DNA of 64,000 nt from Vagococcus fluvialis bH819 (lineage in GTDB: Bacteria; Bacillota; Bacilli; Lactobacillales; Vagococcaceae), in NCBI RefSeq assembly GCF_900163795.1, contig NZ_FWFD01000009.1, positions 248,001 through 312,000 on the forward strand. Direction: 5' to 3'. A program made the position numbers and the translations under genes. How positions within the stretch are numbered: position 1 is the first letter of the stretch; every line of letters starts with the position of its first letter. The notes beneath the pieces are model-generated. The model was given only the letters and a program-made list of their open reading frames with translations, did no database searches and had not been told where the DNA came from. This document shows, piece by piece, positions 1 to 64,000 of this stretch.

Positions 1-1327
1 ACGCTTGCTCTTTAATTTGTTTAAAGACTTCGATAACTTGATCCAAAGTTTCTTTACTTTCCGTTTCTGTTGGTTCTAACATTAAAGCTTCTTTTACTAC
101 ATCCGGGAAATACATGGTAGGTGGATGCATGCCATTATCAAGTAAAGCCTTTGATACATCTAAAGCTGTAATGCCAGTCTCTTTTTTCAATTTATCTAGT
201 GTCATGACAAATTCATGCATACAAGGGCCTTCATAAGCCATCTCGAAACTATCTTTTAGTTGTTCTCTCATATAATTAGCATTTAACACTGCTGTTTGGG
301 ACGCTTGAGGAATTCCCTCTTTTCCTAAAGTCAAAATATAAGTTAATGCCCTAACAACGACACCAAAATGTCCATAGAATGTTTTTACATTACCTATTGA
401 TTTTTCAGGCATCTCAAATGAAAAATGCTCACCCTCTTTAACCACGTGATAATTTGGAAGATAAGGTTTTAAAAATTCTTTACAACCTATTGGTCCGGCT
501 CCTGGACCGCCTCCTCCATGAGGTGTTGAGAAAGTTTTATGTATATTTAAATGAACCACATCAAAGCCCATATCTCCCGGTCTGACAGTTCCCATAATAG
601 CATTTAAATTGGCACCATCATAATAGCAAAGTCCGCCTGCATTATGAATGATTTTAGTGATTTCAATAATATCATGTTCAAACAAACCAACGGTACTTGG
701 ATTAGTAAGCATCAACCCTGCCGTATCATCTCCAACCACTTCTTTTAACTTCTCTAAATCAACTCGACCATTTGGTTTAGACGGAATGTTGATTGTTTCA
801 TAATTAACCATTGATGCTGTTGCTGGGTTAGTACCATGAGCTGAATCAGGTACAATTATTTTATTTCGTTTTAAATCTTGATTATTTTCATGATACGCTT
901 TAATTAACATGATACCAGTCAATTCACCTTGAGCACCAGCAGCTGGTTGAAAGGTCATAGCATCCATTCCGGTAATTTCTGTTAATAATTTTTCAGCCGT
1001 ATAATAGACTTCAAGTGATCCTTGAGCCGTTTCAATTGGTTGCAAGGGATGAATGTTAGCAAATCCTGGTAACTGGCTCATCTCATCATTAATTTTAGGA
1101 TTATATTTCATGGTACATGACCCCAATGGATAAAAACCATTATTAACACCAAAACTATTGTCAGCCAATTCTGTATAATGACGGCTCATGTCAACTTGGG
1201 AAATTTCAGGTAAACGTAACGCTTGTTTTCTTGTTAGTTCAACAGGTAAAGAGTAGTGTTCCACATCTAATTCAGGAATAAAGTCATTTCTTCTACCTTC
1301 CATACTTCTTTCAAAAACTAGTTTCAT
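1..1327 (-). CDS. gcvPB: Glycine dehydrogenase (decarboxylating) subunit 2, 3' end cut by window
   Basis: PLP-dependent P-protein beta subunit of the glycine cleavage system. It works with GcvPA to decarboxylate glycine and pass the aminomethyl group to lipoyl-GcvH. The reverse-strand translation starts MKLVFERSMEGRRND and contains the glycine-rich PHGGGGPGAGP motif and a SAHGTNPA motif typical of this subunit. About 442 codons are present; the family is usually near 490, so the C-terminus lies outside the window. The ATG overlaps the gcvPA stop by four bases (ATGA), which indicates translational coupling as the last visible gene of gcvT-gcvH-gcvPA-gcvPB. Confidence 0.95.
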   Translation of the reverse strand, partial: MKLVFERSMEGRRNDFIPELDVEHYSLPVELTRKQALRLPEISQVDMSRHYTELADNSFGVNNGFYPLGSCTMKYNPKINDEMSQLPGFANIHPLQPIETAQGSLEVYYTAEKLLTEITGMDAMTFQPAAGAQGELTGIMLIKAYHENNQDLKRNKIIVPDSAHGTNPATASMVNYETINIPSKPNGRVDLEKLKEVVGDDTAGLMLTNPSTVGLFEHDIIEITKIIHNAGGLCYYDGANLNAIMGTVRPGDMGFDVVHLNIHKTFSTPHGGGGPGAGPIGCKEFLKPYLPNYHVVKEGEHFSFEMPEKSIGNVKTFYGHFGVVVRALTYILTLGKEGIPQASQTAVLNANYMREQLKDSFEMAYEGPCMHEFVMTLDKLKKETGITALDVSKALLDNGMHPPTMYFPDVVKEALMLEPTETESKETLDQVIEVFKQIKEQA

Positions 1328-2646
1328 GCTTGACAAGCCTCCCTTACTATCGCCACTAATTCATCTATTTCAGCTTTACTATTCATTTCGGTTGTACACC
1401 AAAGAATATTTTCTTCAATAGGTAAACCACCTAATATTCCTTTTTTTTGTAATTTTTCATTTAGTTCTATTGGTGGTATAGGTGAATGCGTCATAAACTC
1501 ATTAAAAAATTCACTATTGTTCACTTTTTGAAAACCATTAATTTTACTTAATTCATTTTGAAGATAATGAGCTTTACTATAGCTCTGTTCGGCAATATCT
1601 CGCAATCCGTCTGGTCCCATAGCCGAAAGATAAACACTCGCTGTTAAAGCACAATGAGCTTGATTAGAACAAATATTAGAAGAAGCTTTTTCACGTCTAA
1701 TATGTTGTTCTCTAGCTTGTAACGTCAAAACAAAGGCCCTTTCTCCATTCTTATCCATTGTCTGACCTACGATTCTACCAGGTAACTTTCTCATCATTTT
1801 TTCAGTTGTTGCCATAAAGCCAAGATAAGGTCCCCCAAAGCTCATTGCTAGGCCTAAAGGTTGTCCCTCACCAGTAGCAATATCAGCACCATATTCAAAA
1901 GGTGTTTTTAATAAAGAGGTTGCGATAGGGGAAACTCTCATAATCCATTTTGCTTTATCCTCATGAACTATTTTTTCAATTGTTTCAGCATCTTCTAAAC
2001 AACCATAAAAATTTGGATGCTCCATATAGAAACAAGCAACTGTCTCATCCATCATTTGATTGAGAAGGTCTGTATCTGTCACACCATTTTTTTCAGGAAC
2101 CATCTCAACTAAAGTTCCCATACCATGACAATAAGTTTTTATTGTTGCAATTGTCATAGGATGACTTGTTTCAGATATTAACACTTTTTTTCTTTTTTTG
2201 TCTAAACACATATTAACTGCTTCTGCTGCTGCATTTGATCCATCATAAACTGAAGCATTCGCAATGGGCATACCTGTCAACTCAGAGACCATCGTTTGAA
2301 ATTCAAAAATAGATTGTAGAATCCCTTGACTAATTTCTGCCTGATAAGGAGTATAGGCTGTCAAAAATTCTTCTTTCGTTGTTATTTGCTTAACAATAGA
2401 CGGAATATAGTGATTATAGGCGCCGGCACCTCTAAAAATCGAACGAAATACTTGGTTTTTACTAGCAATTTGCTCCATAATCCGACGAACTTCTAATTCT
2501 GATTTTCCATTTGGTATGTTTAATTCAGATATTTTCAGCTCCTCTGGGATGTCCTTAAATAAATCATCTATACTTTCCAGACCTAAGATAGAAACTAACT
2601 CTTCTTGCTCTTTTTGACTGGAAGGAATGTAGTTATAGTTTCCCAT
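1324..2646 (-). CDS. gcvPA: Glycine dehydrogenase (decarboxylating) subunit 1
   Basis: Alpha subunit of the split P-protein, 440 aa, full length for the family. It begins MGNYNYIPSSQKEQEELV, and the central part carries family motifs such as NASVYDGSNAAAEAV and GGPYLGFMA. With GcvPB it performs the PLP-dependent glycine decarboxylation step in the cytoplasm. A GAGGAGG ribosome binding site lies at the end of gcvH, about 11 bases before the ATG. The 3' end overlaps the gcvPB start by four bases. Split PA/PB subunits are the usual arrangement in Firmicutes. Confidence 0.97.
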   Translation of the reverse strand: MGNYNYIPSSQKEQEELVSILGLESIDDLFKDIPEELKISELNIPNGKSELEVRRIMEQIASKNQVFRSIFRGAGAYNHYIPSIVKQITTKEEFLTAYTPYQAEISQGILQSIFEFQTMVSELTGMPIANASVYDGSNAAAEAVNMCLDKKRKKVLISETSHPMTIATIKTYCHGMGTLVEMVPEKNGVTDTDLLNQMMDETVACFYMEHPNFYGCLEDAETIEKIVHEDKAKWIMRVSPIATSLLKTPFEYGADIATGEGQPLGLAMSFGGPYLGFMATTEKMMRKLPGRIVGQTMDKNGERAFVLTLQAREQHIRREKASSNICSNQAHCALTASVYLSAMGPDGLRDIAEQSYSKAHYLQNELSKINGFQKVNNSEFFNEFMTHSPIPPIELNEKLQKKGILGGLPIEENILWCTTEMNSKAEIDELVAIVREACQA

Positions 2647-2652
2647 CTGTTT

Positions 2653-3033
2653 TTAAGCCTCCTCTTCAACTACTTGCTCATACTCATCAGCAGTTAAGAC
2701 ATCTTCCTTGTCTGTAATTTCTTTAACTTCAAATAACCAATTGACAAAAGGTGCTTCATTTACACTTTCTGGTGCATCTTCCAGGTTATCGTTGATTTTA
2801 GAAATCACACCTGTAAATGGTGTATAAATGTTAGAAACTGTTTTTACTGATTCTACTTCCGCAATTTGATCTCCTTTTGTTACTTCTTGACCTATTTCTG
2901 GGAGTTCAACAAAAACAATGTCGCCTAACTGTTCTTGGGCAAAATCTGTGATCCCCACTTGTGCTGTAGTTTCATCAATAAATTTAACCCATTCATGTGT
3001 TTTTAAATAGCTAACTTCTTTTGGTCTTGACAT
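2653..3033 (-). CDS. gcvH: Glycine cleavage system H protein
   Basis: Lipoyl carrier of the glycine cleavage system, 126 aa, shuttling the aminomethyl group between P- and T-proteins. The lipoylation motif is visible as EVESVKTVSNIYTP, the lysine being the attachment site. It is also a lipoyl relay protein in many Firmicutes (known of the family). The start is placed at the second in-frame ATG (MSRPKEVSYLK), because AGGAGG lies eight bases upstream of it but only two bases from the first ATG. The C-terminus is acidic (VVEEEA). Confidence 0.96.
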   Translation of the reverse strand: MSRPKEVSYLKTHEWVKFIDETTAQVGITDFAQEQLGDIVFVELPEIGQEVTKGDQIAEVESVKTVSNIYTPFTGVISKINDNLEDAPESVNEAPFVNWLFEVKEITDKEDVLTADEYEQVVEEEA

Positions 3034-3052
3034 ATTCATTTCCTCCTAAATA

Positions 3053-4135
3053 TTATTTTTTGTAAAATGGCATAGGTGTTACTTCTGCTTGAATTCTTCT
3101 TCCTCTGACTTCTACTTCTACTTTCTGCCCGATTGAAGCATATTCTTTGTCTAGATATGCCATCGCAATTGCATAACCTAAATATGGTGCATGTGTTCCG
3201 GAAGTACTCATTCCAACTTGCTGATCATCAATAAATACAGGAGCCTCTTCACGAACAATTCCTTTACCTAATATTTTAAGGCCCACTCTTTTTTGACTTA
3301 TTTCTGATTTCTCAAGGGCTTCTTTTCCAATAAAATCTTTTTTATTTAATTTTACTGCAAATTTAAGTCCTGCTTGTATAGGATTAATTGTTTCATTCAT
3401 TTCATGACCATATAAAGGCATACCTGCTTCTAATCTTAAAGTATCACGAGAGCCTAAGCCACATGGAACAATATTAAATTCTGCTCCTGCATCCATTAAT
3501 AGTTCCCATATTTTGGTGACATCATCTGCTTTTGTATAAAGTTCAAATCCTTCCTCACCTGTATAACCAGTTTCAGAAAAATCAATGTCCATTCCTTTTA
3601 TGTCAATATTTTCGTTAAATGTGTAATATTTTTCTGGAAAATCTTCTTTAGCTATTAACTTCTGTAGAGTAGCTTTAGCATTAGGGCCTTGAATCGCAAT
3701 TAATGCAATCTCTTCAGAACTATCTATTGCTTTTGCCTTACCTACTAAATTTTCCGTAATCCATTTAAAATCTTTTTCCTTGTTTGAAGCATTTACCACA
3801 CCCATGAATTTCTCATCATGATACTTATAAAGAATCAGATCATCAATGATACCACCTTCTTGATTGCACATTAGGGTATATTTAATCTGACCATTTGTCA
3901 TGTTCTCAAAATCATTTGTGAATAATCTTTGAACATTTTTTAAAGCTTCTTTTCCTTGAATAACGATTTCTCCCATATGAGACACATCGAACATCCCTAC
4001 TGATTTTCTAACAGCGTTATGCTCACTTACCAAACCTAAACCAGAATATTGAACTGGTAATAAGTAGCCACCAAAAGGTACTATCTTTCCCTTTAGTGAA
4101 ACATGTGTTTCATAAAGTGGTGTTTTTTTATCCAT
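3053..4135 (-). CDS. gcvT: Aminomethyltransferase (glycine cleavage T protein)
   Basis: Tetrahydrofolate-dependent aminomethyltransferase, 360 aa, first gene of the operon. It releases ammonia and makes 5,10-methylene-THF from the aminomethyl-lipoyl H-protein. Visible motifs are FDVSHMGEI near the N-terminus, GYTGEEGFELY and GLGSRDTLRLEAGMPLYGHE. The start MDKKTPLYETH is preferred because GGAGAGG lies nine bases upstream; an ATG six codons earlier overlaps this ribosome binding site. Expression is probably controlled at the promoter and palindrome just upstream. No glycine riboswitch is seen. Confidence 0.96.
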   Translation of the reverse strand: MDKKTPLYETHVSLKGKIVPFGGYLLPVQYSGLGLVSEHNAVRKSVGMFDVSHMGEIVIQGKEALKNVQRLFTNDFENMTNGQIKYTLMCNQEGGIIDDLILYKYHDEKFMGVVNASNKEKDFKWITENLVGKAKAIDSSEEIALIAIQGPNAKATLQKLIAKEDFPEKYYTFNENIDIKGMDIDFSETGYTGEEGFELYTKADDVTKIWELLMDAGAEFNIVPCGLGSRDTLRLEAGMPLYGHEMNETINPIQAGLKFAVKLNKKDFIGKEALEKSEISQKRVGLKILGKGIVREEAPVFIDDQQVGMSTSGTHAPYLGYAIAMAYLDKEYASIGQKVEVEVRGRRIQAEVTPMPFYKK

Positions 4136-4171
4136 AACATCCATCCTCTCCATATTAAAACATAAAAAGTA

Positions 4172-4198
4172 ATGTAACCGCTTTACATATTAATCATA
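4172..4198 (-). promoter_or_regulatory. gcv operon promoter (extended -10) overlapping a palindrome
   Basis: On the minus strand TGT precedes TATGAT (4193-4198), an extended -10 element, with no convincing -35. The predicted start falls inside the imperfect palindrome ATGTAACCGCTTTACAT (4172-4188), whose six-base arms ATGTAA/TTACAT match exactly. A protein bound there would block initiation. The palindrome resembles a CcpA cre site but is one base too long in the centre, so the regulator is unknown. Confidence 0.5.
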
Positions 4199-4256
4199 AC
4201 ATACTTTAAAGGTTGGAAAATTAAAATTAGTAAAGAAATATAACTATTTATTTCAC

Positions 4257-4290
4257 AAAAAAAGAGACTGACATAATTGTCAGCCTCCTT
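4257..4290 (-). terminator. Terminator of the MFS transcript
   Basis: Minus-strand hairpin with arms GAGGCTGAC and GTCAGTCTC (one G-U pair) followed by seven U. It closes the MFS gene before the gcv promoter. The plus strand is also T-rich after the stem. Confidence 0.85.
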
Positions 4291-4379
4291 TTTATTTATA
4301 TGAATAATTTTTAATAGTCAGGAGATAAAAATATGTCACTTTCAACAAACTAAGTAAAATATTTTTTCCAACAAGGTAT

Positions 4380-5750
4380 TTATTTTAATTCATATCTGTT
4401 TTTTTTTGAGAAAGTTTTAATAACAGCTAGTCCACTCAATACAAGTAAAACAAATAAACAAATTAAAGCCACTTTTGACCCTGCACTTGTGCCATGTTGA
4501 TAGTTTGTTGCATTACTTTGGAACAATCCAACAATGATTGCTACAAAGGAAGTAGAAACAGCTCCCATGAATTGTTGTAGCGTACTAAAAATCGCATTTC
4601 CATCATCTTGTAACAATGGATCAATTGATGACAAGCCAACTGTCATAACATTACTATAAGATAAGCCAACACCAATCATAAAGATAACATGAGAAGCTGT
4701 AATCAGAAGCATATTACCTGTTTGAATCACTAAAATTAAGCTTAGCCAACCAACAACCGCAAATAATATACCTAATCCAATTGGTTTTTTATATCCCATT
4801 TTATCAAGTATCTTACCAGAAACCGGTGCGAATAAGGCTCCTACTAGCGCTCCTGGGAACATCATTAAACCAGCTTTTGATGCTGGAACATCACTTACTA
4901 TTTGGATAAAGTTTGGTAGAACAAATGAAACTCCTAATAATAATACTTGGTAAACTAAAAATGATACTAAGTAAACTGTAAACATTTTATTTGAAAAGAC
5001 TGATAAATTCAGTAATTCTTTTTCTTTATTTGAACGATAGAACAAGTAAGATGCTACTAATCCGACCAACAACGAAACATAGCCAATTGGTGATTGTAAA
5101 TAGCTAAAGAAGAATAACAACCCGGTAAACATAACAGATAAATATAATGCTGCTTTACTATTAATCTTATCTGTTTTACCTTGTGGTTCTTTTGGAATAG
5201 CGTATAAACCAACAATAGTTGAAATAATTAATACGGGAATTAAAAATTTATAAATGTAAGTCCAATCTAAGTTAGTTGTTAAAATACCACCATACGTTGG
5301 ACCCATTGCTGGTGCGATAGAAGTTGTTAAGTTACCAATTCCAATCATCATTCCGCGTTTTTTTATTGGAACTTTTGTTAATATAATATTGAACATCAGT
5401 GGTAAAGCAATCCCTGTTGCTACCCCTTGTAACAGACGACCAACTAATAACATACTGAATGAAAAAGCAAACGCATCTACTAAAACACCTGCTACAAAAA
5501 ATAAGCTTGAAGCAATAAATAGTTGACGCTTACTATAATTTTTCATTAAATAAGATGATAGTGGAACAACGATTGAGATCATTAATAGATAGATGGTTGT
5601 CACCCATTGTACTTGACTTGTTGTAATACCAAACTGTTCCATTAACGTTGGGAATGTCACATTCATAGCGGTTTCAATTAATACCCCTGAAAAAGCCATC
5701 ATTCCCGTTGCTAAGACTGCTAAATTAACATGAAATTTCTTTGTTTCCAT
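4380..5750 (-). CDS. MFS multidrug-type exporter, DHA2 (EmrB/QacA) family
   Basis: Integral membrane proton-driven exporter of 456 aa with about 14 predicted membrane segments, as in the DHA2 group. Visible family motifs include GRLLQGVATGIALPLMFN and the antiporter motif region APAMGPTYGGILTT. The start METKKFHVN is chosen because AAGGAG lies eight bases upstream; an upstream GTG abuts the ribosome binding site. The gene sits behind its own promoter and a leader terminator (5769-5808), so it looks attenuated. The closest known type is LmrB/EmrB-like drug efflux; the substrate cannot be told from sequence. Confidence 0.85.
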   Translation of the reverse strand: METKKFHVNLAVLATGMMAFSGVLIETAMNVTFPTLMEQFGITTSQVQWVTTIYLLMISIVVPLSSYLMKNYSKRQLFIASSLFFVAGVLVDAFAFSFSMLLVGRLLQGVATGIALPLMFNIILTKVPIKKRGMMIGIGNLTTSIAPAMGPTYGGILTTNLDWTYIYKFLIPVLIISTIVGLYAIPKEPQGKTDKINSKAALYLSVMFTGLLFFFSYLQSPIGYVSLLVGLVASYLFYRSNKEKELLNLSVFSNKMFTVYLVSFLVYQVLLLGVSFVLPNFIQIVSDVPASKAGLMMFPGALVGALFAPVSGKILDKMGYKKPIGLGILFAVVGWLSLILVIQTGNMLLITASHVIFMIGVGLSYSNVMTVGLSSIDPLLQDDGNAIFSTLQQFMGAVSTSFVAIIVGLFQSNATNYQHGTSAGSKVALICLFVLLVLSGLAVIKTFSKKNRYELK

Positions 5751-5768
5751 TTTTTCCACTCCTTACAT

Positions 5769-5808
5769 AAAAAAGAGACGAAACTTATCCAATGATAAAT
5801 TTCGCCTC
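5769..5808 (-). terminator. Leader terminator (attenuator) in front of the MFS exporter gene
   Basis: Minus-strand RNA forms a 16-bp stem (arms 5793-5808 and 5774-5789, two G-U pairs, loop AUUG) followed by six U, ending about five bases before the AAGGAG of the exporter gene. It lies downstream of a good promoter at 5861-5889, so it is inside the 5' leader. A smaller hairpin, ACACAAA/TTTGTGT (5816-5833), precedes it. It may also end read-through from the lipoprotein gene upstream. Confidence 0.75.
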
Positions 5809-5860
5809 TATCTCGACACAAATTTCTTTGTGTTATCTGTACGATTTATTCTACTTTATC

Positions 5861-5889
5861 ATTTTATGTAAATTTCACATAAAAGTCAA
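5861..5889 (-). promoter_or_regulatory. Promoter of the MFS exporter gene
   Basis: Minus-strand -35 TTGACT (5884-5889), 17-bp spacer, -10 TAAAAT (5861-5866). The predicted start near 5853 gives a leader of about 100 nt that contains the two hairpins. Confidence 0.7.
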
Positions 5890-5919
5890 GAAGATAAAAG
5901 TATTTTTTACTTAAAGCAA

Positions 5920-7554
5920 TTATTTAACATGTGCCAAACGATAAGACACTGTCCTCCCAAACGGAAAGACTTGGATTCCTTCTAATTTATCAGATTTTAA
6001 GTAACCAACTGCTCCTTGATATAAAGGTAACACTGCAGCATCTTCTTTTACTAAAATCGTTTCTAAATCACGTAATTTTTCCCAACGTTTCTCTGGATTA
6101 TTGGCTAAATCAAATCGAGCCTCATCTAAGCCTTTATCATACATAGCATTGTCATACTTTGCTGTATTTAGTCCGCTTTTAGAATCATAAAATTCTAAAA
6201 AATTGATTGGATCTGCATAATCTGGTGTCCATGTTCCAAAAACTAAATCAAATTCACCTTTATTTTGTAAATCTAATCTATTTTGAAGCGGCATTGATTT
6301 AATATTTATTTTGAGCCCAGGTAAATTTTGTTCTAATTGACCTTGAACAAATTCAATTGTTTTCTTAGCATTACCTGTGTCAGCAGATAATAATTCCAAT
6401 TCAATTTTATCTTTTCCTAATTCTTTTTTCGCTAATTCCCAGCTTTTTTTTGCTTCTTTAGCATCAAAAATTAGTAGGTCCCCATTTTCTTTTCTGAAAT
6501 CTTTACCATTTTTAGGATCTTTAGCAAAATTTTCTGGAATAAAACCATTTAAACCAATAGAACCATCACCTAAGATTTCTTTAGCAAATTGTTCCTTATC
6601 AATCCCTTGAATCATGGCTTTTCTAACATTGACATTACCTGTCACTTCACGTTTATGGTTAGGGCTTAAATAACCTACCATCGCTTTAGGAACAAAAGTA
6701 GCTTGTTTTGAATCTTTATATTGTTGCGCATAAGTATCAGATATAGTTGTATAATCTACTTCACCTGCTTCAAATAATTGCACACTTGTGGCAACTTCTT
6801 TAACAACTTGAACATTTATTTTGTCTAACTTAACATTTTTAACGTCCCAGTAATCAGGATTCTTTTCTAACTGCCACGTATCGTTTGTTCCATTCCAACC
6901 TTTTATCAAAAATGGTCCATTCCCAACAAAATTATCAGCAGTTGTCCCATAATCGCTACCTTTAGTTTCGACAAATTTTGTGTTTTTCGGCATAAAGGGA
7001 GTTCCAATCAAGACCTGAGACAAGTAGGGGATTGGATATTCTAAAGTTAACTCTAATGTTTTTTCATCTTTTGCAACAACACCAAACTCTTCTAAGGTTT
7101 TAGAACCTTCACGAATACTTCTTCCATTTTTAAAAATATCCATTTGATTGCTACTTGTTGATCCGTACTTCGGATCAACAACATTTTTAAATGATGTCAC
7201 AAAATCTTGAGCAACTACTCGATCACCATTTGACCACTTAAGATCATCTTTTAGCGTAAATGTATAAACTAAGCCGTCTTCACTTACTTTAGGTTCTGAT
7301 TTTGCCATGGCAAGTTCTGGTTGTCCCTTAGCATCTAATCGATACAAGCCTTCCGTCGTTTGCCCAATCATATCTGAGCTGTTAACATCGGTGTAAAAGG
7401 CACTGTCTAACGTTGATAATTCACCATTTGAAATAACATTAATTTCTTGTTTGACCTCTTGATTATTTTCTTTAGAACCTGATTTATCCTTTGTACCACA
7501 ACCTACAAGTAATGCCATTGATGCAACCAATACGAGACCTAATATTTTTTTCAT
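5920..7554 (-). CDS. Peptide ABC transporter substrate-binding lipoprotein, OppA/DppA type
   Basis: Extracellular lipid-anchored solute receptor of 544 aa, SBP family 5. The signal peptide MKKILGLVLVASMALLVGC ends in a lipobox (LVGC) with the acylated cysteine at residue 19. Family features include QEINVISNGELSTLDSAF after the anchor and FTLKDDLKWSNGDRVVAQDFVTSFK. The start is set at MKKILG because GGAGGG lies nine bases upstream. No permease or ATPase gene is adjacent, so it probably serves an Opp transporter encoded elsewhere. It begins 14 bases after the stop of the C26 amidotransferase gene and is likely co-transcribed with it. Confidence 0.9.
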   Translation of the reverse strand: MKKILGLVLVASMALLVGCGTKDKSGSKENNQEVKQEINVISNGELSTLDSAFYTDVNSSDMIGQTTEGLYRLDAKGQPELAMAKSEPKVSEDGLVYTFTLKDDLKWSNGDRVVAQDFVTSFKNVVDPKYGSTSSNQMDIFKNGRSIREGSKTLEEFGVVAKDEKTLELTLEYPIPYLSQVLIGTPFMPKNTKFVETKGSDYGTTADNFVGNGPFLIKGWNGTNDTWQLEKNPDYWDVKNVKLDKINVQVVKEVATSVQLFEAGEVDYTTISDTYAQQYKDSKQATFVPKAMVGYLSPNHKREVTGNVNVRKAMIQGIDKEQFAKEILGDGSIGLNGFIPENFAKDPKNGKDFRKENGDLLIFDAKEAKKSWELAKKELGKDKIELELLSADTGNAKKTIEFVQGQLEQNLPGLKINIKSMPLQNRLDLQNKGEFDLVFGTWTPDYADPINFLEFYDSKSGLNTAKYDNAMYDKGLDEARFDLANNPEKRWEKLRDLETILVKEDAAVLPLYQGAVGYLKSDKLEGIQVFPFGRTVSYRLAHVK

Positions 7555-7568
7555 TCTATTTCCCTCCA

Positions 7569-8294
7569 TTACAATTCATTCACAACATATTGAAACATTC
7601 GTCGTTCCTGTTCTAATTCTTCATAAGAAAAATCAGGATGCCATTGAACACCCAGTAATCTTTGTTCTTTCGAAATACTTTCCACACCTTCAATAATTTG
7701 ATCCTCACTCATTGCTGTCAATTTTAAAGACGAAGCTAGTTGATTAATCGATTGAAAGTGGAAGGAATTAACAAATGTTGTTTTTCCGTAAATATTTCTT
7801 AAAATACTGTCCTTTTCTGTCTGAATTTTATGTGTCGGAGTTTGTCTTGGAACAGGATCTTGCATGTGTTGAATTTTTTGATTCTCTCTTACACTAATAT
7901 CTTGATGTAAACTACCACCTAAAGTGACATTCAAAAGTTGTAGACCACGGCAGACACCAAAAATTGGTTTCTTTTGTTTCATCGCCTCTTCAATCAAAGC
8001 CATCTCAAATTCATCACGCTTTGTCATCATAAGAGAATGATCAAATTTTGGTGTTTCATTATAAAATTTTGGGTCAACATTTTGACCACCTGTTAAAATT
8101 AATTTGTCAATTTGTGTAACATACATAGTAGCATCTTGTTTTGTACCTAATGGTAACAGGACTGGTAAACCTCCTGCCAACTGAACCCCTTTAACATATC
8201 CTGATGGAATATAACTAATTGGTAAATTGTGTAATTTATTTCCTGAATCTTCTATATCATTGGCTGAAATACCAACTATTGGTTTCTTCGTCAT
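7569..8294 (-). CDS. Class C26 glutamine amidotransferase-like hydrolase (gamma-glutamyl hydrolase / PuuD type)
   Basis: Cytoplasmic cysteine hydrolase of 241 aa. The nucleophile elbow FGVCRGLQLLNV carries the catalytic cysteine, and the His of LGVQWHPDFS is in its expected place. The family cleaves gamma-glutamyl bonds, as in gamma-Glu-GABA hydrolase; the exact substrate is not known. The start MTKKPIVGIS is supported by AGAGG seven bases upstream; an upstream in-frame ATG lacks a site. The following gene encodes a peptide-binding lipoprotein, which suggests (inference) use of gamma-glutamyl peptides. No putrescine pathway genes are nearby. Confidence 0.85.
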   Translation of the reverse strand: MTKKPIVGISANDIEDSGNKLHNLPISYIPSGYVKGVQLAGGLPVLLPLGTKQDATMYVTQIDKLILTGGQNVDPKFYNETPKFDHSLMMTKRDEFEMALIEEAMKQKKPIFGVCRGLQLLNVTLGGSLHQDISVRENQKIQHMQDPVPRQTPTHKIQTEKDSILRNIYGKTTFVNSFHFQSINQLASSLKLTAMSEDQIIEGVESISKEQRLLGVQWHPDFSYEELEQERRMFQYVVNEL

Positions 8295-8326
8295 TCGTTT
8301 TCCTCTTTTTTCAAATTTATTTTTAT

Positions 8327-8446
8327 TTAGAAAAAGATGCAACAACATTGATGGTCTTCCGATTCTTGGACAGAAAAGTCCTTAAATTTGATACACAAAC
8401 GACTAATAAAATAAGCAATGAATAATGATTGCGTCATTTTTTTCAA
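8327..8446 (-). CDS. Possible small ORF (39 aa) in the leader of the C26 hydrolase gene
   Basis: A TTG-started frame (MKKMTQSLFIAYFISRLCIK and on, ending in CCCIFF) preceded by AAGGGGTGG at a reasonable distance. It lies between the promoter at 8523-8551 and the hydrolase gene, and ends 32 bases before that gene. I do not recognise it. The last third reads more protein-like in another frame (KNRKTINVVASFSK), so it may be frameshifted, or it may be a regulatory leader ORF or chance. Confidence 0.3.
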   Translation of the reverse strand: MKKMTQSLFIAYFISRLCIKFKDFSVQESEDHQCCCIFF

Positions 8447-8522
8447 ATAAACCACCCCTTTAATGTTATCACCAAAAACAAAATATGAATAACGTCTCAT
8501 TTGATTTTAATGTATTGGAAAG

Positions 8523-8551
8523 AGCTTAACAAATTGCTTACTATAAGTCAA
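8523..8551 (-). promoter_or_regulatory. Promoter of the C26 hydrolase / lipoprotein unit
   Basis: Minus-strand -35 TTGACT (8546-8551), 17-bp spacer ending in TGT, -10 TAAGCT (8523-8528). It gives a leader of about 220 nt before the hydrolase gene. The -10 is weak but extended by TG. Confidence 0.5.
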
Positions 8552-8560
8552 TGAATAAAC

Positions 8561-8593
8561 AAAAAAGAGGCTGACGTTTTGGTCAGCCTCTTT
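8561..8593 (-). terminator. rlmN terminator
   Basis: Perfect 12-bp stem, AAAGAGGCTGAC (8564-8575) with GTCAGCCTCTTT (8582-8593). The minus-strand RNA ends in six U just after the rlmN stop codon. Confidence 0.92.
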
Positions 8594-8595
8594 GA

Positions 8596-9663
8596 CTATT
8601 TAGCTTCTTTTTTCTTTTTCATTTGTTTACTTCTTAACTGACCACATGCTGCATCTATGTCTGTTCCCAATTCTTGGCGAATAACAGCATTGATATTATT
8701 TTTTTGGAGAATATCATAAAATGCAACAATATCTTTTTTTGTACTTCTTTGATAATTATCATGTTCACTCACTGGGTTGTAAGGAATTAAATTAACATAC
8801 GTCAATTTTTTCTTGTCACTTAATAAATCAGCTAGCTGTTGGGCGTGTTCTGGTCGATCGTTTACATTTGATAGCATAATATATTCAAACGTTACACGAC
8901 GATTTGTTTCTGCAATGTAGTAATCCACTGCATCCATTAATTTTTCTAAAGGATAGGCTTTATTAATTACCATCATAGCTGTTCTTACGTCATTATTTGG
9001 CGCATGAAGTGAAATAGCTAAGTTAACTTGCAAGCCAAGTTTTGCAAATTGTTTAATCTTTGGCACCAATCCACTAGTTGAAACAGTCATATGTCTAGCC
9101 CCAATTGCCAAACCATTCGGATCATTCATAATATGTAAGAAATTCATCACATTATCATAGTTGTCAAAAGGTTCGCCAATTCCCATGACTACAATATGAC
9201 TCACACGCTCGTCTTCTTCACGCTGATCAAAATAATGTTGAACTTGCATAATTTGAGCAACAATTTCTCCTGCTGTTAGGTTTCGTTGCTTCTTGAGTAG
9301 TCCACTAGCACAAAAAGAACAACCAATGTTACAGCCAATTTGAGTTGTTACACAAACAGATAATCCATATTTTTGACGCATCAATACAGTTTCAATCATG
9401 TGTTTATCTTCTAATTCAAATAAATATTTAACAGTACCGTCATTTGATTCTTGAACGATCACTTCTTTTAAAGGGTTAATAATAAATTCGATTTCTAACT
9501 TATTAATTAAGTCTTTTGATAAGTTTCTCATTTCACTAAAATTTTGGACTCTCTTTTGATATAACCAATCCCAAATTTGAGTCCCTCTAAATTTTTTTTC
9601 ACCGTTATCTACAAGCCATTCATTCAATTCTTCTTGAGTCAATCCATAAATTGATGGTTTCAT
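8596..9663 (-). CDS. rlmN: 23S rRNA (adenine(2503)-C(2))-methyltransferase / tRNA methyltransferase RlmN
   Basis: Radical SAM methyltransferase, 355 aa, that methylates A2503 of 23S rRNA and A37 of some tRNAs. The [4Fe-4S] motif CxxxCxxC is visible as [12 protein letters not shown], and the protein opens with the family N-terminal region ([20 protein letters not shown]). ISLHAPNND and [12 protein letters not shown] are further family motifs. The C-terminal region has the [11 protein letters not shown] cysteine motif. A promoter lies just upstream (9701-9729) and a strong terminator follows. Start ATG has GTAGGAAT upstream. Confidence 0.97.
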
Positions 9664-9700
9664 TTTTAATTCCTACTTTCGCAAGTTTGTACACTTAATC

Positions 9701-9729
9701 ACTATAAGACATTCAGAATCTCATTGCAA
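9701..9729 (-). promoter_or_regulatory. rlmN promoter
   Basis: Minus-strand -35 TTGCAA (9724-9729), 17-bp spacer, -10 TATAGT (9701-9706), about 38 bases before the rlmN ATG. Confidence 0.65.
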
Positions 9730-9733
9730 TATT

Positions 9734-10378
9734 TTATTTTATTAATTTCAAAGCTTCTTTTTTCGCAAACGGTGTCAGCTCCACTTCTTCAGTAAAAGTG
9801 ACCACCCATTTTTCATTTATTTTGCCGTATTGTCTCAAAGACCAACCGATTGCTTTTTGAATGAAAAATTCATCAGTTGTTAAATCAAACATAATAGCTT
9901 TAGTTAATAAATCAAGATCTGTCTGGCCTTTTTCCATCAATTGCAATGTTATAGCTACTCGTCTCATCCAGAAATCTTCATGTCCAAAAAAGAAATCAAA
10001 AACTTTTTCTTTCTCTTTTGGATTCTTTTTAATATATAAACCATAAATTTTTCGCCAAGCATCCACTGTATCCCACCAAGCTTTTTTACTAATAAATTGT
10101 GAGTATTTTTCTAGTTCATTCCAACTTAATCGCTTGATATTAGCTTCACACATGTCAATTGCAACGTTCTGATACTCTCGCTCATGCCTACTATATAATT
10201 CTTCTATCCAAGTAAAAAGCTGATCCAAACTAACTTCCTTACTCTTTTGAATAATTTCTTTACTTTGTTCACGCCTAATCGGGGCTTTCACTCCTACAAA
10301 TGAATAGCGGTTTCTCATATATTTTTCCATCGGAAGTTTATTTTCTATTGTTCCTTCTAAGATAAACTTTGTCATCAT
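9734..10378 (-). CDS. DNA alkylation repair protein, AlkD-like HEAT-repeat family
   Basis: Protein of 214 aa resembling the AlkD/AlkC-type DNA glycosylase family, which removes bulky or cationic alkylated bases. Signs are MRNRYSFVGVKAPIRREQSKEI near the start, WWDTVDAWRKIYG, WMRRVAITLQL and the typical late motif FIQKAIGWSLRQYGK. The start MMTKFILEG follows AGGGGGAGT by about seven bases and lies two bases after the histidine kinase stop, so it is probably co-transcribed with the two-component genes. That link to a BceRS-type system is unusual; function in that context is unknown. Confidence 0.85.
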   Translation of the reverse strand: MMTKFILEGTIENKLPMEKYMRNRYSFVGVKAPIRREQSKEIIQKSKEVSLDQLFTWIEELYSRHEREYQNVAIDMCEANIKRLSWNELEKYSQFISKKAWWDTVDAWRKIYGLYIKKNPKEKEKVFDFFFGHEDFWMRRVAITLQLMEKGQTDLDLLTKAIMFDLTTDEFFIQKAIGWSLRQYGKINEKWVVTFTEEVELTPFAKKEALKLIK

Positions 10379-10379
10379 A

Positions 10380-11360
10380 TTATTTACTCCCCCTCTTTTG
10401 AAAATGAATAGTAACTTGTGTTCCTTCATTAAGCTCCGATTCAACTGTGAGTGTATGAGTTAATTTTTGACATACTTGCTTGACTAAATATAAGCCCATT
10501 CCTGTTGCTTCTCGAGTAATTCTGCCTGTTTTACCAGTAAAGAATGGATTAAAAATTCTTGGTAAATCAACTTTGGAAATACCAATGCCATAATCTTTGA
10601 TACTCACTTTCACCTCTGTTTCTGTTTCCTCTGATGAAATAAGCAAGCGTTTTTCGACTGGTTCTGTATATTTAATACTATTTAAAATAATTTGAGTTAA
10701 ACAAAAATTCAACCATTTTTTATCCGTTTCTATCATTAAATTTTCCGCTATAATTACTTTTGGAAAAATTTCATTACGAATCAAATGACGCTTTTGTTCA
10801 TTCATGACTTCAATGGCAATTTTTCTCAAATCAACTTGTTCGATGATAAAATCTTGAGAGAACGAATCTAGTCGAGCCATATTTAAGGCTAAATTTAACC
10901 CTTCTTTTATTCTATCAGTCTCTTCAAGTAAACTTGCTTTATCTAATTCTTCTTCTTCAATCATAAGTTCCATAATTGAAAGAGGTGTCTTCATCTGATG
11001 AACCCACTCGTACATGAATGTTTGGTGTTCATTCATTTTATTTTTATAAGTTTTAATATCTTGGTAGTGCCTTTGTTTTTCTAAGGATATCAAGTGATAA
11101 ATTTCGTTTGATAATTCTGAGCTATCTTGAGATAATTCTTCAAAGTAAGTAGTCTGTTTGGAAAAAAGTTGATACAAATTTCTTTGTCTAAACCAACTAA
11201 GGCTTAAAAAAATTATCCATAAAAAAAGGCATAATACGGAACCATAAATGAGTATATTAATTTTTCGATAACCATCCAACCAAATTAAACTGATAAATAG
11301 ACTAAAAGTTAAAGCAATAACAACTAAGTAAGGTAACTGATGTTTCATAAATAATTTCAT
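10380..11360 (-). CDS. Sensor histidine kinase, BceS-like (intramembrane-sensing)
   Basis: Membrane kinase of 326 aa with two N-terminal transmembrane helices (about residues 12-28 and 36-54) and almost no extracellular loop, the layout of intramembrane-sensing BceS/YxdK kinases. The H-box is YEWVHQMKTPLSIMELM with the phosphorylated His, followed by N-box (QIILNSIKYT) and G-boxes (DYGIGIS, GMGLYLVK). BceS-type kinases usually sense antimicrobial peptides through a BceAB transporter; none is adjacent. The gene is six bases after the response regulator, without a clear ribosome binding site, consistent with coupling. Confidence 0.88.
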   Translation of the reverse strand: MKLFMKHQLPYLVVIALTFSLFISLIWLDGYRKINILIYGSVLCLFLWIIFLSLSWFRQRNLYQLFSKQTTYFEELSQDSSELSNEIYHLISLEKQRHYQDIKTYKNKMNEHQTFMYEWVHQMKTPLSIMELMIEEEELDKASLLEETDRIKEGLNLALNMARLDSFSQDFIIEQVDLRKIAIEVMNEQKRHLIRNEIFPKVIIAENLMIETDKKWLNFCLTQIILNSIKYTEPVEKRLLISSEETETEVKVSIKDYGIGISKVDLPRIFNPFFTGKTGRITREATGMGLYLVKQVCQKLTHTLTVESELNEGTQVTIHFQKRGSK

Positions 11361-11366
11361 ATGTAT

Positions 11367-12056
11367 TTAATCAATTGATAAAACCAATCGATACCCCTTT
11401 CCTCGAATAGTGATAATACTATTTTCTAATCCAAGATGCATCAATTTTTTTCTGAGTCTCGTGATATTAACTGATAGCGTATTATCATCTACAAAAGATT
11501 CGACATCCCATATTTGTTTCAATAGTTCTTGCCTAGAAACAACTTCTGGAAATCGCTCCAGAAGAATTTCCAAAAGTTGTGCTTCTTTTTGTGATAAACG
11601 TTCTGTGTTTTGATGCACTTCCATTTCAAATCTTTCAGGATAAAAGATTAAATTTCTTTGACTCAAAATACGTTCTTCTTTAATGCTAGAATATTCACCA
11701 TAAGCTCTTCTTAACTGACTCTTAACTTTTGCTATGAGTAACTCAGAAGAAAATGGTTTGATAATATAGTCATCGCCTCCATATTCAAGAGCCATGACTT
11801 GATCCATTTGACCATCTCTTGCCGAAATAAAAATAATCGGACATTTAGATATTATTCTTATCTGAGTTGTCCAATAAAACCCATCAAAATAAGGTAAATT
11901 AATATCCATTAACACTAAATCTGGCCCTTCTTTTTTAAATAATTCAGTAATGTTATCAAATTTTTCAGCAGCTTTAACCTCATATTGAAATTTTTCAAGT
12001 TGCATTTTTATTAATTTTCTTAACTTCATGTCATCTTCTACAAGGAAAATTTTCAT
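11367..12056 (-). CDS. OmpR-family response regulator, BceR-like
   Basis: Two-domain response regulator of 229 aa. The receiver has acidic residues in LVEDD and the phosphoacceptor aspartate in DLVLMDINLPYFDGF, plus a conserved lysine in DYIIKPF. The C-terminal winged helix has SVNITRLRKKL and IRGKGYRL. It pairs with the kinase that follows. The likely targets of BceR-type regulators are peptide-resistance transporters, but none is next to it. A promoter (12080-12108) precedes it directly after the fumC terminator. Confidence 0.9.
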   Translation of the reverse strand: MKIFLVEDDMKLRKLIKMQLEKFQYEVKAAEKFDNITELFKKEGPDLVLMDINLPYFDGFYWTTQIRIISKCPIIFISARDGQMDQVMALEYGGDDYIIKPFSSELLIAKVKSQLRRAYGEYSSIKEERILSQRNLIFYPERFEMEVHQNTERLSQKEAQLLEILLERFPEVVSRQELLKQIWDVESFVDDNTLSVNITRLRKKLMHLGLENSIITIRGKGYRLVLSID

Positions 12057-12079
12057 TCATTCACCAACTTTTTTTCTTT

Positions 12080-12108
12080 AGTTTACTACACTTTCTGTTC
12101 CGACTCAA
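12080..12108 (-). promoter_or_regulatory. Promoter of the BceR-like regulator operon
   Basis: Minus-strand -35 TTGAGT (12103-12108), 17-bp spacer, -10 TAAACT (12080-12085). The -35 begins within the T-tract of the fumC terminator. Confidence 0.55.
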
Positions 12109-12143
12109 AAAAGCTATCAACTCACAAAATGTGTCTGATAGCT
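12107..12143 (-). terminator. fumC terminator
   Basis: Minus-strand stem AGCTATCA (12136-12143) with TGATAGCT (12112-12119), extended by inner pairing, followed by a run of U. It closes the ansA-aspA-malic enzyme-fumC operon. Confidence 0.85.
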
Positions 12144-12154
12144 CTTGTTATTTT

Positions 12155-13510
12155 TTATATCATACTTTCAGGTCTAACCCAATTGTTAAATTCTTTTTCT
12201 GTAGCATATTCTAATTGCAATACGGCTTCTTTTAATGAGAGCTTATTTTTATGAGCATATTTAGCAACTTCAGCACATTTTTCATAGCCAATATAAGGGC
12301 TAAGTGCCGTTACTAACATTAACGAACGGTTAACACCTTCCGCCATTGCCTCTTTTTTTGCTTCTAATCCGCTTAAACAATGAAGTCTAAATGAAGTCAT
12401 GCCATCTACTAATAGCGTAACACTTTCTAAAAAATTATTAATGATAACTGGTTTAAATACATTTAACTCAAAATTACCTTGACTACTAGCAACTTGAATC
12501 GTTGTGTCATTCCCCATAATCTGACAAGCTATCATCGTTAAACTTTCAGCTTGAGTTGGATTAACTTTCCCCGGCATAATCGAGCTACCTGGTTCATTTT
12601 CTGGGATATTAATTTCACCCAGCCCAGCTCTTGGTCCACTAGCTAACCAGCGGATATCATTAGCTATTTTCATCAAGTCACTCGCTAAGGCTCTTAAAGC
12701 ACCATGAGTAAATGACATACCCGAATGACTCGTCAAACCATAAAATTTATTTTTTTCTGTTTCAAAAGGAAACTTAGTATGACTCGTAATTTCTTTAGCC
12801 ATCTTCACATCAAAATCTTTAGGAGCATTCAATCCAGTTCCCACAGCAGTGCCGCCAATCGCTAGAAAATGTAAGGACTCACTACTTATTTTAATAAATT
12901 GTTTTGATTTTTCAATCATGGTTTTCCAACCACTAATTTCTTGTCCAAAAGTCAGCGGTGTTGCATCTTGTAAGTGTGTTCTACCAATTTTTATAATATT
13001 TTTGTTAATGTCCTCTAATTCAGCTAATAGTTTAATCCAATTATCTAATTCTTTAAATAACGGCTGTAATTCTAACGATGCGCCAATATGCATTGCTGTT
13101 GGAAAAGTATCGTTAGAACTTTGAGACATGTTGACATCGTCATTGGGATGAATAGGAATTCCTTTTTCTTGGCATAAGTGAGCAATAACTTCATTTGCAT
13201 TCATGTTGCTTTGAGTGCCACTTCCTGTTTGATACACTTTGAGTGGAAATTCTTCATCCCATTTTCCAGCTAAAATCTCATCACACACTAGAACGATCAT
13301 TTCTGATTTTTCTTGTGATAATTTCCCTAAATTATGATTAACTATTGCTGCGGCACGTTTTATTTCAATTAAACCATAGACTACAGAAATCGGAATTATA
13401 TCAGTTCCAATTTTAAAATTTTCTAAGCTGCGCTGTGTCTGCGCACCCCATTTATGATTCATTGAAACCTTTACTTCTCCTAATGAATCTTTCTCAATTC
13501 GAAATGACAC
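12155..13510 (-). CDS. fumC: Class II fumarate hydratase
   Basis: Converts fumarate to L-malate, 451 aa, fumarase/aspartase superfamily. The signature GSSIMPGKVNPTQAE is intact, as are GSGTQSNMNANEV, HPNDDVNMSQSSND and GRTHLQDATPLTFGQE. The GTG start (MSFRIEKDSLGEVKV) is chosen because AGGAGG lies eight bases upstream, and it begins one base after the malic enzyme stop. It is the last gene of an operon that turns asparagine into pyruvate. Fumarase rather than aspartase is favoured by similarity around TPLTFGQEISGW and by the presence of a separate aspartase gene in the same operon. Confidence 0.93.
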   Translation of the reverse strand: MSFRIEKDSLGEVKVSMNHKWGAQTQRSLENFKIGTDIIPISVVYGLIEIKRAAAIVNHNLGKLSQEKSEMIVLVCDEILAGKWDEEFPLKVYQTGSGTQSNMNANEVIAHLCQEKGIPIHPNDDVNMSQSSNDTFPTAMHIGASLELQPLFKELDNWIKLLAELEDINKNIIKIGRTHLQDATPLTFGQEISGWKTMIEKSKQFIKISSESLHFLAIGGTAVGTGLNAPKDFDVKMAKEITSHTKFPFETEKNKFYGLTSHSGMSFTHGALRALASDLMKIANDIRWLASGPRAGLGEINIPENEPGSSIMPGKVNPTQAESLTMIACQIMGNDTTIQVASSQGNFELNVFKPVIINNFLESVTLLVDGMTSFRLHCLSGLEAKKEAMAEGVNRSLMLVTALSPYIGYEKCAEVAKYAHKNKLSLKEAVLQLEYATEKEFNNWVRPESMI

Positions 13511-13511
13511 A

Positions 13512-14699
13512 TCACATTCCTCCTGTATTTTTTGCAACTCCTGTTTCTTGGGCTGCTTTTGCTACGGCATTTGCTACTGCTTCCACCACTCGTTTATCAA
13601 ATGGATCAGGGATAACGTACTCGTTAGATAGCTCTTCTTCAGTGATTAATCCAGCAATCGCATAGGCTGCTGCTTTCTTCATTTCTTCATTAATTTCACT
13701 GGCACGAACAGATAATGCACCTTTAAAAATACCAGGAAATGCTAGTACATTATTAATTTGATTAGGAAAATCTGATCTGCCAGTTCCCATCACTTTAACA
13801 CCTGCTTCAATAGCTTCCTCATACATGATTTCAGGAACTGGATTAGCCATCGCAAAAACAATTGGGTCTTTACCCATGGTTTTAACCATCTCTTTTGTTA
13901 AAATACCAGGAACAGATACACCAATAAAAATATCTGCCCCTTTAATAGCATCAACTAAATTACCTTTAATTCTTCTTGGGTTTGTTGTGTGGGCTAAATC
14001 AATTTTGTGAGTTTCTGTTAAGTTGTCACTTTCAAGATCTAAAATTCCAAACTGATCACATGCAATAATGTCAGTAGCACCTAAAACTTGTAAAAGTTTG
14101 ATAATCGCTGTTCCTGCAGCACCAGGCCCATTTAGAACAATTTTCGTCTCTTCTATTTTCTTATCAACTATCTTTAAACTATTAATAATACCAGAAACAA
14201 CAACAATGGCCGTTCCATGTTGATCATCATGAAAAACTGGAATATCAACTCTTTTTTTCAGTTTCTGTTCAACTTCAAAACATCGTGGCGCTGAAATATC
14301 TTCTAAATTAATTCCACCAAAACTATATTGAAGTGCTGAAATAATCTCAACTAATTTGTCTGGATTGGTTTCATTTAAAACGAGTGGATAAGAATCAATA
14401 TCAGCAAATTCTTTAAATAAAATAGCTTTTCCTTCCATGACTGGCATAGCCGCTCTTGGGCCTATATCTCCTAAACCTAAGACAGCTGTACCATCAGAAA
14501 TAACTGCTACTAGATTGCCTCTCGATGTGTATTTATAACTATCTTCTGGATTTTCAGCAATTTTTTTACAAGGTTCAGCCACACCCGGTGTATAAGCTAA
14601 AGCTAATTCTTCATTTGTTTTTACACTTAATTTACTTTTTATTGCTAGTTTTCCATGATTTTCTTCATGCACCTTTAATGCTTGTTCCTTTAAATTCAT
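13512..14699 (-). CDS. NAD(P)-dependent malic enzyme (oxaloacetate-decarboxylating)
   Basis: Oxidatively decarboxylates malate to pyruvate and CO2, 395 aa, the short bacterial malic enzyme form. Visible motifs are [44 protein letters not shown] and the Rossmann loop [21 protein letters not shown] lies nine bases before the ATG. The gene sits between aspartase and fumarase, which supplies fumarate and then malate as substrate. Its C-terminus overlaps the fumC ribosome binding site. A malolactic enzyme is excluded by the shorter length and different motifs. Confidence 0.94.
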
Positions 14700-14722
14700 T
14701 TAAAGTTCAACCTTCTTCCCAA

Positions 14723-16090
14723 CTATTTAACTAAAGAAACTTTCTTTTCTTTCATCTCAATCTGAATCCCTTGAGATTCTGCGACTTCTCTAATCGTTTT
14801 TCCTGTTGTCAGACTAACCTTAGCAATATCTGCAGCTTTTGTGTAACCAATTGTTTCAGAAAGAACCGTTGCTAAGTAGGTACTTCTTTCTAAATTGTCT
14901 TTACATCTTGCCTCATTTGCCTCAATTCCCGATACACAATGATCCACAAATGTCGAAATCCCATTAGTTAAGACTTGGAAGGATTCTAATAATTTGTAAA
15001 AAACAACTGGCTCAAAGGCATTTAACTCTAATTGACCAGCCTCTGCAGCTGACCCAATAATTGCATTATTTCCCATAACAACAAAAGAACACTGAGTAAC
15101 AACTTCCGGAATGACTGGATTTATTTTTCCTGGCATGATAGAAGAGCCATTTTGCCTTGCTGGAATAGTAATCTCACCGATACCAGAATTAGGTCCTGAT
15201 GATAATAGTCGAATATCATTTGCAATTTTTGATAAACTGATGGCAATTGATTTTAATACATCCGAAAGAATGACATACTGCTCAATATTTTGTGTACCAT
15301 CGACTAAGTCATCAGAAGTTACTAATACTTCATCCGTAATCGTGTTTAGATAAGGAACAACTGTTTCTGATAATTCAGGATGAGCTGTAATTCCGGTTCC
15401 AATAGCAGTTCCACCTAAATTAATTGTCTCCATTTCAGATTTCACATGTTCTAAACGTTTCATGTTTCGCTTAGTTACCGTATAATAGGCATGAAATTCT
15501 TGTCCTAAAGTAATCGGAACAGCATCACTTAACTGAGTTCTACCTAATTTCAGAATATCTTTAAATTCATTTGATTTTTCTTCAAATACGTCTTTTAATC
15601 TCTCTAATTCAACCATTAAAGCTGGAATTTTTTTTAACATAGTTAATTTTCCTGCCGTTGGATAAACATCGTTAGTTGATTGACCTTTATTAACATCATC
15701 ATTGGGATGAATCACTGAAAAATCGCCTTTTACACCACCTAAAAGTTCAATAGCACGATTAGTGATAACTTCATTAACATTCATATTGCTACTGGTACCA
15801 GCACCACCTTGTATCGGATCAACTATAAATTGATCATGTAATTTTCCTGAGATAATCTCATCACTTGCTTGAACAATTGCTTTTGTTTTTAAGTCAGGTA
15901 ACAAACCTAACTTATGATTAGCAAGGGCTGCAGCTTTTTTTACTTGTGCCAAACTAATGATAAAATCTTGATCCAATGTTTGGTTTGTAATTGGAAAATT
16001 AATTTTTGCGCGTAAAGAATGAACACCATAATAACTATCTACAGGTACTTCCAGTTCCCCAACACTATCTCTTTCTGTCCGATACATCAT
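14723..16090 (-). CDS. aspA: Aspartate ammonia-lyase
   Basis: Deaminates L-aspartate to fumarate and ammonia, 455 aa, fumarase/aspartase superfamily. The signature GSSIMPGKINPVIPEVV is typical of aspartase (the IPEVV continuation differs from fumarase), together with GGAGTSSNMNVNEV and HPNDDVNKGQSTND. AAGGGG lies seven bases before the ATG. It follows asparaginase by 32 bases and precedes malic enzyme by 23, so substrate flows in gene order. The C-terminus is short and lysine-rich. Confidence 0.95.
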   Translation of the reverse strand: MMYRTERDSVGELEVPVDSYYGVHSLRAKINFPITNQTLDQDFIISLAQVKKAAALANHKLGLLPDLKTKAIVQASDEIISGKLHDQFIVDPIQGGAGTSSNMNVNEVITNRAIELLGGVKGDFSVIHPNDDVNKGQSTNDVYPTAGKLTMLKKIPALMVELERLKDVFEEKSNEFKDILKLGRTQLSDAVPITLGQEFHAYYTVTKRNMKRLEHVKSEMETINLGGTAIGTGITAHPELSETVVPYLNTITDEVLVTSDDLVDGTQNIEQYVILSDVLKSIAISLSKIANDIRLLSSGPNSGIGEITIPARQNGSSIMPGKINPVIPEVVTQCSFVVMGNNAIIGSAAEAGQLELNAFEPVVFYKLLESFQVLTNGISTFVDHCVSGIEANEARCKDNLERSTYLATVLSETIGYTKAADIAKVSLTTGKTIREVAESQGIQIEMKEKKVSLVK

Positions 16091-16117
16091 GTTAATTATC
16101 CCCTTTATATTTTTAGT

Positions 16118-17083
16118 TTATTCTGTCATAAACTGACGTAATTCATGATGTGATAAACGTGCATTTAATCCTACTAGCATGCGCAATCTAGCTTTAGGAC
16201 CAGTTAATCCTTTGACAAACATAACACCTAATTTTCTTAACGGGATACCGCCACCTTCGTAGTCATAAATGTCTTGAGCAATTCCGTTAGAACATCTCGA
16301 TACTAAAGCAACTGGTATTCCTTCAGCAATCATTTCTTCTAGGCTTTTAATAACTTTCGGAGGTAAGTTTCCAGCTCCCAAAGCTTCCACAACCACACCG
16401 TCAACTTTTGCTTCTCTTAAAACATCAAATAACATAGCATCCATTCCCGCATAAGCTTTTAGTAAAATAACTTTCCCTGAAACATCTGTAATCGTTAATG
16501 AATGGTGTTCTACCACTTCTTTTAGAAAAATCACCTGACTTTTAGAAATAATTCCAATAGGTCCAAATGTTGGTGTTCTGAAGGTATCAACGCTTGTTGT
16601 ATGTGTTTTAGTTACAAAACGGCCAGCATGAATTTCGTCATTCATCACAACTAAGACACCTTGATCTTTTGATTTGTCATCCGAAGCAGTAATAATAGCC
16701 TGAACATAATTGTATAAACCATCTGCTCCCAGTTCATTGCTTGATCTCATCGCTCCTGTCAAAACAACAGCGATTTCTTTTTTAAATGAAATATCAAGAA
16801 AATATGCTGTCTCTTCTAAAGTGTCTGTGCCATGTGTAATCACAACACCATCAAAATTCTCTTTTTGTGCTTTTTCAATACGATTTTTTAAAATCAGCAT
16901 CTCTTTTGGCGTAATATGTGGTGAAGGTAGATTAAACGTTTCCTCCACAACAACCTTGATATTTTGTGGTAGTAAATCCATGGTTTCTTGTAGCGGATGA
17001 TGATTAGATAAACTGACAGCACCATCTTTTTCTTGCGTCATTGAAATGGTTCCACCTGTGTGTAATACCAATACTTTTTTCAT
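16118..17083 (-). CDS. ansA: Type I L-asparaginase
   Basis: Hydrolyses asparagine to aspartate and ammonia, 321 aa, with no signal peptide, so cytoplasmic. Both catalytic threonine regions are visible: VLHTGGTISM near the N-terminus and ITHGTDTLEETAYFLD in the middle. It is the first gene of the operon; a promoter at 17184-17211 and a cre-like site at 17097-17110 precede it. No asparagine transporter gene is adjacent. An alternative role as a glutaminase-asparaginase cannot be excluded from sequence. Confidence 0.95.
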   Translation of the reverse strand: MKKVLVLHTGGTISMTQEKDGAVSLSNHHPLQETMDLLPQNIKVVVEETFNLPSPHITPKEMLILKNRIEKAQKENFDGVVITHGTDTLEETAYFLDISFKKEIAVVLTGAMRSSNELGADGLYNYVQAIITASDDKSKDQGVLVVMNDEIHAGRFVTKTHTTSVDTFRTPTFGPIGIISKSQVIFLKEVVEHHSLTITDVSGKVILLKAYAGMDAMLFDVLREAKVDGVVVEALGAGNLPPKVIKSLEEMIAEGIPVALVSRCSNGIAQDIYDYEGGGIPLRKLGVMFVKGLTGPKARLRMLVGLNARLSHHELRQFMTE

Positions 17084-17096
17084 TAATTGCGCACCT

Positions 17097-17110
17097 CTTT
17101 AACGTTTTCA
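17097..17110 (-). promoter_or_regulatory. cre-like site upstream of ansA
   Basis: Minus-strand TGAAAACGTTAAAG matches 12 of 14 positions of the CcpA cre consensus TGWAANCGNTNWCA. It lies between the promoter and the ansA start, where CcpA would act as a roadblock. Carbon control is inference. Confidence 0.45.
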
Positions 17111-17183
17111 CACTTTAATCATAGAATGTTCCCTCATGATTGTCGTGCCTTTTTTTGTTCTCTCTATGGTTTAATTTTTCTTA

Positions 17184-17211
17184 TTTATAATGTTTTTTTT
17201 ATGAAGGTCAA
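17184..17211 (-). promoter_or_regulatory. Promoter of the asparagine catabolism operon
   Basis: Minus-strand -35 TTGACC (17206-17211), 16-bp spacer, -10 TATAAA (17184-17189), about 95 bases before ansA. Confidence 0.6.
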
Positions 17212-17240
17212 AATTAAGCCCTCTTTTTTTTACTTCTTGT

Positions 17241-19556
17241 TTAATCACCCGTAATTCGATTTAAGATCAATAAATAGCAAGCATTGATTTCTAATACTGA
17301 TCTTTCTTCTAAGCAACCATTTTTCACTTCAATTTTACGCATTTGAAAGTCAGGAACAACCGATTGAAGTAAATATTCTTGGATATCCGTATCCATTTCT
17401 ATTGTTCCACCAGCTTTCAGCCACTGATTATAAATCCCACCATGATTACTATCTAGTAAAAATTTTTTAACCAAATAATGACCATTTTTTAATTCACTAA
17501 AATTAAAAACAGCTTCTTTTCTTGATGTTTTCCAGAGATTTTCATACGCTGTATCTGCTGGATCAAGATAGTAATAATTGTAAAATAAAAGATAGTAAGA
17601 ATTGAATCGTTTCGTAACAATATATCGATCCGTTTCAATAATCACTTGATCTCCTACACGTTCAAATAAAGTTAGTACAAAAAATAAAGGCCTTCGTAAC
17701 GGTCCGTGCAGAAAAATTGATAAATTAGAGTCCTGATTATTAATATCTTGACAAAGTTCACTTTCTAAATTCAACCAGAAGCCAACACCCTTCACTCGTG
17801 TAGAGAGCTGAACCAAAGATTTCATAACTATTCCTGACCTAAAAAAAGTGCCACTTAAAACATGACCATCACTTGCAATAATATTCCATTCTGTCACCAA
17901 AACATCTGGAACAAAAGAAGTTTGTGTTTCGGTATTTAACCACTCTAATAATTGATCTAACTTATCAATAAATTCTAAATGATCAGACTCTTCCCTCGTC
18001 TTTTTGAAAGCATAATCCCGGTAAATAAAAGAAATAAAATTAGGGAGTTGCTCTTCCTCTGTCATCCATATATAAGCTTCTTTAAAGAAATCATGTTTTT
18101 TGTAAGAATGAGTAATGCCAAAAAAGCCAGTTGTAAAATTATTATTTAAAAAATGGTAAGAATAATTATAAAATTTTTTATAGTCTTCAAAATTTACATC
18201 TTCTGTTATTTTTAATTCTAAGTACCATCCGGATTTAAAACTCGCTTCAAAATGAACATAACCTTGAATAACACGTTTTAAATAAGCTAATTCTTTTTTA
18301 AAGGATTGGATTGTCATCTCTTTTGTTACCTCTAAAACAATAATAGGTTTCAATCGCATTTCATTAATAAAACCGAATAGACGATGATTATTAACATGCT
18401 TATCCATAATGACATAATGTTTTTTATCTGTTTCATCGCACAGTCCTGAAAAACGAATATATTCAAAAGGAATTTTTTCTTGAATCTGTCTGATTTGATG
18501 CCTAACATCTTCCGAAATACCGTTTTCGGCTAAACCAATATTAATAATTTTTTCTGGTTTTTTTAACACTTTACATTTTTCATTATTTATTTTTAATTGA
18601 TAGTGTTCTGGTAAATCAACGCTTTCTTTTTGAATATTTTGATTTAACATGAACTGTGCGATTAATTGAAGCATTTCTACTTTGGGAAATATCTCATAAT
18701 CTTCTTTAACAGTTATCTCTAGTTTAGAATCTTCTTGCTTAGCAACCTCTTGTTTTCGATAAAAATTCGGCGTCATGCCGTATTTCTTTTTAAATAATTT
18801 TGAAAATCTTTTCCCAGTAGAAAAACCATTATTTAGAGCAATCGATAGAATAGGTAATCTCGAACTTCTCAACTCCTCTACAGCATGGTTTAATCTAATA
18901 TAATCCACATAATCTGTAAAATTTACTCCTGTTTCTTCTTTAAATAACCGAGATAAATAAGCTTCAGATAAATATTCTTTTTGTGCTATTTCTTGAAGTG
19001 TAATTTTTTGTTGATAATATTCTTCAACGTATTTAATCACAGACAACACTTTAGGATGCTCAGTTATTAAATGCAGTTTTTTTTCTTTTGAAGATTGTTC
19101 AGTTAGAACTATTTTATTTAATTGTTCTAAAAATGATAGTAAGTAATTCATACTAGTAAATGGATGATTTTCTGCTGTAATATCAGAACTATCTAATATC
19201 AAGCGAAACATTTTTTCAGTTAATTCTTGTTTCTCTTCTTCATTAACAAATTCTAAAAGTTCATCATTGAAAAAAGGACGCCAGTCTTGTCCAATAATTT
19301 TTTCAATTTCCGAAAAATAAAAAGTTAGATGTAAAATAGCATTATACTGTGTGATTTGCTCAATCATTAATTTTTCAGAGCTATTATTTAATATATAATT
19401 TCCTTCTTTTAAAATAAACGGTTTTTGATTTTTTTTATAACAGGTATATTCACCATGAATGACGTAAAACAAACTAAATGAATGACGATTATTTTCATTA
19501 ATTAAAATAGAATTAATTTTTAGTAGGTCAGCTACTATTCCTTGATGATTCCCCAT
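17241..19556 (-). CDS. AraC-family regulator fused to a GH39 (beta-xylosidase)-like domain
   Basis: Large regulator of 771 aa. Residues 20-100 form a cupin-like sensor region, residues 165-270 the AraC double helix-turn-helix (ITLQEIAQKEYLSEAYLSRLFKEETG, then SIALNNGFSTGKRFSKLFKKKYGMTP), and residues about 335-700 resemble glycoside hydrolase family 39. In that domain TEWN at 555-558 fits the nucleophile position, but the usual acid/base motif W-N-E-P is replaced around WYLELKITED (444-453), so catalysis is doubtful. No signal peptide is seen, so a sugar-sensing role is more likely. AGAGGGG precedes the ATG. No carbohydrate genes are adjacent; targets are unknown. Confidence 0.85.
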   Translation of the reverse strand: MGNHQGIVADLLKINSILINENNRHSFSLFYVIHGEYTCYKKNQKPFILKEGNYILNNSSEKLMIEQITQYNAILHLTFYFSEIEKIIGQDWRPFFNDELLEFVNEEEKQELTEKMFRLILDSSDITAENHPFTSMNYLLSFLEQLNKIVLTEQSSKEKKLHLITEHPKVLSVIKYVEEYYQQKITLQEIAQKEYLSEAYLSRLFKEETGVNFTDYVDYIRLNHAVEELRSSRLPILSIALNNGFSTGKRFSKLFKKKYGMTPNFYRKQEVAKQEDSKLEITVKEDYEIFPKVEMLQLIAQFMLNQNIQKESVDLPEHYQLKINNEKCKVLKKPEKIINIGLAENGISEDVRHQIRQIQEKIPFEYIRFSGLCDETDKKHYVIMDKHVNNHRLFGFINEMRLKPIIVLEVTKEMTIQSFKKELAYLKRVIQGYVHFEASFKSGWYLELKITEDVNFEDYKKFYNYSYHFLNNNFTTGFFGITHSYKKHDFFKEAYIWMTEEEQLPNFISFIYRDYAFKKTREESDHLEFIDKLDQLLEWLNTETQTSFVPDVLVTEWNIIASDGHVLSGTFFRSGIVMKSLVQLSTRVKGVGFWLNLESELCQDINNQDSNLSIFLHGPLRRPLFFVLTLFERVGDQVIIETDRYIVTKRFNSYYLLFYNYYYLDPADTAYENLWKTSRKEAVFNFSELKNGHYLVKKFLLDSNHGGIYNQWLKAGGTIEMDTDIQEYLLQSVVPDFQMRKIEVKNGCLEERSVLEINACYLLILNRITGD

Positions 19557-19644
19557 TCTAACCCCTCTTTATCTACTTTATTTTTTCTATTCCTAGTATA
19601 ACGTTTTATTAAAATTACGCAAAATTCTTTTTAAGTTGATAGAG

Positions 19645-19673
19645 TTGACCGCTTTCATTTTAAATGATACACT
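19645..19673 (+). promoter_or_regulatory. Promoter of the TPP-riboswitch operon
   Basis: -35 TTGACC (19645-19650), 17-bp spacer, -10 TACACT (19668-19673). The start would fall about 10 bases before the riboswitch aptamer. Confidence 0.65.
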
Positions 19674-19689
19674 CCAATTACATTAGAAT

Positions 19690-19778
19690 ATGCAGGGGAG
19701 GTCGTGTGACGACCTGAGAGTAAGCTAAAGTTTAGACCCTTTGAACCTGTCGGTTAGAACCGTCGTAGGGAGTAATTA
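19690..19778 (+). ncRNA. TPP (thi-box) riboswitch aptamer
   Basis: Shows the conserved TPP aptamer order: GGGGAGGTC, CTGAGA (pyrimidine-sensing segment), ACCCTTTGAACCTG, a GGTTAGAACC stem and closing GTAGGGA. It sits between a promoter and a terminator hairpin in front of thiXYZ-like genes, so TPP binding should switch off the operon by termination. Confidence 0.96.
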
Positions 19779-19800
19779 CGAATACATAACATGTATTTTC

Positions 19801-19833
19801 GACAAGGTGAGTTATACTTCCTTGTCTTTTTTT
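19801..19833 (+). terminator. Riboswitch-controlled terminator
   Basis: Stem GACAAGG (19801-19807) with CCTTGTC (19820-19826) followed by seven T. It lies between the TPP aptamer and the ribosome binding site of the first gene, and is the expression platform. Confidence 0.9.
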
Positions 19834-19862
19834 ATGTAAAAAAATTGAAAGAGGTGAAAAAA

Positions 19863-20615
19863 ATGAATAAAAAATGGGTCTATCCTATTTTTAGTTTCTC
19901 GGTCATTATTGGTTTTTGGGAGATACTCGGAAGACTATTAAAAGTCCCTTTATATATTCTTCCTCTTCCTTCTCAAATTATCCAATCCTTAATAAATGAA
20001 CGTGTTATTTTATTTAAACATGCTGTTGTTACAATGGAAGAAGCTATTATTGGGCTTTTACTATCAGCTATTTTCGCTTTTTTTATTGCTATCTTGATGG
20101 ATCGTTTTAATAAAGTGAGGTTGATGTTTCTACCTCACTTAGTTATTTCACAGACAATTCCTGTACTCGTTCTAGGGCCAATATTCTCCATTTGGTTTGG
20201 CTTTGGCCTAACACCTAAGATTCTTATTGTCATTCTAATGTGCTTTTTCCCAATTGTTGTTGCTTTTACAGATGCCTTAAAAAATAGTAATCAGGAAAAA
20301 ATAAATCTATTGAAAACATACGGTGCGAGTAATCGACAAATTTATAAAATGGTTAAAATTCCTGAAGCAATGCCAGCCTTTTTTTCTGGTCTAAAAATAT
20401 CGGCCACTTATTGTATGGGAGGAGCCATTGTTGGTGAATGGCTTAGCGCATCTTCTGGACTTGGTTATTATATGATTCGTGCTAAAAATGGCTATCTTTT
20501 AGATAAAGTTTTTGCGACGGTTGTCGTTATCATGTGCTTGAGTTTATTGTTAAACTATCTTGTTTTAAGCATCGAAAAAATATTGATAAAAAAAAGGATG
20601 ATTTCAAATGTATAA
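19863..20615 (+). CDS. thiX: ABC transporter permease, thiamine-precursor type (ThiX-like)
   Basis: Membrane permease of 250 aa of the SsuC/TauC-like BPD family, with about six transmembrane helices and the EAA loop region around LKTYGASNRQIYKMVKIPEAMPAFFSGLK. It is the first gene after a TPP riboswitch. In this setting the family (ThiXYZ) imports thiamine pyrimidine precursors such as formylaminopyrimidine. The start MNKKWVYP is chosen because AGAGGTG lies seven bases upstream and because an earlier in-frame ATG would place the coding region inside the riboswitch terminator. The 3' end overlaps the next gene by eight bases. Confidence 0.9.
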   Translation: MNKKWVYPIFSFSVIIGFWEILGRLLKVPLYILPLPSQIIQSLINERVILFKHAVVTMEEAIIGLLLSAIFAFFIAILMDRFNKVRLMFLPHLVISQTIPVLVLGPIFSIWFGFGLTPKILIVILMCFFPIVVAFTDALKNSNQEKINLLKTYGASNRQIYKMVKIPEAMPAFFSGLKISATYCMGGAIVGEWLSASSGLGYYMIRAKNGYLLDKVFATVVVIMCLSLLLNYLVLSIEKILIKKRMISNV

Positions 20616-21624
20616 ATCTAATAAAAAAGCAATTATTATTCTATTAACTTTCTTCTTATTTCTGGTTGGCGCCTGTAGTTCTGAAACTAAAAAAGAAGGT
20701 ACAACAACTAAAAATTTAAAAAAAGTAACCCTGATATTGGATTATTTACCAAATACAAATCATACAGGTATCTATGTTGCGAATGAAAAAGGTTACTATA
20801 AGGATCAAGGGATTGATCTAGAAATTATTGAACCTGGTGAGAACAATACCAGTTTAGCTTTACTCGGTGCTGGTAAGGCTGAGTTTGCTTTAAGTTATCA
20901 AGAGGACCTTACCTATGCTCAATCCTCTAACTCACCGATACCTGTTAAGGCAATTGCTACGGTATTAGAACATAACACTTCTGGGTTTGTTAGTTTAAAA
21001 TCTGAAAATATAAAATCACCTAAAGACTTTGAAGGTAGAGTTTACGCTGGTTGGCAATCACCTAGCGAAGAAGCTATGTTAAAAGCCGTTATGAAAAATG
21101 ACAATGCAGATTATTCAAAATTAACAACTGTTGGCAATTCCGGTATTGGCGCTAGTGATTTAGGCAAGAATGTTGATATAAAATGGTTCTTTGAAGGATG
21201 GGATTTAACCAAAGCTAAAATGGATAAGTATGACCTAAACTACTTACCGTTAAGAGACTTAGATCCACGACTGGATTATTATACACCTATTATTGTTACG
21301 AGAGATGAAACGATTGAAAAAGATAGCAAATTAGTTCAATCATTTATAGACGCCACTAAAAAAGGCTATCAATTTGCCATCAAAGAACCAAAAGAAAGTG
21401 CTAAAATACTCCACCAAGCAACACCAGATCAAGATTTAGACTTTTTAGAAAAATCGCAAGAATTTTTATCGAAGAACTATACCTCAAACTCCGAAAACTG
21501 GGGAGTCATGACAGAAAAAGTTTGGACAAATTATACTGATTTCATGTTTGAAAACAAGTTAATTGATCAAAAAATCACCTCAAGTAAATTATTTACTAAT
21601 CAATTTATTACAAAGGATGACTAA
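20608..21624 (+). CDS. thiY: ABC transporter substrate-binding lipoprotein, NMT1/THI5-like (ThiY-like)
   Basis: Extracellular lipoprotein of 338 aa. The signal peptide ends in the lipobox VGAC, and the mature protein opens with VTLILDYLPNTNHTGIYVAN followed by KGYYKDQGIDLEIIEPGE, typical of the NMT1/THI5-like pyrimidine-binding family. Known members bind formylaminopyrimidine or HMP. The gene overlaps thiX by eight bases and ends two bases before thiZ. Ligand identity is inferred from the family and the TPP riboswitch. Confidence 0.92.
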   Translation: MYKSNKKAIIILLTFFLFLVGACSSETKKEGTTTKNLKKVTLILDYLPNTNHTGIYVANEKGYYKDQGIDLEIIEPGENNTSLALLGAGKAEFALSYQEDLTYAQSSNSPIPVKAIATVLEHNTSGFVSLKSENIKSPKDFEGRVYAGWQSPSEEAMLKAVMKNDNADYSKLTTVGNSGIGASDLGKNVDIKWFFEGWDLTKAKMDKYDLNYLPLRDLDPRLDYYTPIIVTRDETIEKDSKLVQSFIDATKKGYQFAIKEPKESAKILHQATPDQDLDFLEKSQEFLSKNYTSNSENWGVMTEKVWTNYTDFMFENKLIDQKITSSKLFTNQFITKDD

Positions 21625-21626
21625 TT

Positions 21627-22379
21627 ATGAAACAAATTGTTTGTAAAAATTTAGGTCTAACTTATAAAAATGAATGGGTCTTTAAAGACCTTAACTTCCA
21701 GATTAAACAAAACGAATTCATTACTATTCTTGGACCTAGTGGTTGTGGTAAATCTAGTTTATTAAATATTTTAGCCGGAACTTTATCTGCAACTCTTGGT
21801 GAAGTTTTTATTGATGACAAACAAATCATCGGACTTAATCATTATTTTTCTTATATGCCCCAAGACGATCTATTGTTTAACTCAAAAACCGTGCAAGAAA
21901 ATATTTCTTTGTATCAAAAAATTCATCACCTTCCTATTGATAACCAAAAAAATGAACAGCTATTAAAAAAATTTGGTTTATTTACTGTTAAAAATAGTTA
22001 TCCGGATGAACTGTCTGGTGGAATGAAACAACGCGTTGCTTTTTTAAGAACAGTTCTTGTCGATCGAGATATCTTGTTGCTTGATGAACCTTTTGGTGCT
22101 TTAGATATTTTTACTCGTCAAACATTACAAGATTGGTTAAAAACAATCGCAAACAGCTTAAATAAAACGATTATTTTGGTCACTCATGACATTGATGAAG
22201 CCATCTACCTATCCGATAGAATCCTTATTATGGGACAAACGCCTAGTCAAATTATTTCTGAAATTAATTTAACTGAAGAAGAACAAACAAGAAGCTGGCT
22301 TGCTCATCAAGGTGATTTAAGAGAAACAATTTATCAAACCATTAAAAATAAACAGATCATGGCTAGTGATCATGATTGA
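21627..22379 (+). CDS. thiZ: ABC transporter ATP-binding protein (ThiZ-like)
   Basis: Cytoplasmic ATPase of 250 aa that energises the thiXY transporter. Walker A is GPSGCGKSS, the signature motif is LSGGMKQR, and Walker B is ILLLDEPFGALD followed by the switch His in VTHDIDEA. Family members include SsuB/TauB-type importers; the TPP riboswitch upstream points to a thiamine precursor. The 3' end overlaps the TatD-like gene by eight bases, so the four genes appear translationally coupled. Confidence 0.93.
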   Translation: MKQIVCKNLGLTYKNEWVFKDLNFQIKQNEFITILGPSGCGKSSLLNILAGTLSATLGEVFIDDKQIIGLNHYFSYMPQDDLLFNSKTVQENISLYQKIHHLPIDNQKNEQLLKKFGLFTVKNSYPDELSGGMKQRVAFLRTVLVDRDILLLDEPFGALDIFTRQTLQDWLKTIANSLNKTIILVTHDIDEAIYLSDRILIMGQTPSQIISEINLTEEEQTRSWLAHQGDLRETIYQTIKNKQIMASDHD

Positions 22380-23103
22380 TGCTCATTGTCATCTTGATTC
22401 TAAAGGAATCCTACTAAATCTATTAATCCAAGAAAAAATTCCAGCGACAATCAATTGTCAAAATGAAAACGAGTGGTATCATCATTCTATAGCGATAAAA
22501 GATCACTCATTCTTAGATTTAAGTGCTGGCATTCATCCCTGGGATAGTGACTTTCTTGATATCGACACATTCTTCCCAATGCTAAATAAAACAGAAATCA
22601 TTGGTGAGATTGGTATGGATAATACCTGGACTACTATTCCCTTAGAAATTCAAGAACAAGTATTTGTCCAACAATTAGAAATTGCTTATAAACTTCGTAA
22701 ACCTGTCATTCTTCATACAAAAGGACAAGAATTAGAGATTGCAGAAATCATTCAAGATTATCCAAATAGTTACTTAGTTCATTGGTACTCTTCCGATTCT
22801 CACTTAGATAGATATATTGCTTTAGATTGTTATTTTACCATCGGACCTTCGATTATAAATGATCCTGTTATTCAAAATATAGCCACAAAAGTACCATTAG
22901 ATAGATTACTTTTTGAGTCTGATGGTTTAAGTGCTTTAAGTTGGGCTCATCAGCTAGAAGAAGATAAACTTGATTATGTTACTATCCAAGAAAAAAACCT
23001 TCAATTTTTAGCTAATTTAAAAAAAATAACCTACCTAGAGTTAAAGTATACCCTCCGAGTAAACTATGAACGATGGTTACAATGTCGAAGGGAGAATATG
23101 TAA
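22372..23103 (+). CDS. TatD-family metal-dependent hydrolase in the thiamine-precursor operon
   Basis: Amidohydrolase-fold protein of 243 aa. The metal ligands expected for TatD proteins are all visible: DAHCHLD at the N-terminus, IGEIGMD, ILHTKG, VHWYSSD and FESDG; GIHPW is a further family motif. Known TatD proteins are described as nucleases or hydrolases of uncertain substrate. The ATG overlaps the thiZ gene and the gene is under the TPP riboswitch, so a role in processing an imported thiamine pyrimidine derivative is suggested (inference). An upstream in-frame GTG is a less likely start. Confidence 0.85.
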   Translation: MIDAHCHLDSKGILLNLLIQEKIPATINCQNENEWYHHSIAIKDHSFLDLSAGIHPWDSDFLDIDTFFPMLNKTEIIGEIGMDNTWTTIPLEIQEQVFVQQLEIAYKLRKPVILHTKGQELEIAEIIQDYPNSYLVHWYSSDSHLDRYIALDCYFTIGPSIINDPVIQNIATKVPLDRLLFESDGLSALSWAHQLEEDKLDYVTIQEKNLQFLANLKKITYLELKYTLRVNYERWLQCRRENM

Positions 23104-23822
23104 TGACTGTTGTTTTTGATTTAGATGGTACGACAATTTTTAAAGGTAAAAAAATGTCGAAAGATATTGAACAAGCCATCGCAAAACTAAGTAAACAAAG
23201 AAAAATAATTTTCGCTTCTGCAAGACCCATTAGAGACATGTTGCCTGTTTTACCACCTTCTTTTCATGATTTTACGTTAATTGGTGGTAATGGGGCTTTT
23301 ATAAAAAATAAAGGTCTAATCACAGCAACCTCATTTTCAGAAAAAGAAACCACTATTATTCTTAAACTAATCGAAATTAATCAATTAGACTATATGGTTG
23401 ATAGTAGTTGGGATTATTCTTTTAGAGGAGACTCCAATCATCCACTATTTTTAGGTGTTGATCCCCTAAAAACAGCTAAAAATAAAGAACTGTCTTCATT
23501 GTATCCAATTATTAAAGCAGTTCTTTTTACAACTGAGCCACAAATTATTCAGCAACTAAAAAAACTACAAATTACTATTTATCTTCATGGTTCGGAACAA
23601 TTAATTGATCTTTCTCCAAAAGAAATATCAAAGTGGACAGCTTTTAAGTCATTGTATTTTAATGAACCTTTCATTATGTTCGGAAATGATGCTAATGACC
23701 TTCCTATGTTTGAACACGCATCAAAAAGTTATATTATTGGGAACACAATAGAAAATACCTTTAAAGGGATATCTATTACAGAAGAATCTGTAGCTAGAAC
23801 GATTACTTCACTCTGTTACTAA
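23103..23822 (+). CDS. HAD-superfamily phosphatase, Cof/type IIB-like, in the thiamine-precursor operon
   Basis: Cytoplasmic phosphatase-like protein of 239 aa. Motif I is VFDLDGTT, the catalytic motif IV is MFGNDANDLPMF, and the middle part fits a C2 cap, as in Cof-type enzymes. The start overlaps the TatD-like stop (TAATG), and AGGGAGA lies eight bases upstream; an earlier in-frame start lies inside the previous gene. Placement as the last gene of a TPP-riboswitch operon suggests action on a phosphorylated thiamine precursor or thiamine phosphate, but the substrate is not shown by sequence. Confidence 0.85.
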   Translation: MTVVFDLDGTTIFKGKKMSKDIEQAIAKLSKQRKIIFASARPIRDMLPVLPPSFHDFTLIGGNGAFIKNKGLITATSFSEKETTIILKLIEINQLDYMVDSSWDYSFRGDSNHPLFLGVDPLKTAKNKELSSLYPIIKAVLFTTEPQIIQQLKKLQITIYLHGSEQLIDLSPKEISKWTAFKSLYFNEPFIMFGNDANDLPMFEHASKSYIIGNTIENTFKGISITEESVARTITSLCY

Positions 23823-23834
23823 ACACACAATTTT

Positions 23835-23879
23835 AAGAACCTAAAACAGAGAAAATGTTTCTGTTTCAGGTTCTTATTT
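23835..23879. terminator. Bidirectional terminator between the thi operon and the leucine dehydrogenase gene
   Basis: Long stem AAGAACCTaAAACAG (from 23835) with CTGTTTcAGGTTCTT (to 23874), A-rich on the left and T-rich on the right. It can end transcription from both sides. Confidence 0.85.
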
Positions 23880-24977
23880 TTATCTTTTACAAATCGAAGA
23901 CTTCTCGCTTCTTAAAAAAGAACTACGAACTTTTAGTATTTGATCAATGCGTTCTTCCGCTAAATGATCTGCTGCCTCTACTGTTGAAATATTTTGTTCT
24001 TTTGCAATTCTAAAAACATGTCCCATCTGATCATAAATTGCCTTTATTTTTAATAGTGCTCTCTCTTCATTATAACCACTTAACTCATCAGCTACATTAA
24101 TAACACCACCGCTATTTACAATAAAATCTGGTGCATATAATATATTTTTATCTTCTAGCATTTTACTATGTTTTAAGCCTTCTGCTAACTGATTATTTGC
24201 AGAACCGCATACTGCCTTGACTTTTAACTTAGGGATCGTCTCGTCATTTAAAACCGCTCCTAACGCACAGGGAGCGAAAATATCCGCTTCTACTTCATAG
24301 ATGTCATTGATTCCTACACTTACTGCATCAAAATCATCAACCGCTCGTTTAACAGCATCTTGATTAATATCTGTGACAATCAGCTGACCACCATCTTCGT
24401 GAATTAATCGACACAATTCATAAGCAACATTTCCAACACCTTGAACAGATATTTTTTTACCCTTAAGTGAATCTGAACCAAAAACCTCTTTAGCTGTTCT
24501 TTTCATTGAATAATAAATTCCTAAGGCTGTTTTAGGACTAGGGTTACCTGATGCCCCTGCACGTGCTGTACTGCCAGTCACATAATCAGTCTCTAGGTAC
24601 ATATCATTCATATCTTGCTCTGTTGTCCCTACATCTTCAGCAATAATATACCGACCATTCAAACTTTCTACGTAACGCCCCATCGCACGAAACAAAGCTT
24701 CACTTTTATCTGTTTTAGGATCTCCTATAATAACTGATTTTCCACCACCAATATTAAGACCTGCTGCTGCATTTTTATATGTCATTCCTTTAGATAATCT
24801 TAAAACATCTCTTAAGGCTTCTTCTTCTGTTTCATAAGGCCACATTCGACAGCCTCCAAGAGCCGGTCCTAATGTTGTATCATGAATAGCAATAATTCCC
24901 TTTAAACCTGATTCTTTGTCTTGGCAAAAAACCACCTGTTCATAGTCGTAAAATTCCATTTCTTCAAATAAATTCAT
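23880..24977 (-). CDS. Leucine dehydrogenase-type amino acid dehydrogenase (Glu/Leu/Phe/Val family)
   Basis: NAD-dependent oxidative deaminase of 365 aa. The catalytic region [18 protein letters not shown] and [21 protein letters not shown] contains the expected lysines, and the Rossmann motif is [14 protein letters not shown]. The length and motifs favour leucine or valine dehydrogenase, which converts branched-chain amino acids to 2-oxo acids and ammonia; phenylalanine dehydrogenase is the main alternative. AAGGAGG lies upstream of the ATG. A cre-like site (25007-25020) precedes it. No branched-chain ketoacid dehydrogenase genes are adjacent. Confidence 0.9.
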
Positions 24978-25006
24978 AATGTATTCCTCCTTATCAGCTT
25001 AAATAA

Positions 25007-25020
25007 AGAAAGCGCTTACT
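25007..25020 (-). promoter_or_regulatory. cre-like site upstream of the leucine dehydrogenase gene
   Basis: Minus-strand AGTAAGCGCTTTCT has the palindromic cre core AAGCGCTT and matches 12 of 14 positions of the form TGTAAGCGCTTTCA. It lies 30 bases before the gene, so carbon catabolite control by CcpA is likely. Confidence 0.6.
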
Positions 25021-25102
25021 TTCACAAATTAAGCTTATCACATAAATCGAGTTAGGAGCAATTTATATTTAATTAATCTCGCAATTTCTTATTTTAATCT
25101 AA

Positions 25103-25135
25103 TAAAAACGCCATGTAAATATCATAGCGTTTTTG
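25103..25135 (-). terminator. Terminator of the folD-like/MFS unit
   Basis: Minus-strand stem AAAAACGC (at 25128-25135) with GCGTTTTT (25103-25110) and inner ATG/CAT pairing, ending in U. It overlaps the last codons of the MFS gene. Confidence 0.75.
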
Positions 25136-26276
25136 TTAATTTTTTTCGTAGTAGTATTAAACAGACTAATAAAATCCCAAAAATAATTGTGAAAATATAA
25201 AAAGGGAAATATAGGTTAGATGTTCCTCCAAAGTATGTCATTCCCTGCATGACAAGTGGTGCTGTTAGAACACCAAAATTACACCCTAAAAAAATAAAGG
25301 AAGTTAGAAATCTCGTTGGCATTCCACTTGCAATTCTTTCGATATGATTAAAAATAAAAGGCAATACCCAAGCGACTGGAATACTTGAAATAAGTAAGCC
25401 AATGACTAAGAGTAAAAATGATTGATATGACAATGCAATAAATAAATTAGCAACTAAATTAATAAACACTGCCAAATATAAAATTCGATACTTCAACGTT
25501 GATGCCAACTTTTGAAATAAGAAGCCAGCAATAATCCCTAAAACTGGCATTAAAGCTAGATAATTACTTGGGTTGTAGCCTGGTCCTTTTAAATCTATCG
25601 CCAAAGTCGGGAATCTTACAGCAATAGCAATACTGTTCATTACCATGATTGAAGCAAAGAAAAAAGTTAAAAGGGGTAATGCTTTAATTTTTACTTTTTT
25701 TTCAGATACAACTTTATCTATTTTTACATCTGGTACAAAAAAATAAAATAATATGCCCACAGGAATGGCAAATAAATAGACTAGAAAAGAAAATTGCCAA
25801 CCAAAACCTAATAAAATTCCTGCTACAAAAGTTAAGATCATTTGCCCGATACTTTCCATAGAATTTCTAATACCTAATAGCGTCATTCGTTGTTTACCTA
25901 CAAACAATTCATTAATATAGTTGACAGCCGATGACACATACATACCCAATCCAGCCCCTAACATTAAACGACTAACTAAAATTAGTTTATAACTATCTGG
26001 AGTAAAAGCTGGTAATACACCGCCAACGGCAACTAATATTAAGCCTATTAAGACTGTTTTTTTCATTCCTATTTTATTAATAATTCTCGTTGATAATAAC
26101 AAAAAAGTAACGACTGTTAAACTTGGTATAGTGCTGAGTAATTCACTTTGTGTTTGATTTAAAGATAGATGTTCTTTAATGTAAGGCAACGTTGCATTAA
26201 CGGACATTCCGCTGGTTAAAAGTAATGATATTCCTGATACTGCAAAAGGTGTTACTTTATTTATTTTTTGATTCAT
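25122..26276 (-). CDS. MFS transporter paired with a FolD-like gene
   Basis: Integral membrane carrier of 384 aa with about 12 transmembrane segments. It contains typical major facilitator features such as INKIGMKKTVLIGLILVAVGG after helix 2-3 and SRLMLGAGLGMYVSSAV in helix 4. It looks closest to the CynX/NimT-like or general MFS group; no substrate can be named. The start MNQKINKVTPF is taken because AGAAAG lies nine bases upstream; an in-frame TTG is nine bases earlier. It begins 19 bases after the FolD-like stop and is very likely co-transcribed with it. Confidence 0.8.
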   Translation of the reverse strand: MNQKINKVTPFAVSGISLLLTSGMSVNATLPYIKEHLSLNQTQSELLSTIPSLTVVTFLLLSTRIINKIGMKKTVLIGLILVAVGGVLPAFTPDSYKLILVSRLMLGAGLGMYVSSAVNYINELFVGKQRMTLLGIRNSMESIGQMILTFVAGILLGFGWQFSFLVYLFAIPVGILFYFFVPDVKIDKVVSEKKVKIKALPLLTFFFASIMVMNSIAIAVRFPTLAIDLKGPGYNPSNYLALMPVLGIIAGFLFQKLASTLKYRILYLAVFINLVANLFIALSYQSFLLLVIGLLISSIPVAWVLPFIFNHIERIASGMPTRFLTSFIFLGCNFGVLTAPLVMQGMTYFGGTSNLYFPFYIFTIIFGILLVCLILLRKKLTKTL

Positions 26277-26295
26277 ATTATCCAACTTTCTGAAT

Positions 26296-27141
26296 CTACC
26301 TCAATTTGTTTTGTTGTTCATAAGCTTGAAAAACATGTGTTGCTAATACATACGTCGTTACGGTGCCCACACCACCCGGAACAGGTGTTACACTAGCCGC
26401 TTTCTCTAAAACGTTTTCAAAATCAACATCTCCAACAAGACGCCCTTTGTCATTAACATTTATTCCAACATCAATTACAACAGCATCTTTTTTTACATGT
26501 TCCTCATTTATTAAGTGTATAACTCCTGTGGCTACAATTAAAACATCTGCACGAGAACTTTCTGCTTTTAAATCTTTTGTATATTCATTACATACGGTTA
26601 CTGTACTACCTGCCTCTAGTAGCAGTAATGTTAATGGTCGACCAATAACCATTCCAAAACCGATCATGACAATTGATTTTCCTTTTAATTCTATCCCTTC
26701 ATAAGAGACAATATTCAAAACTGCTTCTGCTGTACACGGTAGAAATCCTTTAGGACCTTCTTGATAAATTTTTTCCATATTAATCATACCAATACAATCG
26801 ACATCTTTCAAAGGATCAATGGTTTGAATAACGTGCTCTAATGATAAATGTTTCGGTAATGGTTTTAACAAAAGAATACTATGAACACTTTCATCTAAAT
26901 TTATTCGATCAAAAGCCTGGTCAAAATCTTTCTGTATAATATTTTGATCATAAACATAAGAAATACATTCAATTCCCATTGGCACCAACTTATTAACAAC
27001 TGAACGTTCATAGGAAATTTCACTCGGATGGTTACCAACTCTAATAACTGCTAGCCTTGGTTTGATTTCTGTAGAGACTTTTTTATAGTTATTTAAAATT
27101 AAACTTTGTGCAACATCTTGACCTTTAATAATATTACCCAC
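26296..27141 (-). CDS. FolD-family protein with altered catalytic residues
   Basis: Protein of 281 aa, the normal length for methylene-THF dehydrogenase/cyclohydrolase (FolD). The fold motifs are present: FLPCTAEAVL, GRPLTLLLLEAGSTVTVCN and VTPVPGGVGTVT. But where FolD has YVxxK, this protein reads SYERSVV, placing Val48 at the catalytic lysine; the usual Gln of VQLPLP is Leu92 (LLKPLP), and KDVDG is KDVDC with the Asp kept. The GTG start is chosen since AAAGGGA lies nine bases upstream and no plausible ATG fits. It is followed by an MFS gene in one unit. It may be a monofunctional dehydrogenase or have another role. Confidence 0.85.
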   Translation of the reverse strand: MGNIIKGQDVAQSLILNNYKKVSTEIKPRLAVIRVGNHPSEISYERSVVNKLVPMGIECISYVYDQNIIQKDFDQAFDRINLDESVHSILLLKPLPKHLSLEHVIQTIDPLKDVDCIGMINMEKIYQEGPKGFLPCTAEAVLNIVSYEGIELKGKSIVMIGFGMVIGRPLTLLLLEAGSTVTVCNEYTKDLKAESSRADVLIVATGVIHLINEEHVKKDAVVIDVGINVNDKGRLVGDVDFENVLEKAASVTPVPGGVGTVTTYVLATHVFQAYEQQNKLR

Positions 27142-27172
27142 GCTGTCACATCCCTTTATTTTTATTATCTCA

Positions 27173-27201
27173 ATCATAAATAATATAAGCCTTTTTTTCA
27201 A
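27173..27201 (-). promoter_or_regulatory. Promoter of the FolD-like/MFS unit
   Basis: Minus-strand -35 TTGAAA (27196-27201), 17-bp spacer, -10 TATGAT (27173-27178), with a leader of about 25 bases. Confidence 0.65.
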
Positions 27202-27311
27202 TCTACTTGCACAATTTCTCATCAAAAAAAACAGAATATATTAATATTTTTTTAAATATCCTTTTTTTAGAAAGTAATTTCTATAAACACTCGTGTCTTT
27301 TTAATGGATAT

Positions 27312-27319
27312 GTTACACT
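27312..27319 (+). promoter_or_regulatory. Extended -10 promoter of the FtsW/RodA paralogue
   Basis: TG followed by T and TACACT (27314-27319) forms an extended -10 about 33 bases before the ATG. The -35 position is poor. Confidence 0.4.
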
Positions 27320-27351
27320 AAATTTTGACCGAAAGGGAGTGTCAAAAAGTT

Positions 27352-28530
27352 ATGTTACATAAATTTAAATTTATCGATTTTAAAATTCTAATTCCATATA
27401 TTATTTTGAATATTACTGGTATCATTATGATTTTTAGCGCAAGTTCCTATAATTTAGACCAACGAGGAAAAAGCTCTATATCTATCGCTTCAAAACAATC
27501 GTTTTTTTTGGTTATTTCCATCCTTCTGATTATTTTAATTTATCGAACCAAATTAAGCCTGTATCAAACAGCTATTTTTCATAAAATATTAATTGGTACT
27601 TCTGCCTTAATCTTAATTTCCACTTCTGTTCTAGGATTAGGGAACACAGTTGGTGGTGCTCAAAGGTGGATAAATATTGGGCCTATTACGATTCAACCTT
27701 CTGAATTCATCATGGTGACCATTATTTTATACGCATCCTACATTTTTTCCAGAAAACAAAATCAAATTAATTCTCACTTTAAAGAAACGGTTCTTGCACC
27801 AAGTGTTATTATCGGTATCTTAATTTTACTTGTTTTTACACAACCAAATGTTGGTGGGGCAACTATCTTAACCTTAATTTATTTAATCATTTTGATGGCA
27901 AGCGGGATTCCATATCCTTATATGGTAGGTGGATTCAGTATTACACTTATCTTTAGTTTTATCATGACCCAACTTGTTCTTTTCAAGGATGGTTGGTTAA
28001 TTCCAAACCGCTATCATCATGTTTATGATCGCTTTTCAGTTGTTAAAAATCCTTTTGAAGATCAACTTGATAATGGATTTCAGTTAGTTAATTCTTACTT
28101 TGCTATTTTTAATGGTGGTTGGTTTGGCTTAGGTCTGGGGAAGAGTATTCAAAAAAAAGGATTCTTACCTGTCGCGGAAACAGACTTTATTTTTTCTGTT
28201 ACTATTGAAGAACTTGGTCTTATTCTCTCAATGATTATTCTAGGCATCTTACTTTTCTTAATTTTGAGAATTTTTGCTATTGGGATTAAAGCACAATCCT
28301 CTTTCAATTCACTTGTTTGTATCGGAGTTGGTTCTGCCATTTTAATTCAAGTATTTATCAATCTAGGTGGTATCTTAAGCCTAATCCCAATGACTGGTGT
28401 TCCTTTTCCTTTTATGAGTTATGGTGGATCCAACCTCTTGACTCTTTCAGTTATGATTGGTTTTATTTTGAATATTAGTGCTGATGAGAAACGAAGAAGA
28501 GTTTACGAGATGGCACTTCAATTAGTATAA
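27352..28530 (+). CDS. FtsW/RodA/SpoVE-family peptidoglycan polymerase, second paralogue
   Basis: SEDS-family membrane glycosyltransferase of 392 aa with about 10 membrane segments. Motifs shared with the ftsW product at 48951-50204 include FSASSYN, GGAQRWINIGPITIQPSEF, FGLGLGKSIQKKGFLPVAETDF and IPMTGVPFPFMSYGGSN. The conserved aspartate region in the large extracellular loop is present. The start MLHKFKF follows GGGAG by a rather long 12 bases. It stands alone, without a class B PBP partner, and is not in the ylaN-ftsW-pyc neighbourhood, so its role (division, elongation or a stress-specific copy) is uncertain. Confidence 0.88.
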   Translation: MLHKFKFIDFKILIPYIILNITGIIMIFSASSYNLDQRGKSSISIASKQSFFLVISILLIILIYRTKLSLYQTAIFHKILIGTSALILISTSVLGLGNTVGGAQRWINIGPITIQPSEFIMVTIILYASYIFSRKQNQINSHFKETVLAPSVIIGILILLVFTQPNVGGATILTLIYLIILMASGIPYPYMVGGFSITLIFSFIMTQLVLFKDGWLIPNRYHHVYDRFSVVKNPFEDQLDNGFQLVNSYFAIFNGGWFGLGLGKSIQKKGFLPVAETDFIFSVTIEELGLILSMIILGILLFLILRIFAIGIKAQSSFNSLVCIGVGSAILIQVFINLGGILSLIPMTGVPFPFMSYGGSNLLTLSVMIGFILNISADEKRRRVYEMALQLV

Positions 28531-28559
28531 AGAACTCGATTTTTGAGTTCTTTTTTATT
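28530..28559 (+). terminator. Terminator of the FtsW/RodA paralogue
   Basis: Stem AAGAACTC (28530-28537) with GAGTTCTT (28545-28552) followed by TTTTTATTTTT. Confidence 0.92.
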
Positions 28560-28574
28560 TTTAAATCTTTTCTC

Positions 28575-28603
28575 TTGCTATGAGACGCGTTTCATAGATT
28601 ATT
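28575..28603 (+). promoter_or_regulatory. Promoter with LacI-type operator for the orphan protein / LacI operon
   Basis: The 20-bp palindrome CTATGAGACGCGTTTCATAG (28578-28597), with one mismatched pair and a central CGCG, fills the gap between TTGCTA (28575-28580) and ATTATT (28598-28603). Placement between -35 and -10 fits repression. The LacI-family gene two places downstream is the natural candidate to bind it. Confidence 0.55.
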
Positions 28604-28637
28604 GTTTACTTACATCAAACAATAAAGGAGAATTTTT

Positions 28638-28940
28638 ATGAATGAAATGTATGGATTGGTTGAAATTGAAAATAGGAACACACTTGCTTTTTACTTTGTT
28701 ACAATTGATATTGTAGAAAATGATATTGTCTTAAGTGATCGTTCAAATGGGAAAAAACCTTTAAACTTAAGTATACCTTTAAATGATATAACAAAATTCA
28801 AAACACAAACGATTTTTGCTACAGAGGAAATTTCATTTTACTATCAAGGGCTTCAATATAAATTTGTTGAATATGGAAATCACACCATCAAATATTTTGG
28901 TAAACTATTAGATGAAAGATTAAATTTGTTAGCTTGCTAA
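28638..28940 (+). CDS. Small protein of unknown function (100 aa) co-transcribed with a LacI regulator
   Basis: Not recognised. The protein starts MNEMYGLVEIENRNTLAFYF, has no signal peptide or membrane segment, and alternates short hydrophobic strands with polar turns, which suggests a small beta-rich cytoplasmic domain. AAAGGAG lies seven bases before the ATG. It ends 12 bases before the lacI-type gene, and both are behind the operator-bearing promoter at 28575-28603, so expression is likely controlled by that repressor. No enzyme motif is visible. Confidence 0.75.
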   Translation: MNEMYGLVEIENRNTLAFYFVTIDIVENDIVLSDRSNGKKPLNLSIPLNDITKFKTQTIFATEEISFYYQGLQYKFVEYGNHTIKYFGKLLDERLNLLAC

Positions 28941-28952
28941 TGGGAGGTTCAC

Positions 28953-29912
28953 ATGAGTATCAGAAAAATTGCAAAACTTGCTGGTGTATCAACTAGCACT
29001 GTTTCTCGAGTTATCAATCAACATCCTTACGTTAAAGAAGATAAACGTCAACGTGTGCTAGATGTGATGGCAGAAATTGATTATGTCCCTAATCAAAATG
29101 CTATTAATCTTAGTAATGGAAAAAATAATGTCATCGGATTAGTCGTTCCTTATATTAGAAATTCTTGTTATGATCAATTAGTTGAAAGTGTTCTTGAAGA
29201 GGCCACAAAACAACATCAAAAAGTAATGATATTGCCCACATATTTTGATCAAGATCTAGAAAAAACGTACTATACTTTACTTCGTGATAAAACAGTAGAT
29301 GGCATAATCGTTACTTCAAAGACACAAGATGACACTTTTTTATCTGAGCTAAGCCAATACGGCCCAATCGTGACGACAGAAAAGACGAAGTTTAGTAGTG
29401 TGCCTTCTGTCTATCCAGATCGTGTCGCCATGTTTCACCTTGCTTTTAAATATTTATCTCAGTTAACTCAATATAATGATATTTTCGTTACAGTTCACCG
29501 TCCAAAATCTGAAAGCTATAGTACCGAGCGAAAAATGGCTATTTTTTCTGAGTATTTCCCAGAAAAAAAAGAAGGGGATGCTTTTCTTGATGGTTTAACT
29601 AATTTTGAAGATGGTTACAAATTAGGAAAACAATTATTTAATCAATTTAAAGAACCTTTTATTCTTTATGGCAATGGTGATGAGGTTACTGCTGGTATTT
29701 TTAAAGCTAGTTTAGAAACGAATTATAAGATGAATCGAGATTTTTATTTAATCAGCGAAGATAATCAGCTATTTAGTGAAATATTTTCGATAGATAGTCT
29801 TGATTTCCACTTAAAAGAAGTCGGTAAAAAAGCTGTTCATCATTTACTTAATCATGAGACAACAAATCAAAAGATTATCGGACATTTTGAAAAAAGACAA
29901 AAGAACGGCTGA
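28953..29912 (+). CDS. LacI-family transcriptional regulator
   Basis: Regulator of 319 aa. The N-terminal HTH is typical (IRKIAKLAGVSTSTVSRVINQHPYVKEDKRQRV), followed by the hinge YVPNQNAINLSNGKNNVIGLVVP and a periplasmic-binding-type effector domain. GGGAGG lies five bases before the ATG. No sugar transport or catabolic genes adjoin, so the effector is unknown. The operon promoter carries a palindrome suited to a LacI-type dimer, implying autoregulation. It is not CcpA by sequence impression, though a global role cannot be ruled out. Confidence 0.9.
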   Translation: MSIRKIAKLAGVSTSTVSRVINQHPYVKEDKRQRVLDVMAEIDYVPNQNAINLSNGKNNVIGLVVPYIRNSCYDQLVESVLEEATKQHQKVMILPTYFDQDLEKTYYTLLRDKTVDGIIVTSKTQDDTFLSELSQYGPIVTTEKTKFSSVPSVYPDRVAMFHLAFKYLSQLTQYNDIFVTVHRPKSESYSTERKMAIFSEYFPEKKEGDAFLDGLTNFEDGYKLGKQLFNQFKEPFILYGNGDEVTAGIFKASLETNYKMNRDFYLISEDNQLFSEIFSIDSLDFHLKEVGKKAVHHLLNHETTNQKIIGHFEKRQKNG

Positions 29913-29937
29913 AAATTAAATTCCACCCGTTCTTTTT
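29900..29937 (+). terminator. lacI-type gene terminator
   Basis: Stem AAAGAACGG (29900-29908) with CCGTTCTTT (29927-29935), with T residues following. It overlaps the last codons of the gene. Confidence 0.85.
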
Positions 29938-29998
29938 AGTATTGAAACAATTTTATTTTAAAAATAGGGACATATCAACTATTTGGATTAAGCTTTTC

Positions 29999-31468
29999 TT
30001 AAATTTTTTTATTTTCAATTTTTCCTTTAAAATTTATATACTCTGTTTTAGGTGTGATAAAGACCACTTGCCCCTCTTTAAAATAGACGTTTGGCTTATC
30101 ATCTTCGTAGACCCATACTTTTACTTCTGTCCCCATATCAACAGCAATGGATAGATCTTTGGCCGAAAAAGCAAAGGCCTTTGCTTGTGATTCTGTTAAT
30201 TTATCCAATTGAAATTCTTCAGTAATTAAATCGAACTCTTTTCCTGATAACATCTCTGAAATAATTTTTGAATCATCTAAAATAACGCTTGGCTCTCCTA
30301 ACAGCGCCTTCACTTCATCTTCCGAATAGTGCTCATAATCTGGAACACACGCTACTATTCTATCCCCATCAGACTCATAACGCACTTCTTCATCGTCAGT
30401 AGGATTAGGAGTAAAAATATTTAGGTTAATATCTTTTTTAGCTACCTCACTTTTTAAAGCTTCTTTTGAATTATCCTCACGCTCACCTAACAAATCATCC
30501 AAGCTATCCGCTTGTGATAAAACTTGATCAAATAATTCATCCACTGCTAGAATATCAAGTTTATCTGGTTGTTTAATAGTAACTTTTTTATCCTTATTTT
30601 TGTATTCCAAATTGATTGTCATTTTTTTGAATCCAGCTTCAATTGCTTTATTATCCTTAATTTCCATAATAATTTCCATTTTTTGCTGTTTCGTTTTTAA
30701 GTTCACATGATGTTTGATGGCAAAACGATTAAATTCATTTTCATACATATCAATTAAGTCATAGACCTCTTTTTTATTGTCATCTGTTTCAGATTTCTTT
30801 ATCAATTCAATTAAATCTTTTTTTTCAAGTGATAAAGTAACTTCATCTTCTTTTTGCTGAAAATTTTCAGACTCTAAAGTTGATAACCATAAGGCAAGAT
30901 TTTGATTAAACTTTTTTGGAGACTCTAGGAAAGGTTCCATATTTTCTGTCATCTCTTTTTTAGCCGTATCAGAAATAGTGCTTGTATAATCAATATATTT
31001 TCCTTCAAATTGTTTTTTATCGATTTTCATTCCCATAATATGTTCATCAAACATCGAGTTTAGCATGTCGATAACACTAAAATATGAATTAGTACTCATA
31101 TAAATTTCATTATTTTTGCCTATATTCCCGACTAGTTCTATAGGTATTTCAGTTCCTAAAATTTTCGTTTTTGAATCTATTTCAAATTGGCATTTTTTAT
31201 TTTTTATATTACTTTGTAAGTTTCCTTTTATAGAAAAATCTTTAATTTGAGTTTCCGTTATTTTGATAATTGGATTCGGTGTTCTGCTACCAGACATATC
31301 AACTAATTCCAAATCTGATATTTTTAAATTAAAATCATAATTAAATTCATTTCCTTCACTACTAGTTTTAATGAATTTAACAAATTTATTTTTAGAAGAA
31401 CTGCTACAACCAACTAATAATAGACATGTCCATATAATAACGATTGGCCAACCTAATCTCTTTTTCAT
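29999..31468 (-). CDS. Lipoprotein of unknown function (489 aa)
   Basis: Predicted surface lipoprotein. The signal peptide MKKRLGWPIVIIWTCLLLVGC has a lipobox LVGC with a Ser-rich start after it. The mature part is rich in Lys and Glu, with beta-type segments such as VTLSLEKKDLIELIKKSE and LDILAVDELFDQVLSQADSL, and a C-terminal region (about 370-489) that resembles a separate domain. No known family motif is recognised. AGGAGG lies upstream of the ATG. It starts 22 bases after the stop of another lipoprotein gene and is likely in one transcript with it. Confidence 0.8.
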   Translation of the reverse strand: MKKRLGWPIVIIWTCLLLVGCSSSSKNKFVKFIKTSSEGNEFNYDFNLKISDLELVDMSGSRTPNPIIKITETQIKDFSIKGNLQSNIKNKKCQFEIDSKTKILGTEIPIELVGNIGKNNEIYMSTNSYFSVIDMLNSMFDEHIMGMKIDKKQFEGKYIDYTSTISDTAKKEMTENMEPFLESPKKFNQNLALWLSTLESENFQQKEDEVTLSLEKKDLIELIKKSETDDNKKEVYDLIDMYENEFNRFAIKHHVNLKTKQQKMEIIMEIKDNKAIEAGFKKMTINLEYKNKDKKVTIKQPDKLDILAVDELFDQVLSQADSLDDLLGEREDNSKEALKSEVAKKDINLNIFTPNPTDDEEVRYESDGDRIVACVPDYEHYSEDEVKALLGEPSVILDDSKIISEMLSGKEFDLITEEFQLDKLTESQAKAFAFSAKDLSIAVDMGTEVKVWVYEDDKPNVYFKEGQVVFITPKTEYINFKGKIENKKI

Positions 31469-31490
31469 TGTATTTCCTCCTAATGATTAA

Positions 31491-32561
31491 CTAATAGTTA
31501 TTCCCTAAGAAGCTACTTACCATTTTTTTATTTTCATAATAATTATCTGAATTAAGCTCTAAATTCCATTTTTTGTCTTTTTTTATCATGGTTACTTTAG
31601 TATCTTGTAAATGATTCACTTGACCTTCTTTTAACGCTTTTTCAAAATTATTAACTAAATATTCACTTTCTTTTTCCATATCAAAATCACCTGTTTTATC
31701 ATAGTACTCCTCTTTAATTTTTGATGCTGCTGACGTAATAGACTGGTCGTTGATTCCTGATATTTTAGCATCAATAATTGCGACATCACTTAATCTCGTT
31801 TCCAAATCAGTCTCAACTTTAAATTTTGAAGCTTGCTCTCTATAAAATTGTTCATATGCTTTACTAATTTTTTCATCACTTGTGTTAGATGAGAAAATCA
31901 TACCTTTCATTGCTTTTGAAAATTCTTTTTTTAGAATTTCTTGATCTTTCTCTTTATCGTTACTCACTAATTTTTTGTAATTTTCATTTTCTTTATTTAG
32001 AAACACTACATCAAGATATGCTTCAAAAGCTTTAACAGGCTCGTCTAATGTTTTTTTAGAGTCTTCCATTTTCTTTAAATCTAATGGTACTTCAATTTCT
32101 TCTAATTCTTTACCAGATTTTTCATCAAAACCATGGCTAGAAAAATTCAAGACGTATTCTTTTCCCTCTTCTATTTCAAAGAAAATTTTTCCACTTAAAC
32201 TTTTATCAGGAGACAAATCCCCATTAATAATACTTTTATAGATATCAAGTGATCCCATATCCGATCCCATCATTTCTTTTGCTGAGATTTTTTCATCTTT
32301 ACCTTTTTCAATTAAATAAAAAGAATCTTCTGCTACATAAAATTTTGACTTTGAGTTATTTTTCACATTAACATTTAATTCAATACTTTCTTTTCCTTTA
32401 TCACTTGGAAGCTTAATGTAATTTCCTTCTTTGACTTCAACATTTGCGACATCGCTTTTTGAAGTTTTTGTCGAACCTGACTCGTCCTTTTTTTTGTCAC
32501 CACATCCAACTAAAATCATCCCTAAGACTACTGGTACCACCAACATTTTAAATTTTTTCAT
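31491..32561 (-). CDS. Lipoprotein, probable DUF5105-type (356 aa)
   Basis: Surface lipoprotein: MKKFKMLVVPVVLGMILVGC ends in a lipobox LVGC, followed by a charged Lys/Ser linker. Residues about 40-170 look like an immunoglobulin-type domain (IELNVNVKNNSKSKFYVAED and on), and residues about 175-356 like a helical domain found in Enterococcus and Listeria lipoproteins known as DUF5105 (from memory, to be checked). GGAGG lies upstream of the ATG. It is first of a two-gene lipoprotein unit. Function is unknown. Confidence 0.78.
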   Translation of the reverse strand: MKKFKMLVVPVVLGMILVGCGDKKKDESGSTKTSKSDVANVEVKEGNYIKLPSDKGKESIELNVNVKNNSKSKFYVAEDSFYLIEKGKDEKISAKEMMGSDMGSLDIYKSIINGDLSPDKSLSGKIFFEIEEGKEYVLNFSSHGFDEKSGKELEEIEVPLDLKKMEDSKKTLDEPVKAFEAYLDVVFLNKENENYKKLVSNDKEKDQEILKKEFSKAMKGMIFSSNTSDEKISKAYEQFYREQASKFKVETDLETRLSDVAIIDAKISGINDQSITSAASKIKEEYYDKTGDFDMEKESEYLVNNFEKALKEGQVNHLQDTKVTMIKKDKKWNLELNSDNYYENKKMVSSFLGNNY

Positions 32562-32954
32562 TTTAATTTTCCTCCATTTTTTTAATCTTAATAACAGTTC
32601 ACATTATTTAGTTACTTATTGATGTCCATACAATCAATTGAATTAGAATAGTTTTCTAACACTTTATTATCATTTAAATAATAAATGTATCTCCTTCTTA
32701 TTTGTTTGATCAATAAAACACTAGTTAAACGTATCATTGAGAGCTGTAAGTGTCAATTTAAAAACAAAAAAAACTAATATTTTTTATTAATAAATAATAG
32801 ATACATAACCCCCTAATAATCCATCACTTTTTATTAATTTGATCATTTATAAAAAAATATAAAAATTAATTTTTTCTTAAGATTATCGCTTACTCATTAT
32901 TCCCATAGGATATAATTAACTTATTAGGTTTTTATCTATTAGGAGGAAAAAATA
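32562..32954. other. AT-rich divergent intergenic region (393 bp)
   Basis: Lies between the divergent lipoprotein gene and the small orphan gene. It holds a candidate minus-strand promoter (-35 TTGACA 32751-32756, 17-bp spacer, weak -10 TACGTT 32728-32733), which would give a lipoprotein leader of about 160 nt, and a plus-strand -10 at 32911-32916. I see no ORF, RNA motif or mobile element in the rest. Confidence 0.5.
32911..32916 (+). promoter_or_regulatory. -10 element of the small orphan gene at 32955
   Basis: A consensus TATAAT, about 39 bases before the ATG. The -35 position (GCTTAC or CTTACT) is weak. Confidence 0.45.
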
Positions 32955-33203
32955 ATGGCTTACAATAACAAACCCTATTCTTTAAATATCGAGATAAAAG
33001 AAAATAATTACAATATCATGTACGATACCAACGAGACTATTTCTTTTAGTTATCCTAATGATCCACGTATTTTTACGGGAACTATTCTAAAAAAATACAC
33101 TCATAGTTGTTTAATCGATATAACTTCAAATCCTGATTTAAGTTATTATGAAAAACAGACATATAAAGGTAAAATTGTTATTTCTTACAAAAGTATTCTT
33201 TAA
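32955..33203 (+). CDS. Small protein of unknown function (82 aa)
   Basis: Not recognised. MAYNNKPYSLNIEIKENNYN begins a polar, Tyr/Asn-rich protein without signal peptide or membrane segment; the alternating pattern (FSYPNDPRIFTGTILKKYTH, KGKIVISYKSIL) suggests a small beta-barrel-like fold. AGGAGG lies eight bases before the ATG and a consensus TATAAT lies upstream, so it is probably expressed. It stands alone between divergent lipoprotein genes and a terminator shared with nagB. Confidence 0.7.
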   Translation: MAYNNKPYSLNIEIKENNYNIMYDTNETISFSYPNDPRIFTGTILKKYTHSCLIDITSNPDLSYYEKQTYKGKIVISYKSIL

Positions 33204-33207
33204 TTGC

Positions 33208-33245
33208 AAAAAAAGACTCCCAATCATTTTGATTGTAGAGTCTTT
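33208..33245. terminator. Bidirectional terminator between orphan gene and nagB
   Basis: Stem AAAGACTC (33212-33219) with GAGTCTTT (33238-33245), extended by inner CAATCA/TGATTG pairing. Seven U follow on the minus strand, so it mainly serves nagB. Confidence 0.88.
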
Positions 33246-33250
33246 CATAA

Positions 33251-33958
33251 TTATTTCAATAATTTAGCAGCTGCTTCATCCACAATAACTATCACATCAG
33301 AATGATTTTGCAATGCACTACCTGGAACATTTTCTGTCACAGGTCCTTGTAAACTATTAAAAATAGCTTCTGCTTTTTTAGTACCATAAGCAAGTAAGAT
33401 AATTTTCTTAGATTGCATAATTGATTTAATTCCCATAGAGTAGGCATGTGTTGGCACATCTTCTTTTTTAGCAAAATTACGGCTGTTCGCAGCAATTGTT
33501 GATTCAGTTAATTTTACTTTACTCGTTGTTCCTTCAAATGAAGACCCTGGCTCATTAAAACCAATATGAGCATTTTCACCAATCCCTAAAATTTGGATAT
33601 CAATTGGATTTTCTGCTATTACTCGATCATAACGTTCACATTCTTTTTTTGCATCTGTTACTGTGCCGTCTGGTAAATAATTAGTTTTAAAAGGTTTTGC
33701 CTCAAATAAATGTTTCTTCATAAAATAATGATAGCTTTGATCGTTATCAGATACTAAACCAACATACTCATCCAAATTTACTGAATTCATCTCAGTGAAA
33801 TCTAAATCACTTGCTACGATTTCCTGATATAACGTTTCTGGAGTACTACCTGTTGCTAATCCAAAGGTTTTTACATTTCCAGTCATCATTTCATTCTTAA
33901 TGATATCAAAAGCAACTTTTCCACCTTCAGCTTCATTCTTTACAGTTATTATTTTCAT
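33251..33958 (-). CDS. nagB: Glucosamine-6-phosphate deaminase
   Basis: Converts glucosamine-6-phosphate to fructose-6-phosphate and ammonia, 235 aa, the short form that lacks the allosteric extension of the E. coli enzyme. Visible motifs are [23 protein letters not shown] (catalytic Asp) and [18 protein letters not shown]. The start [13 protein letters not shown] follows GGAGGG. It opposes the reaction of glmS at 35894-37702. A NagR-like operator overlaps its promoter. No nagA lies next to it in the window. Confidence 0.96.
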
Positions 33959-33977
33959 AAGGATACCCTCCGTATTT

Positions 33978-34019
33978 TTGGTATAGTCCAATTATACATC
34001 CTTTATTCATCAAAAACAA
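33978..34019 (-). promoter_or_regulatory. nagB promoter with NagR-like operator
   Basis: Minus-strand -35 TTGTTT (34014-34019), 17-bp spacer, -10 TATAAT (33991-33996). TTGGTATAGTCCAA (plus-strand 33978-33991) has TTGG/CCAA arms and resembles the GntR-type NagR operator, recalled as ATTGGTATAGACCAAT. It covers the region just after the -10, fitting repression relieved by amino sugars. Confidence 0.65.
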
Positions 34020-34027
34020 GGGTACAG

Positions 34028-35599
34028 CTATTTTTTTGCTTCCATTTTTTCTATTTTAAATTCTCTGTTTGACAACTTCTGAACAAAATAACGATCATGA
34101 CTAACTAGGATTAAAGTGCCATTAAAGCTTATTAACTGTTCTTCTAACCATTCACGTGTCTCAATATCTAAATGATTAGTCGGTTCATCTAAAATCAAAC
34201 AGTTGATTGGCTGATTCATTAGGCACGCCAGTTCCAACCTCACTTTTTCACCACCACTTAAATTAACTACCTTTTTAAAAACATCGTCTTTGAAAAATTT
34301 GAAATAAGACAAGATTCTTCTAGCATCTTCTTCAAAAACCTCCACATGATTTTTAAAATAGTCAAGTACTGTTTGATTTTCCTCATTATACAAAATAACT
34401 TGTGACAAATAACCTATTTCAACGCTATTACCTCTTTTTATTTCCCCCGAACTAATTTTCTCGGCACCGATTATTGATTTTATCAACGTTGATTTTCCAG
34501 AACCATTAACACCTGTAATCACCAAGCGATCTTGACGATAAACTATCATGTTAATATTTCTAAGCACTACTTTTTCTTCAAAAGATTTACTCACACCAAC
34601 TAACTGAATGACTTCTTTTCCTGAGCGTCTTCTTTCTTTGAATCCTTGACTTGAAGAAATATTATTTGTCTTTTGAGGAGAGTCTACTTTGTCCATTTTT
34701 TCTAATTGTGATTCTAATCGTTTAGCTTTTTTAAAATGTTTCTCATCATCGCTAATTGCTCCCCAATGCCTAAATCTTCTAATAGCCTCTTCTGTTTGTT
34801 TAATTTCTTTTTGTTGAATCAAATAATTTTTTTGTTGCTCAATTAATTCTAATTCTCTAAGTTCTTTAAATTTTGTATAGTTTCCAATATAATTCGTTAT
34901 TTTTTTCTGATCAATCAATAATACGCAATCAGCAACTTTATCTAGAAAATAACGATCATGAGAAACAATAATAACTGTTTGTTTACAATATTTCAAATGA
35001 TTTTCTAACCAATTAAGACCTTCCTCATCCAAATGATTAGTCGGTTCATCTAGCAATAAAATTTCGTTGTTTTCTAGTAAACAACGAGCTAACTTAGCTA
35101 ATGTTTGCTGTCCGCCACTCAGTTCAGAAATCCCATGATATAATAGCGATTCAATTCTTAATCCTGTAGCTATACTTTTAATCATCTCTTCAATAACATA
35201 ACCATCTTTTTCCATGAATTTCTCTTGAATTTCACCATAGCGGTTCATAATTTTCTCAAAGTTAGTTTCTTCTGGATCTGATAATCTTTTTTCTAAAGTT
35301 GTTAGTTGAATTGCCATCTCTTTAATTTCTTTTTGACCATTATAAATGTAATCGTAAACTGTTTCTTCTGCAGTAACAATGCTATGCTGTTCTAAGTAAC
35401 TTATTTGCTGATTTTTAGAGATTGAAATAGACCCACTATCTACTCCTTCTATTCCAGCAATAATCTTTAGTAGTGTGGACTTACCACTTCCATTTGCCCC
35501 AACTAACGCTATTTTTTGACCATCATTTATTTGTTCTGTTACATCGTTGAATAACAAATTTCCAAACATCGTTTTAGTTACTTGATTTATTTGCAACAT
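34028..35599 (-). CDS. ABC-F ATPase, antibiotic-resistance/ribosome-protection type
   Basis: Soluble twin-ATPase of 523 aa with no membrane segments. Domain 1 has Walker A GANGSGKST, signature LSGGQQTLAKLA and DEPTNHLD; domain 2 has GVNGSGKST, LSGGEKVRLELA and again DEPTNHLD. The linker (about residues 240-320) is long and charged (EAIRRFRHWGAISDDEKHFKKAKRL), the part that reaches the ribosomal P-site region in ABC-F proteins. The start MLQINQVTK follows AGAGG. A leader with a 40-codon ORF and a terminator precedes it, as in inducible resistance ABC-F genes (Lsa, Vga, Msr, VmlR). Drug spectrum cannot be told from sequence. Confidence 0.85.
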   Translation of the reverse strand: MLQINQVTKTMFGNLLFNDVTEQINDGQKIALVGANGSGKSTLLKIIAGIEGVDSGSISISKNQQISYLEQHSIVTAEETVYDYIYNGQKEIKEMAIQLTTLEKRLSDPEETNFEKIMNRYGEIQEKFMEKDGYVIEEMIKSIATGLRIESLLYHGISELSGGQQTLAKLARCLLENNEILLLDEPTNHLDEEGLNWLENHLKYCKQTVIIVSHDRYFLDKVADCVLLIDQKKITNYIGNYTKFKELRELELIEQQKNYLIQQKEIKQTEEAIRRFRHWGAISDDEKHFKKAKRLESQLEKMDKVDSPQKTNNISSSQGFKERRRSGKEVIQLVGVSKSFEEKVVLRNINMIVYRQDRLVITGVNGSGKSTLIKSIIGAEKISSGEIKRGNSVEIGYLSQVILYNEENQTVLDYFKNHVEVFEEDARRILSYFKFFKDDVFKKVVNLSGGEKVRLELACLMNQPINCLILDEPTNHLDIETREWLEEQLISFNGTLILVSHDRYFVQKLSNREFKIEKMEAKK

Positions 35600-35627
35600 A
35601 TTATTTTCCTCTTTCTTAACCACTGAG

Positions 35628-35665
35628 AAAAAAAGAGACCGTAGATAATCAAAATCTACGACCTC
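35628..35665 (-). terminator. Leader terminator (attenuator) in front of the ABC-F gene
   Basis: Minus-strand RNA stem of 12 bp (arms 35654-35665 and 35635-35646, two G-U pairs) followed by seven U, about 28 bases before the ABC-F ATG and downstream of the leader ORF. It should end most transcripts unless an alternative fold forms. Confidence 0.85.
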
Positions 35666-35816
35666 GTTATTTAACTTGATAAAAAGCTTCTCATAAAATG
35701 GCCGTTTTCATATATTTTTATTAAATTTAGACACACTAATCCAATTTATTAAAAATACGGAAATAATTGCACGACAAAGGTACAAGAACTTTAATTCAGT
35801 TTTGTTATTTAACTTG
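35666..35816 (-). repeat. 13-nt direct repeat in the ABC-F leader
   Basis: GTTATTTAACTTG (plus strand) occurs exactly at 35666-35678, directly 5' of the terminator stem in the transcript, and at 35804-35816, inside codons 5-9 of the leader ORF. Two copies at these positions could compete for one pairing partner or ribosome position. Confidence 0.7.
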
Positions 35817-35830
35817 TCTATGCAAACCAT
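35708..35830 (-). CDS. Leader peptide ORF (40 aa) upstream of the ABC-F gene
   Basis: Starts MVCIDKLNNKTELKFLYLCR and ends in WISVSKFNKNI. AGAGGTG lies eight bases before the ATG, a good ribosome binding site. It lies between an extended -10 promoter and the attenuator. No homologue is recognised. The position suggests a translated leader whose ribosome stalling under ribosome-targeting drugs would change folding of the downstream terminator (known logic for several resistance genes; inferred here). Confidence 0.6.
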   Translation of the reverse strand: MVCIDKLNNKTELKFLYLCRAIISVFLINWISVSKFNKNI

Positions 35831-35863
35831 TGAATGATCACCTCTTTCATTTTTTATTTATTC

Positions 35864-35872
35864 AGTATAGCA
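35864..35872 (-). promoter_or_regulatory. Promoter of the ABC-F leader transcript
   Basis: Minus-strand extended -10, TGC followed by TATACT (35864-35869). The -35 position (TTTCAT, 35887-35892) is weak and touches the end of glmS. Confidence 0.5.
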
Positions 35873-35893
35873 TAACCCATAGGCAAATGAAAC

Positions 35894-37702
35894 TTATTCA
35901 ACTGTTACACTCTTAGCAAGATTTCTTGGTTTATCAACATCTAAATCACGTTGTAAACTAGCATAGTATGCTAAGAATTGTAATGGAATCACCGTTAATA
36001 ATGGACTGATTAAGCCATGGACATGTGGTAATACAATCGCATCCGTGTCTTTTTCAAATCCTTCAACAGCGATAACTAAGGTTTTAGCTCCACGTGACTC
36101 TACTTCTTTAACGTTACCACGTGTATGGCTTCCCATTTCTTCATTTGAAATAATCGCAACAACCGGTGTATTATCTTCGATTAATGCTATGGTTCCATGT
36201 TTTAATTCTCCAGCTGCAAATCCTTCTGCTTGAATGTAAGAAATTTCTTTTAGTTTTAAAGATCCTTCTAGTGAAACTGCGTAATCTAAACCACGTCCAA
36301 TGTAGAAAGCATTTCTTGTTTCAAAAAAGAAATCTTCACTCAATTTAGCGAAATCTTCTTTCATATCAACCAACGTTTCCATACCTGCAGCAACTATCCC
36401 TAACTCATGAACTAAGTCTAATGCTTGTGCGTAAGCGTTACTTAATTTTTCTCCCATTGCTTTGGCTAAAAAGGCCATAACAGCAATTTGTGATGTGTAT
36501 GCTTTAGTTGAGGCAACGGCAATTTCAGGTCCAGCATGTAATAATAATGTGTGGGTTGCTTCACGTGATAGTGTTGACCCTTTTACGTTAGTGATGGTTA
36601 ATGATGGTAATTTCATAGCATTAACTTTTACCAATACTTGACGGCTATCAGCTGTTTCTCCACTTTGAGTTAAGAAAATGAAGTAAGGTTTTTTAGAAAG
36701 AATCGGCATATCATATCCCATCTCACTTGCTAAATGAATCTCAACTGGAATACCAGTTAACTCTTCAATAATTTTTTTACCAACAATCCCTGCATGCCAG
36801 CTTGTTCCACAACCAACAATATAAATACGGTCACTTGCTGTCATTTCATCTAAAATTGCTGAATCAATGGTACTCTTACCATCTATTGTCATATATTCTT
36901 GAATTAATGTTCTCATAACTGCTGGTTGCTCATCAATTTCTTTGGCCATGTAATGAGGATACAACCCTTTTTCTGCATCATTTGCATCAATTTCAGCTAC
37001 ATAAAAGTCTCTTGAGACTTCTTGATTGTTTACATCTAAAATTGTTACTTGAGTTGCTGTTAAAATAATTCTTTCCCCATCCATAATTTCAACAAAGCGA
37101 TCTGTTTCAGCAATCATTGCTAAAGCATCACTACCTACTAAGTTATAACCATCTGCTAAACCAATTAATAATGGACTTTTATTTTTAGCCAAATAAATTT
37201 TTTGATCATCTTCCACATCGATTAAGGCTAAGGCATATGAACCTTTCACTTCACCTAACATTTTTGTAAAGGCATCTAAAGTTGATAAACCTTGTCTTGA
37301 AAAATAATCAACCACTTCAACGATAATTTCGCTATCAGTGTCGCCTGCTAATGTAATATCTGTTAAATATGTATCTCTTAAAGTTTCATAGTTTTCAATC
37401 ACGCCATTATGAACTAAACCAAAACGACCACTTTTTGCTAAATGAGGATGAGCGTTATTTTCAGTTGGTTGACCATGAGTTGCCCAACGAGTATGCCCAA
37501 TTCCTGTTCCAGCATCTTTTTGATCTGAGACTAAAGCTTCTAATTCAGCCACGCGTCCTGGTGTTTTTGACACATACATGCCCTGTTCATTACTTAGCAT
37601 AATTCCTGCTGAATCATAACCTCGATACTCTAATTTATGTAATCCATTTAATAAAATATTCTTTGTATTTTGACTTCCTACGACTCCAACGATTCCACAC
37701 AT
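35894..37702 (-). CDS. glmS: Glutamine-fructose-6-phosphate aminotransferase (isomerizing)
   Basis: Makes glucosamine-6-phosphate, first step of UDP-GlcNAc and peptidoglycan synthesis; 602 aa. The N-terminal glutaminase starts MCGIVGVVG with Cys2 as nucleophile and has LHKLEYRGYDSAG and GIGHTRWATHG; two SIS domains follow (GCGTSWHAG, LTQSGETADS) and the C-terminus ends DKPRNLAKSVTVE. The mRNA leader carries a glmS ribozyme, giving feedback by glucosamine-6-phosphate, and NagR-like sites lie further upstream. The ribosome binding site is weak (GGATAAT), which is acceptable for a regulated transcript. Confidence 0.97.
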   Translation of the reverse strand: MCGIVGVVGSQNTKNILLNGLHKLEYRGYDSAGIMLSNEQGMYVSKTPGRVAELEALVSDQKDAGTGIGHTRWATHGQPTENNAHPHLAKSGRFGLVHNGVIENYETLRDTYLTDITLAGDTDSEIIVEVVDYFSRQGLSTLDAFTKMLGEVKGSYALALIDVEDDQKIYLAKNKSPLLIGLADGYNLVGSDALAMIAETDRFVEIMDGERIILTATQVTILDVNNQEVSRDFYVAEIDANDAEKGLYPHYMAKEIDEQPAVMRTLIQEYMTIDGKSTIDSAILDEMTASDRIYIVGCGTSWHAGIVGKKIIEELTGIPVEIHLASEMGYDMPILSKKPYFIFLTQSGETADSRQVLVKVNAMKLPSLTITNVKGSTLSREATHTLLLHAGPEIAVASTKAYTSQIAVMAFLAKAMGEKLSNAYAQALDLVHELGIVAAGMETLVDMKEDFAKLSEDFFFETRNAFYIGRGLDYAVSLEGSLKLKEISYIQAEGFAAGELKHGTIALIEDNTPVVAIISNEEMGSHTRGNVKEVESRGAKTLVIAVEGFEKDTDAIVLPHVHGLISPLLTVIPLQFLAYYASLQRDLDVDKPRNLAKSVTVE

Positions 37703-37735
37703 ACTATATTATCCAACTTTCATTTTAAATTTAAT

Positions 37736-37882
37736 TGTTTTCTGCTCTGCGTGATCAACACTTTGTCAAAGACATTACTGCCTAATTTTACTGTTCATCT
37801 TTAGGATGCAGTTTCCTAGAACTACCCGCCGAAATCTTCGATAAGTTCTTCCTCGTCACCTGTCTAAAGCAGGTCTGGCGCT
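37736..37882 (-). ncRNA. glmS ribozyme
   Basis: Minus-strand leader RNA shows the conserved core: AGCGCCAGA at the cleavage site, GACGAGGAAGAACTTATCGA, TTTCGGCGGGTAG and the 3' part ending in GCAGAGCAGAAAAC. Cleavage is expected just before the G of GCGCC, between plus-strand positions 37881 and 37882. It self-cleaves with glucosamine-6-phosphate as cofactor, lowering glmS mRNA. Confidence 0.95.
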
Positions 37883-37937
37883 ATCCAATTAATTGGTACA
37901 CTATCCTCCTCGTGATATTTATAACAGAAACAAGAAT

Positions 37938-37966
37938 ATCTTATCTCTATTTCAACGTTTAGTCAA
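37938..37966 (-). promoter_or_regulatory. glmS promoter
   Basis: Minus-strand -35 TTGACT (37961-37966), 17-bp spacer, -10 TAAGAT (37938-37943). The transcript starts about 50 bases before the ribozyme cleavage site. Confidence 0.75.
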
Positions 37967-37999
37967 TAAAAACCATTAAAAAAATGTTTTTTTAAATAT

Positions 38000-38042
38000 A
38001 TTGGTATAGATACAACGCTGTATCTACTAAAAAATTGGTATA
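38000..38042. promoter_or_regulatory. Tandem NagR-like half-sites upstream of glmS
   Basis: ATTGGTATA occurs at 38000-38008 and 38034-38042, start to start 34 bp (about three helical turns). The first extends to GTATAGATAC with perfect GTAT/ATAC arms. The same word occurs at the nagB operator. A small hairpin TAGATACA/TGTATCTA (38007-38026) lies between them. Confidence 0.5.
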
Positions 38043-38083
38043 AAAAAAAATGACAGCAAGAGCTTTTTTTACTCTCCTGTCAT
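38043..38083 (-). terminator. Terminator of the LevR-type regulator gene
   Basis: Minus-strand stem ATGACAG...CTGTCAT with an inner AGAG/CTCT pairing, followed by nine U. It separates the regulator from the glmS promoter. Confidence 0.9.
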
Positions 38084-38089
38084 TCTCTG

Positions 38090-40615
38090 TTAAGCATTTA
38101 ATATTTCATATAAAACGAATAATTCCCAATCTGAAATTTGAATTCGGTAAAATTGTTCTAAATTATAGAGGATGTCTTTCATATTCTGATAAAAAAACTT
38201 ATTATTTAATTTAAGTTCCGACAAATTACTTGGAACAGGATAATCAGTATCTCCTAACATCATTCGTTCAATCATTAAAGCCAAATGCATCGTAAAATTG
38301 AATTTCATTTTAGCACTTAATTGCAAGTTAAAGCGTTTCTCACATTTTTCAGTGGTATTTTCAACTTGCTTAATAATCACATCTGGGTTTAAAAACTCTA
38401 ATTTTTCAGACAAGCCTTCTTTTGAAAAAAAATGAATAAACTCATTTAAAATATTTGCCACATTATTTGGATGAATCAAATTTTTAAAGGTTATATCCAA
38501 TTGTTTTTCTGCGTCCTCATCTAAAACATCAAGTAAATTGACACTTGGAACGTCTGTTTGATTATCTAAATAAGATGTAGTTAGGATGAGAGAGGTTTCT
38601 TTCAAATAATCCTGCTCATTACTGGCCCGATCTAAAATATTTCTTAATTCATTAAAATTTAACGTAATTATTTTTATATCAGGATTAAAGTTTTTTTCGC
38701 AAATTTCTTTTAGTTTCTTAGAAATATCATGACCAGAGATACTAGCAATAATAATATTTTTTTCAACCGAAAAACCTTCAAAATATTGAACATTGGTTTG
38801 AAATGTTTTTTCTGCGTGTTTAGCGACGTCATAAAACATCTGACCGTTGACTAATTGCTGTCCAATTTCAAGTGCGTAGGACGTTGTTAGGTTATTTATC
38901 ACAAGTAATTCCCCTAATATTTGAGGTTTGAGACTTTTGTATAAATGAGTCAAGGAACCCATATCAACAAGCATAATAACCCCTTCTGATGTGTCTCTTT
39001 CTGATAGCCAAATTTTCACCTGAGCCACAACATCTCTAATAGACGAAGTTAAGGGCATATTGATTGCATCAAAAATATACTCGCCACACAACTTATTAGC
39101 CACTCCACGAATACTTGACGCTGTCGTATCTCCATGAGCGACCAGCAAGGCATGGTATCTAATATCCTCTGAAATCTTATCAATAAGCAAAACACTTAAC
39201 ATAACTTCCACAAATAACTTTATTTCAGACGATACTTTTTCTGTCACATAATGAGCAAATAAAGCTGTCCGAGGATATTCTTTGGCGACTTTTCTTTTAA
39301 GGTCTTCAAGAGTTTTGATCGATAAGGAATTTTTATTAATTTGGAGAAATCGAATAATACTTTTAACACAACGACAAGTTAACTGTAGGTCGTTAATTAT
39401 TTGTTGATTATTCTCATCTATTTGAAGCATTAGTTGATTACCTAAGACATCATTTTCCACATGAAAATTACCTTCTAAAAAATGAGTATCAAACTGTAAG
39501 AGTTCTTCCTTTAAATCAATGATAGCTGTCTCACTACTTATTAATGAGGTAAAGGCCTCGTTTAATTGACTAATATAATCTATTTTATCGCTACATTGAT
39601 GTGTCTGATAAGAAATCATTGTAAATTCTGTTTGTTTACCTTCACTTATTTCTAAGACTTCTGGTGTGGTACTTTTTCTTAAAGCATTCGCACAGTACAT
39701 TTGAATTTCATTAATCAAACTCCCAACATTTCCTGGAATTTGTTGATCCAGTAACTGTTTAAAGATTTTACTCTCAATTTTCAAATCACAATTTAAACGC
39801 AATGATTCCCGCATAAATAAATGATTGACTAAAGAAATCCGCTCCAAAATAGACCGTTCATGAAGCGCAGGTAGCTTAACAACAACTGAAATCCGCCGGT
39901 AAAAAGTGGGCAATAAGACTTCTTTTGGTTCTTCCGTTGTAGCAAATAGTAGACGAACTTGACTAGAAACAACTTTGCTTTCTTCACCCATGGGTCTAAA
40001 TTTCCCACTATCCATAAATTGAAACAATTTTTCTTGATTTTCTTTTGATAATCGATGAACTTCATCTAAAAATAAGACGCCGCCATTTGCTTGAAGTAAT
40101 AAGCCTTTTTTATCATTTTCGGCTCCTGTAAAAGCACCTTTTGTGTGTCCAAATAAAATTGACGATAATAACTCTGGATTATTCGCGTAGTCTGCACAGT
40201 TAAATGTAATAAAAGTCTTTGCTTCCTCTTTTCTGTGCTCCTTCAAGTAATCAAAAATAATTTTGGCTAAAAAACTTTTCCCCACACCACTTGGACCACA
40301 CAATAATAAAGGTAAGCCAATTGGAGGATACAAAATCGCTGCTTTACATTTTTCAATTGCTTCTCGAGCACTACCGTCATAGCCGATGTATTGTTGAAAA
40401 ACATCCTGAGACTCTGTTTGATTTAAACCTATGGATTGCCATAAAACAGGGCGACTTCCTTTTTGATCGATTTCTCTTTTTTCTAGTAATTTATTTAAAT
40501 ACAAACTAGTAGCTGAACGACTTAAATCAAGTGCCTTTGCTATTTCTGTTGTTGTTAGACCTTCTTTTTCATTTTCCAGTATTTTTAATATTAGGTCATG
40601 AGTTTCTTTTTTCAT
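38090..40615 (-). CDS. Sigma-54-dependent PTS regulator, LevR/ManR family
   Basis: Transcriptional activator of 841 aa. An N-terminal HTH (TTTEIAKALDLSRSATSLYLNKL) is followed by an AAA+ domain with Walker A GPSGVGKSF (about 107-115) and the sigma-54 contact loop GAFTGA (160-165). PRD-type domains and an EIIA-Man-like domain follow; the EIIA region has VAHGDTTASSIRG with its His. The start MKKETHDL follows AGAAGG by eight bases. It lies downstream of a mannose-type PTS operon with a -24/-12 promoter, its obvious target. PTS phosphorylation of PRD and EIIA histidines would tune activity (family knowledge). Confidence 0.93.
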   Translation of the reverse strand: MKKETHDLILKILENEKEGLTTTEIAKALDLSRSATSLYLNKLLEKREIDQKGSRPVLWQSIGLNQTESQDVFQQYIGYDGSAREAIEKCKAAILYPPIGLPLLLCGPSGVGKSFLAKIIFDYLKEHRKEEAKTFITFNCADYANNPELLSSILFGHTKGAFTGAENDKKGLLLQANGGVLFLDEVHRLSKENQEKLFQFMDSGKFRPMGEESKVVSSQVRLLFATTEEPKEVLLPTFYRRISVVVKLPALHERSILERISLVNHLFMRESLRLNCDLKIESKIFKQLLDQQIPGNVGSLINEIQMYCANALRKSTTPEVLEISEGKQTEFTMISYQTHQCSDKIDYISQLNEAFTSLISSETAIIDLKEELLQFDTHFLEGNFHVENDVLGNQLMLQIDENNQQIINDLQLTCRCVKSIIRFLQINKNSLSIKTLEDLKRKVAKEYPRTALFAHYVTEKVSSEIKLFVEVMLSVLLIDKISEDIRYHALLVAHGDTTASSIRGVANKLCGEYIFDAINMPLTSSIRDVVAQVKIWLSERDTSEGVIMLVDMGSLTHLYKSLKPQILGELLVINNLTTSYALEIGQQLVNGQMFYDVAKHAEKTFQTNVQYFEGFSVEKNIIIASISGHDISKKLKEICEKNFNPDIKIITLNFNELRNILDRASNEQDYLKETSLILTTSYLDNQTDVPSVNLLDVLDEDAEKQLDITFKNLIHPNNVANILNEFIHFFSKEGLSEKLEFLNPDVIIKQVENTTEKCEKRFNLQLSAKMKFNFTMHLALMIERMMLGDTDYPVPSNLSELKLNNKFFYQNMKDILYNLEQFYRIQISDWELFVLYEILNA

Positions 40616-40679
40616 CCTAACCACCTTCTACATCTCTGATCTATTAACTTTAAGTAAAAATAACCTAAATTAATCTTCT

Positions 40680-40726
40680 AAAAAAGCAATACAAACAAAA
40701 CTTAAATTAAGTGTCTGCATTGCTTT
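40680..40726 (-). terminator. Terminator after the PTS IID gene
   Basis: Minus-strand stem AAAGCAATGCA (40716-40726) with TGTATTGCTTT (40683-40693), one mismatch, followed by six U. The regulator gene therefore needs its own promoter or read-through. Confidence 0.75.
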
Positions 40727-40815
40727 CTATTCATTACCAAACAACATTTAGTATAACGTAAAAATGACGTTTTATTAGTAAATATAGTCATTTTTTACAT
40801 TAATCGTTACTAATA

Positions 40816-41643
40816 TTAACAAATACCTAACAGTCCGAGAATAATTCCTAGGAACATAATACCAAACATGACTACATTAACATTGACTTTTTTACGTAGT
40901 AACCAAAATGCACCTAGGGTAACAATTAACGGGATCAGACCAACGAACAATTGATCTAAGTAGACCTGCATCTTCATGGCTTCTTTACTCCCCTTAACGC
41001 TCACTTCTAAAATCGTTTTAAATTTAACGTTTGAAGCTGTCATACTACCCATCATCATTAAACCTAACATGCTAGAAGCTTTTGTTAGAATTTTCATTCC
41101 TCCAGATTCATACATTCTCTGAATGAAACTAGCACCAACTGAATACCCACTGTAAAGAGCATAATAGTGAATTAAAAAGGCTGGAATGTTATAAAGTAAT
41201 AAGAAAACAATTGCGCCCATAGGTGAGCCTGTAGCCGCTAAAGAAATCCCAATACCAGCAGCGATAACTCTTAGAATACCCCAAAAGAACGAATCACCAA
41301 TACCTGAAATTGGACCCATTAATGATGCTTTAACCGCAGTGATTGAACTATCATCGAAGGTTTCATCTTCACTGTTTTGTTTTTCCATTGAAGCTACCAA
41401 TCCCATAATGAAGTTATTAATGTGCATTGTGGCGTTAAACCATGTTGTATGTCGAACAATGGCCTCAGCACGCTCTTCATCTGTTTTGTAAAAACGGTTG
41501 ATAACTGGCAGTAACGTGTAAATAACTCCTACCGCATGATATTGTGTCGCTCCTGTACGACTAGCATTCATTGTCCATGAGCGCCAAAAGACAGAACGCA
41601 TCATTTTCTTTTCTTCTTTATTTAAATTTTCTTGGAATTTCAT
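40816..41643 (-). CDS. PTS mannose/fructose/sorbose-family IID component
   Basis: Membrane subunit of 275 aa of a mannose-class PTS permease. It opens with LNKEEKKMMRSVFWRSWTMNASRTGATQYHAVGVIYTLLP, typical of IID, and contains SLMGPISGIGDSFFWG. Together with IIC it forms the sugar channel. The ATG overlaps the IIC stop by four bases. It is the last gene of the IIA-IIB-IIC-IID operon before a terminator. Sugar specificity cannot be deduced; fructose (LevDEFG-like) and mannose/glucose are both possible. Confidence 0.93.
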   Translation of the reverse strand: MKFQENLNKEEKKMMRSVFWRSWTMNASRTGATQYHAVGVIYTLLPVINRFYKTDEERAEAIVRHTTWFNATMHINNFIMGLVASMEKQNSEDETFDDSSITAVKASLMGPISGIGDSFFWGILRVIAAGIGISLAATGSPMGAIVFLLLYNIPAFLIHYYALYSGYSVGASFIQRMYESGGMKILTKASSMLGLMMMGSMTASNVKFKTILEVSVKGSKEAMKMQVYLDQLFVGLIPLIVTLGAFWLLRKKVNVNVVMFGIMFLGIILGLLGIC

Positions 41644-42452
41644 GCGAAAAAGTCCTCCTCTTCATCTTGTTTAGATACTGTTCCACTGGCTGCTGCTTTT
41701 ACACCACTTGAAGGAATTTCTTGGATTTGTAAATCACGTTGAGCGCTGACCACACAAATAACCACACCTAAAACAGCCACTGCAACAGCTGGTAAATTTA
41801 AATAAGCCGTTAAAACAAACCCTAAAATATAAAAGACTGATAATTTTTTATCCCATAATAATTTCATTAACATGGCAAAACCTACAGCTGGTAATAACCC
41901 TCCTGCAGCACTTAAACCATTCATCAAGCGTTCGGGAATATTTTCAACAAAAGTATTAACCGGACCACTTCCGGCTAAAATTCCGATAAATGAAATAGAC
42001 GCAATAATTAAGTAATAGATAATCCAAGTTCCATAATGAAGCGTCACAATCATTTTTTGATTATTTTCACGGGCTGCTTTATCAAGCATTGGCGCAAAAA
42101 TATTCATAAAAACATTTTTTAAAAACATCACGACAAAAGCTGCTAACATACCGATTGGCACAGCCAAAGTCATGGCCGCTTTTTGATCAATATTTGAAAT
42201 AATAGCAAATGTTGTTGCTAAAGTGGTTGCTGTTACCGGTTCTGCTGCAATCACTCCACCAATATTTACATTACCTAAGAAAACAGCTTCTAAAGCTGCT
42301 CCCATTAAAACCCCTGTTTTCATATCACCTAAAAGCATACCCGTTACAAGTCCAACAACAAGCGGTCTTTCCATCATGCTTTGACCTGTTAAATAGTTTC
42401 CCGCAAAACAGATAAATACAGCTAAAGCTGCCATGGATGCATTCATTAACAT
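41640..42452 (-). CDS. PTS mannose/fructose/sorbose-family IIC component
   Basis: Membrane permease subunit of 270 aa with about eight hydrophobic segments. Family features include RPLVVGLVTGMLLGDMKTGVLMGAALEAVFLGNVNIGG near the N-terminus. The C-terminus is polar (KQDEEEDFFA) and overlaps the IID start. AGGGGG lies upstream of the ATG. It pairs with IID in a mannose-class transporter controlled by the sigma-54 promoter upstream of IIA. Confidence 0.93.
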   Translation of the reverse strand: MLMNASMAALAVFICFAGNYLTGQSMMERPLVVGLVTGMLLGDMKTGVLMGAALEAVFLGNVNIGGVIAAEPVTATTLATTFAIISNIDQKAAMTLAVPIGMLAAFVVMFLKNVFMNIFAPMLDKAARENNQKMIVTLHYGTWIIYYLIIASISFIGILAGSGPVNTFVENIPERLMNGLSAAGGLLPAVGFAMLMKLLWDKKLSVFYILGFVLTAYLNLPAVAVAVLGVVICVVSAQRDLQIQEIPSSGVKAAASGTVSKQDEEEDFFA

Positions 42453-42469
42453 AACTCAATTTCCCCCTT

Positions 42470-42967
42470 TTAAAATTTACTTATTGTTTCTTTTAAATCT
42501 ATTTGTGGATTTGTTGGTAAAACTTGGTTATAACTTTTCACTCTTTCTAACTCTGCCAACTCTTTAGCTGCCAAAATCTCTTCTGGATTTAATTGAACAC
42601 TTGGAAAGACCATTTGTTTCGTTGCTGGATCTGATTTATCAAAACGACCTGCATTGGCTACATTAACTGCATCCAAATCTGCCACATTTTGAGCAATTTT
42701 ATTCGCATCAGAAACGCTGTTCACAATAACAAAAATTCGTTTATCTTTTCCTCTTGGATCATTAAATAATTCAATTGCATCCTCAACTGAACGAATCAAT
42801 AATTTCATCCCATTAGGTACAGCCATTTTCAATGTCATTTGCATCACATTATTTTTAGCTGCCTCGTCATTTGCTACAACTAAAAGTGGGGCATTTAATT
42901 CTTTTGTCCAGACAACTGCGACTTGTCCGTGGATTAATCTGTCATCAACTCTAACTTGTGTAATCAT
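42470..42967 (-). CDS. PTS mannose/fructose/sorbose-family IIB component
   Basis: Cytoplasmic phosphocarrier of 165 aa. The phosphorylated His13 is visible in RVDDRLIHGQVAVVWTKEL, the IIB-Man/Sor signature. It takes phosphate from the IIA protein encoded just upstream and passes it to the sugar. Being separate from IIA, unlike the fused IIAB of the common mpt/man glucose system, suggests a Lev-like or accessory transporter. Confidence 0.93.
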   Translation of the reverse strand: MITQVRVDDRLIHGQVAVVWTKELNAPLLVVANDEAAKNNVMQMTLKMAVPNGMKLLIRSVEDAIELFNDPRGKDKRIFVIVNSVSDANKIAQNVADLDAVNVANAGRFDKSDPATKQMVFPSVQLNPEEILAAKELAELERVKSYNQVLPTNPQIDLKETISKF

Positions 42968-42979
42968 TCTTTTTTCCTC

Positions 42980-43399
42980 CTAAAAGATATCTTCTGCTTC
43001 ATCATTTTGATTTGTTTGTACAAGTGTTACTTGACTTTCATTGATAGCCTCTTGAATCATTTCAGTAGTGATCGCACTTTCTTCTGGTAGAAATAGAATC
43101 GATAATATAATAGCTAAATTAACATTAGATAAAATAAAAATATCTTCTCTACCTGCTGTTACGACTTCTGTTACGACTTTTTGATTCACACTCCCACCAA
43201 ATAAATCAGTAAAAATAACGCCTTGTTCATTTTCGTTGATGCCTTTAATGAAATCAACGATAACAGGTGTGTAGTCTTCATCTGTCATGTAGGCATTAAT
43301 AACTGTCACATCATCTCCTTTTCCAGCTAAAATATTAAGAGAACTTTGAATGCCTTTAGCCAGTTCTCCGTGTGTTGCAATTAGATAATTTCTTTTCAT
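42980..43399 (-). CDS. PTS mannose/fructose-family IIA component
   Basis: Cytoplasmic phosphocarrier of 139 aa. His10 in YLIATHGELAKG is the expected phosphorylation site, and GVIFTDLFGGSVNQKV is a conserved IIA-Man motif. First gene of the operon; GAGGTGAG lies upstream of the ATG, and a -24/-12 promoter is 25-42 bases upstream. The IIA protein would be phosphorylated by HPr and could also signal to the LevR-type activator. Confidence 0.93.
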   Translation of the reverse strand: MKRNYLIATHGELAKGIQSSLNILAGKGDDVTVINAYMTDEDYTPVIVDFIKGINENEQGVIFTDLFGGSVNQKVVTEVVTAGREDIFILSNVNLAIILSILFLPEESAITTEMIQEAINESQVTLVQTNQNDEAEDIF

Positions 43400-43423
43400 T
43401 TATTTCTCACCTCATTTATATAT

Positions 43424-43441
43424 AAGCAATTATCATGCCAA
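43424..43441 (-). promoter_or_regulatory. Sigma-54 (-24/-12) promoter of the PTS operon
   Basis: Minus-strand TTGGCATGATAATTGCTT matches the sigma-54 pattern TTGGCAyr-N4-TTGCW, with GG and GC spaced correctly. Only a short untranslated leader separates it from the IIA gene. RpoN itself is not in the window. Confidence 0.88.
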
Positions 43442-43493
43442 TTTTAAACATCATCTAAAACGCTGTTATATCAGTAATTATAGATTGTCAAAG

Positions 43494-43528
43494 AGTGTTT
43501 AAACAGATGTATAATCTAGTTAAACACT
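43494..43528. promoter_or_regulatory. Inverted repeat, probable upstream activator site for the LevR-type regulator
   Basis: Perfect nine-base arms AGTGTTTAA (43494-43502) and TTAAACACT (43520-43528), separated by 17 bases, about 55-100 bases upstream of the -24/-12 promoter. This is where an enhancer-binding activator is expected. Confidence 0.65.
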
Positions 43529-43541
43529 TCATAATTACAAC

Positions 43542-43572
43542 AAAAAAAGACTGATTATTTAAAATCAGTCTT
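43542..43572 (-). terminator. ylbG terminator
   Basis: Minus-strand stem AAGACTGATT with AATCAGTCTT followed by seven U, a few bases after the ylbG stop. Confidence 0.92.
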
Positions 43573-43581
43573 CTAAGTTTC

Positions 43582-43929
43582 CTATTCCACAAATTCCGCA
43601 AGGCGGATTTCTGTTTTTTGTTCTTCAAATTCTAAAGGTTCGACTTCTGTTACCGTTTTATTGCCTAAACGATTATCAAAATTCATATTGATATCTGGTC
43701 GCATTGATTTTTCGACACTTCGGACAAAAAATTGTTTTTCTAATTTTTCTACTTTTTGGTCTACATCAATGTCATCCACGTATAATACAACATATTTCAT
43801 TTTTTTTGATACATGATGAACATAGCCAAAGCGACGTAGATTCTTTAATTGTTTTAAACTATAGACCCAGACAACTAATCCTCTTCTTGGTACTAGTTCT
43901 AATGTATCTTCAATTTCATTAGCTAACAT
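43582..43929 (-). CDS. ylbG: YlbG family protein (UPF0298)
   Basis: Small cytoplasmic protein of 115 aa. LVPRRGLVVWVYSLKQLKNLRRFGYVHHVSKKMKYVVLYV is the conserved core of the YlbG family, whose function is not established. The start MLANEIEDTLEL is placed by GGAGG seven to eight bases upstream; a longer in-frame ATG lies inside ylbF and lacks a site. It overlaps the ylbF end by 11 bases, the same ylbF-ylbG pairing seen in other Firmicutes. The C-terminal 35 residues are acidic and variable. Confidence 0.9.
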   Translation of the reverse strand: MLANEIEDTLELVPRRGLVVWVYSLKQLKNLRRFGYVHHVSKKMKYVVLYVDDIDVDQKVEKLEKQFFVRSVEKSMRPDINMNFDNRLGNKTVTEVEPLEFEEQKTEIRLAEFVE

Positions 43930-44347
43930 GACAACTACCTCCACATCCTCTTTTAGCAAATTCAAAAAATGGATTACCCGCATCTATTTTGATATCTTCT
44001 GAAATTGATTTAGCAATATCAAATGTTACGTAATCTAACATATTTTGAAGTGAGGTTTCTTTAAATTTAAAATTTGACACTAACTCATTTGTATCAAGAA
44101 TACGTTTATGCTGCCGTACATTACGCCTTTTTTCTTTAAAATCAGGTGCATATTTTCCATACGGTTCTATCAATTCAAATGCTTCTTTTGCTTTTAAAAA
44201 ATCAACTAATATCGTATCTACTTCTTTATTTTGGTCCATTTCTAAATAAACAGAGACATATTCAGAAACAAGCTGGCTACTTAATAATTCATCAGATAAT
44301 TCATTAACCAGATTTTCAATCTCAAAAAAATCTTCATTATAAATCAA
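43919..44347 (-). CDS. ylbF: YlbF/RicF family protein
   Basis: Cytoplasmic protein of 142 aa, rich in helices. In Bacillus YlbF (RicF) works with YmcA and YaaT in an Fe-S-carrying complex that affects RNase Y processing (family knowledge). The C-terminal tail ends in RGCGGSCHVS, whose two cysteines may bind a cluster. The start overlaps the stop of the preceding membrane protein gene by four bases. Confidence 0.88.
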   Translation of the reverse strand: MIYNEDFFEIENLVNELSDELLSSQLVSEYVSVYLEMDQNKEVDTILVDFLKAKEAFELIEPYGKYAPDFKEKRRNVRQHKRILDTNELVSNFKFKETSLQNMLDYVTFDIAKSISEDIKIDAGNPFFEFAKRGCGGSCHVS

Positions 44348-45483
44348 AGCTTTCCACTACTTTCAGTTGTCTGTTTTTTTTCTTCTTCGCCAAAGAAAAT
44401 AAGGGTTTTATCCTTATCAAATGCCATACCTATCGTTGAATCTCTCTTATGATCTATTTCTTCATGATAAAAGCGACTACCATACCAATTAGTAATCATA
44501 AACGGAACGTCAGTAACAGGTGCATAAAAAATAGCATGATTTTTTTTATTTTTTAAATCTACTTCTTTTGTTAATTTAGTCAACTCTTCGTTTTCTAAAA
44601 GGAATATCTCTTCAGACTGCTGTTTCATTATTTTTTCCCAATCTGAAAAATGATCTTCACTTGTAATAATAGTTTCTGGTTTTTCTGTTAAAATTTGTAT
44701 GCCTTTTGTTGCCTTTACTTGTAAATCAGTATCTAAATGATAACTTCTTTTTTCATCTTTTTCTCTAAAAAGATTAAGTAACGTTGTCAACTGCTCTCGA
44801 TTAGCATCATTTATTTTTTTAGAATCATGACCTTCATCTATATTTTTTTCTTTAACATGATTTTCTTGCTCCATCTGATACGGCATAATACTTAAAAGAG
44901 TTTGTTTATCCAAATATCGAATAGCAAGTAACTTTCCCGTCAATTGATTCATATGAAGAATTGCAAAAGTATCGTTATTAAAAGCAACCAGAGGACGATA
45001 ATTCATATCATCTTCTGTCAACTCTACTTCGTATTTTTCATCACCATACTCGAAATTAAAATTAGAAAAAATAGTTGTAATTTCTGCTAAATCGACTAAA
45101 TTCATATCCATTGTAAATGGTGTAGAATCAACTGTACTTCCAAGCACAAACACACTAGCAACCACATGATTCTTAATTTCTACTTGATAATAATCTTTTG
45201 TTGAATCCCCATATACTAGCCATTCCGCTTTATCATAAGAGAGCCATGTTTTTTTGGGATTAGGAAATTCTTTTAAAAATTCATCTTTGGTTTTCCCAAT
45301 ATGATTTGCCATTCCAGTTGTATTTAATTCATAATACGGAACAGATTTATGAGTCATTTTTACTTTTTCAATTGATAGATCGTTCTTAGGTTTTGGATTC
45401 TTGTATGCAGAAACGACCGGTTTCATATAAACAATACTAAACACCACGATCAAACAAACAAAAAACTCGATCACTCGTTTCAC
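44344..45483 (-). CDS. CAP-associated domain membrane protein (YlbC-like)
   Basis: Protein of 379 aa with an N-terminal signal anchor (RVIEFFVCLIVVFSIVYM). The region HIGKTKDEFLKEFPNPKKTWLSYDKAEWLVYGDS, repeated in a weaker form later, matches the CAP-associated N-terminal domain of YlbC-type proteins. The C-terminal part (about 225-360) sits where YlbC has its CAP/SCP domain but is divergent. The order with ylbF-ylbG resembles Bacillus. The function outside the membrane is unknown. Confidence 0.75.
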   Translation of the reverse strand: MKRVIEFFVCLIVVFSIVYMKPVVSAYKNPKPKNDLSIEKVKMTHKSVPYYELNTTGMANHIGKTKDEFLKEFPNPKKTWLSYDKAEWLVYGDSTKDYYQVEIKNHVVASVFVLGSTVDSTPFTMDMNLVDLAEITTIFSNFNFEYGDEKYEVELTEDDMNYRPLVAFNNDTFAILHMNQLTGKLLAIRYLDKQTLLSIMPYQMEQENHVKEKNIDEGHDSKKINDANREQLTTLLNLFREKDEKRSYHLDTDLQVKATKGIQILTEKPETIITSEDHFSDWEKIMKQQSEEIFLLENEELTKLTKEVDLKNKKNHAIFYAPVTDVPFMITNWYGSRFYHEEIDHKRDSTIGMAFDKDKTLIFFGEEEKKQTTESSGKL

Positions 45484-45507
45484 TTCTTCTGCCTACTTTC
45501 CTTCAAA

Positions 45508-48500
45508 TTAAACGGTTAACTCAATCATTAAATCACCAGATTGAATAGCATCAGTGTTTGCTACTAAAACACGCTTAACAACACCATTTCTTTTAGAATA
45601 GATCGTTGTTTCCATCTTCATTGCCTCAGTTACGAGAAGAGCATCTCCCTTTTGAACAGTATCGCCTACACTAACTAAAACATCTAATACCGATCCAGAC
45701 ATAGTTGCAGCTACATGTTCTTTATTGGTAGGTTCTGCCTTCTCTTTTAGTAATATTTTTGATTTAATATTTTGATCCTTAATTACAATTTCTCTTCGTT
45801 GACCATTTAGATTAAAGAATAAGACACGATTTCCCTCTAAATTAGGCTCACCAATCTCATCTAATGTGATAATTAAAGTCTTTCCTTTTTCAATCCGCAC
45901 TTCGACCGTTTCTCCTGCACGCATTCCTTTAAAGAAAGTTAACGTATCGAGTAACTCAACATCACCAAAACTATCATGCATTTTACAGTAATCAAGAAAA
46001 ACTTGTGGATACATAATGTAACTAATAACATCTTGTTTACTTGGATTAAAGCCTACTAAGCCTTTTAACTCTAATTTAACTGCTTCAAAATCAACTTCTT
46101 TAGCTAAACTTCCTGGTCTTACCTCAATTGATTCCCGACCGTTTAAAATAATTTCTTTTAGTTCTTTGGGAAATCCGCCTGTTGGTTGTCCCAAATCTCC
46201 TTTAAAGAAACTAATCACTGACTCAGGATAGTTTAATTCACGTCCCCGTTGATAAATATCATCCGATGTCAAATTATTTTGAATCATGAATAAAGCCATA
46301 TCTCCTACCACTTTAGAAGATGGTGTTACTTTGACAATATCACCAAACAACTCATTCACATCTGAATACATTTCTTTAATATCTTCCCACTTTTCTTCCA
46401 AGCCAACTGCTTTAGCTTGTTGTTGTAAATTAGAATATTGACCTCCTGGCATCTCGTGAGAGTAAACTTCTGTTTGCGGCGCGCTAATACCATTTTCAAA
46501 AGGGGCATAAAACTTACGAACGTCTTCCCAGTAATGGTTGATTTGCTGGATATTTTCAATATTTACATCAGGTGTTCTAGGACCATTATTAAGGGCATAG
46601 TATAAACTACTCATACTTGGCTGACTTGTCGCACTACTCATTGCACTCATTGCAACATCAATAATGTCTACTCCAGCTTTTGTTGCTGCCGAATAAGTAA
46701 TAATCCCATTACCTGATGTGTCATGGGTGTGTAAATGAATAGGAACATCCACTGCTGATTTTAATTCAGTAATCAAATGGTATGCAGCTTGGGGTTTTAA
46801 AAGTCCTGCCATATCTTTAATAGCAATTATATGGGCACCCATTTTTTCTAATTCTTTAGCCATATTACAGTAATAAGCTAAATTATACTTCGCACGATTC
46901 GGATCCAAAACATCCCCCGTATAACAGATGGCTGCTTCTGCAATTTTACCTGTATCACGGACATACTGAATACTTTTTTCCATTTGCGGTAACCAATTCA
47001 AGCTATCAAAAATACGGAATACATCAATTCCTTCAGCTGCAGAAACTTCAATAAATTCTTTTAATACATTATCTGGATAATTTTGATAACCTACTGCATT
47101 AGAACCTCTAAATAACATTTGGAATAATGTATTAGGCATTAACTTTCTTAACTTACGCAATCGCACCCAAGGATCTTCATTTAAGAATCGATAGGCCACA
47201 TCAAAAGTTGCACCGCCCCACATTTCACTTGAAAACAACTCTGGAATTCCTTCATCAGTTAGTTGCGCAATTCGTTTTAAATCATTCGTTCTAACACGAG
47301 TTGCTAGCAAACTTTGATGAGCATCTCTAAATGTTGTATCTGTTAATAATACTTCTTCTTTATTCTTGATCCAATCAACAACCCCATCAGCTCCTGAAGT
47401 CTCTAAGATACTTTTAGCCGTTTTAATTTTCGGCTTAGAAACAATCTTACTAGGGATTCTTGCTTCACTTTGGAAGTCTTTTTCAAGTTTTCCAACACCT
47501 GGAAAACCATTAACTGTGACCTCACCAATATATTTCATTGTCTTGTTACCACGATCTCTAACTCGTGGAAATTCAAAAAGTTCTGGAGATTCATCAATAA
47601 ATGTTGTTATTGCACTACCAGATCTAAATGTCGGATGTGAAATAACATTTGCTAAAAATGGAATATTAGTTTTAACTCCTCTTATACGGAATTCTTTCAG
47701 CGCACGGTCCATTTTAGAAATCGTTTGATCAAATGTGATGCCGTGAGTACATACTTTTACTAACAAAGAATCAAAATAAGGTGTAACCACAGCTCCAGCA
47801 AAAGCATTACCTAAATCAAGTCGAATTCCATAACCACCTGGTGAACGATACGTATCAATTTTACCAGTATCAGGCATAAAATTATTTAATGGGTCTTCTG
47901 TTGTTATACGACACTGAATAGCATACCCATGAATACTAATTTTTTCTTGTTGAGGAATACCGATTTCTTGATGCAAGTCTTTCCCCATTGCAATCTCTAG
48001 TTGGGTCATTACAATATCAATATCTGTTATTAATTCTGTAATAGTATGCTCCACTTGAACACGAGGGTTAACTTCAATGAAGTAGAAATTATTTCCTTCA
48101 ACTAAAAATTCAACAGTTCCAGCATTTACGTATCCCACATGTCTCATTAATTGAACTGCCGCTTGACAGATTTCTTCACGCTGTTTGTCTGACATTGAAA
48201 CAGATGGTGCCACTTCGACCACTTTTTGATGACGTCTTTGAACCGAGCAATCTCTTTCAAACAAGTGTACGACATTACCATGCATATCACCTAAAATTTG
48301 AACTTCGATATGTTTAGGATTAGAAATATATTTTTCCGCATAAATTTCATCGTTCCCAAAAGCTGCTTTTGCTTCACTTTTAGCACGCTGATAACCATCT
48401 CTTGCTTCTTCTTCGTTACGGGCAACGCGCATACCACGGCCTCCACCACCTAATGTGGCTTTAATCATAATAGGATAGCTAAATTCTTCTGCAAACGCTA

Positions 48501-48933
48501 AGACATCATCTACAGATTCTACAGGCCCATTTGTTCCTGGAATTGATTGAACACCTGCCGAAATAGCTGCTTCTTTGGCTTTTATTTTATCACCAAAAAT
48601 ATCCAAATGATGTAACGTTGGGCCGATAAATATAATCCCCTCTTCTTGACATCTTTTGGCAAAACCTAAATTTTCGGATAAAAAGCCATATCCCGGATGG
48701 ATAGCATCAACGCCACTTGTTTTTGCAATGCGAATAATATCTTCGATATCGAGATAAGCGTCAGTTGGTTTTTTTCCTTTACCTACTAGATAAGCTTCAT
48801 CAGCTTTAAAGCGATGAATTGACATCTCATCTTCCATGGCATAAATACCTACTGTTTGGATACCTAGCTCTGTACATGCGCGAAAAATACGAATAGCAAT
48901 CTCGCCACGGTTAGCTACTAACACTTTTTTCAT
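45508..48933 (-). CDS. pyc: Pyruvate carboxylase
   Basis: ATP- and biotin-dependent anaplerotic enzyme converting pyruvate to oxaloacetate, 1141 aa, full length. The biotin carboxylase domain starts KKVLVANRGEIAIRIFRA and has GGGGRGMRVAR; the carboxyltransferase begins around LLTDTTFRDAHQSLLATR; the biotinyl domain ends with VTEAMKMETT, the lysine being biotinylated. The start MKKVLVANRG follows GGAGG by eight bases. The ftsW-pyc order is conserved in Firmicutes. Confidence 0.98.
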   Translation of the reverse strand: MKKVLVANRGEIAIRIFRACTELGIQTVGIYAMEDEMSIHRFKADEAYLVGKGKKPTDAYLDIEDIIRIAKTSGVDAIHPGYGFLSENLGFAKRCQEEGIIFIGPTLHHLDIFGDKIKAKEAAISAGVQSIPGTNGPVESVDDVLAFAEEFSYPIMIKATLGGGGRGMRVARNEEEARDGYQRAKSEAKAAFGNDEIYAEKYISNPKHIEVQILGDMHGNVVHLFERDCSVQRRHQKVVEVAPSVSMSDKQREEICQAAVQLMRHVGYVNAGTVEFLVEGNNFYFIEVNPRVQVEHTITELITDIDIVMTQLEIAMGKDLHQEIGIPQQEKISIHGYAIQCRITTEDPLNNFMPDTGKIDTYRSPGGYGIRLDLGNAFAGAVVTPYFDSLLVKVCTHGITFDQTISKMDRALKEFRIRGVKTNIPFLANVISHPTFRSGSAITTFIDESPELFEFPRVRDRGNKTMKYIGEVTVNGFPGVGKLEKDFQSEARIPSKIVSKPKIKTAKSILETSGADGVVDWIKNKEEVLLTDTTFRDAHQSLLATRVRTNDLKRIAQLTDEGIPELFSSEMWGGATFDVAYRFLNEDPWVRLRKLRKLMPNTLFQMLFRGSNAVGYQNYPDNVLKEFIEVSAAEGIDVFRIFDSLNWLPQMEKSIQYVRDTGKIAEAAICYTGDVLDPNRAKYNLAYYCNMAKELEKMGAHIIAIKDMAGLLKPQAAYHLITELKSAVDVPIHLHTHDTSGNGIITYSAATKAGVDIIDVAMSAMSSATSQPSMSSLYYALNNGPRTPDVNIENIQQINHYWEDVRKFYAPFENGISAPQTEVYSHEMPGGQYSNLQQQAKAVGLEEKWEDIKEMYSDVNELFGDIVKVTPSSKVVGDMALFMIQNNLTSDDIYQRGRELNYPESVISFFKGDLGQPTGGFPKELKEIILNGRESIEVRPGSLAKEVDFEAVKLELKGLVGFNPSKQDVISYIMYPQVFLDYCKMHDSFGDVELLDTLTFFKGMRAGETVEVRIEKGKTLIITLDEIGEPNLEGNRVLFFNLNGQRREIVIKDQNIKSKILLKEKAEPTNKEHVAATMSGSVLDVLVSVGDTVQKGDALLVTEAMKMETTIYSKRNGVVKRVLVANTDAIQSGDLMIELTV

Positions 48934-48950
48934 ATTTAATTCCTCCATCC

Positions 48951-50204
48951 TTACTGGTGATATTCAAGCATACGTGTTGTTTGTTCTTTTGAGTATTCAA
49001 TTTCCAATCTTTCATTGTGTTTATCAAAGTGTAATTTCTTCTCATCTGCACTAATATTCAATGCAAAGCCGACTGCAATTGAGAGCGTAATCAGACTTGA
49101 ACCACCTTGACTTAGAAAGGGAAATGTTACTCCTGTTAAGGGAATAATCCCAGTAATTCCTCCAATATTGATAAATGTTTGAATTAACATCATCCCACCA
49201 ATACCAATGCACATCATAGAATTAAACGTATTTTTTGATTTAATTCCGATTATTAAAATTCTTAAGATTAAAAATAGTAATATTCCTAAAATGATAAATG
49301 AGATAACTAACCCTAGTTCCTCAATGACAATTGAAAACATAAAATCTGTTTGAGCTTCAGGTAAAAAGCCTTTTTTTTGAATACTGTTCCCTATTCCGAG
49401 ACCAAACCAGCCACCATTACTCATGGCATAATAAGAATTCACCATCTGATGACCTGCTCCTAATGGGTCAATAAACGGATTAGAGAACGTCCTAAAACGA
49501 TTATAGACATATTGAAACCGATCTGGAAAGATTAATCCTCCTGTTAATAAAATCCCATGAACAGCTAAAAATGATCCCACAATTCCAGTCCCCATAGCAA
49601 CCACTGTATAAAAATAGTTAATTCCACTGGCAAATATCATAACCGAAGCAATCATTGCTAGGATAACTGCGCCCCCGTTGTCTGGTTGAATGATAACTAG
49701 AAAGATTAACCCACCAATTAAAATTAGAGGTTTCATCGCTGCTTCTTTAAAATTACTATTAATCACATTTTGTCGTCTAGACAAAATATAGGCAAGATAC
49801 CAAATAATCACAATCTTTAAGAACTCCGCTGGTTGAAGTGTAATACCTCCAATACTCAACCATCCATCAGCACCACCACCTGATTGTCCCATATTGGTAA
49901 ATTTCGTTAAGATTAACATTAAACTAATAACACTGATTGCTACCATAATAAAATTTTTATTTTGAAATACTCTTGTTTTCATTTTATAAATAAATGTGAC
50001 AGCAAGTAAGCCAATCACAAAAAAAGCAGCTTGCTTAACCGCATCAGACGCAGGATTTCTCCCTTGTAATGCTAATTTGGCAGAGCTAGCACTATATACC
50101 ATAATAATTCCCATAATTGATAAAAATAAATAAGGAATTAAAATACCATAATCTAAATACAAGCGTTTATTGATTTGTTTCGGCAAAAAATCACTTCCTC
50201 TCAT
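48951..50204 (-). CDS. ftsW: Cell division peptidoglycan polymerase FtsW
   Basis: SEDS-family septal glycosyltransferase, 417 aa, about 10 membrane segments. Motifs: YSASSAKLALQGRNP, GADGWLSIGGITLQPAEFLKI, FGLGIGNSIQKKGFLPEAQTDF and IPLTGVTFPFLSQGGSS. Its place between ylaN and pyc is the conserved ftsW location, so this is the canonical copy; a paralogue lies at 27352-28530. The ATG overlaps the ylaN stop (TAATG). A TTG 18 bases downstream at 50186 has a better ribosome binding site (AGAGGA, eight bases) and may be the real start. Confidence 0.92.
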   Translation of the reverse strand: MRGSDFLPKQINKRLYLDYGILIPYLFLSIMGIIMVYSASSAKLALQGRNPASDAVKQAAFFVIGLLAVTFIYKMKTRVFQNKNFIMVAISVISLMLILTKFTNMGQSGGGADGWLSIGGITLQPAEFLKIVIIWYLAYILSRRQNVINSNFKEAAMKPLILIGGLIFLVIIQPDNGGAVILAMIASVMIFASGINYFYTVVAMGTGIVGSFLAVHGILLTGGLIFPDRFQYVYNRFRTFSNPFIDPLGAGHQMVNSYYAMSNGGWFGLGIGNSIQKKGFLPEAQTDFMFSIVIEELGLVISFIILGILLFLILRILIIGIKSKNTFNSMMCIGIGGMMLIQTFINIGGITGIIPLTGVTFPFLSQGGSSLITLSIAVGFALNISADEKKLHFDKHNERLEIEYSKEQTTRMLEYHQ

Positions 50205-50503
50205 TATTTACCTATTTCTTCTTTTTTCTTTTGCTCGTCATAAACAGACCCATACACTTGATTTAATTCTTGCTCTAAATCACTAATTATTTTACTGCCT
50301 TCTTCTCTAGTTAAAATGCCAATTTTTTTAGCATAATCTATTTGTTTAGAAAAACCATACATTTGTGTATCCACAACTTCTTCGAATGCTTTACATTGCG
50401 TGATACACTGATAGTTTCTTTGATTAGTAATTAATTGTCTTATCTTTGAAGCTTCTTTATTTAATTCTTCTAAAGCCTCTGCTTTTACTATCTCTAGAAT
50501 CAT
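50204..50503 (-). CDS. ylaN: YlaN family protein
   Basis: Small helical cytoplasmic protein of 99 aa (UPF0358). The family has been linked to iron homeostasis through Fur in Bacillus and Staphylococcus (family knowledge). Features are a conserved LNKEASKIRQLITNQRNYQCITQCKAFEEVVDTQMYGFSKQI. AAGGAGG lies six bases before the ATG. It overlaps ftsW by one base, as in related genomes. An extended -10 (50530-50538) precedes it. Confidence 0.9.
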   Translation of the reverse strand: MILEIVKAEALEELNKEASKIRQLITNQRNYQCITQCKAFEEVVDTQMYGFSKQIDYAKKIGILTREEGSKIISDLEQELNQVYGSVYDEQKKKEEIGK

Positions 50504-50529
50504 GATAGACCTCCTTAGTTGCTTATATT

Positions 50530-50538
50530 ATTATAACA
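50530..50538 (-). promoter_or_regulatory. ylaN-ftsW-pyc promoter, extended -10
   Basis: Minus-strand TGT followed by consensus TATAAT (50530-50535), 27 bases before ylaN. The -35 is weak. Confidence 0.6.
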
Positions 50539-50640
50539 TATCCTTGTCTTTTGCTTGTGTTGCAATATGTTAAAAAAAATTAGCGTCTCCTCTATATAAT
50601 AATCTATTTCAACTACCCTTGTAAAGAATTCTACTAAATA

Positions 50641-50672
50641 AAAAAAGACTGACAATTTTAGTCAGTCTCTTA
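50641..50672 (-). terminator. sodA terminator
   Basis: Minus-strand AAGAGACTGAC with GTCAGTCTTTT (one G-U) followed by U, just after the sodA stop. Confidence 0.9.
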
Positions 50673-50683
50673 AAACTATTAAT

Positions 50684-51292
50684 TTATTTTACCGCTGCGT
50701 AACGCTTGTTTACTTCGTCCCAGTTGATAACATTAAAGAAAGCTTTAATATAATCAGGACGAACATTACTATATTTTTTATAATAAGCATGTTCCCATAC
50801 GTCAAGCCCTAATAAAGGTGTTTTACCTTCTGATAATGGTGAATCTTGATTTGGTGTCGACATGATTTCTAATTTACCATCATTGTCAACTAACCAAGCC
50901 CAACCTGATCCAAAACGACCTAAAGCTGCTGCTGTAAATGCTGCTTTGAAGTCTTCATAGTTACCGAATGCACTTTCGATTGCACCTTTAATGGCACCAG
51001 TAGGTTCACCACCAGCATTGGCTGCCATAATTTCCCAGAAGAAAGTATGGTTGGCATGACCGCCACCGTTATTTCTAACTGCCATGCGAATGTCTTCAGG
51101 CAACTCATTTAAATTAGAAACTAATTCTTCAACTGATTTTGAGCCTAATTCTGAATGTTTATCAATTGCTGCATTTAAGTTTGTTACATAAGTATTATGA
51201 TGTTTATCATGATGTAATTTCATTGTTAATTCATCAATATGTGGTTCTAATGCATCGTATGCGTATGGTAATTCTGGTAATGTGTATGTCAT
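50684..51292 (-). CDS. sodA: Superoxide dismutase, Mn/Fe type
   Basis: Converts superoxide to oxygen and peroxide, 202 aa, cytoplasmic. The metal ligands are visible: His in [12 protein letters not shown], His in NHTFFWEIM, and Asp and His in [22 protein letters not shown] and the overall pattern favour manganese, but Fe or cambialism cannot be excluded. AGGAGG precedes the ATG and a good promoter (51351-51379) precedes that. Confidence 0.97.
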
Positions 51293-51350
51293 TTTAAAAG
51301 CCTCCTAATATTTAGTTAATCAATCCTAATTGGTCTGACTTAACACAATC

Positions 51351-51379
51351 AATATAACATTAACCCCAGATAAAAACAA
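51351..51379 (-). promoter_or_regulatory. sodA promoter
   Basis: Minus-strand -35 TTGTTT (51374-51379), 17-bp spacer, -10 TATATT (51351-51356). Confidence 0.65.
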
Positions 51380-51476
51380 AAAATTGAACTGAAAAAAACA
51401 TTTATCTTAAAACCTTGTTTCGAACAAACAAACGAGTTACAATGAAGAGTATTGACAATTTTATAAAGGAGATCTT

Positions 51477-52277
51477 ATGAGTACATTTAAATTAATTCAA
51501 GCCACATTTAAACAACCTTCTCTTTTAATTGAAGCTAGAAAGAAAAAAGGGTTTCATGTTTTTTTATTTATGCTTCTTCTATCCATCGTACTTAGTTTAC
51601 CTACTGTCATTCAAAGTATGCATTTTCTTGATTCTTTAAAAGAAGATGGAGATAAGATTATTCAGAAAGTTCCTGAGTTTTCAATTACAGATGGGACACT
51701 TAAAACGGATAAAAAAGATTCTGGTTTTATTTATCAAACAAATTCTATGATTTTCACGTTTGATCCAGATGGAAAAAGAAATAAAAAAGATATCGAAACA
51801 GATGCATCTCGCGGTTTAATGACTGTTGCATTACTAAAAAATGAGATTGTTTTAGTTTTACCAACAGTTGGTTCTACTGCTGATGTTTTAGATAGTAGTG
51901 TTTTATCGTTACCCTACACAACACCACAATTAAAAATACTAAACAAAGATTTTTTAACCAATATGCTAACTGACGATTCTCGAAAGATGATATTGTTCGT
52001 TTTCGTCTTATTAACTTCCGGATTCGTTATTTTCTTAAGTTTACTATTTGACTTAATCGTGATGACTTTTTTTGCTAATCTCTTTACCAAATTAAAATTA
52101 ATTAATTTAAAATTTGGTGAGATTTTCAAAATTCTTGTATATTGTGCAACTATACCAACTATTTTAACAATGCTCCTACAATTTTTATGGCCAAGCTTGT
52201 CAATAGGGTCTGCTGGACTTGCCTTAACATTACTTATTTACTTCAATATCTTTCCTAAGAATAAAAAAATAAAATAA
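51477..52277 (+). CDS. DUF1189 family membrane protein
   Basis: Protein of 266 aa with a first membrane helix at about 28-48, a 100-residue extracellular region, and four hydrophobic segments near the C-terminus (about 160-255). TFKLIQATFKQPSLLIEARKKKGFHVFLFMLLLS is the conserved start of the DUF1189 family, which is of unknown function and sometimes found beside maltodextrin genes. AAAGGAG precedes the ATG. It stands alone here, divergent from sodA, followed by a strong terminator. Confidence 0.82.
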   Translation: MSTFKLIQATFKQPSLLIEARKKKGFHVFLFMLLLSIVLSLPTVIQSMHFLDSLKEDGDKIIQKVPEFSITDGTLKTDKKDSGFIYQTNSMIFTFDPDGKRNKKDIETDASRGLMTVALLKNEIVLVLPTVGSTADVLDSSVLSLPYTTPQLKILNKDFLTNMLTDDSRKMILFVFVLLTSGFVIFLSLLFDLIVMTFFANLFTKLKLINLKFGEIFKILVYCATIPTILTMLLQFLWPSLSIGSAGLALTLLIYFNIFPKNKKIK

Positions 52278-52319
52278 AAAAAGTTGAGATTGACTAAATG
52301 GTTAATCTCAACTTTTTTA
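52275..52319. terminator. Bidirectional terminator after the DUF1189 gene
   Basis: Stem AAAAGTTGAGATT (from 52279) with AATCTCAACTTTT, T-rich on the right and A-rich on the left. It also serves the HesB-like gene on the minus strand. Confidence 0.92.
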
Positions 52320-52331
52320 TTTTATTAAATA

Positions 52332-52619
52332 TTATCTATAAAAATAAGTAGGCTCTTTTAATTTTTCATCTAAGGAAACTTCCAAAGTGTATTCTGCAAA
52401 AAACCACTCATCCCCAACTTCAGTAAAGAAAGTAATACCTTTTTCTACTTTTTCAACCAACACTTTATTTGGAGTTGTTACCTCTATCCCCGTAGAAAAA
52501 CCAACATGAACGTTAGTAGATCCACCATACTTACCATAAATTCTGAGACTGTCCCCTGAATCCAGTAACAGCTCTTTTTCGAACCATTCAACTGCTTGAG
52601 GTGTTATTTCTAGTTTCAT
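52332..52619 (-). CDS. HesB/YneR-like protein
   Basis: Small cytoplasmic protein of 95 aa. MKLEITPQAVEWFEKELLLDSGDSLRIYGKYGG is the beginning typical of the HesB/YadR/YfhF-like (YneR) family. The cysteines of true A-type Fe-S scaffold proteins are absent, so it is unlikely to carry a cluster. The start is set by CGGAGTGATGAA before the ATG; a longer ORF upstream has no support. Function unknown. Confidence 0.8.
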   Translation of the reverse strand: MKLEITPQAVEWFEKELLLDSGDSLRIYGKYGGSTNVHVGFSTGIEVTTPNKVLVEKVEKGITFFTEVGDEWFFAEYTLEVSLDEKLKEPTYFYR

Positions 52620-52658
52620 TTCATCACTCCGTTCTTTCCAAAGTATTGTAACATATTT

Positions 52659-52690
52659 AAAAAAAAGCAATGAGCTTTTTGCTCATTGCT
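52659..52690 (-). terminator. Terminator after the KtrC/TrkA-type gene
   Basis: Perfect 10-bp stem AGCAATGAGC with GCTCATTGCT followed by eight U on the minus strand; it overlaps the stop codon of the gene. Confidence 0.94.
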
Positions 52691-53354
52691 AATGATTCAT
52701 TTTTTCATCTAAAAAATCTACATCCTGATTATGACCAACAACTAATAAAATATCATTTTCAATAATCAATTGATCCGCAGGAGGTGAAACGATCAATTCA
52801 TTTCTTCCTCTTCTTATCGCAACAATCGTCACATTAAAACGCTGTCTGAAATTAATCTCCTCAATTGTTTTATCATAAAATTTCTTATGAGTTACCATAA
52901 CTTCAGCTAGTGAATAATCTTCTGATAGCTCAATAAAATCTAGCATGTTGTTAGAAGTTAATTTGTGACCTAAACGGATTCCCATATCTCTTTCAGGATG
53001 AACAACAGTGTCTGCTCCTACTTTGTCCAATACTCGAGCATGATACTCATCTTGAGCTTTAGCAGTTATTTTGGGAACACCCATCTCTTTGGCCATTAAA
53101 GTTACTAAAATACTCGCTTGAATATCTTCACCAATCGCAACAATTACATGATCAAAATTTCTGAGTCCAAGTGATCGCAACGTGGCTTCGTCTTGCGCAT
53201 TAGCTACAACAGCATGTGTCGCTATGTTCATATATTCATTGACCCGATCCTCACAACTGTCAATAGCAAGTACTTCTTGATCAGATTTAATTAATTCTCG
53301 ACAAACACTTCCACCAAATCTTCCTAAACCGATAATAGCAAATGACTTACGCAT
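52689..53354 (-). CDS. Potassium uptake regulatory subunit, KtrA/KtrC (TrkA-N/TrkA-C)
   Basis: Cytoplasmic gating ring subunit of 221 aa. The nucleotide-binding Rossmann motif is AIIGLGRFGGSVCREL, with DSCEDRVNEYM ending the second strand, and a TrkA-C domain follows at about 140-218 (VTIVAIRRGRNELIVSP). It regulates a Ktr potassium channel in response to ATP, ADP or c-di-AMP (family knowledge). No KtrB/KtrD gene is adjacent. It starts 24 bases after liaR and is probably read from the same transcript. Confidence 0.92.
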   Translation of the reverse strand: MRKSFAIIGLGRFGGSVCRELIKSDQEVLAIDSCEDRVNEYMNIATHAVVANAQDEATLRSLGLRNFDHVIVAIGEDIQASILVTLMAKEMGVPKITAKAQDEYHARVLDKVGADTVVHPERDMGIRLGHKLTSNNMLDFIELSEDYSLAEVMVTHKKFYDKTIEEINFRQRFNVTIVAIRRGRNELIVSPPADQLIIENDILLVVGHNQDVDFLDEKMNH

Positions 53355-53378
53355 AGTTATTCTCCCTACTGATAATTT

Positions 53379-54011
53379 TTATTTTACAATTCCTTGTTTA
53401 AAAGCATAAATGGCAGCTTGCGTTCTATCTTCTACATCAAGTTTTGATAAAATATTCGAGACATGTGTTTTGACTGTCTTCAATGTTATAAACAATTCAT
53501 CCGCTATCTCTTGATTACTTTTACCTTCAGAAATTAATAATAATATCTCTTTTTCACGATTAGTTAAATCTTCATGTAATACATGTTCCTTAGGCTTAGA
53601 TAAACGCTCCATCATTTTACTTGTTACTTCTGGCTCCAACACTTTTTCACCTTGATGTGCAGAACGAATAGCATTAGCGATGTCTTTAGCTGAGGAGGTT
53701 TTTAATAAATAGCCTGCTGCTCCAGCTTCAATGGCTGGATAAACTTTTTCATCATCGATAAAACTTGTTACGATAATTATTCTTGCTTCTGGCCATTCCG
53801 CTAATATTTTTTTAGTTGATTCTATCCCATCCATTACATCCATTACCAGATCCATCAAAATAACATCTGGCTTTAAGTCTAGTGCCTTCTCATAGCCCAT
53901 TAACCCATTTTCAGCTTCAGCAATAACTTCTATATCTGACTGAATCATTAAATAAGAAGATACACCTAATCTAACCATCTCATGATCATCAACTAATAGT
54001 ACTTTAATCAT
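53379..54011 (-). CDS. liaR: Response regulator LiaR (NarL family)
   Basis: Response regulator of 210 aa. The receiver starts MIKVLLVDDHEMVRLGVSSYL with phosphoacceptor Asp in PDVILMDLVMDVMDGIE; the C-terminal LuxR-type HTH reads LTNREKEILLLISEGKSNQEIADELFITLKTVKTHVSNIL. It is the regulator of the cell-envelope stress system LiaFSR. The ATG at 54011 is preferred, since a GTG three codons earlier abuts the GAGGAG site. It overlaps liaS by eight bases. Confidence 0.94.
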   Translation of the reverse strand: MIKVLLVDDHEMVRLGVSSYLMIQSDIEVIAEAENGLMGYEKALDLKPDVILMDLVMDVMDGIESTKKILAEWPEARIIIVTSFIDDEKVYPAIEAGAAGYLLKTSSAKDIANAIRSAHQGEKVLEPEVTSKMMERLSKPKEHVLHEDLTNREKEILLLISEGKSNQEIADELFITLKTVKTHVSNILSKLDVEDRTQAAIYAFKQGIVK

Positions 54012-55083
54012 TCTTTTCACTCTCCTCTAATACAGGGACTTTTATTTCAATACTTGTTCCTTGCATCTTAAAACTTACAATTCGACAAGTACCACCCATG
54101 CCAGCAACCCGTTCTCTAATATTATTTAATCCATAGCTACCAACTTTTTTATTATTCATATCAAAACCTTCTCCGTCATCAACTACTCTAAGTAAAACTG
54201 TTTCATCAATTTTTTTCAAGTAAACTTCTAAAGATTTTGCATTCGCATGTCTTAATGTATTGGAAAGTAACTCTTGAATAATTCTAAAAAGATTATCTTC
54301 AATCGAACTTTGTAAGCAAACATCTTCTACATTCCAAACTAGTTCTATATTAATTTTTGTTTGAAGTTCATTTAATAACATTTCGATTCCTTGCTTTAAA
54401 GATTTTGCTTCTAAATTAATAGGTCTTAAATGCAACAATAATGCTCTCATTTCTGATTGAGAAGCATTAATAATATTAGCAATCATTTGAATCTGTTTTT
54501 CAACCACTTCAGGAACGTCTAACTCTGAAACACCCTCATTTAAAGCTGAAAGCATCATTGTCGCAGCAAATAATTGCTGGCTCACTGAATCGTGAAGCTC
54601 TCTTGCAATTCGATGACGTTCTTCTTTTATAACTTCTTCTTTTGTCTCACCTTCAAGAATTTTAGGAAAGTTATTAGATTCTTGCACTTCTTTAGATAAG
54701 ATAATCATTTTATTTCTAATCTTAAAAATATCTTGCTCTAATTCTGAAATAAAAATATCATTATTTTCAATTTCAGACGCTTTTGTAAATAATTCATGTT
54801 CATAATGACCGTTAGCAAGTAATTGAAGTTTTTCTTCAATTTTACTATATATTTTACGATTTGAAACAAATAAAATACCAATAACAATTCCACTGACAGC
54901 TAGAGCTATCACAATTACATAAATAATAATTGGTACTTTAAACATTGTGGTATTGATTAACTCCAACATCCATTTTTTTTGATTTTTTGCATAAAAATAA
55001 CTATACAGTGTAAAAATAAGGACCATGAATGTCATTAAAAAAGCATAGAAAAAAATGAGAGGGCGACTTTTTTTAGAAATCAT
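54004..55083 (-). CDS. liaS: Sensor histidine kinase LiaS
   Basis: Membrane kinase of 359 aa with two N-terminal helices (about 10-28 and 48-70) and a short outer loop. The HisKA_3 phosphoacceptor is in EERHRIARELHDSVSQQLFAATMML, and the ATPase domain has RIIQELLSNTLRHANA and GSYGLNNIRERV. It senses cell-wall stress such as bacitracin, vancomycin or daptomycin via LiaF (family knowledge). Starts four bases inside the liaF end. Confidence 0.94.
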   Translation of the reverse strand: MISKKSRPLIFFYAFLMTFMVLIFTLYSYFYAKNQKKWMLELINTTMFKVPIIIYVIVIALAVSGIVIGILFVSNRKIYSKIEEKLQLLANGHYEHELFTKASEIENNDIFISELEQDIFKIRNKMIILSKEVQESNNFPKILEGETKEEVIKEERHRIARELHDSVSQQLFAATMMLSALNEGVSELDVPEVVEKQIQMIANIINASQSEMRALLLHLRPINLEAKSLKQGIEMLLNELQTKINIELVWNVEDVCLQSSIEDNLFRIIQELLSNTLRHANAKSLEVYLKKIDETVLLRVVDDGEGFDMNNKKVGSYGLNNIRERVAGMGGTCRIVSFKMQGTSIEIKVPVLEESEKND

Positions 55084-55811
55084 ACCCTTATCACCTCAAC
55101 GTCTCCAAATAGTGTATTGGTTACTATTTTAATTCTTCGTACAGCTTCATCATACTCATTGCTATATAATTTAAGTGATTCATTTTTTAATTGAAAGTGC
55201 TCTCCTTCAAATACAGCTTGACCAACCATAGCTGAATGCTCTAATACGACACCAATACCAGTTGGAACTAAAATTCGAGTTTTACCAAAGCCTTTTCTCA
55301 CGATAACGACATTATCTTCTTTAGGTAGTAGTGTATTACCTAAGTCTATGATTGTATCCCCATATAAAATTGACATATTAATATCATCCCACTCATAGGT
55401 ATCATTACCAAAGCGCTGATTACCTATCCACGGTCTTTTAAATCGCCGACCTGATTTAGTTTCACTAGTGACCGTCTTAACCATCTTAATTTGTTTTTTT
55501 CGCCAAGGCGCACTTGAAAAGAGGTCAATACCTGATACTTCCACTCCTTTAAGACCAATAAACAGAATGGCTATAACCAGCATTAGCCATACAGCAGGAA
55601 TATTTAAAAGACAAATTAAAATAGCAACTAAACTAGCAAATTTTTGAAATTGATTAAATGAAGTCTTATAAATTTTTTTTGCAGAATACACAAAATTTAT
55701 AATGGCAAAAATTAAGAATAATAAAATGAGGACATTATCAAATAATTGATAGATGGCCCATAATAATAATAATAATTCCGTCACAATAAAAAAGCGCCAT
55801 GAACTTTGCAT
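55080..55811 (-). CDS. liaF: Cell-envelope stress regulator LiaF
   Basis: Membrane inhibitor of LiaS-LiaR, 243 aa. The N-terminal 95 residues hold about four hydrophobic segments; the C-terminal domain (about 140-243, DINMSILYGDTIIDLGNTLLPKEDNVVIVRKGFGKTRILVP) matches the LiaF C-terminal family. First gene of liaF-liaS-liaR; GGAGAGAG lies upstream of the ATG. An inverted repeat at 55913-55929 may be the LiaR operator, giving autoregulation. Confidence 0.93.
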   Translation of the reverse strand: MQSSWRFFIVTELLLLLWAIYQLFDNVLILLFLIFAIINFVYSAKKIYKTSFNQFQKFASLVAILICLLNIPAVWLMLVIAILFIGLKGVEVSGIDLFSSAPWRKKQIKMVKTVTSETKSGRRFKRPWIGNQRFGNDTYEWDDINMSILYGDTIIDLGNTLLPKEDNVVIVRKGFGKTRILVPTGIGVVLEHSAMVGQAVFEGEHFQLKNESLKLYSNEYDEAVRRIKIVTNTLFGDVEVIRV

Positions 55812-55912
55812 AATCTCTCTCCTTTACCTATACTTAAATTTCTCTATCACAAGTATATATTCAAAAGCTATAATAATAAAACCACAAAAGAACGAATCTT
55901 CTCTACGACTTT

Positions 55913-55929
55913 AGTCTTAGTTAAAGACT
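55913..55929. promoter_or_regulatory. Inverted repeat upstream of liaF, candidate LiaR box
   Basis: AGTCTTAGTTAAAGACT has perfect six-base arms (AGTCTT/AAGACT) and five bases between. It lies about 40 bases upstream of a poor promoter whose -10 is TATAGC, the setting expected for an activator-dependent promoter. Confidence 0.5.
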
Positions 55930-55936
55930 TTTATGA

Positions 55937-55989
55937 TAAAAAAGTCATTAGCCACAAAAATCAAGAAACAATTTTTATGGTTAATGACT
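55937..55989 (-). terminator. greA terminator
   Basis: Minus-strand long stem from AGTCATTAACCATAAAAA to TTTTTGTGGCTAATGACT, few mismatches, followed by six U. Confidence 0.88.
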
Positions 55990-56028
55990 CGTTTTTTATC
56001 AGATATTAATGTCCACATTCTTCTATAC

Positions 56029-56499
56029 TTAAGAAATTTCTTCTATACGAACGTCCATATCTCCACCTGGTGTACTAATTGTCACAGTTTCTCTTAGTTT
56101 ATGTCCTATTAATGCTTTAGCAATAGGAGAATCATTCGAAATTTTACCAGAGAATGGGTCCGCCTCTGCACTCCCGACAATAGTATACTCTTCTTCGTCA
56201 CCATCGGGGAGTTCTATGAAACGAACTGTTCTACCTATTGAAACTTCGTCTTTTGACACATTATTATTATCAATAATTTGTGCTAAACGTATCATGTTTT
56301 CCAAAGTAGTGATTCTACCTTCAACAAAAGCTTGTTCATCTTTTGCAGACTCATACTCTGAGTTTTCAGACAAATCACCAAAACTTCTTGCTATTTTTAT
56401 ACGTTCTACGATTTCTTTACGTTTAACTGTTTTTAGTTCTTCAAGTTCTTGTTCTAATTTTTCTTTACCTTCTAAAGTCATCGGATAAACTTTTTCCAT
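56029..56499 (-). CDS. greA: Transcription elongation factor GreA
   Basis: Rescues backtracked RNA polymerase by stimulating transcript cleavage, 156 aa. The N-terminal coiled coil starts [52 protein letters not shown] with the acidic tip residues present, and the C-terminal domain has [33 protein letters not shown] precedes the ATG. The leader contains a strong hairpin (56549-56580). Confidence 0.97.
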
Positions 56500-56548
56500 A
56501 ATCGACTCACGTCTCCTTAAAACGATATTAAGTTATTTGACAAATGAA

Positions 56549-56580
56549 GAGCTTTTCCGAAATGTATCGGAAAAGCTTTT
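56549..56580 (-). other. Hairpin in the greA 5' leader
   Basis: Minus-strand AGCTTTTCCGA and TCGGAAAAGCT form a perfect 11-bp stem with a six-base loop, about 50 bases before greA and downstream of the candidate promoter at 56600-56628. Only a weak U stretch follows (CUUCAUUUG), so it is not a classical terminator. Confidence 0.6.
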
Positions 56581-56599
56581 CACTTACAACATAACAAAC

Positions 56600-56628
56600 A
56601 GATTACCATGTTAGTATTAAAAAGTAAA
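56600..56628 (-). promoter_or_regulatory. greA promoter
   Basis: Minus-strand -35 TTTACT (56623-56628), 17-bp spacer, -10 TAATCT (56600-56605). Confidence 0.5.
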
Positions 56629-56672
56629 CATCAAAATTAATTTTTTTTGTTCACTATTAAAAAATATCTTTT

Positions 56673-57953
56673 CTATTTCTTATCATCAATATATTCTTTT
56701 TTTAGTGCTAAATGTTCTTCGTATGTCTTGGCGTAATATACCTTACCTGTAGTTACATCTGCTAGGAAATAAACAAAGTCATTTGGTTCAGGATTCATTA
56801 CTGCAGAAATGGCTTCTTCACTTGGGTTATTAAATGGTCCAGGCCCTGTTCCTTTATTAACATAAAGATTATAGGGAGATTCAACCTGAGTATCTTTGTT
56901 TGATAAATGAATTTTATGCTCATCCATTGCATACAAGATTGAAATATCAGATTGCAAAGGCATATCAGCTTCTATTCTATTAAAAAAGACTTGTGCAATT
57001 TTTTGTCGATCTTCCTTTAAACTACCTTCTTTTTCAACTAAAGAAGATAACGTAAGTACGTCTTGAACAGTTAATTTTTTTTCTGTAATTCCCTCATAAA
57101 AAGGTGTCATTACTTGATTGGTTTTTACAATCATTTGTTCAATAATATCTTCAAGTGATGTTTCTTTATAGTAGTTATAGGTAGCCGGATATAAGTAACC
57201 TTCTAATCGGTAACGAACATCTTTAGCTTGTTTTGCACTTGTTAATAACTCAGGGTATTTCCCAGCCATTTTGTTAAAGAATTTTTCATCTTCAATAACT
57301 TTCATAAATTCAGCTTTTTTTACATCTGTTTTTTTCTCGAATAATTCAGCAATTTGGTCAATTGAAGAACCTTCTGGTATTGTTATTTTAGCATCTGCTA
57401 GAGCTTCTGGTTCAGAAGTCCCACCTGCTTGCAAATCTTTGGTGATGTCTTCAAGCTTCATATTAGGTGCCATTTGGTAATATCCTGCTTGGAAATCAGC
57501 AATGTTATTCATTTTCACATAATAAGAAAAGACTAAGCCACTTTTAATAATTTTACTCTTTTCTAATACTTGCCCTATTTCTTTACTAGAGCTCCCTATT
57601 GGAATTTCAATTTGAATTAGCTTATCATTACCTGGGTCCAGTGGTTTTAAACTCGATTTAAAGAAACTATAAAAAGAGAACACGGCTACAGCAATAGTGA
57701 TAACTAAAGCTAATGATATAATCAAAACAATCTTTTTCACCATATTATTTTCTTTCTTACGAGAACTATATTTAGCTTGATTGTTTCCTCGAGTTCGTTT
57801 GGGTATTTCCTCTTTAATTTCAGAATTCCCTCTATCTGCTTGCTCTGATTCCGAATCATCTTGTAGCGAATTTAATACGTAATCCTTTAAATCTTTACCT
57901 GACTTGGGACTATCATCTTTTTGGTTAAAATTATCATCTTTATTATTCGTCAA
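56673..57953 (-). CDS. mltG: Endolytic murein transglycosylase MltG (YceG-like)
   Basis: Membrane-anchored enzyme of 426 aa that cuts nascent glycan strands. A 70-residue acidic cytoplasmic tail precedes one membrane helix (IVLIISLALVITIAVAVFSFY). The outside part has a LysM-like subdomain and the catalytic glutamate in LTLSSLVEKEGSLKED, with YNLYVNKGTGPGPFNNPSEEAI near the C-terminus. TTG start, with AGGAGG eight bases upstream. The greA neighbour downstream is a common arrangement. Confidence 0.95.
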   Translation of the reverse strand: MTNNKDDNFNQKDDSPKSGKDLKDYVLNSLQDDSESEQADRGNSEIKEEIPKRTRGNNQAKYSSRKKENNMVKKIVLIISLALVITIAVAVFSFYSFFKSSLKPLDPGNDKLIQIEIPIGSSSKEIGQVLEKSKIIKSGLVFSYYVKMNNIADFQAGYYQMAPNMKLEDITKDLQAGGTSEPEALADAKITIPEGSSIDQIAELFEKKTDVKKAEFMKVIEDEKFFNKMAGKYPELLTSAKQAKDVRYRLEGYLYPATYNYYKETSLEDIIEQMIVKTNQVMTPFYEGITEKKLTVQDVLTLSSLVEKEGSLKEDRQKIAQVFFNRIEADMPLQSDISILYAMDEHKIHLSNKDTQVESPYNLYVNKGTGPGPFNNPSEEAISAVMNPEPNDFVYFLADVTTGKVYYAKTYEEHLALKKEYIDDKK

Positions 57954-58171
57954 AAAGTGGTCCTCCTTAACTTCTTTTTTTTAATTTTGCTCCTATCATT
58001 ATACATGATTCTGCAAGAATTCCAATTATTAAATAAAAAAATATTTAATATTTAATATTTGACTTTATATCATAACATGAATTATTAGTAAAACAGGGTA
58101 TTAAGAATAAACTTCCTTTTTTAAAAGCAATAGGTTACAATAAATATGATAAAATTTAAAGGAGAATACAT

Positions 58172-58510
58172 ATGACTACATTACCTAATTGTCCAAATTG
58201 TGAATCAGCCTATACTTATGAAGATAGAGGATTATTCGTATGTCCTGAATGCGCAAATGAATGGTCACAAGATCAAACTAATGATGAAAATTCTGAGTTT
58301 ATTGTGAAAGATTCCAATGGCAATATTCTTATTGATGGTGATAACGTATCCGTGATTAAAGATTTAAAAGTAAAGGGTGCGAGCAGCCCGATTAAACAAG
58401 GAACTAAAGTTAAAAATATTAAATTAGTTGATAGTGATCACAACATCGATTGTAAAATAAATGGTTTTGGACCGATGAAATTAAAATCAGAATTTGTAAA
58501 AAAATTATAA
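58172..58510 (+). CDS. PhnA/YjdM family zinc-ribbon protein
   Basis: Cytoplasmic protein of 112 aa, full length. The N-terminal zinc ribbon reads [30 protein letters not shown] with four cysteines, followed by the family core [24 protein letters not shown]. Despite the name (alkylphosphonate operon protein), the family has no proven phosphonate role. AAAGGAG precedes the ATG. No phosphonate genes adjoin. Confidence 0.93.
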
Positions 58511-58520
58511 TACTTACGTA

Positions 58521-58577
58521 AAAAACACTAATAATCAATGAAATTTAAGCATCATTTCACGATTATTAGTGTTTTTT
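58521..58577. terminator. Bidirectional terminator between the phnA-like gene and tRNA-Thr
   Basis: Sixteen-base stem AAAAACACTAATAATC (58521-58536) with GATTATTAGTGTTTTT (58561-58576), with an inner TGAAAT/ATTTCA stem. Confidence 0.9.
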
Positions 58578-58595
58578 ATTTAACAATTCTTACTA

Positions 58596-58668
58596 AGCCA
58601 CCTACCAGAATCGAACTGGTGACCTTTTGCTTACCATGCAAACGCTCTACCTACTGAGCTAAGGCGGC
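58596..58668 (-). tRNA. tRNA-Thr (GGU anticodon)
   Basis: Minus-strand 73-nt cloverleaf: acceptor GCCGCCU pairs with AGGUGGC (one G-U), D-arm AGCUCAGUAGGUAGAGC, anticodon stem UUUGC/GCAAA with loop AUGGUAA giving anticodon GGU, and T-arm CCAGUUCGAUUCUGG. Discriminator base U. The CCA end is not encoded. A promoter lies just upstream. Confidence 0.95.
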
Positions 58669-58689
58669 AAATACTATCGGACTTTCACT

Positions 58690-58718
58690 AGGATACCGTT
58701 TTCTTTAAAATAAGTCAA
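58690..58718 (-). promoter_or_regulatory. tRNA-Thr promoter
   Basis: Minus-strand -35 TTGACT (58713-58718), 17-bp spacer, -10 TATCCT (58690-58695), 22 bases before the tRNA 5' end. Confidence 0.65.
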
Positions 58719-58809
58719 TCTCCTTTTAGAAAATGCTAATAATTTGCTTCTTATTCTGAATACAAGTACATTTATTAATATGCCAATAAATAATTGAAGG
58801 AGTTTTTTT

Positions 58810-59625
58810 ATGATAATATCTTTATCACAAGCTAATATGACTTTAGTAACTAACACTTGGAACAGTGGTTTTAGCGATTACGTGGTTCCTATAAACATGT
58901 CTGAAAAACAACTGAATAATCGAGTAAACTCATTAAATTTATCTCGAGATCTCTCTTGCGTCTACAAACAAGATGATGATTATTTAGGTGTCATGCTTTT
59001 AGGTATCCAACAATTAAATAAACAAAAAATAATGTGGGTTGGTGGTATTTCTGTTATTCCACAAGCTAGAGGACAAATGATTGCTACCAAAATGATGAAA
59101 CATGCTGAAGATTTAGCACACAAAAACGAATGTGACGAAATTCGATTAGAAGTTATTTCAACTAACCATAAAGCAAAAAAATTATACGAATCTCTTTCTT
59201 ACCAAGTTTTAAATGAACTATCAATAGCAGAATTAAACTATCTTCCAACTAAAAAAATAAATGATATCACTCTTTTTAATTTTCCTCATCAAAATATTTT
59301 AATTAACGAACCAAATCTTATCCCATGGCAAAACCGCTTAGTATTTACTAAAAATTGCTATTTAATAGGTGATACAGACTCCATCATAGGTTATCTTAGC
59401 TTCTCTGAAACAGCATCTAGCTTATCAATCCAACAATTAGTGATATTCGATGAACAAAAATTACAATTAATCGAAGATATTTTAATTTATTTAGCCAATT
59501 CTTATAAAAGAAAGATTACAATTAATAATTTTGATATGTCTTCCAAAGAATACAAAATGATTCATTCTCTTGGATTAGAAACTAATTTATCTCAATATCA
59601 ACTTACTTTGTCTTTCGTAAAGTAA
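58810..59625 (+). CDS. GNAT-family N-acetyltransferase (two-part)
   Basis: Cytoplasmic protein of 271 aa. The first half holds an acetyl-CoA-binding GNAT motif (IMWVGGISVIPQARGQMIATKMMKHAEDLAHK, where QARGQM stands at the Q/RxxGxG/A loop) and NHKAKKLYESLSYQV. The second half (about 140-271) looks like a further degenerate GNAT-like or substrate domain. GAAGGAG precedes the ATG. The acceptor substrate is unknown. Confidence 0.88.
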   Translation: MIISLSQANMTLVTNTWNSGFSDYVVPINMSEKQLNNRVNSLNLSRDLSCVYKQDDDYLGVMLLGIQQLNKQKIMWVGGISVIPQARGQMIATKMMKHAEDLAHKNECDEIRLEVISTNHKAKKLYESLSYQVLNELSIAELNYLPTKKINDITLFNFPHQNILINEPNLIPWQNRLVFTKNCYLIGDTDSIIGYLSFSETASSLSIQQLVIFDEQKLQLIEDILIYLANSYKRKITINNFDMSSKEYKMIHSLGLETNLSQYQLTLSFVK

Positions 59626-59707
59626 AATATATTCTGTACGGTTATTGAAATAATAGTCTTTTTGAGGTAGTCTTAATAGGTATCTATTAGACTGGAGACA
59701 ACTATAA

Positions 59708-60256
59708 ATGAAAATTAGAATTATTGGTTATGCTGGAAGTGGCAAAACCTCGCTAACGATAAAACTACAAGAAAAATACCAAATACAAGGAATCTCTTTA
59801 GATGATTACTTAAAAATAAAAGATAAAAAACAACGCTATAATTTACTTAATTCTCGATTATTATCATTAGATTCATGGATTGTTGAGGGTGTTCAAGTAA
59901 GTTCATGGACTAAACAAACATTTGATGAATCACAACTGATTGTTATTTTAGATTATCCTATTTTTATTACCCAGTTTAGAGTCCTAAAAAGAACTATTTC
60001 TCAGGTTTTTGATAATTCTAGAACCTTTGCACAAAAGAAAAAAGTTATCAAACGTATGTTTAAACTTTTCAAATGGAATCACCGCTTTAAAAAAAGATTG
60101 CCCAATATCAAAACAAACCTGTATAACCAAACATCACGGGTAATGATTTTAGAATCACCCAAAGACGAAAAAAGGTTACATCAATACATTAAAAATCAAA
60201 ACAGAATGAAAAAGCATTCAGAAACCAGAAAACAACGTATACGAATGACCCAATAA
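59708..60256 (+). CDS. P-loop kinase-like protein (adenylate kinase / FlaR-like)
   Basis: Cytoplasmic protein of 182 aa. Walker A is IIGYAGSGKTSL at the N-terminus, and LSLDSWIVEGVQVSSW and LIVILDYPIFITQFRVLKRTIS resemble small nucleoside kinase-like proteins often named DNA topology modulation protein FlaR. The C-terminus is strongly basic (RKQRIRMTQ). A start in ATG is preceded by CTGGAGACAACTATAA, a usable site. The substrate is unknown; a kinase or nucleic-acid role is possible. Confidence 0.8.
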   Translation: MKIRIIGYAGSGKTSLTIKLQEKYQIQGISLDDYLKIKDKKQRYNLLNSRLLSLDSWIVEGVQVSSWTKQTFDESQLIVILDYPIFITQFRVLKRTISQVFDNSRTFAQKKKVIKRMFKLFKWNHRFKKRLPNIKTNLYNQTSRVMILESPKDEKRLHQYIKNQNRMKKHSETRKQRIRMTQ

Positions 60257-60295
60257 AAAAGGACTTAGCATAATAATTATCTAAGTCCTTTTTTT
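60255..60295. terminator. Bidirectional terminator between the P-loop gene and apt
   Basis: Perfect stem AAAAAAGGACTTAG (60255-60268) with CTAAGTCCTTTTTT (60281-60294). Confidence 0.94.
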
Positions 60296-60301
60296 ATTTA
60301 A

Positions 60302-60814
60302 TTAAAATTCCATTAATCTTAAAATATCATAGCCCTCTATTTTTTTACGACCCTTAAGTTCATTTAACTCGACTAAAAAGGCACAGCCAACTACGATACC
60401 ACCTAATTGCTCTACTAATTCAATTGTTGCGGCAATTGTTCCACCGGTAGCAAGTAAATCATCACAAATAATTACTTTTTGGCCCGGTTTTATTGCATCT
60501 TTATGAATAGTTAAAATATCAGTGCCATACTCTAATCCATATTCAACTTCAATTGTTTCACGAGGTAATTTTCCTTTTTTACGCGCAGGAGCAAAGCCTA
60601 TTCCTAACTCATAAGCAACCGGACATCCAATAATAAATCCACGGGCTTCAGGGCCAACTACCATTTCAGCTCCACGTTCTTTTGCATATGAAACAATTTG
60701 TCTTGTTGCTTCTTGATAGGCTGCGCCATCACCCATTAAAGGTGAAATATCTCTAAAGATAACACCTTCTTTTGGATAATCTGGTATGCTAGCAATATAA
60801 TCTTTTAAATTCAT
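60302..60814 (-). CDS. apt: Adenine phosphoribosyltransferase
   Basis: Purine salvage enzyme converting adenine and PRPP to AMP, 170 aa. The PRPP-binding motif is [13 protein letters not shown], and [10 protein letters not shown] and [14 protein letters not shown] are typical Apt motifs. The start [17 protein letters not shown] follows AGGAGG. It overlaps the recJ end by four bases (ATGA). The recJ-apt order is conserved in Firmicutes. Confidence 0.97.
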
Positions 60815-63135
60815 TTGATTTCCTCCTGTTGCAAAATCCACTGTTTAATTTCTTTAATATCACTATACAAAAATAATTTCTCCATCTCAATTTTTTTCTG
60901 ATAATTTTGATAGATTTTACTTTCTTGTAAGGGTTTATTCACCGGATTTTGGACTTTAGTCATCAGACCATCATCTATTGTAACAAATCCCAAGTCAAAA
61001 AACACGTTAATCATAAAAATTAATAGATTTTTATTTATTTTTAGATAAGCTGAAATTTCTTTTAGTTTATGCCTTATATCAATCGATTCTTGAGAAGCAA
61101 TTAACTTGAATAATTGACCGAATTGTTCTCTTGAAGGAAGCCCTGTTAAGTAATGCTCTTGAATCACATTAACTTCAAAATAAATTCTTGCAACTTTTAA
61201 TTGGCTAAATATTAATTTAGCTTTTGTCAGATCGTAAGGACAATCTACAATAACTACTTCGTCATAACCATTAATTATTTTCATAAAATCTTTATCTATT
61301 GAATCAACTAGATATGTATGCCCAGTCTTTTCAATTATCTTTGAGTATACTTTTTCTTCAAAGACTAGATAAGCAACATTATCTGTTTGAGGTTTAATTT
61401 CTAATTTTTTCTTGCCTCGAGCATCAAAAATTTGCCAGTCGGATATTGCATAGTCGGATAACATCACTTGTGGCTTTCTAAAACCATTCCACTCATTAAT
61501 TGATAATTGTCCAACGACTTCAATTTCATCAGCATATTCAAACTCATGGAGTTCCATGCCTCGATTGAAAGCAATACAATCTACAGCCAGTTCTTTTTTA
61601 TTTAATTGACATTTTAAATGAGCGTTGTCAGCACCAATTTGTTTTAAATTTTGCAATTTATCTGATTTAATTAAAAAGTATGGAGCTGGATTGTCTGTAC
61701 CAAAGGGAGCTAACAATTTTAATCTTTCGATGAACTCAACATTAATTGTCTCTATAGAAAGAACACCATCGATCAACAGTTCCTCCTTTTCAGATGATGA
61801 TATGCCTAAATCTTGAATTGCTTGATTTACTTTAGATTTTACTGAGACTAGTTGATCCTGATGGAACGTTACTCCCGCAGCCATATGATGACCACCAAAG
61901 CTTTCTAAATCAGATTTAGCTGAACTAAGTACTTGGAATAAATCTATACCTTGTACGCTTCTTCCAGATCCTTTTAAAAAACCAGTTGCTTCATCTAGAT
62001 TTAATACAATGGTTGGTTTGTGTGTCTCTTGAACAATCCTGCTAGCTACAATCCCAAGTACTCCTTGATGCCAATTTTTATTAATTAAAAATAAAATTGA
62101 ATCCTCTGTATTATTTTTTGCCATTTCAAGAGCTTCAGTTGTTATCTCTTTAACGATTGATTGTCTTTCAGTATTTTTTTGTTGAATAAATGTTGCGATA
62201 TTAGCTGCCTCTACCTCGTCAAAAGTTGATAATAATTCTACACCAGGTGAAGCATCCCCTAATCTACCAATCGCATTCAATCTAGGTGCAATAGTAAAAC
62301 CAACTGTCTCTTCTGTCGCCTCAAGCAAATCGACCTTAGAAACATCCGCAAGGGCATTTAATCCAACTCGTTCACTCTGCTTCATTATCTCTAACCCAAT
62401 TTTTACTAGTGCACGATTTTCATCTGTTAAAGAAACCAAATCAGCAATCGTTCCAATGGCCACTAAATCTAAACTCTCAATAGGAATTTCACCTAGTAAA
62501 GCTGTCGCTACTTTAAACGCAACACCGACACCCGCTAAATCATTAAATGGATAATTACCTTGAGGATGCCTTGGATGAATCACAGAAAAAGCTTTAGGCA
62601 ATTCTTCAGGTAATTCATGGTGATCTGTTATGATAACATCAATTCCTTTTGAGTTAGCATACTCTATCGCTTCATGACCACTAACGCCATTATCAACAGT
62701 CACAATTAATTGCACGCCCTCTTCTTCAATCATCCTTCTATAAACATCTATATTCGGGCCATAACCATCAGTAAATCGATTAGGTAAGTAGTAACTGACA
62801 TTTCCCCCAATCAACTCAATTGCTTCTTTCATCACAGTTGTACTAGTTATACCATCGGCATCATAGTCTCCATAGACAAGAATAGTTTCTCCTGACTCTA
62901 CAGCTTTTTGAATCCTTTCAACACTTTTCTCCATATCAAAAAGTAAAAAAGGATCATGGAAATTAGCCACTGTTGGCTTTAGATATGAATTTATATTATT
63001 AGGATCAGTCATTCCTCTTCTCCAAAGTAGTGGCGCTAATTCGGCATTAATTTTCAATTTATCTAATTCTGGAATTAGGGAATTAGACTGTTCTACATCT
63101 TCATTGAGATTCCATTTATATAGTGATTCTTTCAA
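60811..63135 (-). CDS. recJ: Single-stranded-DNA-specific exonuclease RecJ
   Basis: 5'-3' ssDNA exonuclease of recombination and repair, 774 aa, with the extra C-terminal domain typical of Firmicutes. DHH motifs are visible: [45 protein letters not shown]1 has [11 protein letters not shown]. The start is a TTG (LKESLYKW), because AGGAGT lies seven bases upstream and no in-frame ATG with a site exists. The last 200 residues are variable. A promoter and short terminator-like hairpin precede it. Confidence 0.94.
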
Positions 63136-63162
63136 GTTAACACTCCTGATCTTAGACTTTTT

Positions 63163-63203
63163 ACAATAAAAAAAAGACCCCTGTCTCTTCACCCATTTTA
63201 GCA
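63163..63203 (-). promoter_or_regulatory. recJ promoter with hairpin at the transcript start
   Basis: Minus-strand extended -10: TGC then TAAAAT (63195-63200). The predicted transcript begins near 63188 and at once can form AAGAGAC/GUCUUUU (seven pairs, one G-U) followed by a U run (63163-63189). Confidence 0.45.
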
Positions 63204-63242
63204 CAAATTAGAATAAAGAGGAAACAGATACTCATCTCTATC

Positions 63243-63271
63243 TTGCCTCAAACCCTATGATTTGTTAAACT
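63243..63271 (+). promoter_or_regulatory. Promoter of the polysaccharide deacetylase gene
   Basis: -35 TTGCCT (63243-63248), 17-bp spacer ending in TGT, -10 TAAACT (63266-63271), 32 bases before the ATG. Confidence 0.6.
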
Positions 63272-63303
63272 TTCTAATAGAAACATAAATTTAGGAGGCA
63301 ATT

Positions 63304-64000
63304 ATGAAAAAGAAATGGGTTTGGTTACTTTTGTTCTTGTTAGTTGTAGAAGTAGCTTTGGCAAGTTTCATCTTTATTAATCCGTTCAAAACGAAAGAAG
63401 TTGTAAAAAATACACCAGCTTCCTCAGAAATAACAACAACCACACAATCTGATACAACATCGTCAACTAAAGAAGATATAAAATGGATTGAAAGTGATAC
63501 TGAGATAAATTTTCCAATCTTAATGTATCATAGTTTAACAGAACCAGAAGGTAATTCTTTAAAGGTTCCACCAATAGAATTTGAAGAGCACATGAAATGG
63601 TTGAAAGACAATGGTTACTATACCCTAACACCAGAAGAAGCCTATATCGTTCTCACAGAAAATAAAAAACCCGCTGAAAAAATTGTCTGGGTTACACTTG
63701 ATGACGGCTATCTAAATAATTATACAGATGGTTTTCCTATCCTTAAAAAATTAGAGATAAATGCCACTATTAATTACATTACCTCAAAACTAGGATCAGC
63801 TAATTATTTTGATCTTGATCAAATGAAAGAAATGAGTCAAAGTAAATATGTTAATATTGAAAGTCACACTGTGTCTCATTTAGATTTGAATACTTTAGAA
63901 GATAATCACATCATCACAGAATTAAAAGATTCTAAATCATGGCTTGATAAGGAATTGAATCAAGAAACAGCTTTATTATGTTACCCAGCAGGGCGTTATG
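63304..64000 (+). CDS. Polysaccharide deacetylase (NodB domain), 3' end cut by window
   Basis: Membrane-anchored or secreted enzyme; 232 codons are visible. MKKKWVWLLLFLLVVEVALASFIF is a signal anchor, followed by a Thr/Ser-rich linker (about 40-65). The NodB domain begins INFPILMYHSLTEPEG; the metal and catalytic motifs are VTLDDGYLNNY and IESHTVSHLDL (His-x3-His). Relatives deacetylate peptidoglycan GlcNAc or poly-GlcNAc and help lysozyme resistance. AGGAGG precedes the ATG. The start of the last motif is reached, but the C-terminus is outside. Confidence 0.93.
   Translation, partial: MKKKWVWLLLFLLVVEVALASFIFINPFKTKEVVKNTPASSEITTTTQSDTTSSTKEDIKWIESDTEINFPILMYHSLTEPEGNSLKVPPIEFEEHMKWLKDNGYYTLTPEEAYIVLTENKKPAEKIVWVTLDDGYLNNYTDGFPILKKLEINATINYITSKLGSANYFDLDQMKEMSQSKYVNIESHTVSHLDLNTLEDNHIITELKDSKSWLDKELNQETALLCYPAGRY

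Follow-up and report, generated by a model that had tools for sequence, protein, structure and literature searches.

The ABC-F gene that lies between glmS and nagB in Vagococcus fluvialis bH819 is probably controlled by a transcription attenuator that senses ribosomes on a leader ORF, probably with a second, translational layer. We analyzed this leader within a 64,000-nt stretch of genomic DNA (the window) and compared it with related loci. Attenuators through which ribosomes control ABC-F genes are already known in general; this class of leader has so far been entered under two separate headings, a small-protein family and an sRNA of Listeria.

According to the proposed mechanism, helix P1 would close over the ribosome binding site (RBS) and start codon of the leader ORF when no drug is present. 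Since P1 then holds the strand ACGGCCAUUUU, the terminator would form and transcription would stop near 35628. A ribosome parked by a drug on the first codons would block the formation of P1, and the freed 3' strand could pair with the 5' arm of the terminator, so that RNA polymerase reads through. In the full-length mRNA, the same strand could pair immediately 5' of the Shine-Dalgarno (SD) sequence of the ABC-F gene (pairing P4), and this would help to expose the SD. Attenuation through leader translation had been proposed in an initial annotation of this DNA. Comparative evidence and the published status of the Listeria RNA rliI now support that proposal well, except for its suggestion that a direct repeat acts as a pairing switch, for which no conserved complement was found.

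Organization of the leader

The leader features were checked base by base, and all of them lie on the minus strand (Table 1). The extended -10 promoter, the leader ORF with its RBS, the 12-bp stem with seven U and the ABC-F gene are found exactly where they had been annotated. The terminator arms GAGGTCGTAGAT (35665-35654) and ATCTACGGTCTC (35646-35635) form 12 pairs, including two G-U pairs, and are followed by the U7 tract at 35634-35628. The predicted fold of the 296-nt leader, a check that the initial annotation had named, beats 199 of 200 shuffles (z -3.0) and includes a hairpin that sequesters the ABC-F SD.

Table 1. Positions of the leader elements and the ABC-F gene in the window
Feature	Position	Strand	Basis or remark
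Extended -10 promoter TGCTATACT	35864..35872	minus	sequence; predicted; shortly past the glmS stop codon
Leader SD GAGGTGATC	35836..35844	minus	sequence; reads GAGGTGA, starting at 35844; within or adjoining P1 5' strand
P1 5' strand (leader RBS/start codon)	35826..35838	minus	RNAalifold, compensatory pair counts, 94-locus duplex test
Leader ORF, 40 aa, RAxF-45 family (MVCIDKLNNKTELKFLYLCRAIISVFLINWISVSKFNKNI)	35708..35830 (ATG 35830, TGA 35708)	minus	NF041642
P2 5' strand (codons 2-6)	35814..35825	minus	4 of the 5 P2 pairs counted vary in a compensatory way
Direct repeat copy 1 (twin AAATAAC motif), codons 5-9	35804..35816	minus	sequence; conserved
P2 3' strand (CRA codons)	35767..35778	minus	pair counts
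TTATTT directly 3' of P2	35761..35766	minus	fits NusG pause motif TTNTTT
P3 hairpin TTGGATTAGTGTGTCTAA	35727..35744	minus	degenerate form of family-wide GGGANNAGTCTGTCC; 96-locus base counts
Antiterminator 5' strand ACGGCC	35700..35705	minus	pairs with 35663-35658
P1 3' strand	35691..35703	minus	alternative partners: terminator arm, region upstream of ABC-F SD
Direct repeat copy 2 (twin AAATAAC motif)	35666..35678	minus	abuts terminator; ATAAC invariant in 18 aligned loci
Intrinsic terminator, 12-bp stem + U7	35628..35665	minus	fold; pairing probability 0.98
Antiterminator 3' strand GGTCGT	35658..35663	minus	inside terminator 5' arm; pairs with ACGGCC
TTCTCA, candidate P4 3' strand	35624..35629	minus	pairs with TGAGAA at 35693-35688; also in SD-sequestering hairpin
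ABC-F gene, 523 aa, two Walker A/B sets	34028..35599 (ATG at 35599)	minus	NF000355 match

The ABC-F gene and its surroundings

On the minus strand, the ABC-F unit is located between glmS (35894-37702) and nagB (33251-33991). The glmS ribozyme (RF00234; 37743-37893, minus strand), 5' of glmS, is the sole Rfam match in the scanned region of the window. The 3' end of glmS also precedes the leader in loci L014 and L016, not in L018. The protein belongs to the ribosomal protection-like ABC-F family NF000355 (437.5 bits, cut-off 380), and it stays under every listed cut-off of the named resistance subfamilies Vga, Lsa, Msr, Sal, OptrA and CplR, with a top score of 312.7 bits (the Sal cut-off is 725). 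A search with the protein against genome contigs returned distant relatives only. The ABC-F proteins tested from related loci likewise match the generic NF000355 model best and none of the named subfamilies, so that a role in resistance is suggested by regulation and family membership.

The leader ORF is a member of the RAxF-45 family

The leader peptide, which the initial annotation had not recognized, matches the NCBIfam family RAxF-45 (NF041642) with 31.7 bits against a curated cut-off of 27. We found no mention of this name in the literature searched. Within the genus, a close homologue of the ABC-F gene occurs in 5 of 14 genomes, and the same five have an RAxF-like leader directly upstream of it. 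Across the class Bacilli, 111 of 399 sampled genomes contain an RAxF match. An ABC-F gene follows just downstream in 95 of the 98 matches inspected, a regularity to which the window conforms. Of the three exceptions (L019, L110, L112), one is a weak false match and two are ErmD-type leaders in front of MFS genes; L097, counted among the 95, also has an ErmD-type leader. Leaders that encode MTHSxRLRFPTLNQ are what we take to be the ErmD/ErmK type.

A phylum-wide sample of 299 genomes, searched at a stricter E-value, gave only three matches, two of them in Bacilli (the genome of the window and one other) and the third outside the class. The leader peptides had no match on plasmids, and the viral contigs searched held no relative; phage matches were discounted, as they were short matches only.

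It is highly improbable that RAxF-45 is in the first place a functional small protein with RNA pairing as a secondary matter. Some selection on the peptide is likely, because the Ala codon differs at its third base (GCG 29, GCA 26, GCC 3, GCT 3). However, in L016, L018, L045 and L050-L053 the downstream RNA element is retained even though the ORF stops prematurely or changes frame, and RAxF-45 nearly always adjoins an ABC-F gene. The protein model covers 35708-35766 (minus strand), a stretch conserved largely at the RNA level (about positions 20-39), and may for this reason misname truncated or frameshifted cases.

Conserved helices

The leader ORF, P1, P2, the P3 element, the complementarity of the antiterminator and the ABC-F linkage are all supported by comparison between loci. 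The initial annotation had made its proposal depend on conservation, and the leader ORF, the P1 pairing and the twin motif are indeed kept in related genomes. P1 pairs the leader RBS and start codon with the strand just 3' of the ORF and shows covariation (for example GUGAAAAAGAAUG with CAUUCUUUUUCAC in L039). Among 94 loci, the native P1 duplex has a mean of -26.1 kcal/mol, compared to -19.1 for cross-locus pairs, a control that includes close relatives and in which only 39% of loci beat 95% of the controls.

In an alignment of 18 leaders from the window's family and Enterococcus, RNAalifold recovered P1 and P2 without guidance. For P1, P2 and P3 together, 86.1% of the cells were paired (77.1% after shuffling, 33-46% when slid), 45 cells were changed on both sides (17.4 in shuffles), and the covariation score was 0.374 (0.220 shuffled, at most 0.157 slid).

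The GGGANNAGTCTGTCC element (P3) is strongly conserved across 96 loci. It acts as nucleic acid, since it is retained where the ORF ends or shifts frame upstream of it. A chance-like match to the P3 pattern lies just 5' of a gcvT-like gene in L144 (at about 1500), probably in another leader. TTTTTT follows the element in Bacillus-type leaders, and TTATTT comes after P2 in the clade of the window. Both sequences conform to TTNTTT, the NusG pause motif described for vmlR (PMC9226507) and in a review (PMC12288461), and RNA polymerase may pause at these T-rich sites.

Antiterminator and ribosome position

In the window, ACGGCC in the region of the P1 3' strand is complementary to GGUCGU of the terminator 5' arm. 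Matched variants of this pairing occur: AUGACC:GGUCAU, ACGACC:GGUCGU, AUGGCC:GGCCAU and ACGGCC:GGUCGU. Several enterococcal relatives lack the antiterminator in this form and may rely on different pairings or have their terminators farther away.

We folded transcripts ending in the terminator loop with the ribosome footprint blocked out. The window antiterminator reached a probability of 0.41-0.86 with the ribosome at codons 1-5 and only 0.01-0.06 when the RNA was free or the ribosome stood at codons 8-35. With the ribosome at codons 1-5, the corresponding values were 0.95-0.98 for L018, 0.89-0.94 for L014, 0.91 for L183 and 0.79-0.95 for L193. Without a ribosome or with one at codons 8-35, none of these five leaders exceeded 0.24. 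The complete terminator was dominant in nearly all cases folded, and in the window it wins at equilibrium even with a ribosome in place (0.82-0.98); antitermination must therefore be decided co-transcriptionally.

The folding pattern favors drugs that halt ribosomes at initiation or on the first codons over stalls at the RAxF codons. For VmlR, lincomycin and pleuromutilins have been reported to stop ribosomes at these positions (PMC9226507). The conservation of the RAxF portion of the peptide is then not fully accounted for, because stalls there are predicted to be non-inducing.

A possible translational layer

P4, in which the P1 3' strand pairs with sequence 5' of the ABC-F SD, was significant in 13 of 13 Listeria/L018 loci and in 12 of 19 loci from the window's family and Enterococcus (the window itself, at z -0.3, was not significant). 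P4 was tested repeatedly with changed test segments: the first family-wide test, on a fixed segment of 45 nt, was negative, and the positive results come from a segment that includes the P4 region.

These P4 results, the SD-sequestering hairpin in the window fold and a staphylococcal plasmid relative (L116) with a similar leader and no obvious U-tract terminator would suit purely translational attenuation, where the leader hides or exposes the ABC-F SD and the terminator-like hairpin is of minor importance. We consider this improbable in view of the U7 terminator in the window, the U-tract terminators in most relatives printed (judged by eye from the sequences, without scoring), the covariation of the antiterminator and the term-seq report for rliI cited in a review (PMC8079631). 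The plasmid locus itself, upstream of an ABC-F gene of Staphylococcus saprophyticus (L116, 1250-1500), has a leader ORF with the P3-like element TTGGTGAAGTCTGTCTTTTTTG and a 10-bp pairing of CTATAAGGAA with TTCCTTATAG near the SD. Transcription attenuation with an additional translational layer is our preferred reading.

The twin motif

The exact 13-nt repeat CAAGTTAAATAAC occurs at 35816-35804 and 35678-35666, in leader codons 5-9 and directly 5' of the terminator stem, as had been annotated. In dinucleotide shuffles, an exact repeat of this length arises within 274 nt with P = 0.0023. In 19 of 19 loci from the window's family and Enterococcus, both positions carry the motif AAAUAACA with the core AAATAAC(A) (0.066 expected from shuffles), where the pattern allows small variants and was picked after the sequences had been seen. 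Both copies were also found in 11 of 12 further enterococcal and family loci, a set biased by the covariance model used to find it, which contains the twin motif. As the loci are related, these counts do not represent independent events. Copy 1 lies 16 or 20 nt past the A of the leader AUG, and copy 2 lies 30-41 nt past the point at which the P1 3' strand starts, in the loci for which this distance was measured. The constraint acts at the nucleotide level, since the two clades read copy 1 in different frames and copy 2 does not code for protein.

The initial annotation had suggested that one complementary strand pairs with either copy of the repeat. The near-fixed positions of two conserved copies would fit such a switch, and UUAUUU (35766-35761) could pair with AAAUAA. 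However, this would be a helix of six A-U pairs, UUAUUU is lost in L115, L141 and L159, and in L013 the copies do not fit it, while the motif stays. We therefore rejected this partner as not conserved; no other conserved complement was seen in related loci, and we regard a repeat-based switch as very unlikely. The strand that changes partners is instead the GGCC/GACC of P1. Two further candidates failed in the same way: relatives do not conserve a second mini-ORF, MRSFLSS in the window, whose end lies in copy 2, and the near-palindrome GUUAAAUAAC, which would allow the copies to pair with each other, is lost in relatives.

The attenuator model leaves the twin AAAUAACA motif unexplained. It is clearly a conserved RNA signal, one for which no reader is known, and the most novel part of this leader. 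It is conceivable, if rather unlikely, that the motif also binds a protein or RNA acting in trans and so adds regulation beyond the ribosome to the attenuator as proposed: conservation at the nucleotide level in two reading frames and a non-coding spacer, and restriction to one lineage group, speak for it, but there is no candidate factor.

Relation to known leaders

Two Listeria loci match Rfam rliI (RF01487; 2.5e-80) across the RAxF leader. In these loci (L120, L114), rliI, listed as a Listeria sRNA, coincides with the RAxF leader ORF and the attenuator; its trans-acting role may be secondary. In one named record of L. monocytogenes, the ABC-F gene lies close to guaB. As summarized in a review (PMC8079631), term-seq identified RliI as a putative conditional terminator of lmo2760. 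This leader resembles that of the window in its RAxF-type leader ORF, P1-like and P4 pairings, terminator and NF000355-type ABC-F gene, but the two sequences have diverged too far for the Rfam model to detect the window, and the Listeria leader lacks the twin motif and is annotated as an sRNA. The rliI covariance model gave no match in the window region (E up to 1) or in L012 (E up to 0.5), so that the homology is indicated by the RAxF profile and by a weak match of the rliI loci to our model R1 (32.7 bits). An R1 match at 56842-57038 of the window lies inside a mltG-like coding sequence and was taken as chance.

Apparently, one switch class extends across many Bacilli, including Listeria rliI, and went unrecognized as such. 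More tentatively, and at somewhat less than even chance, RAxF-45 and rliI may represent a single old class of ribosome-sensing switches for an uncharacterized ABC-F family, to which the enterococci and the window's family added the RNA-level twin AAAUAACA with an unknown partner. The proposed attenuator gives a likely function to RAxF-45, a small-protein family that is named but unexplained, and connects this family with a Listeria RNA that has been annotated as an sRNA acting in trans. In many Bacilli, Listeria and Enterococcus among them, it leads one to expect drug-response genes that are inducible and would otherwise stay hidden.

Leaders of the ErmD/ErmK type have the GGGATNAGTCTGTCCTTTTTT element in common with Bacillus-type RAxF leaders, but encode a short peptide with an RLR motif and precede different genes. 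Such leaders at L142, L145, L146, L149, L150, L110, L112 and L097 share AACGGGATNAGTCTGTCCTTTTTTAATAAT with RAxF and stand in front of MFS, ABC-F, methyltransferase-like and kinase-like genes; the ErmD/ErmK-like leader is a portable module.

The leaders of Listeria rli53-lmo0919 and C. difficile cplR also combine a ribosome-stalling uORF with attenuation of an ABC-F gene, but their uORFs have three codons (PMC8079631, PMC10201436). The vmlR leader of Bacillus subtilis (PMC9226507), compared without alignment, shares these features with the window: a uORF whose RBS is by an anti-antiterminator, an antiterminator, an intrinsic terminator, an SD-sequestering hairpin and an ABC-F target. In the window, as in the vmlR type, the RBS of the uORF is part of a helix whose formation competes with that of the antiterminator, and the 5' arm of the intrinsic terminator pairs with the freed strand. 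The vmlR uORF encodes the tripeptide MIN, whereas the window has the 40-codon RAxF-45 ORF, extra conserved hairpins and the twin motif. The window leader is a case of vmlR-type attenuation with a different, long uORF.
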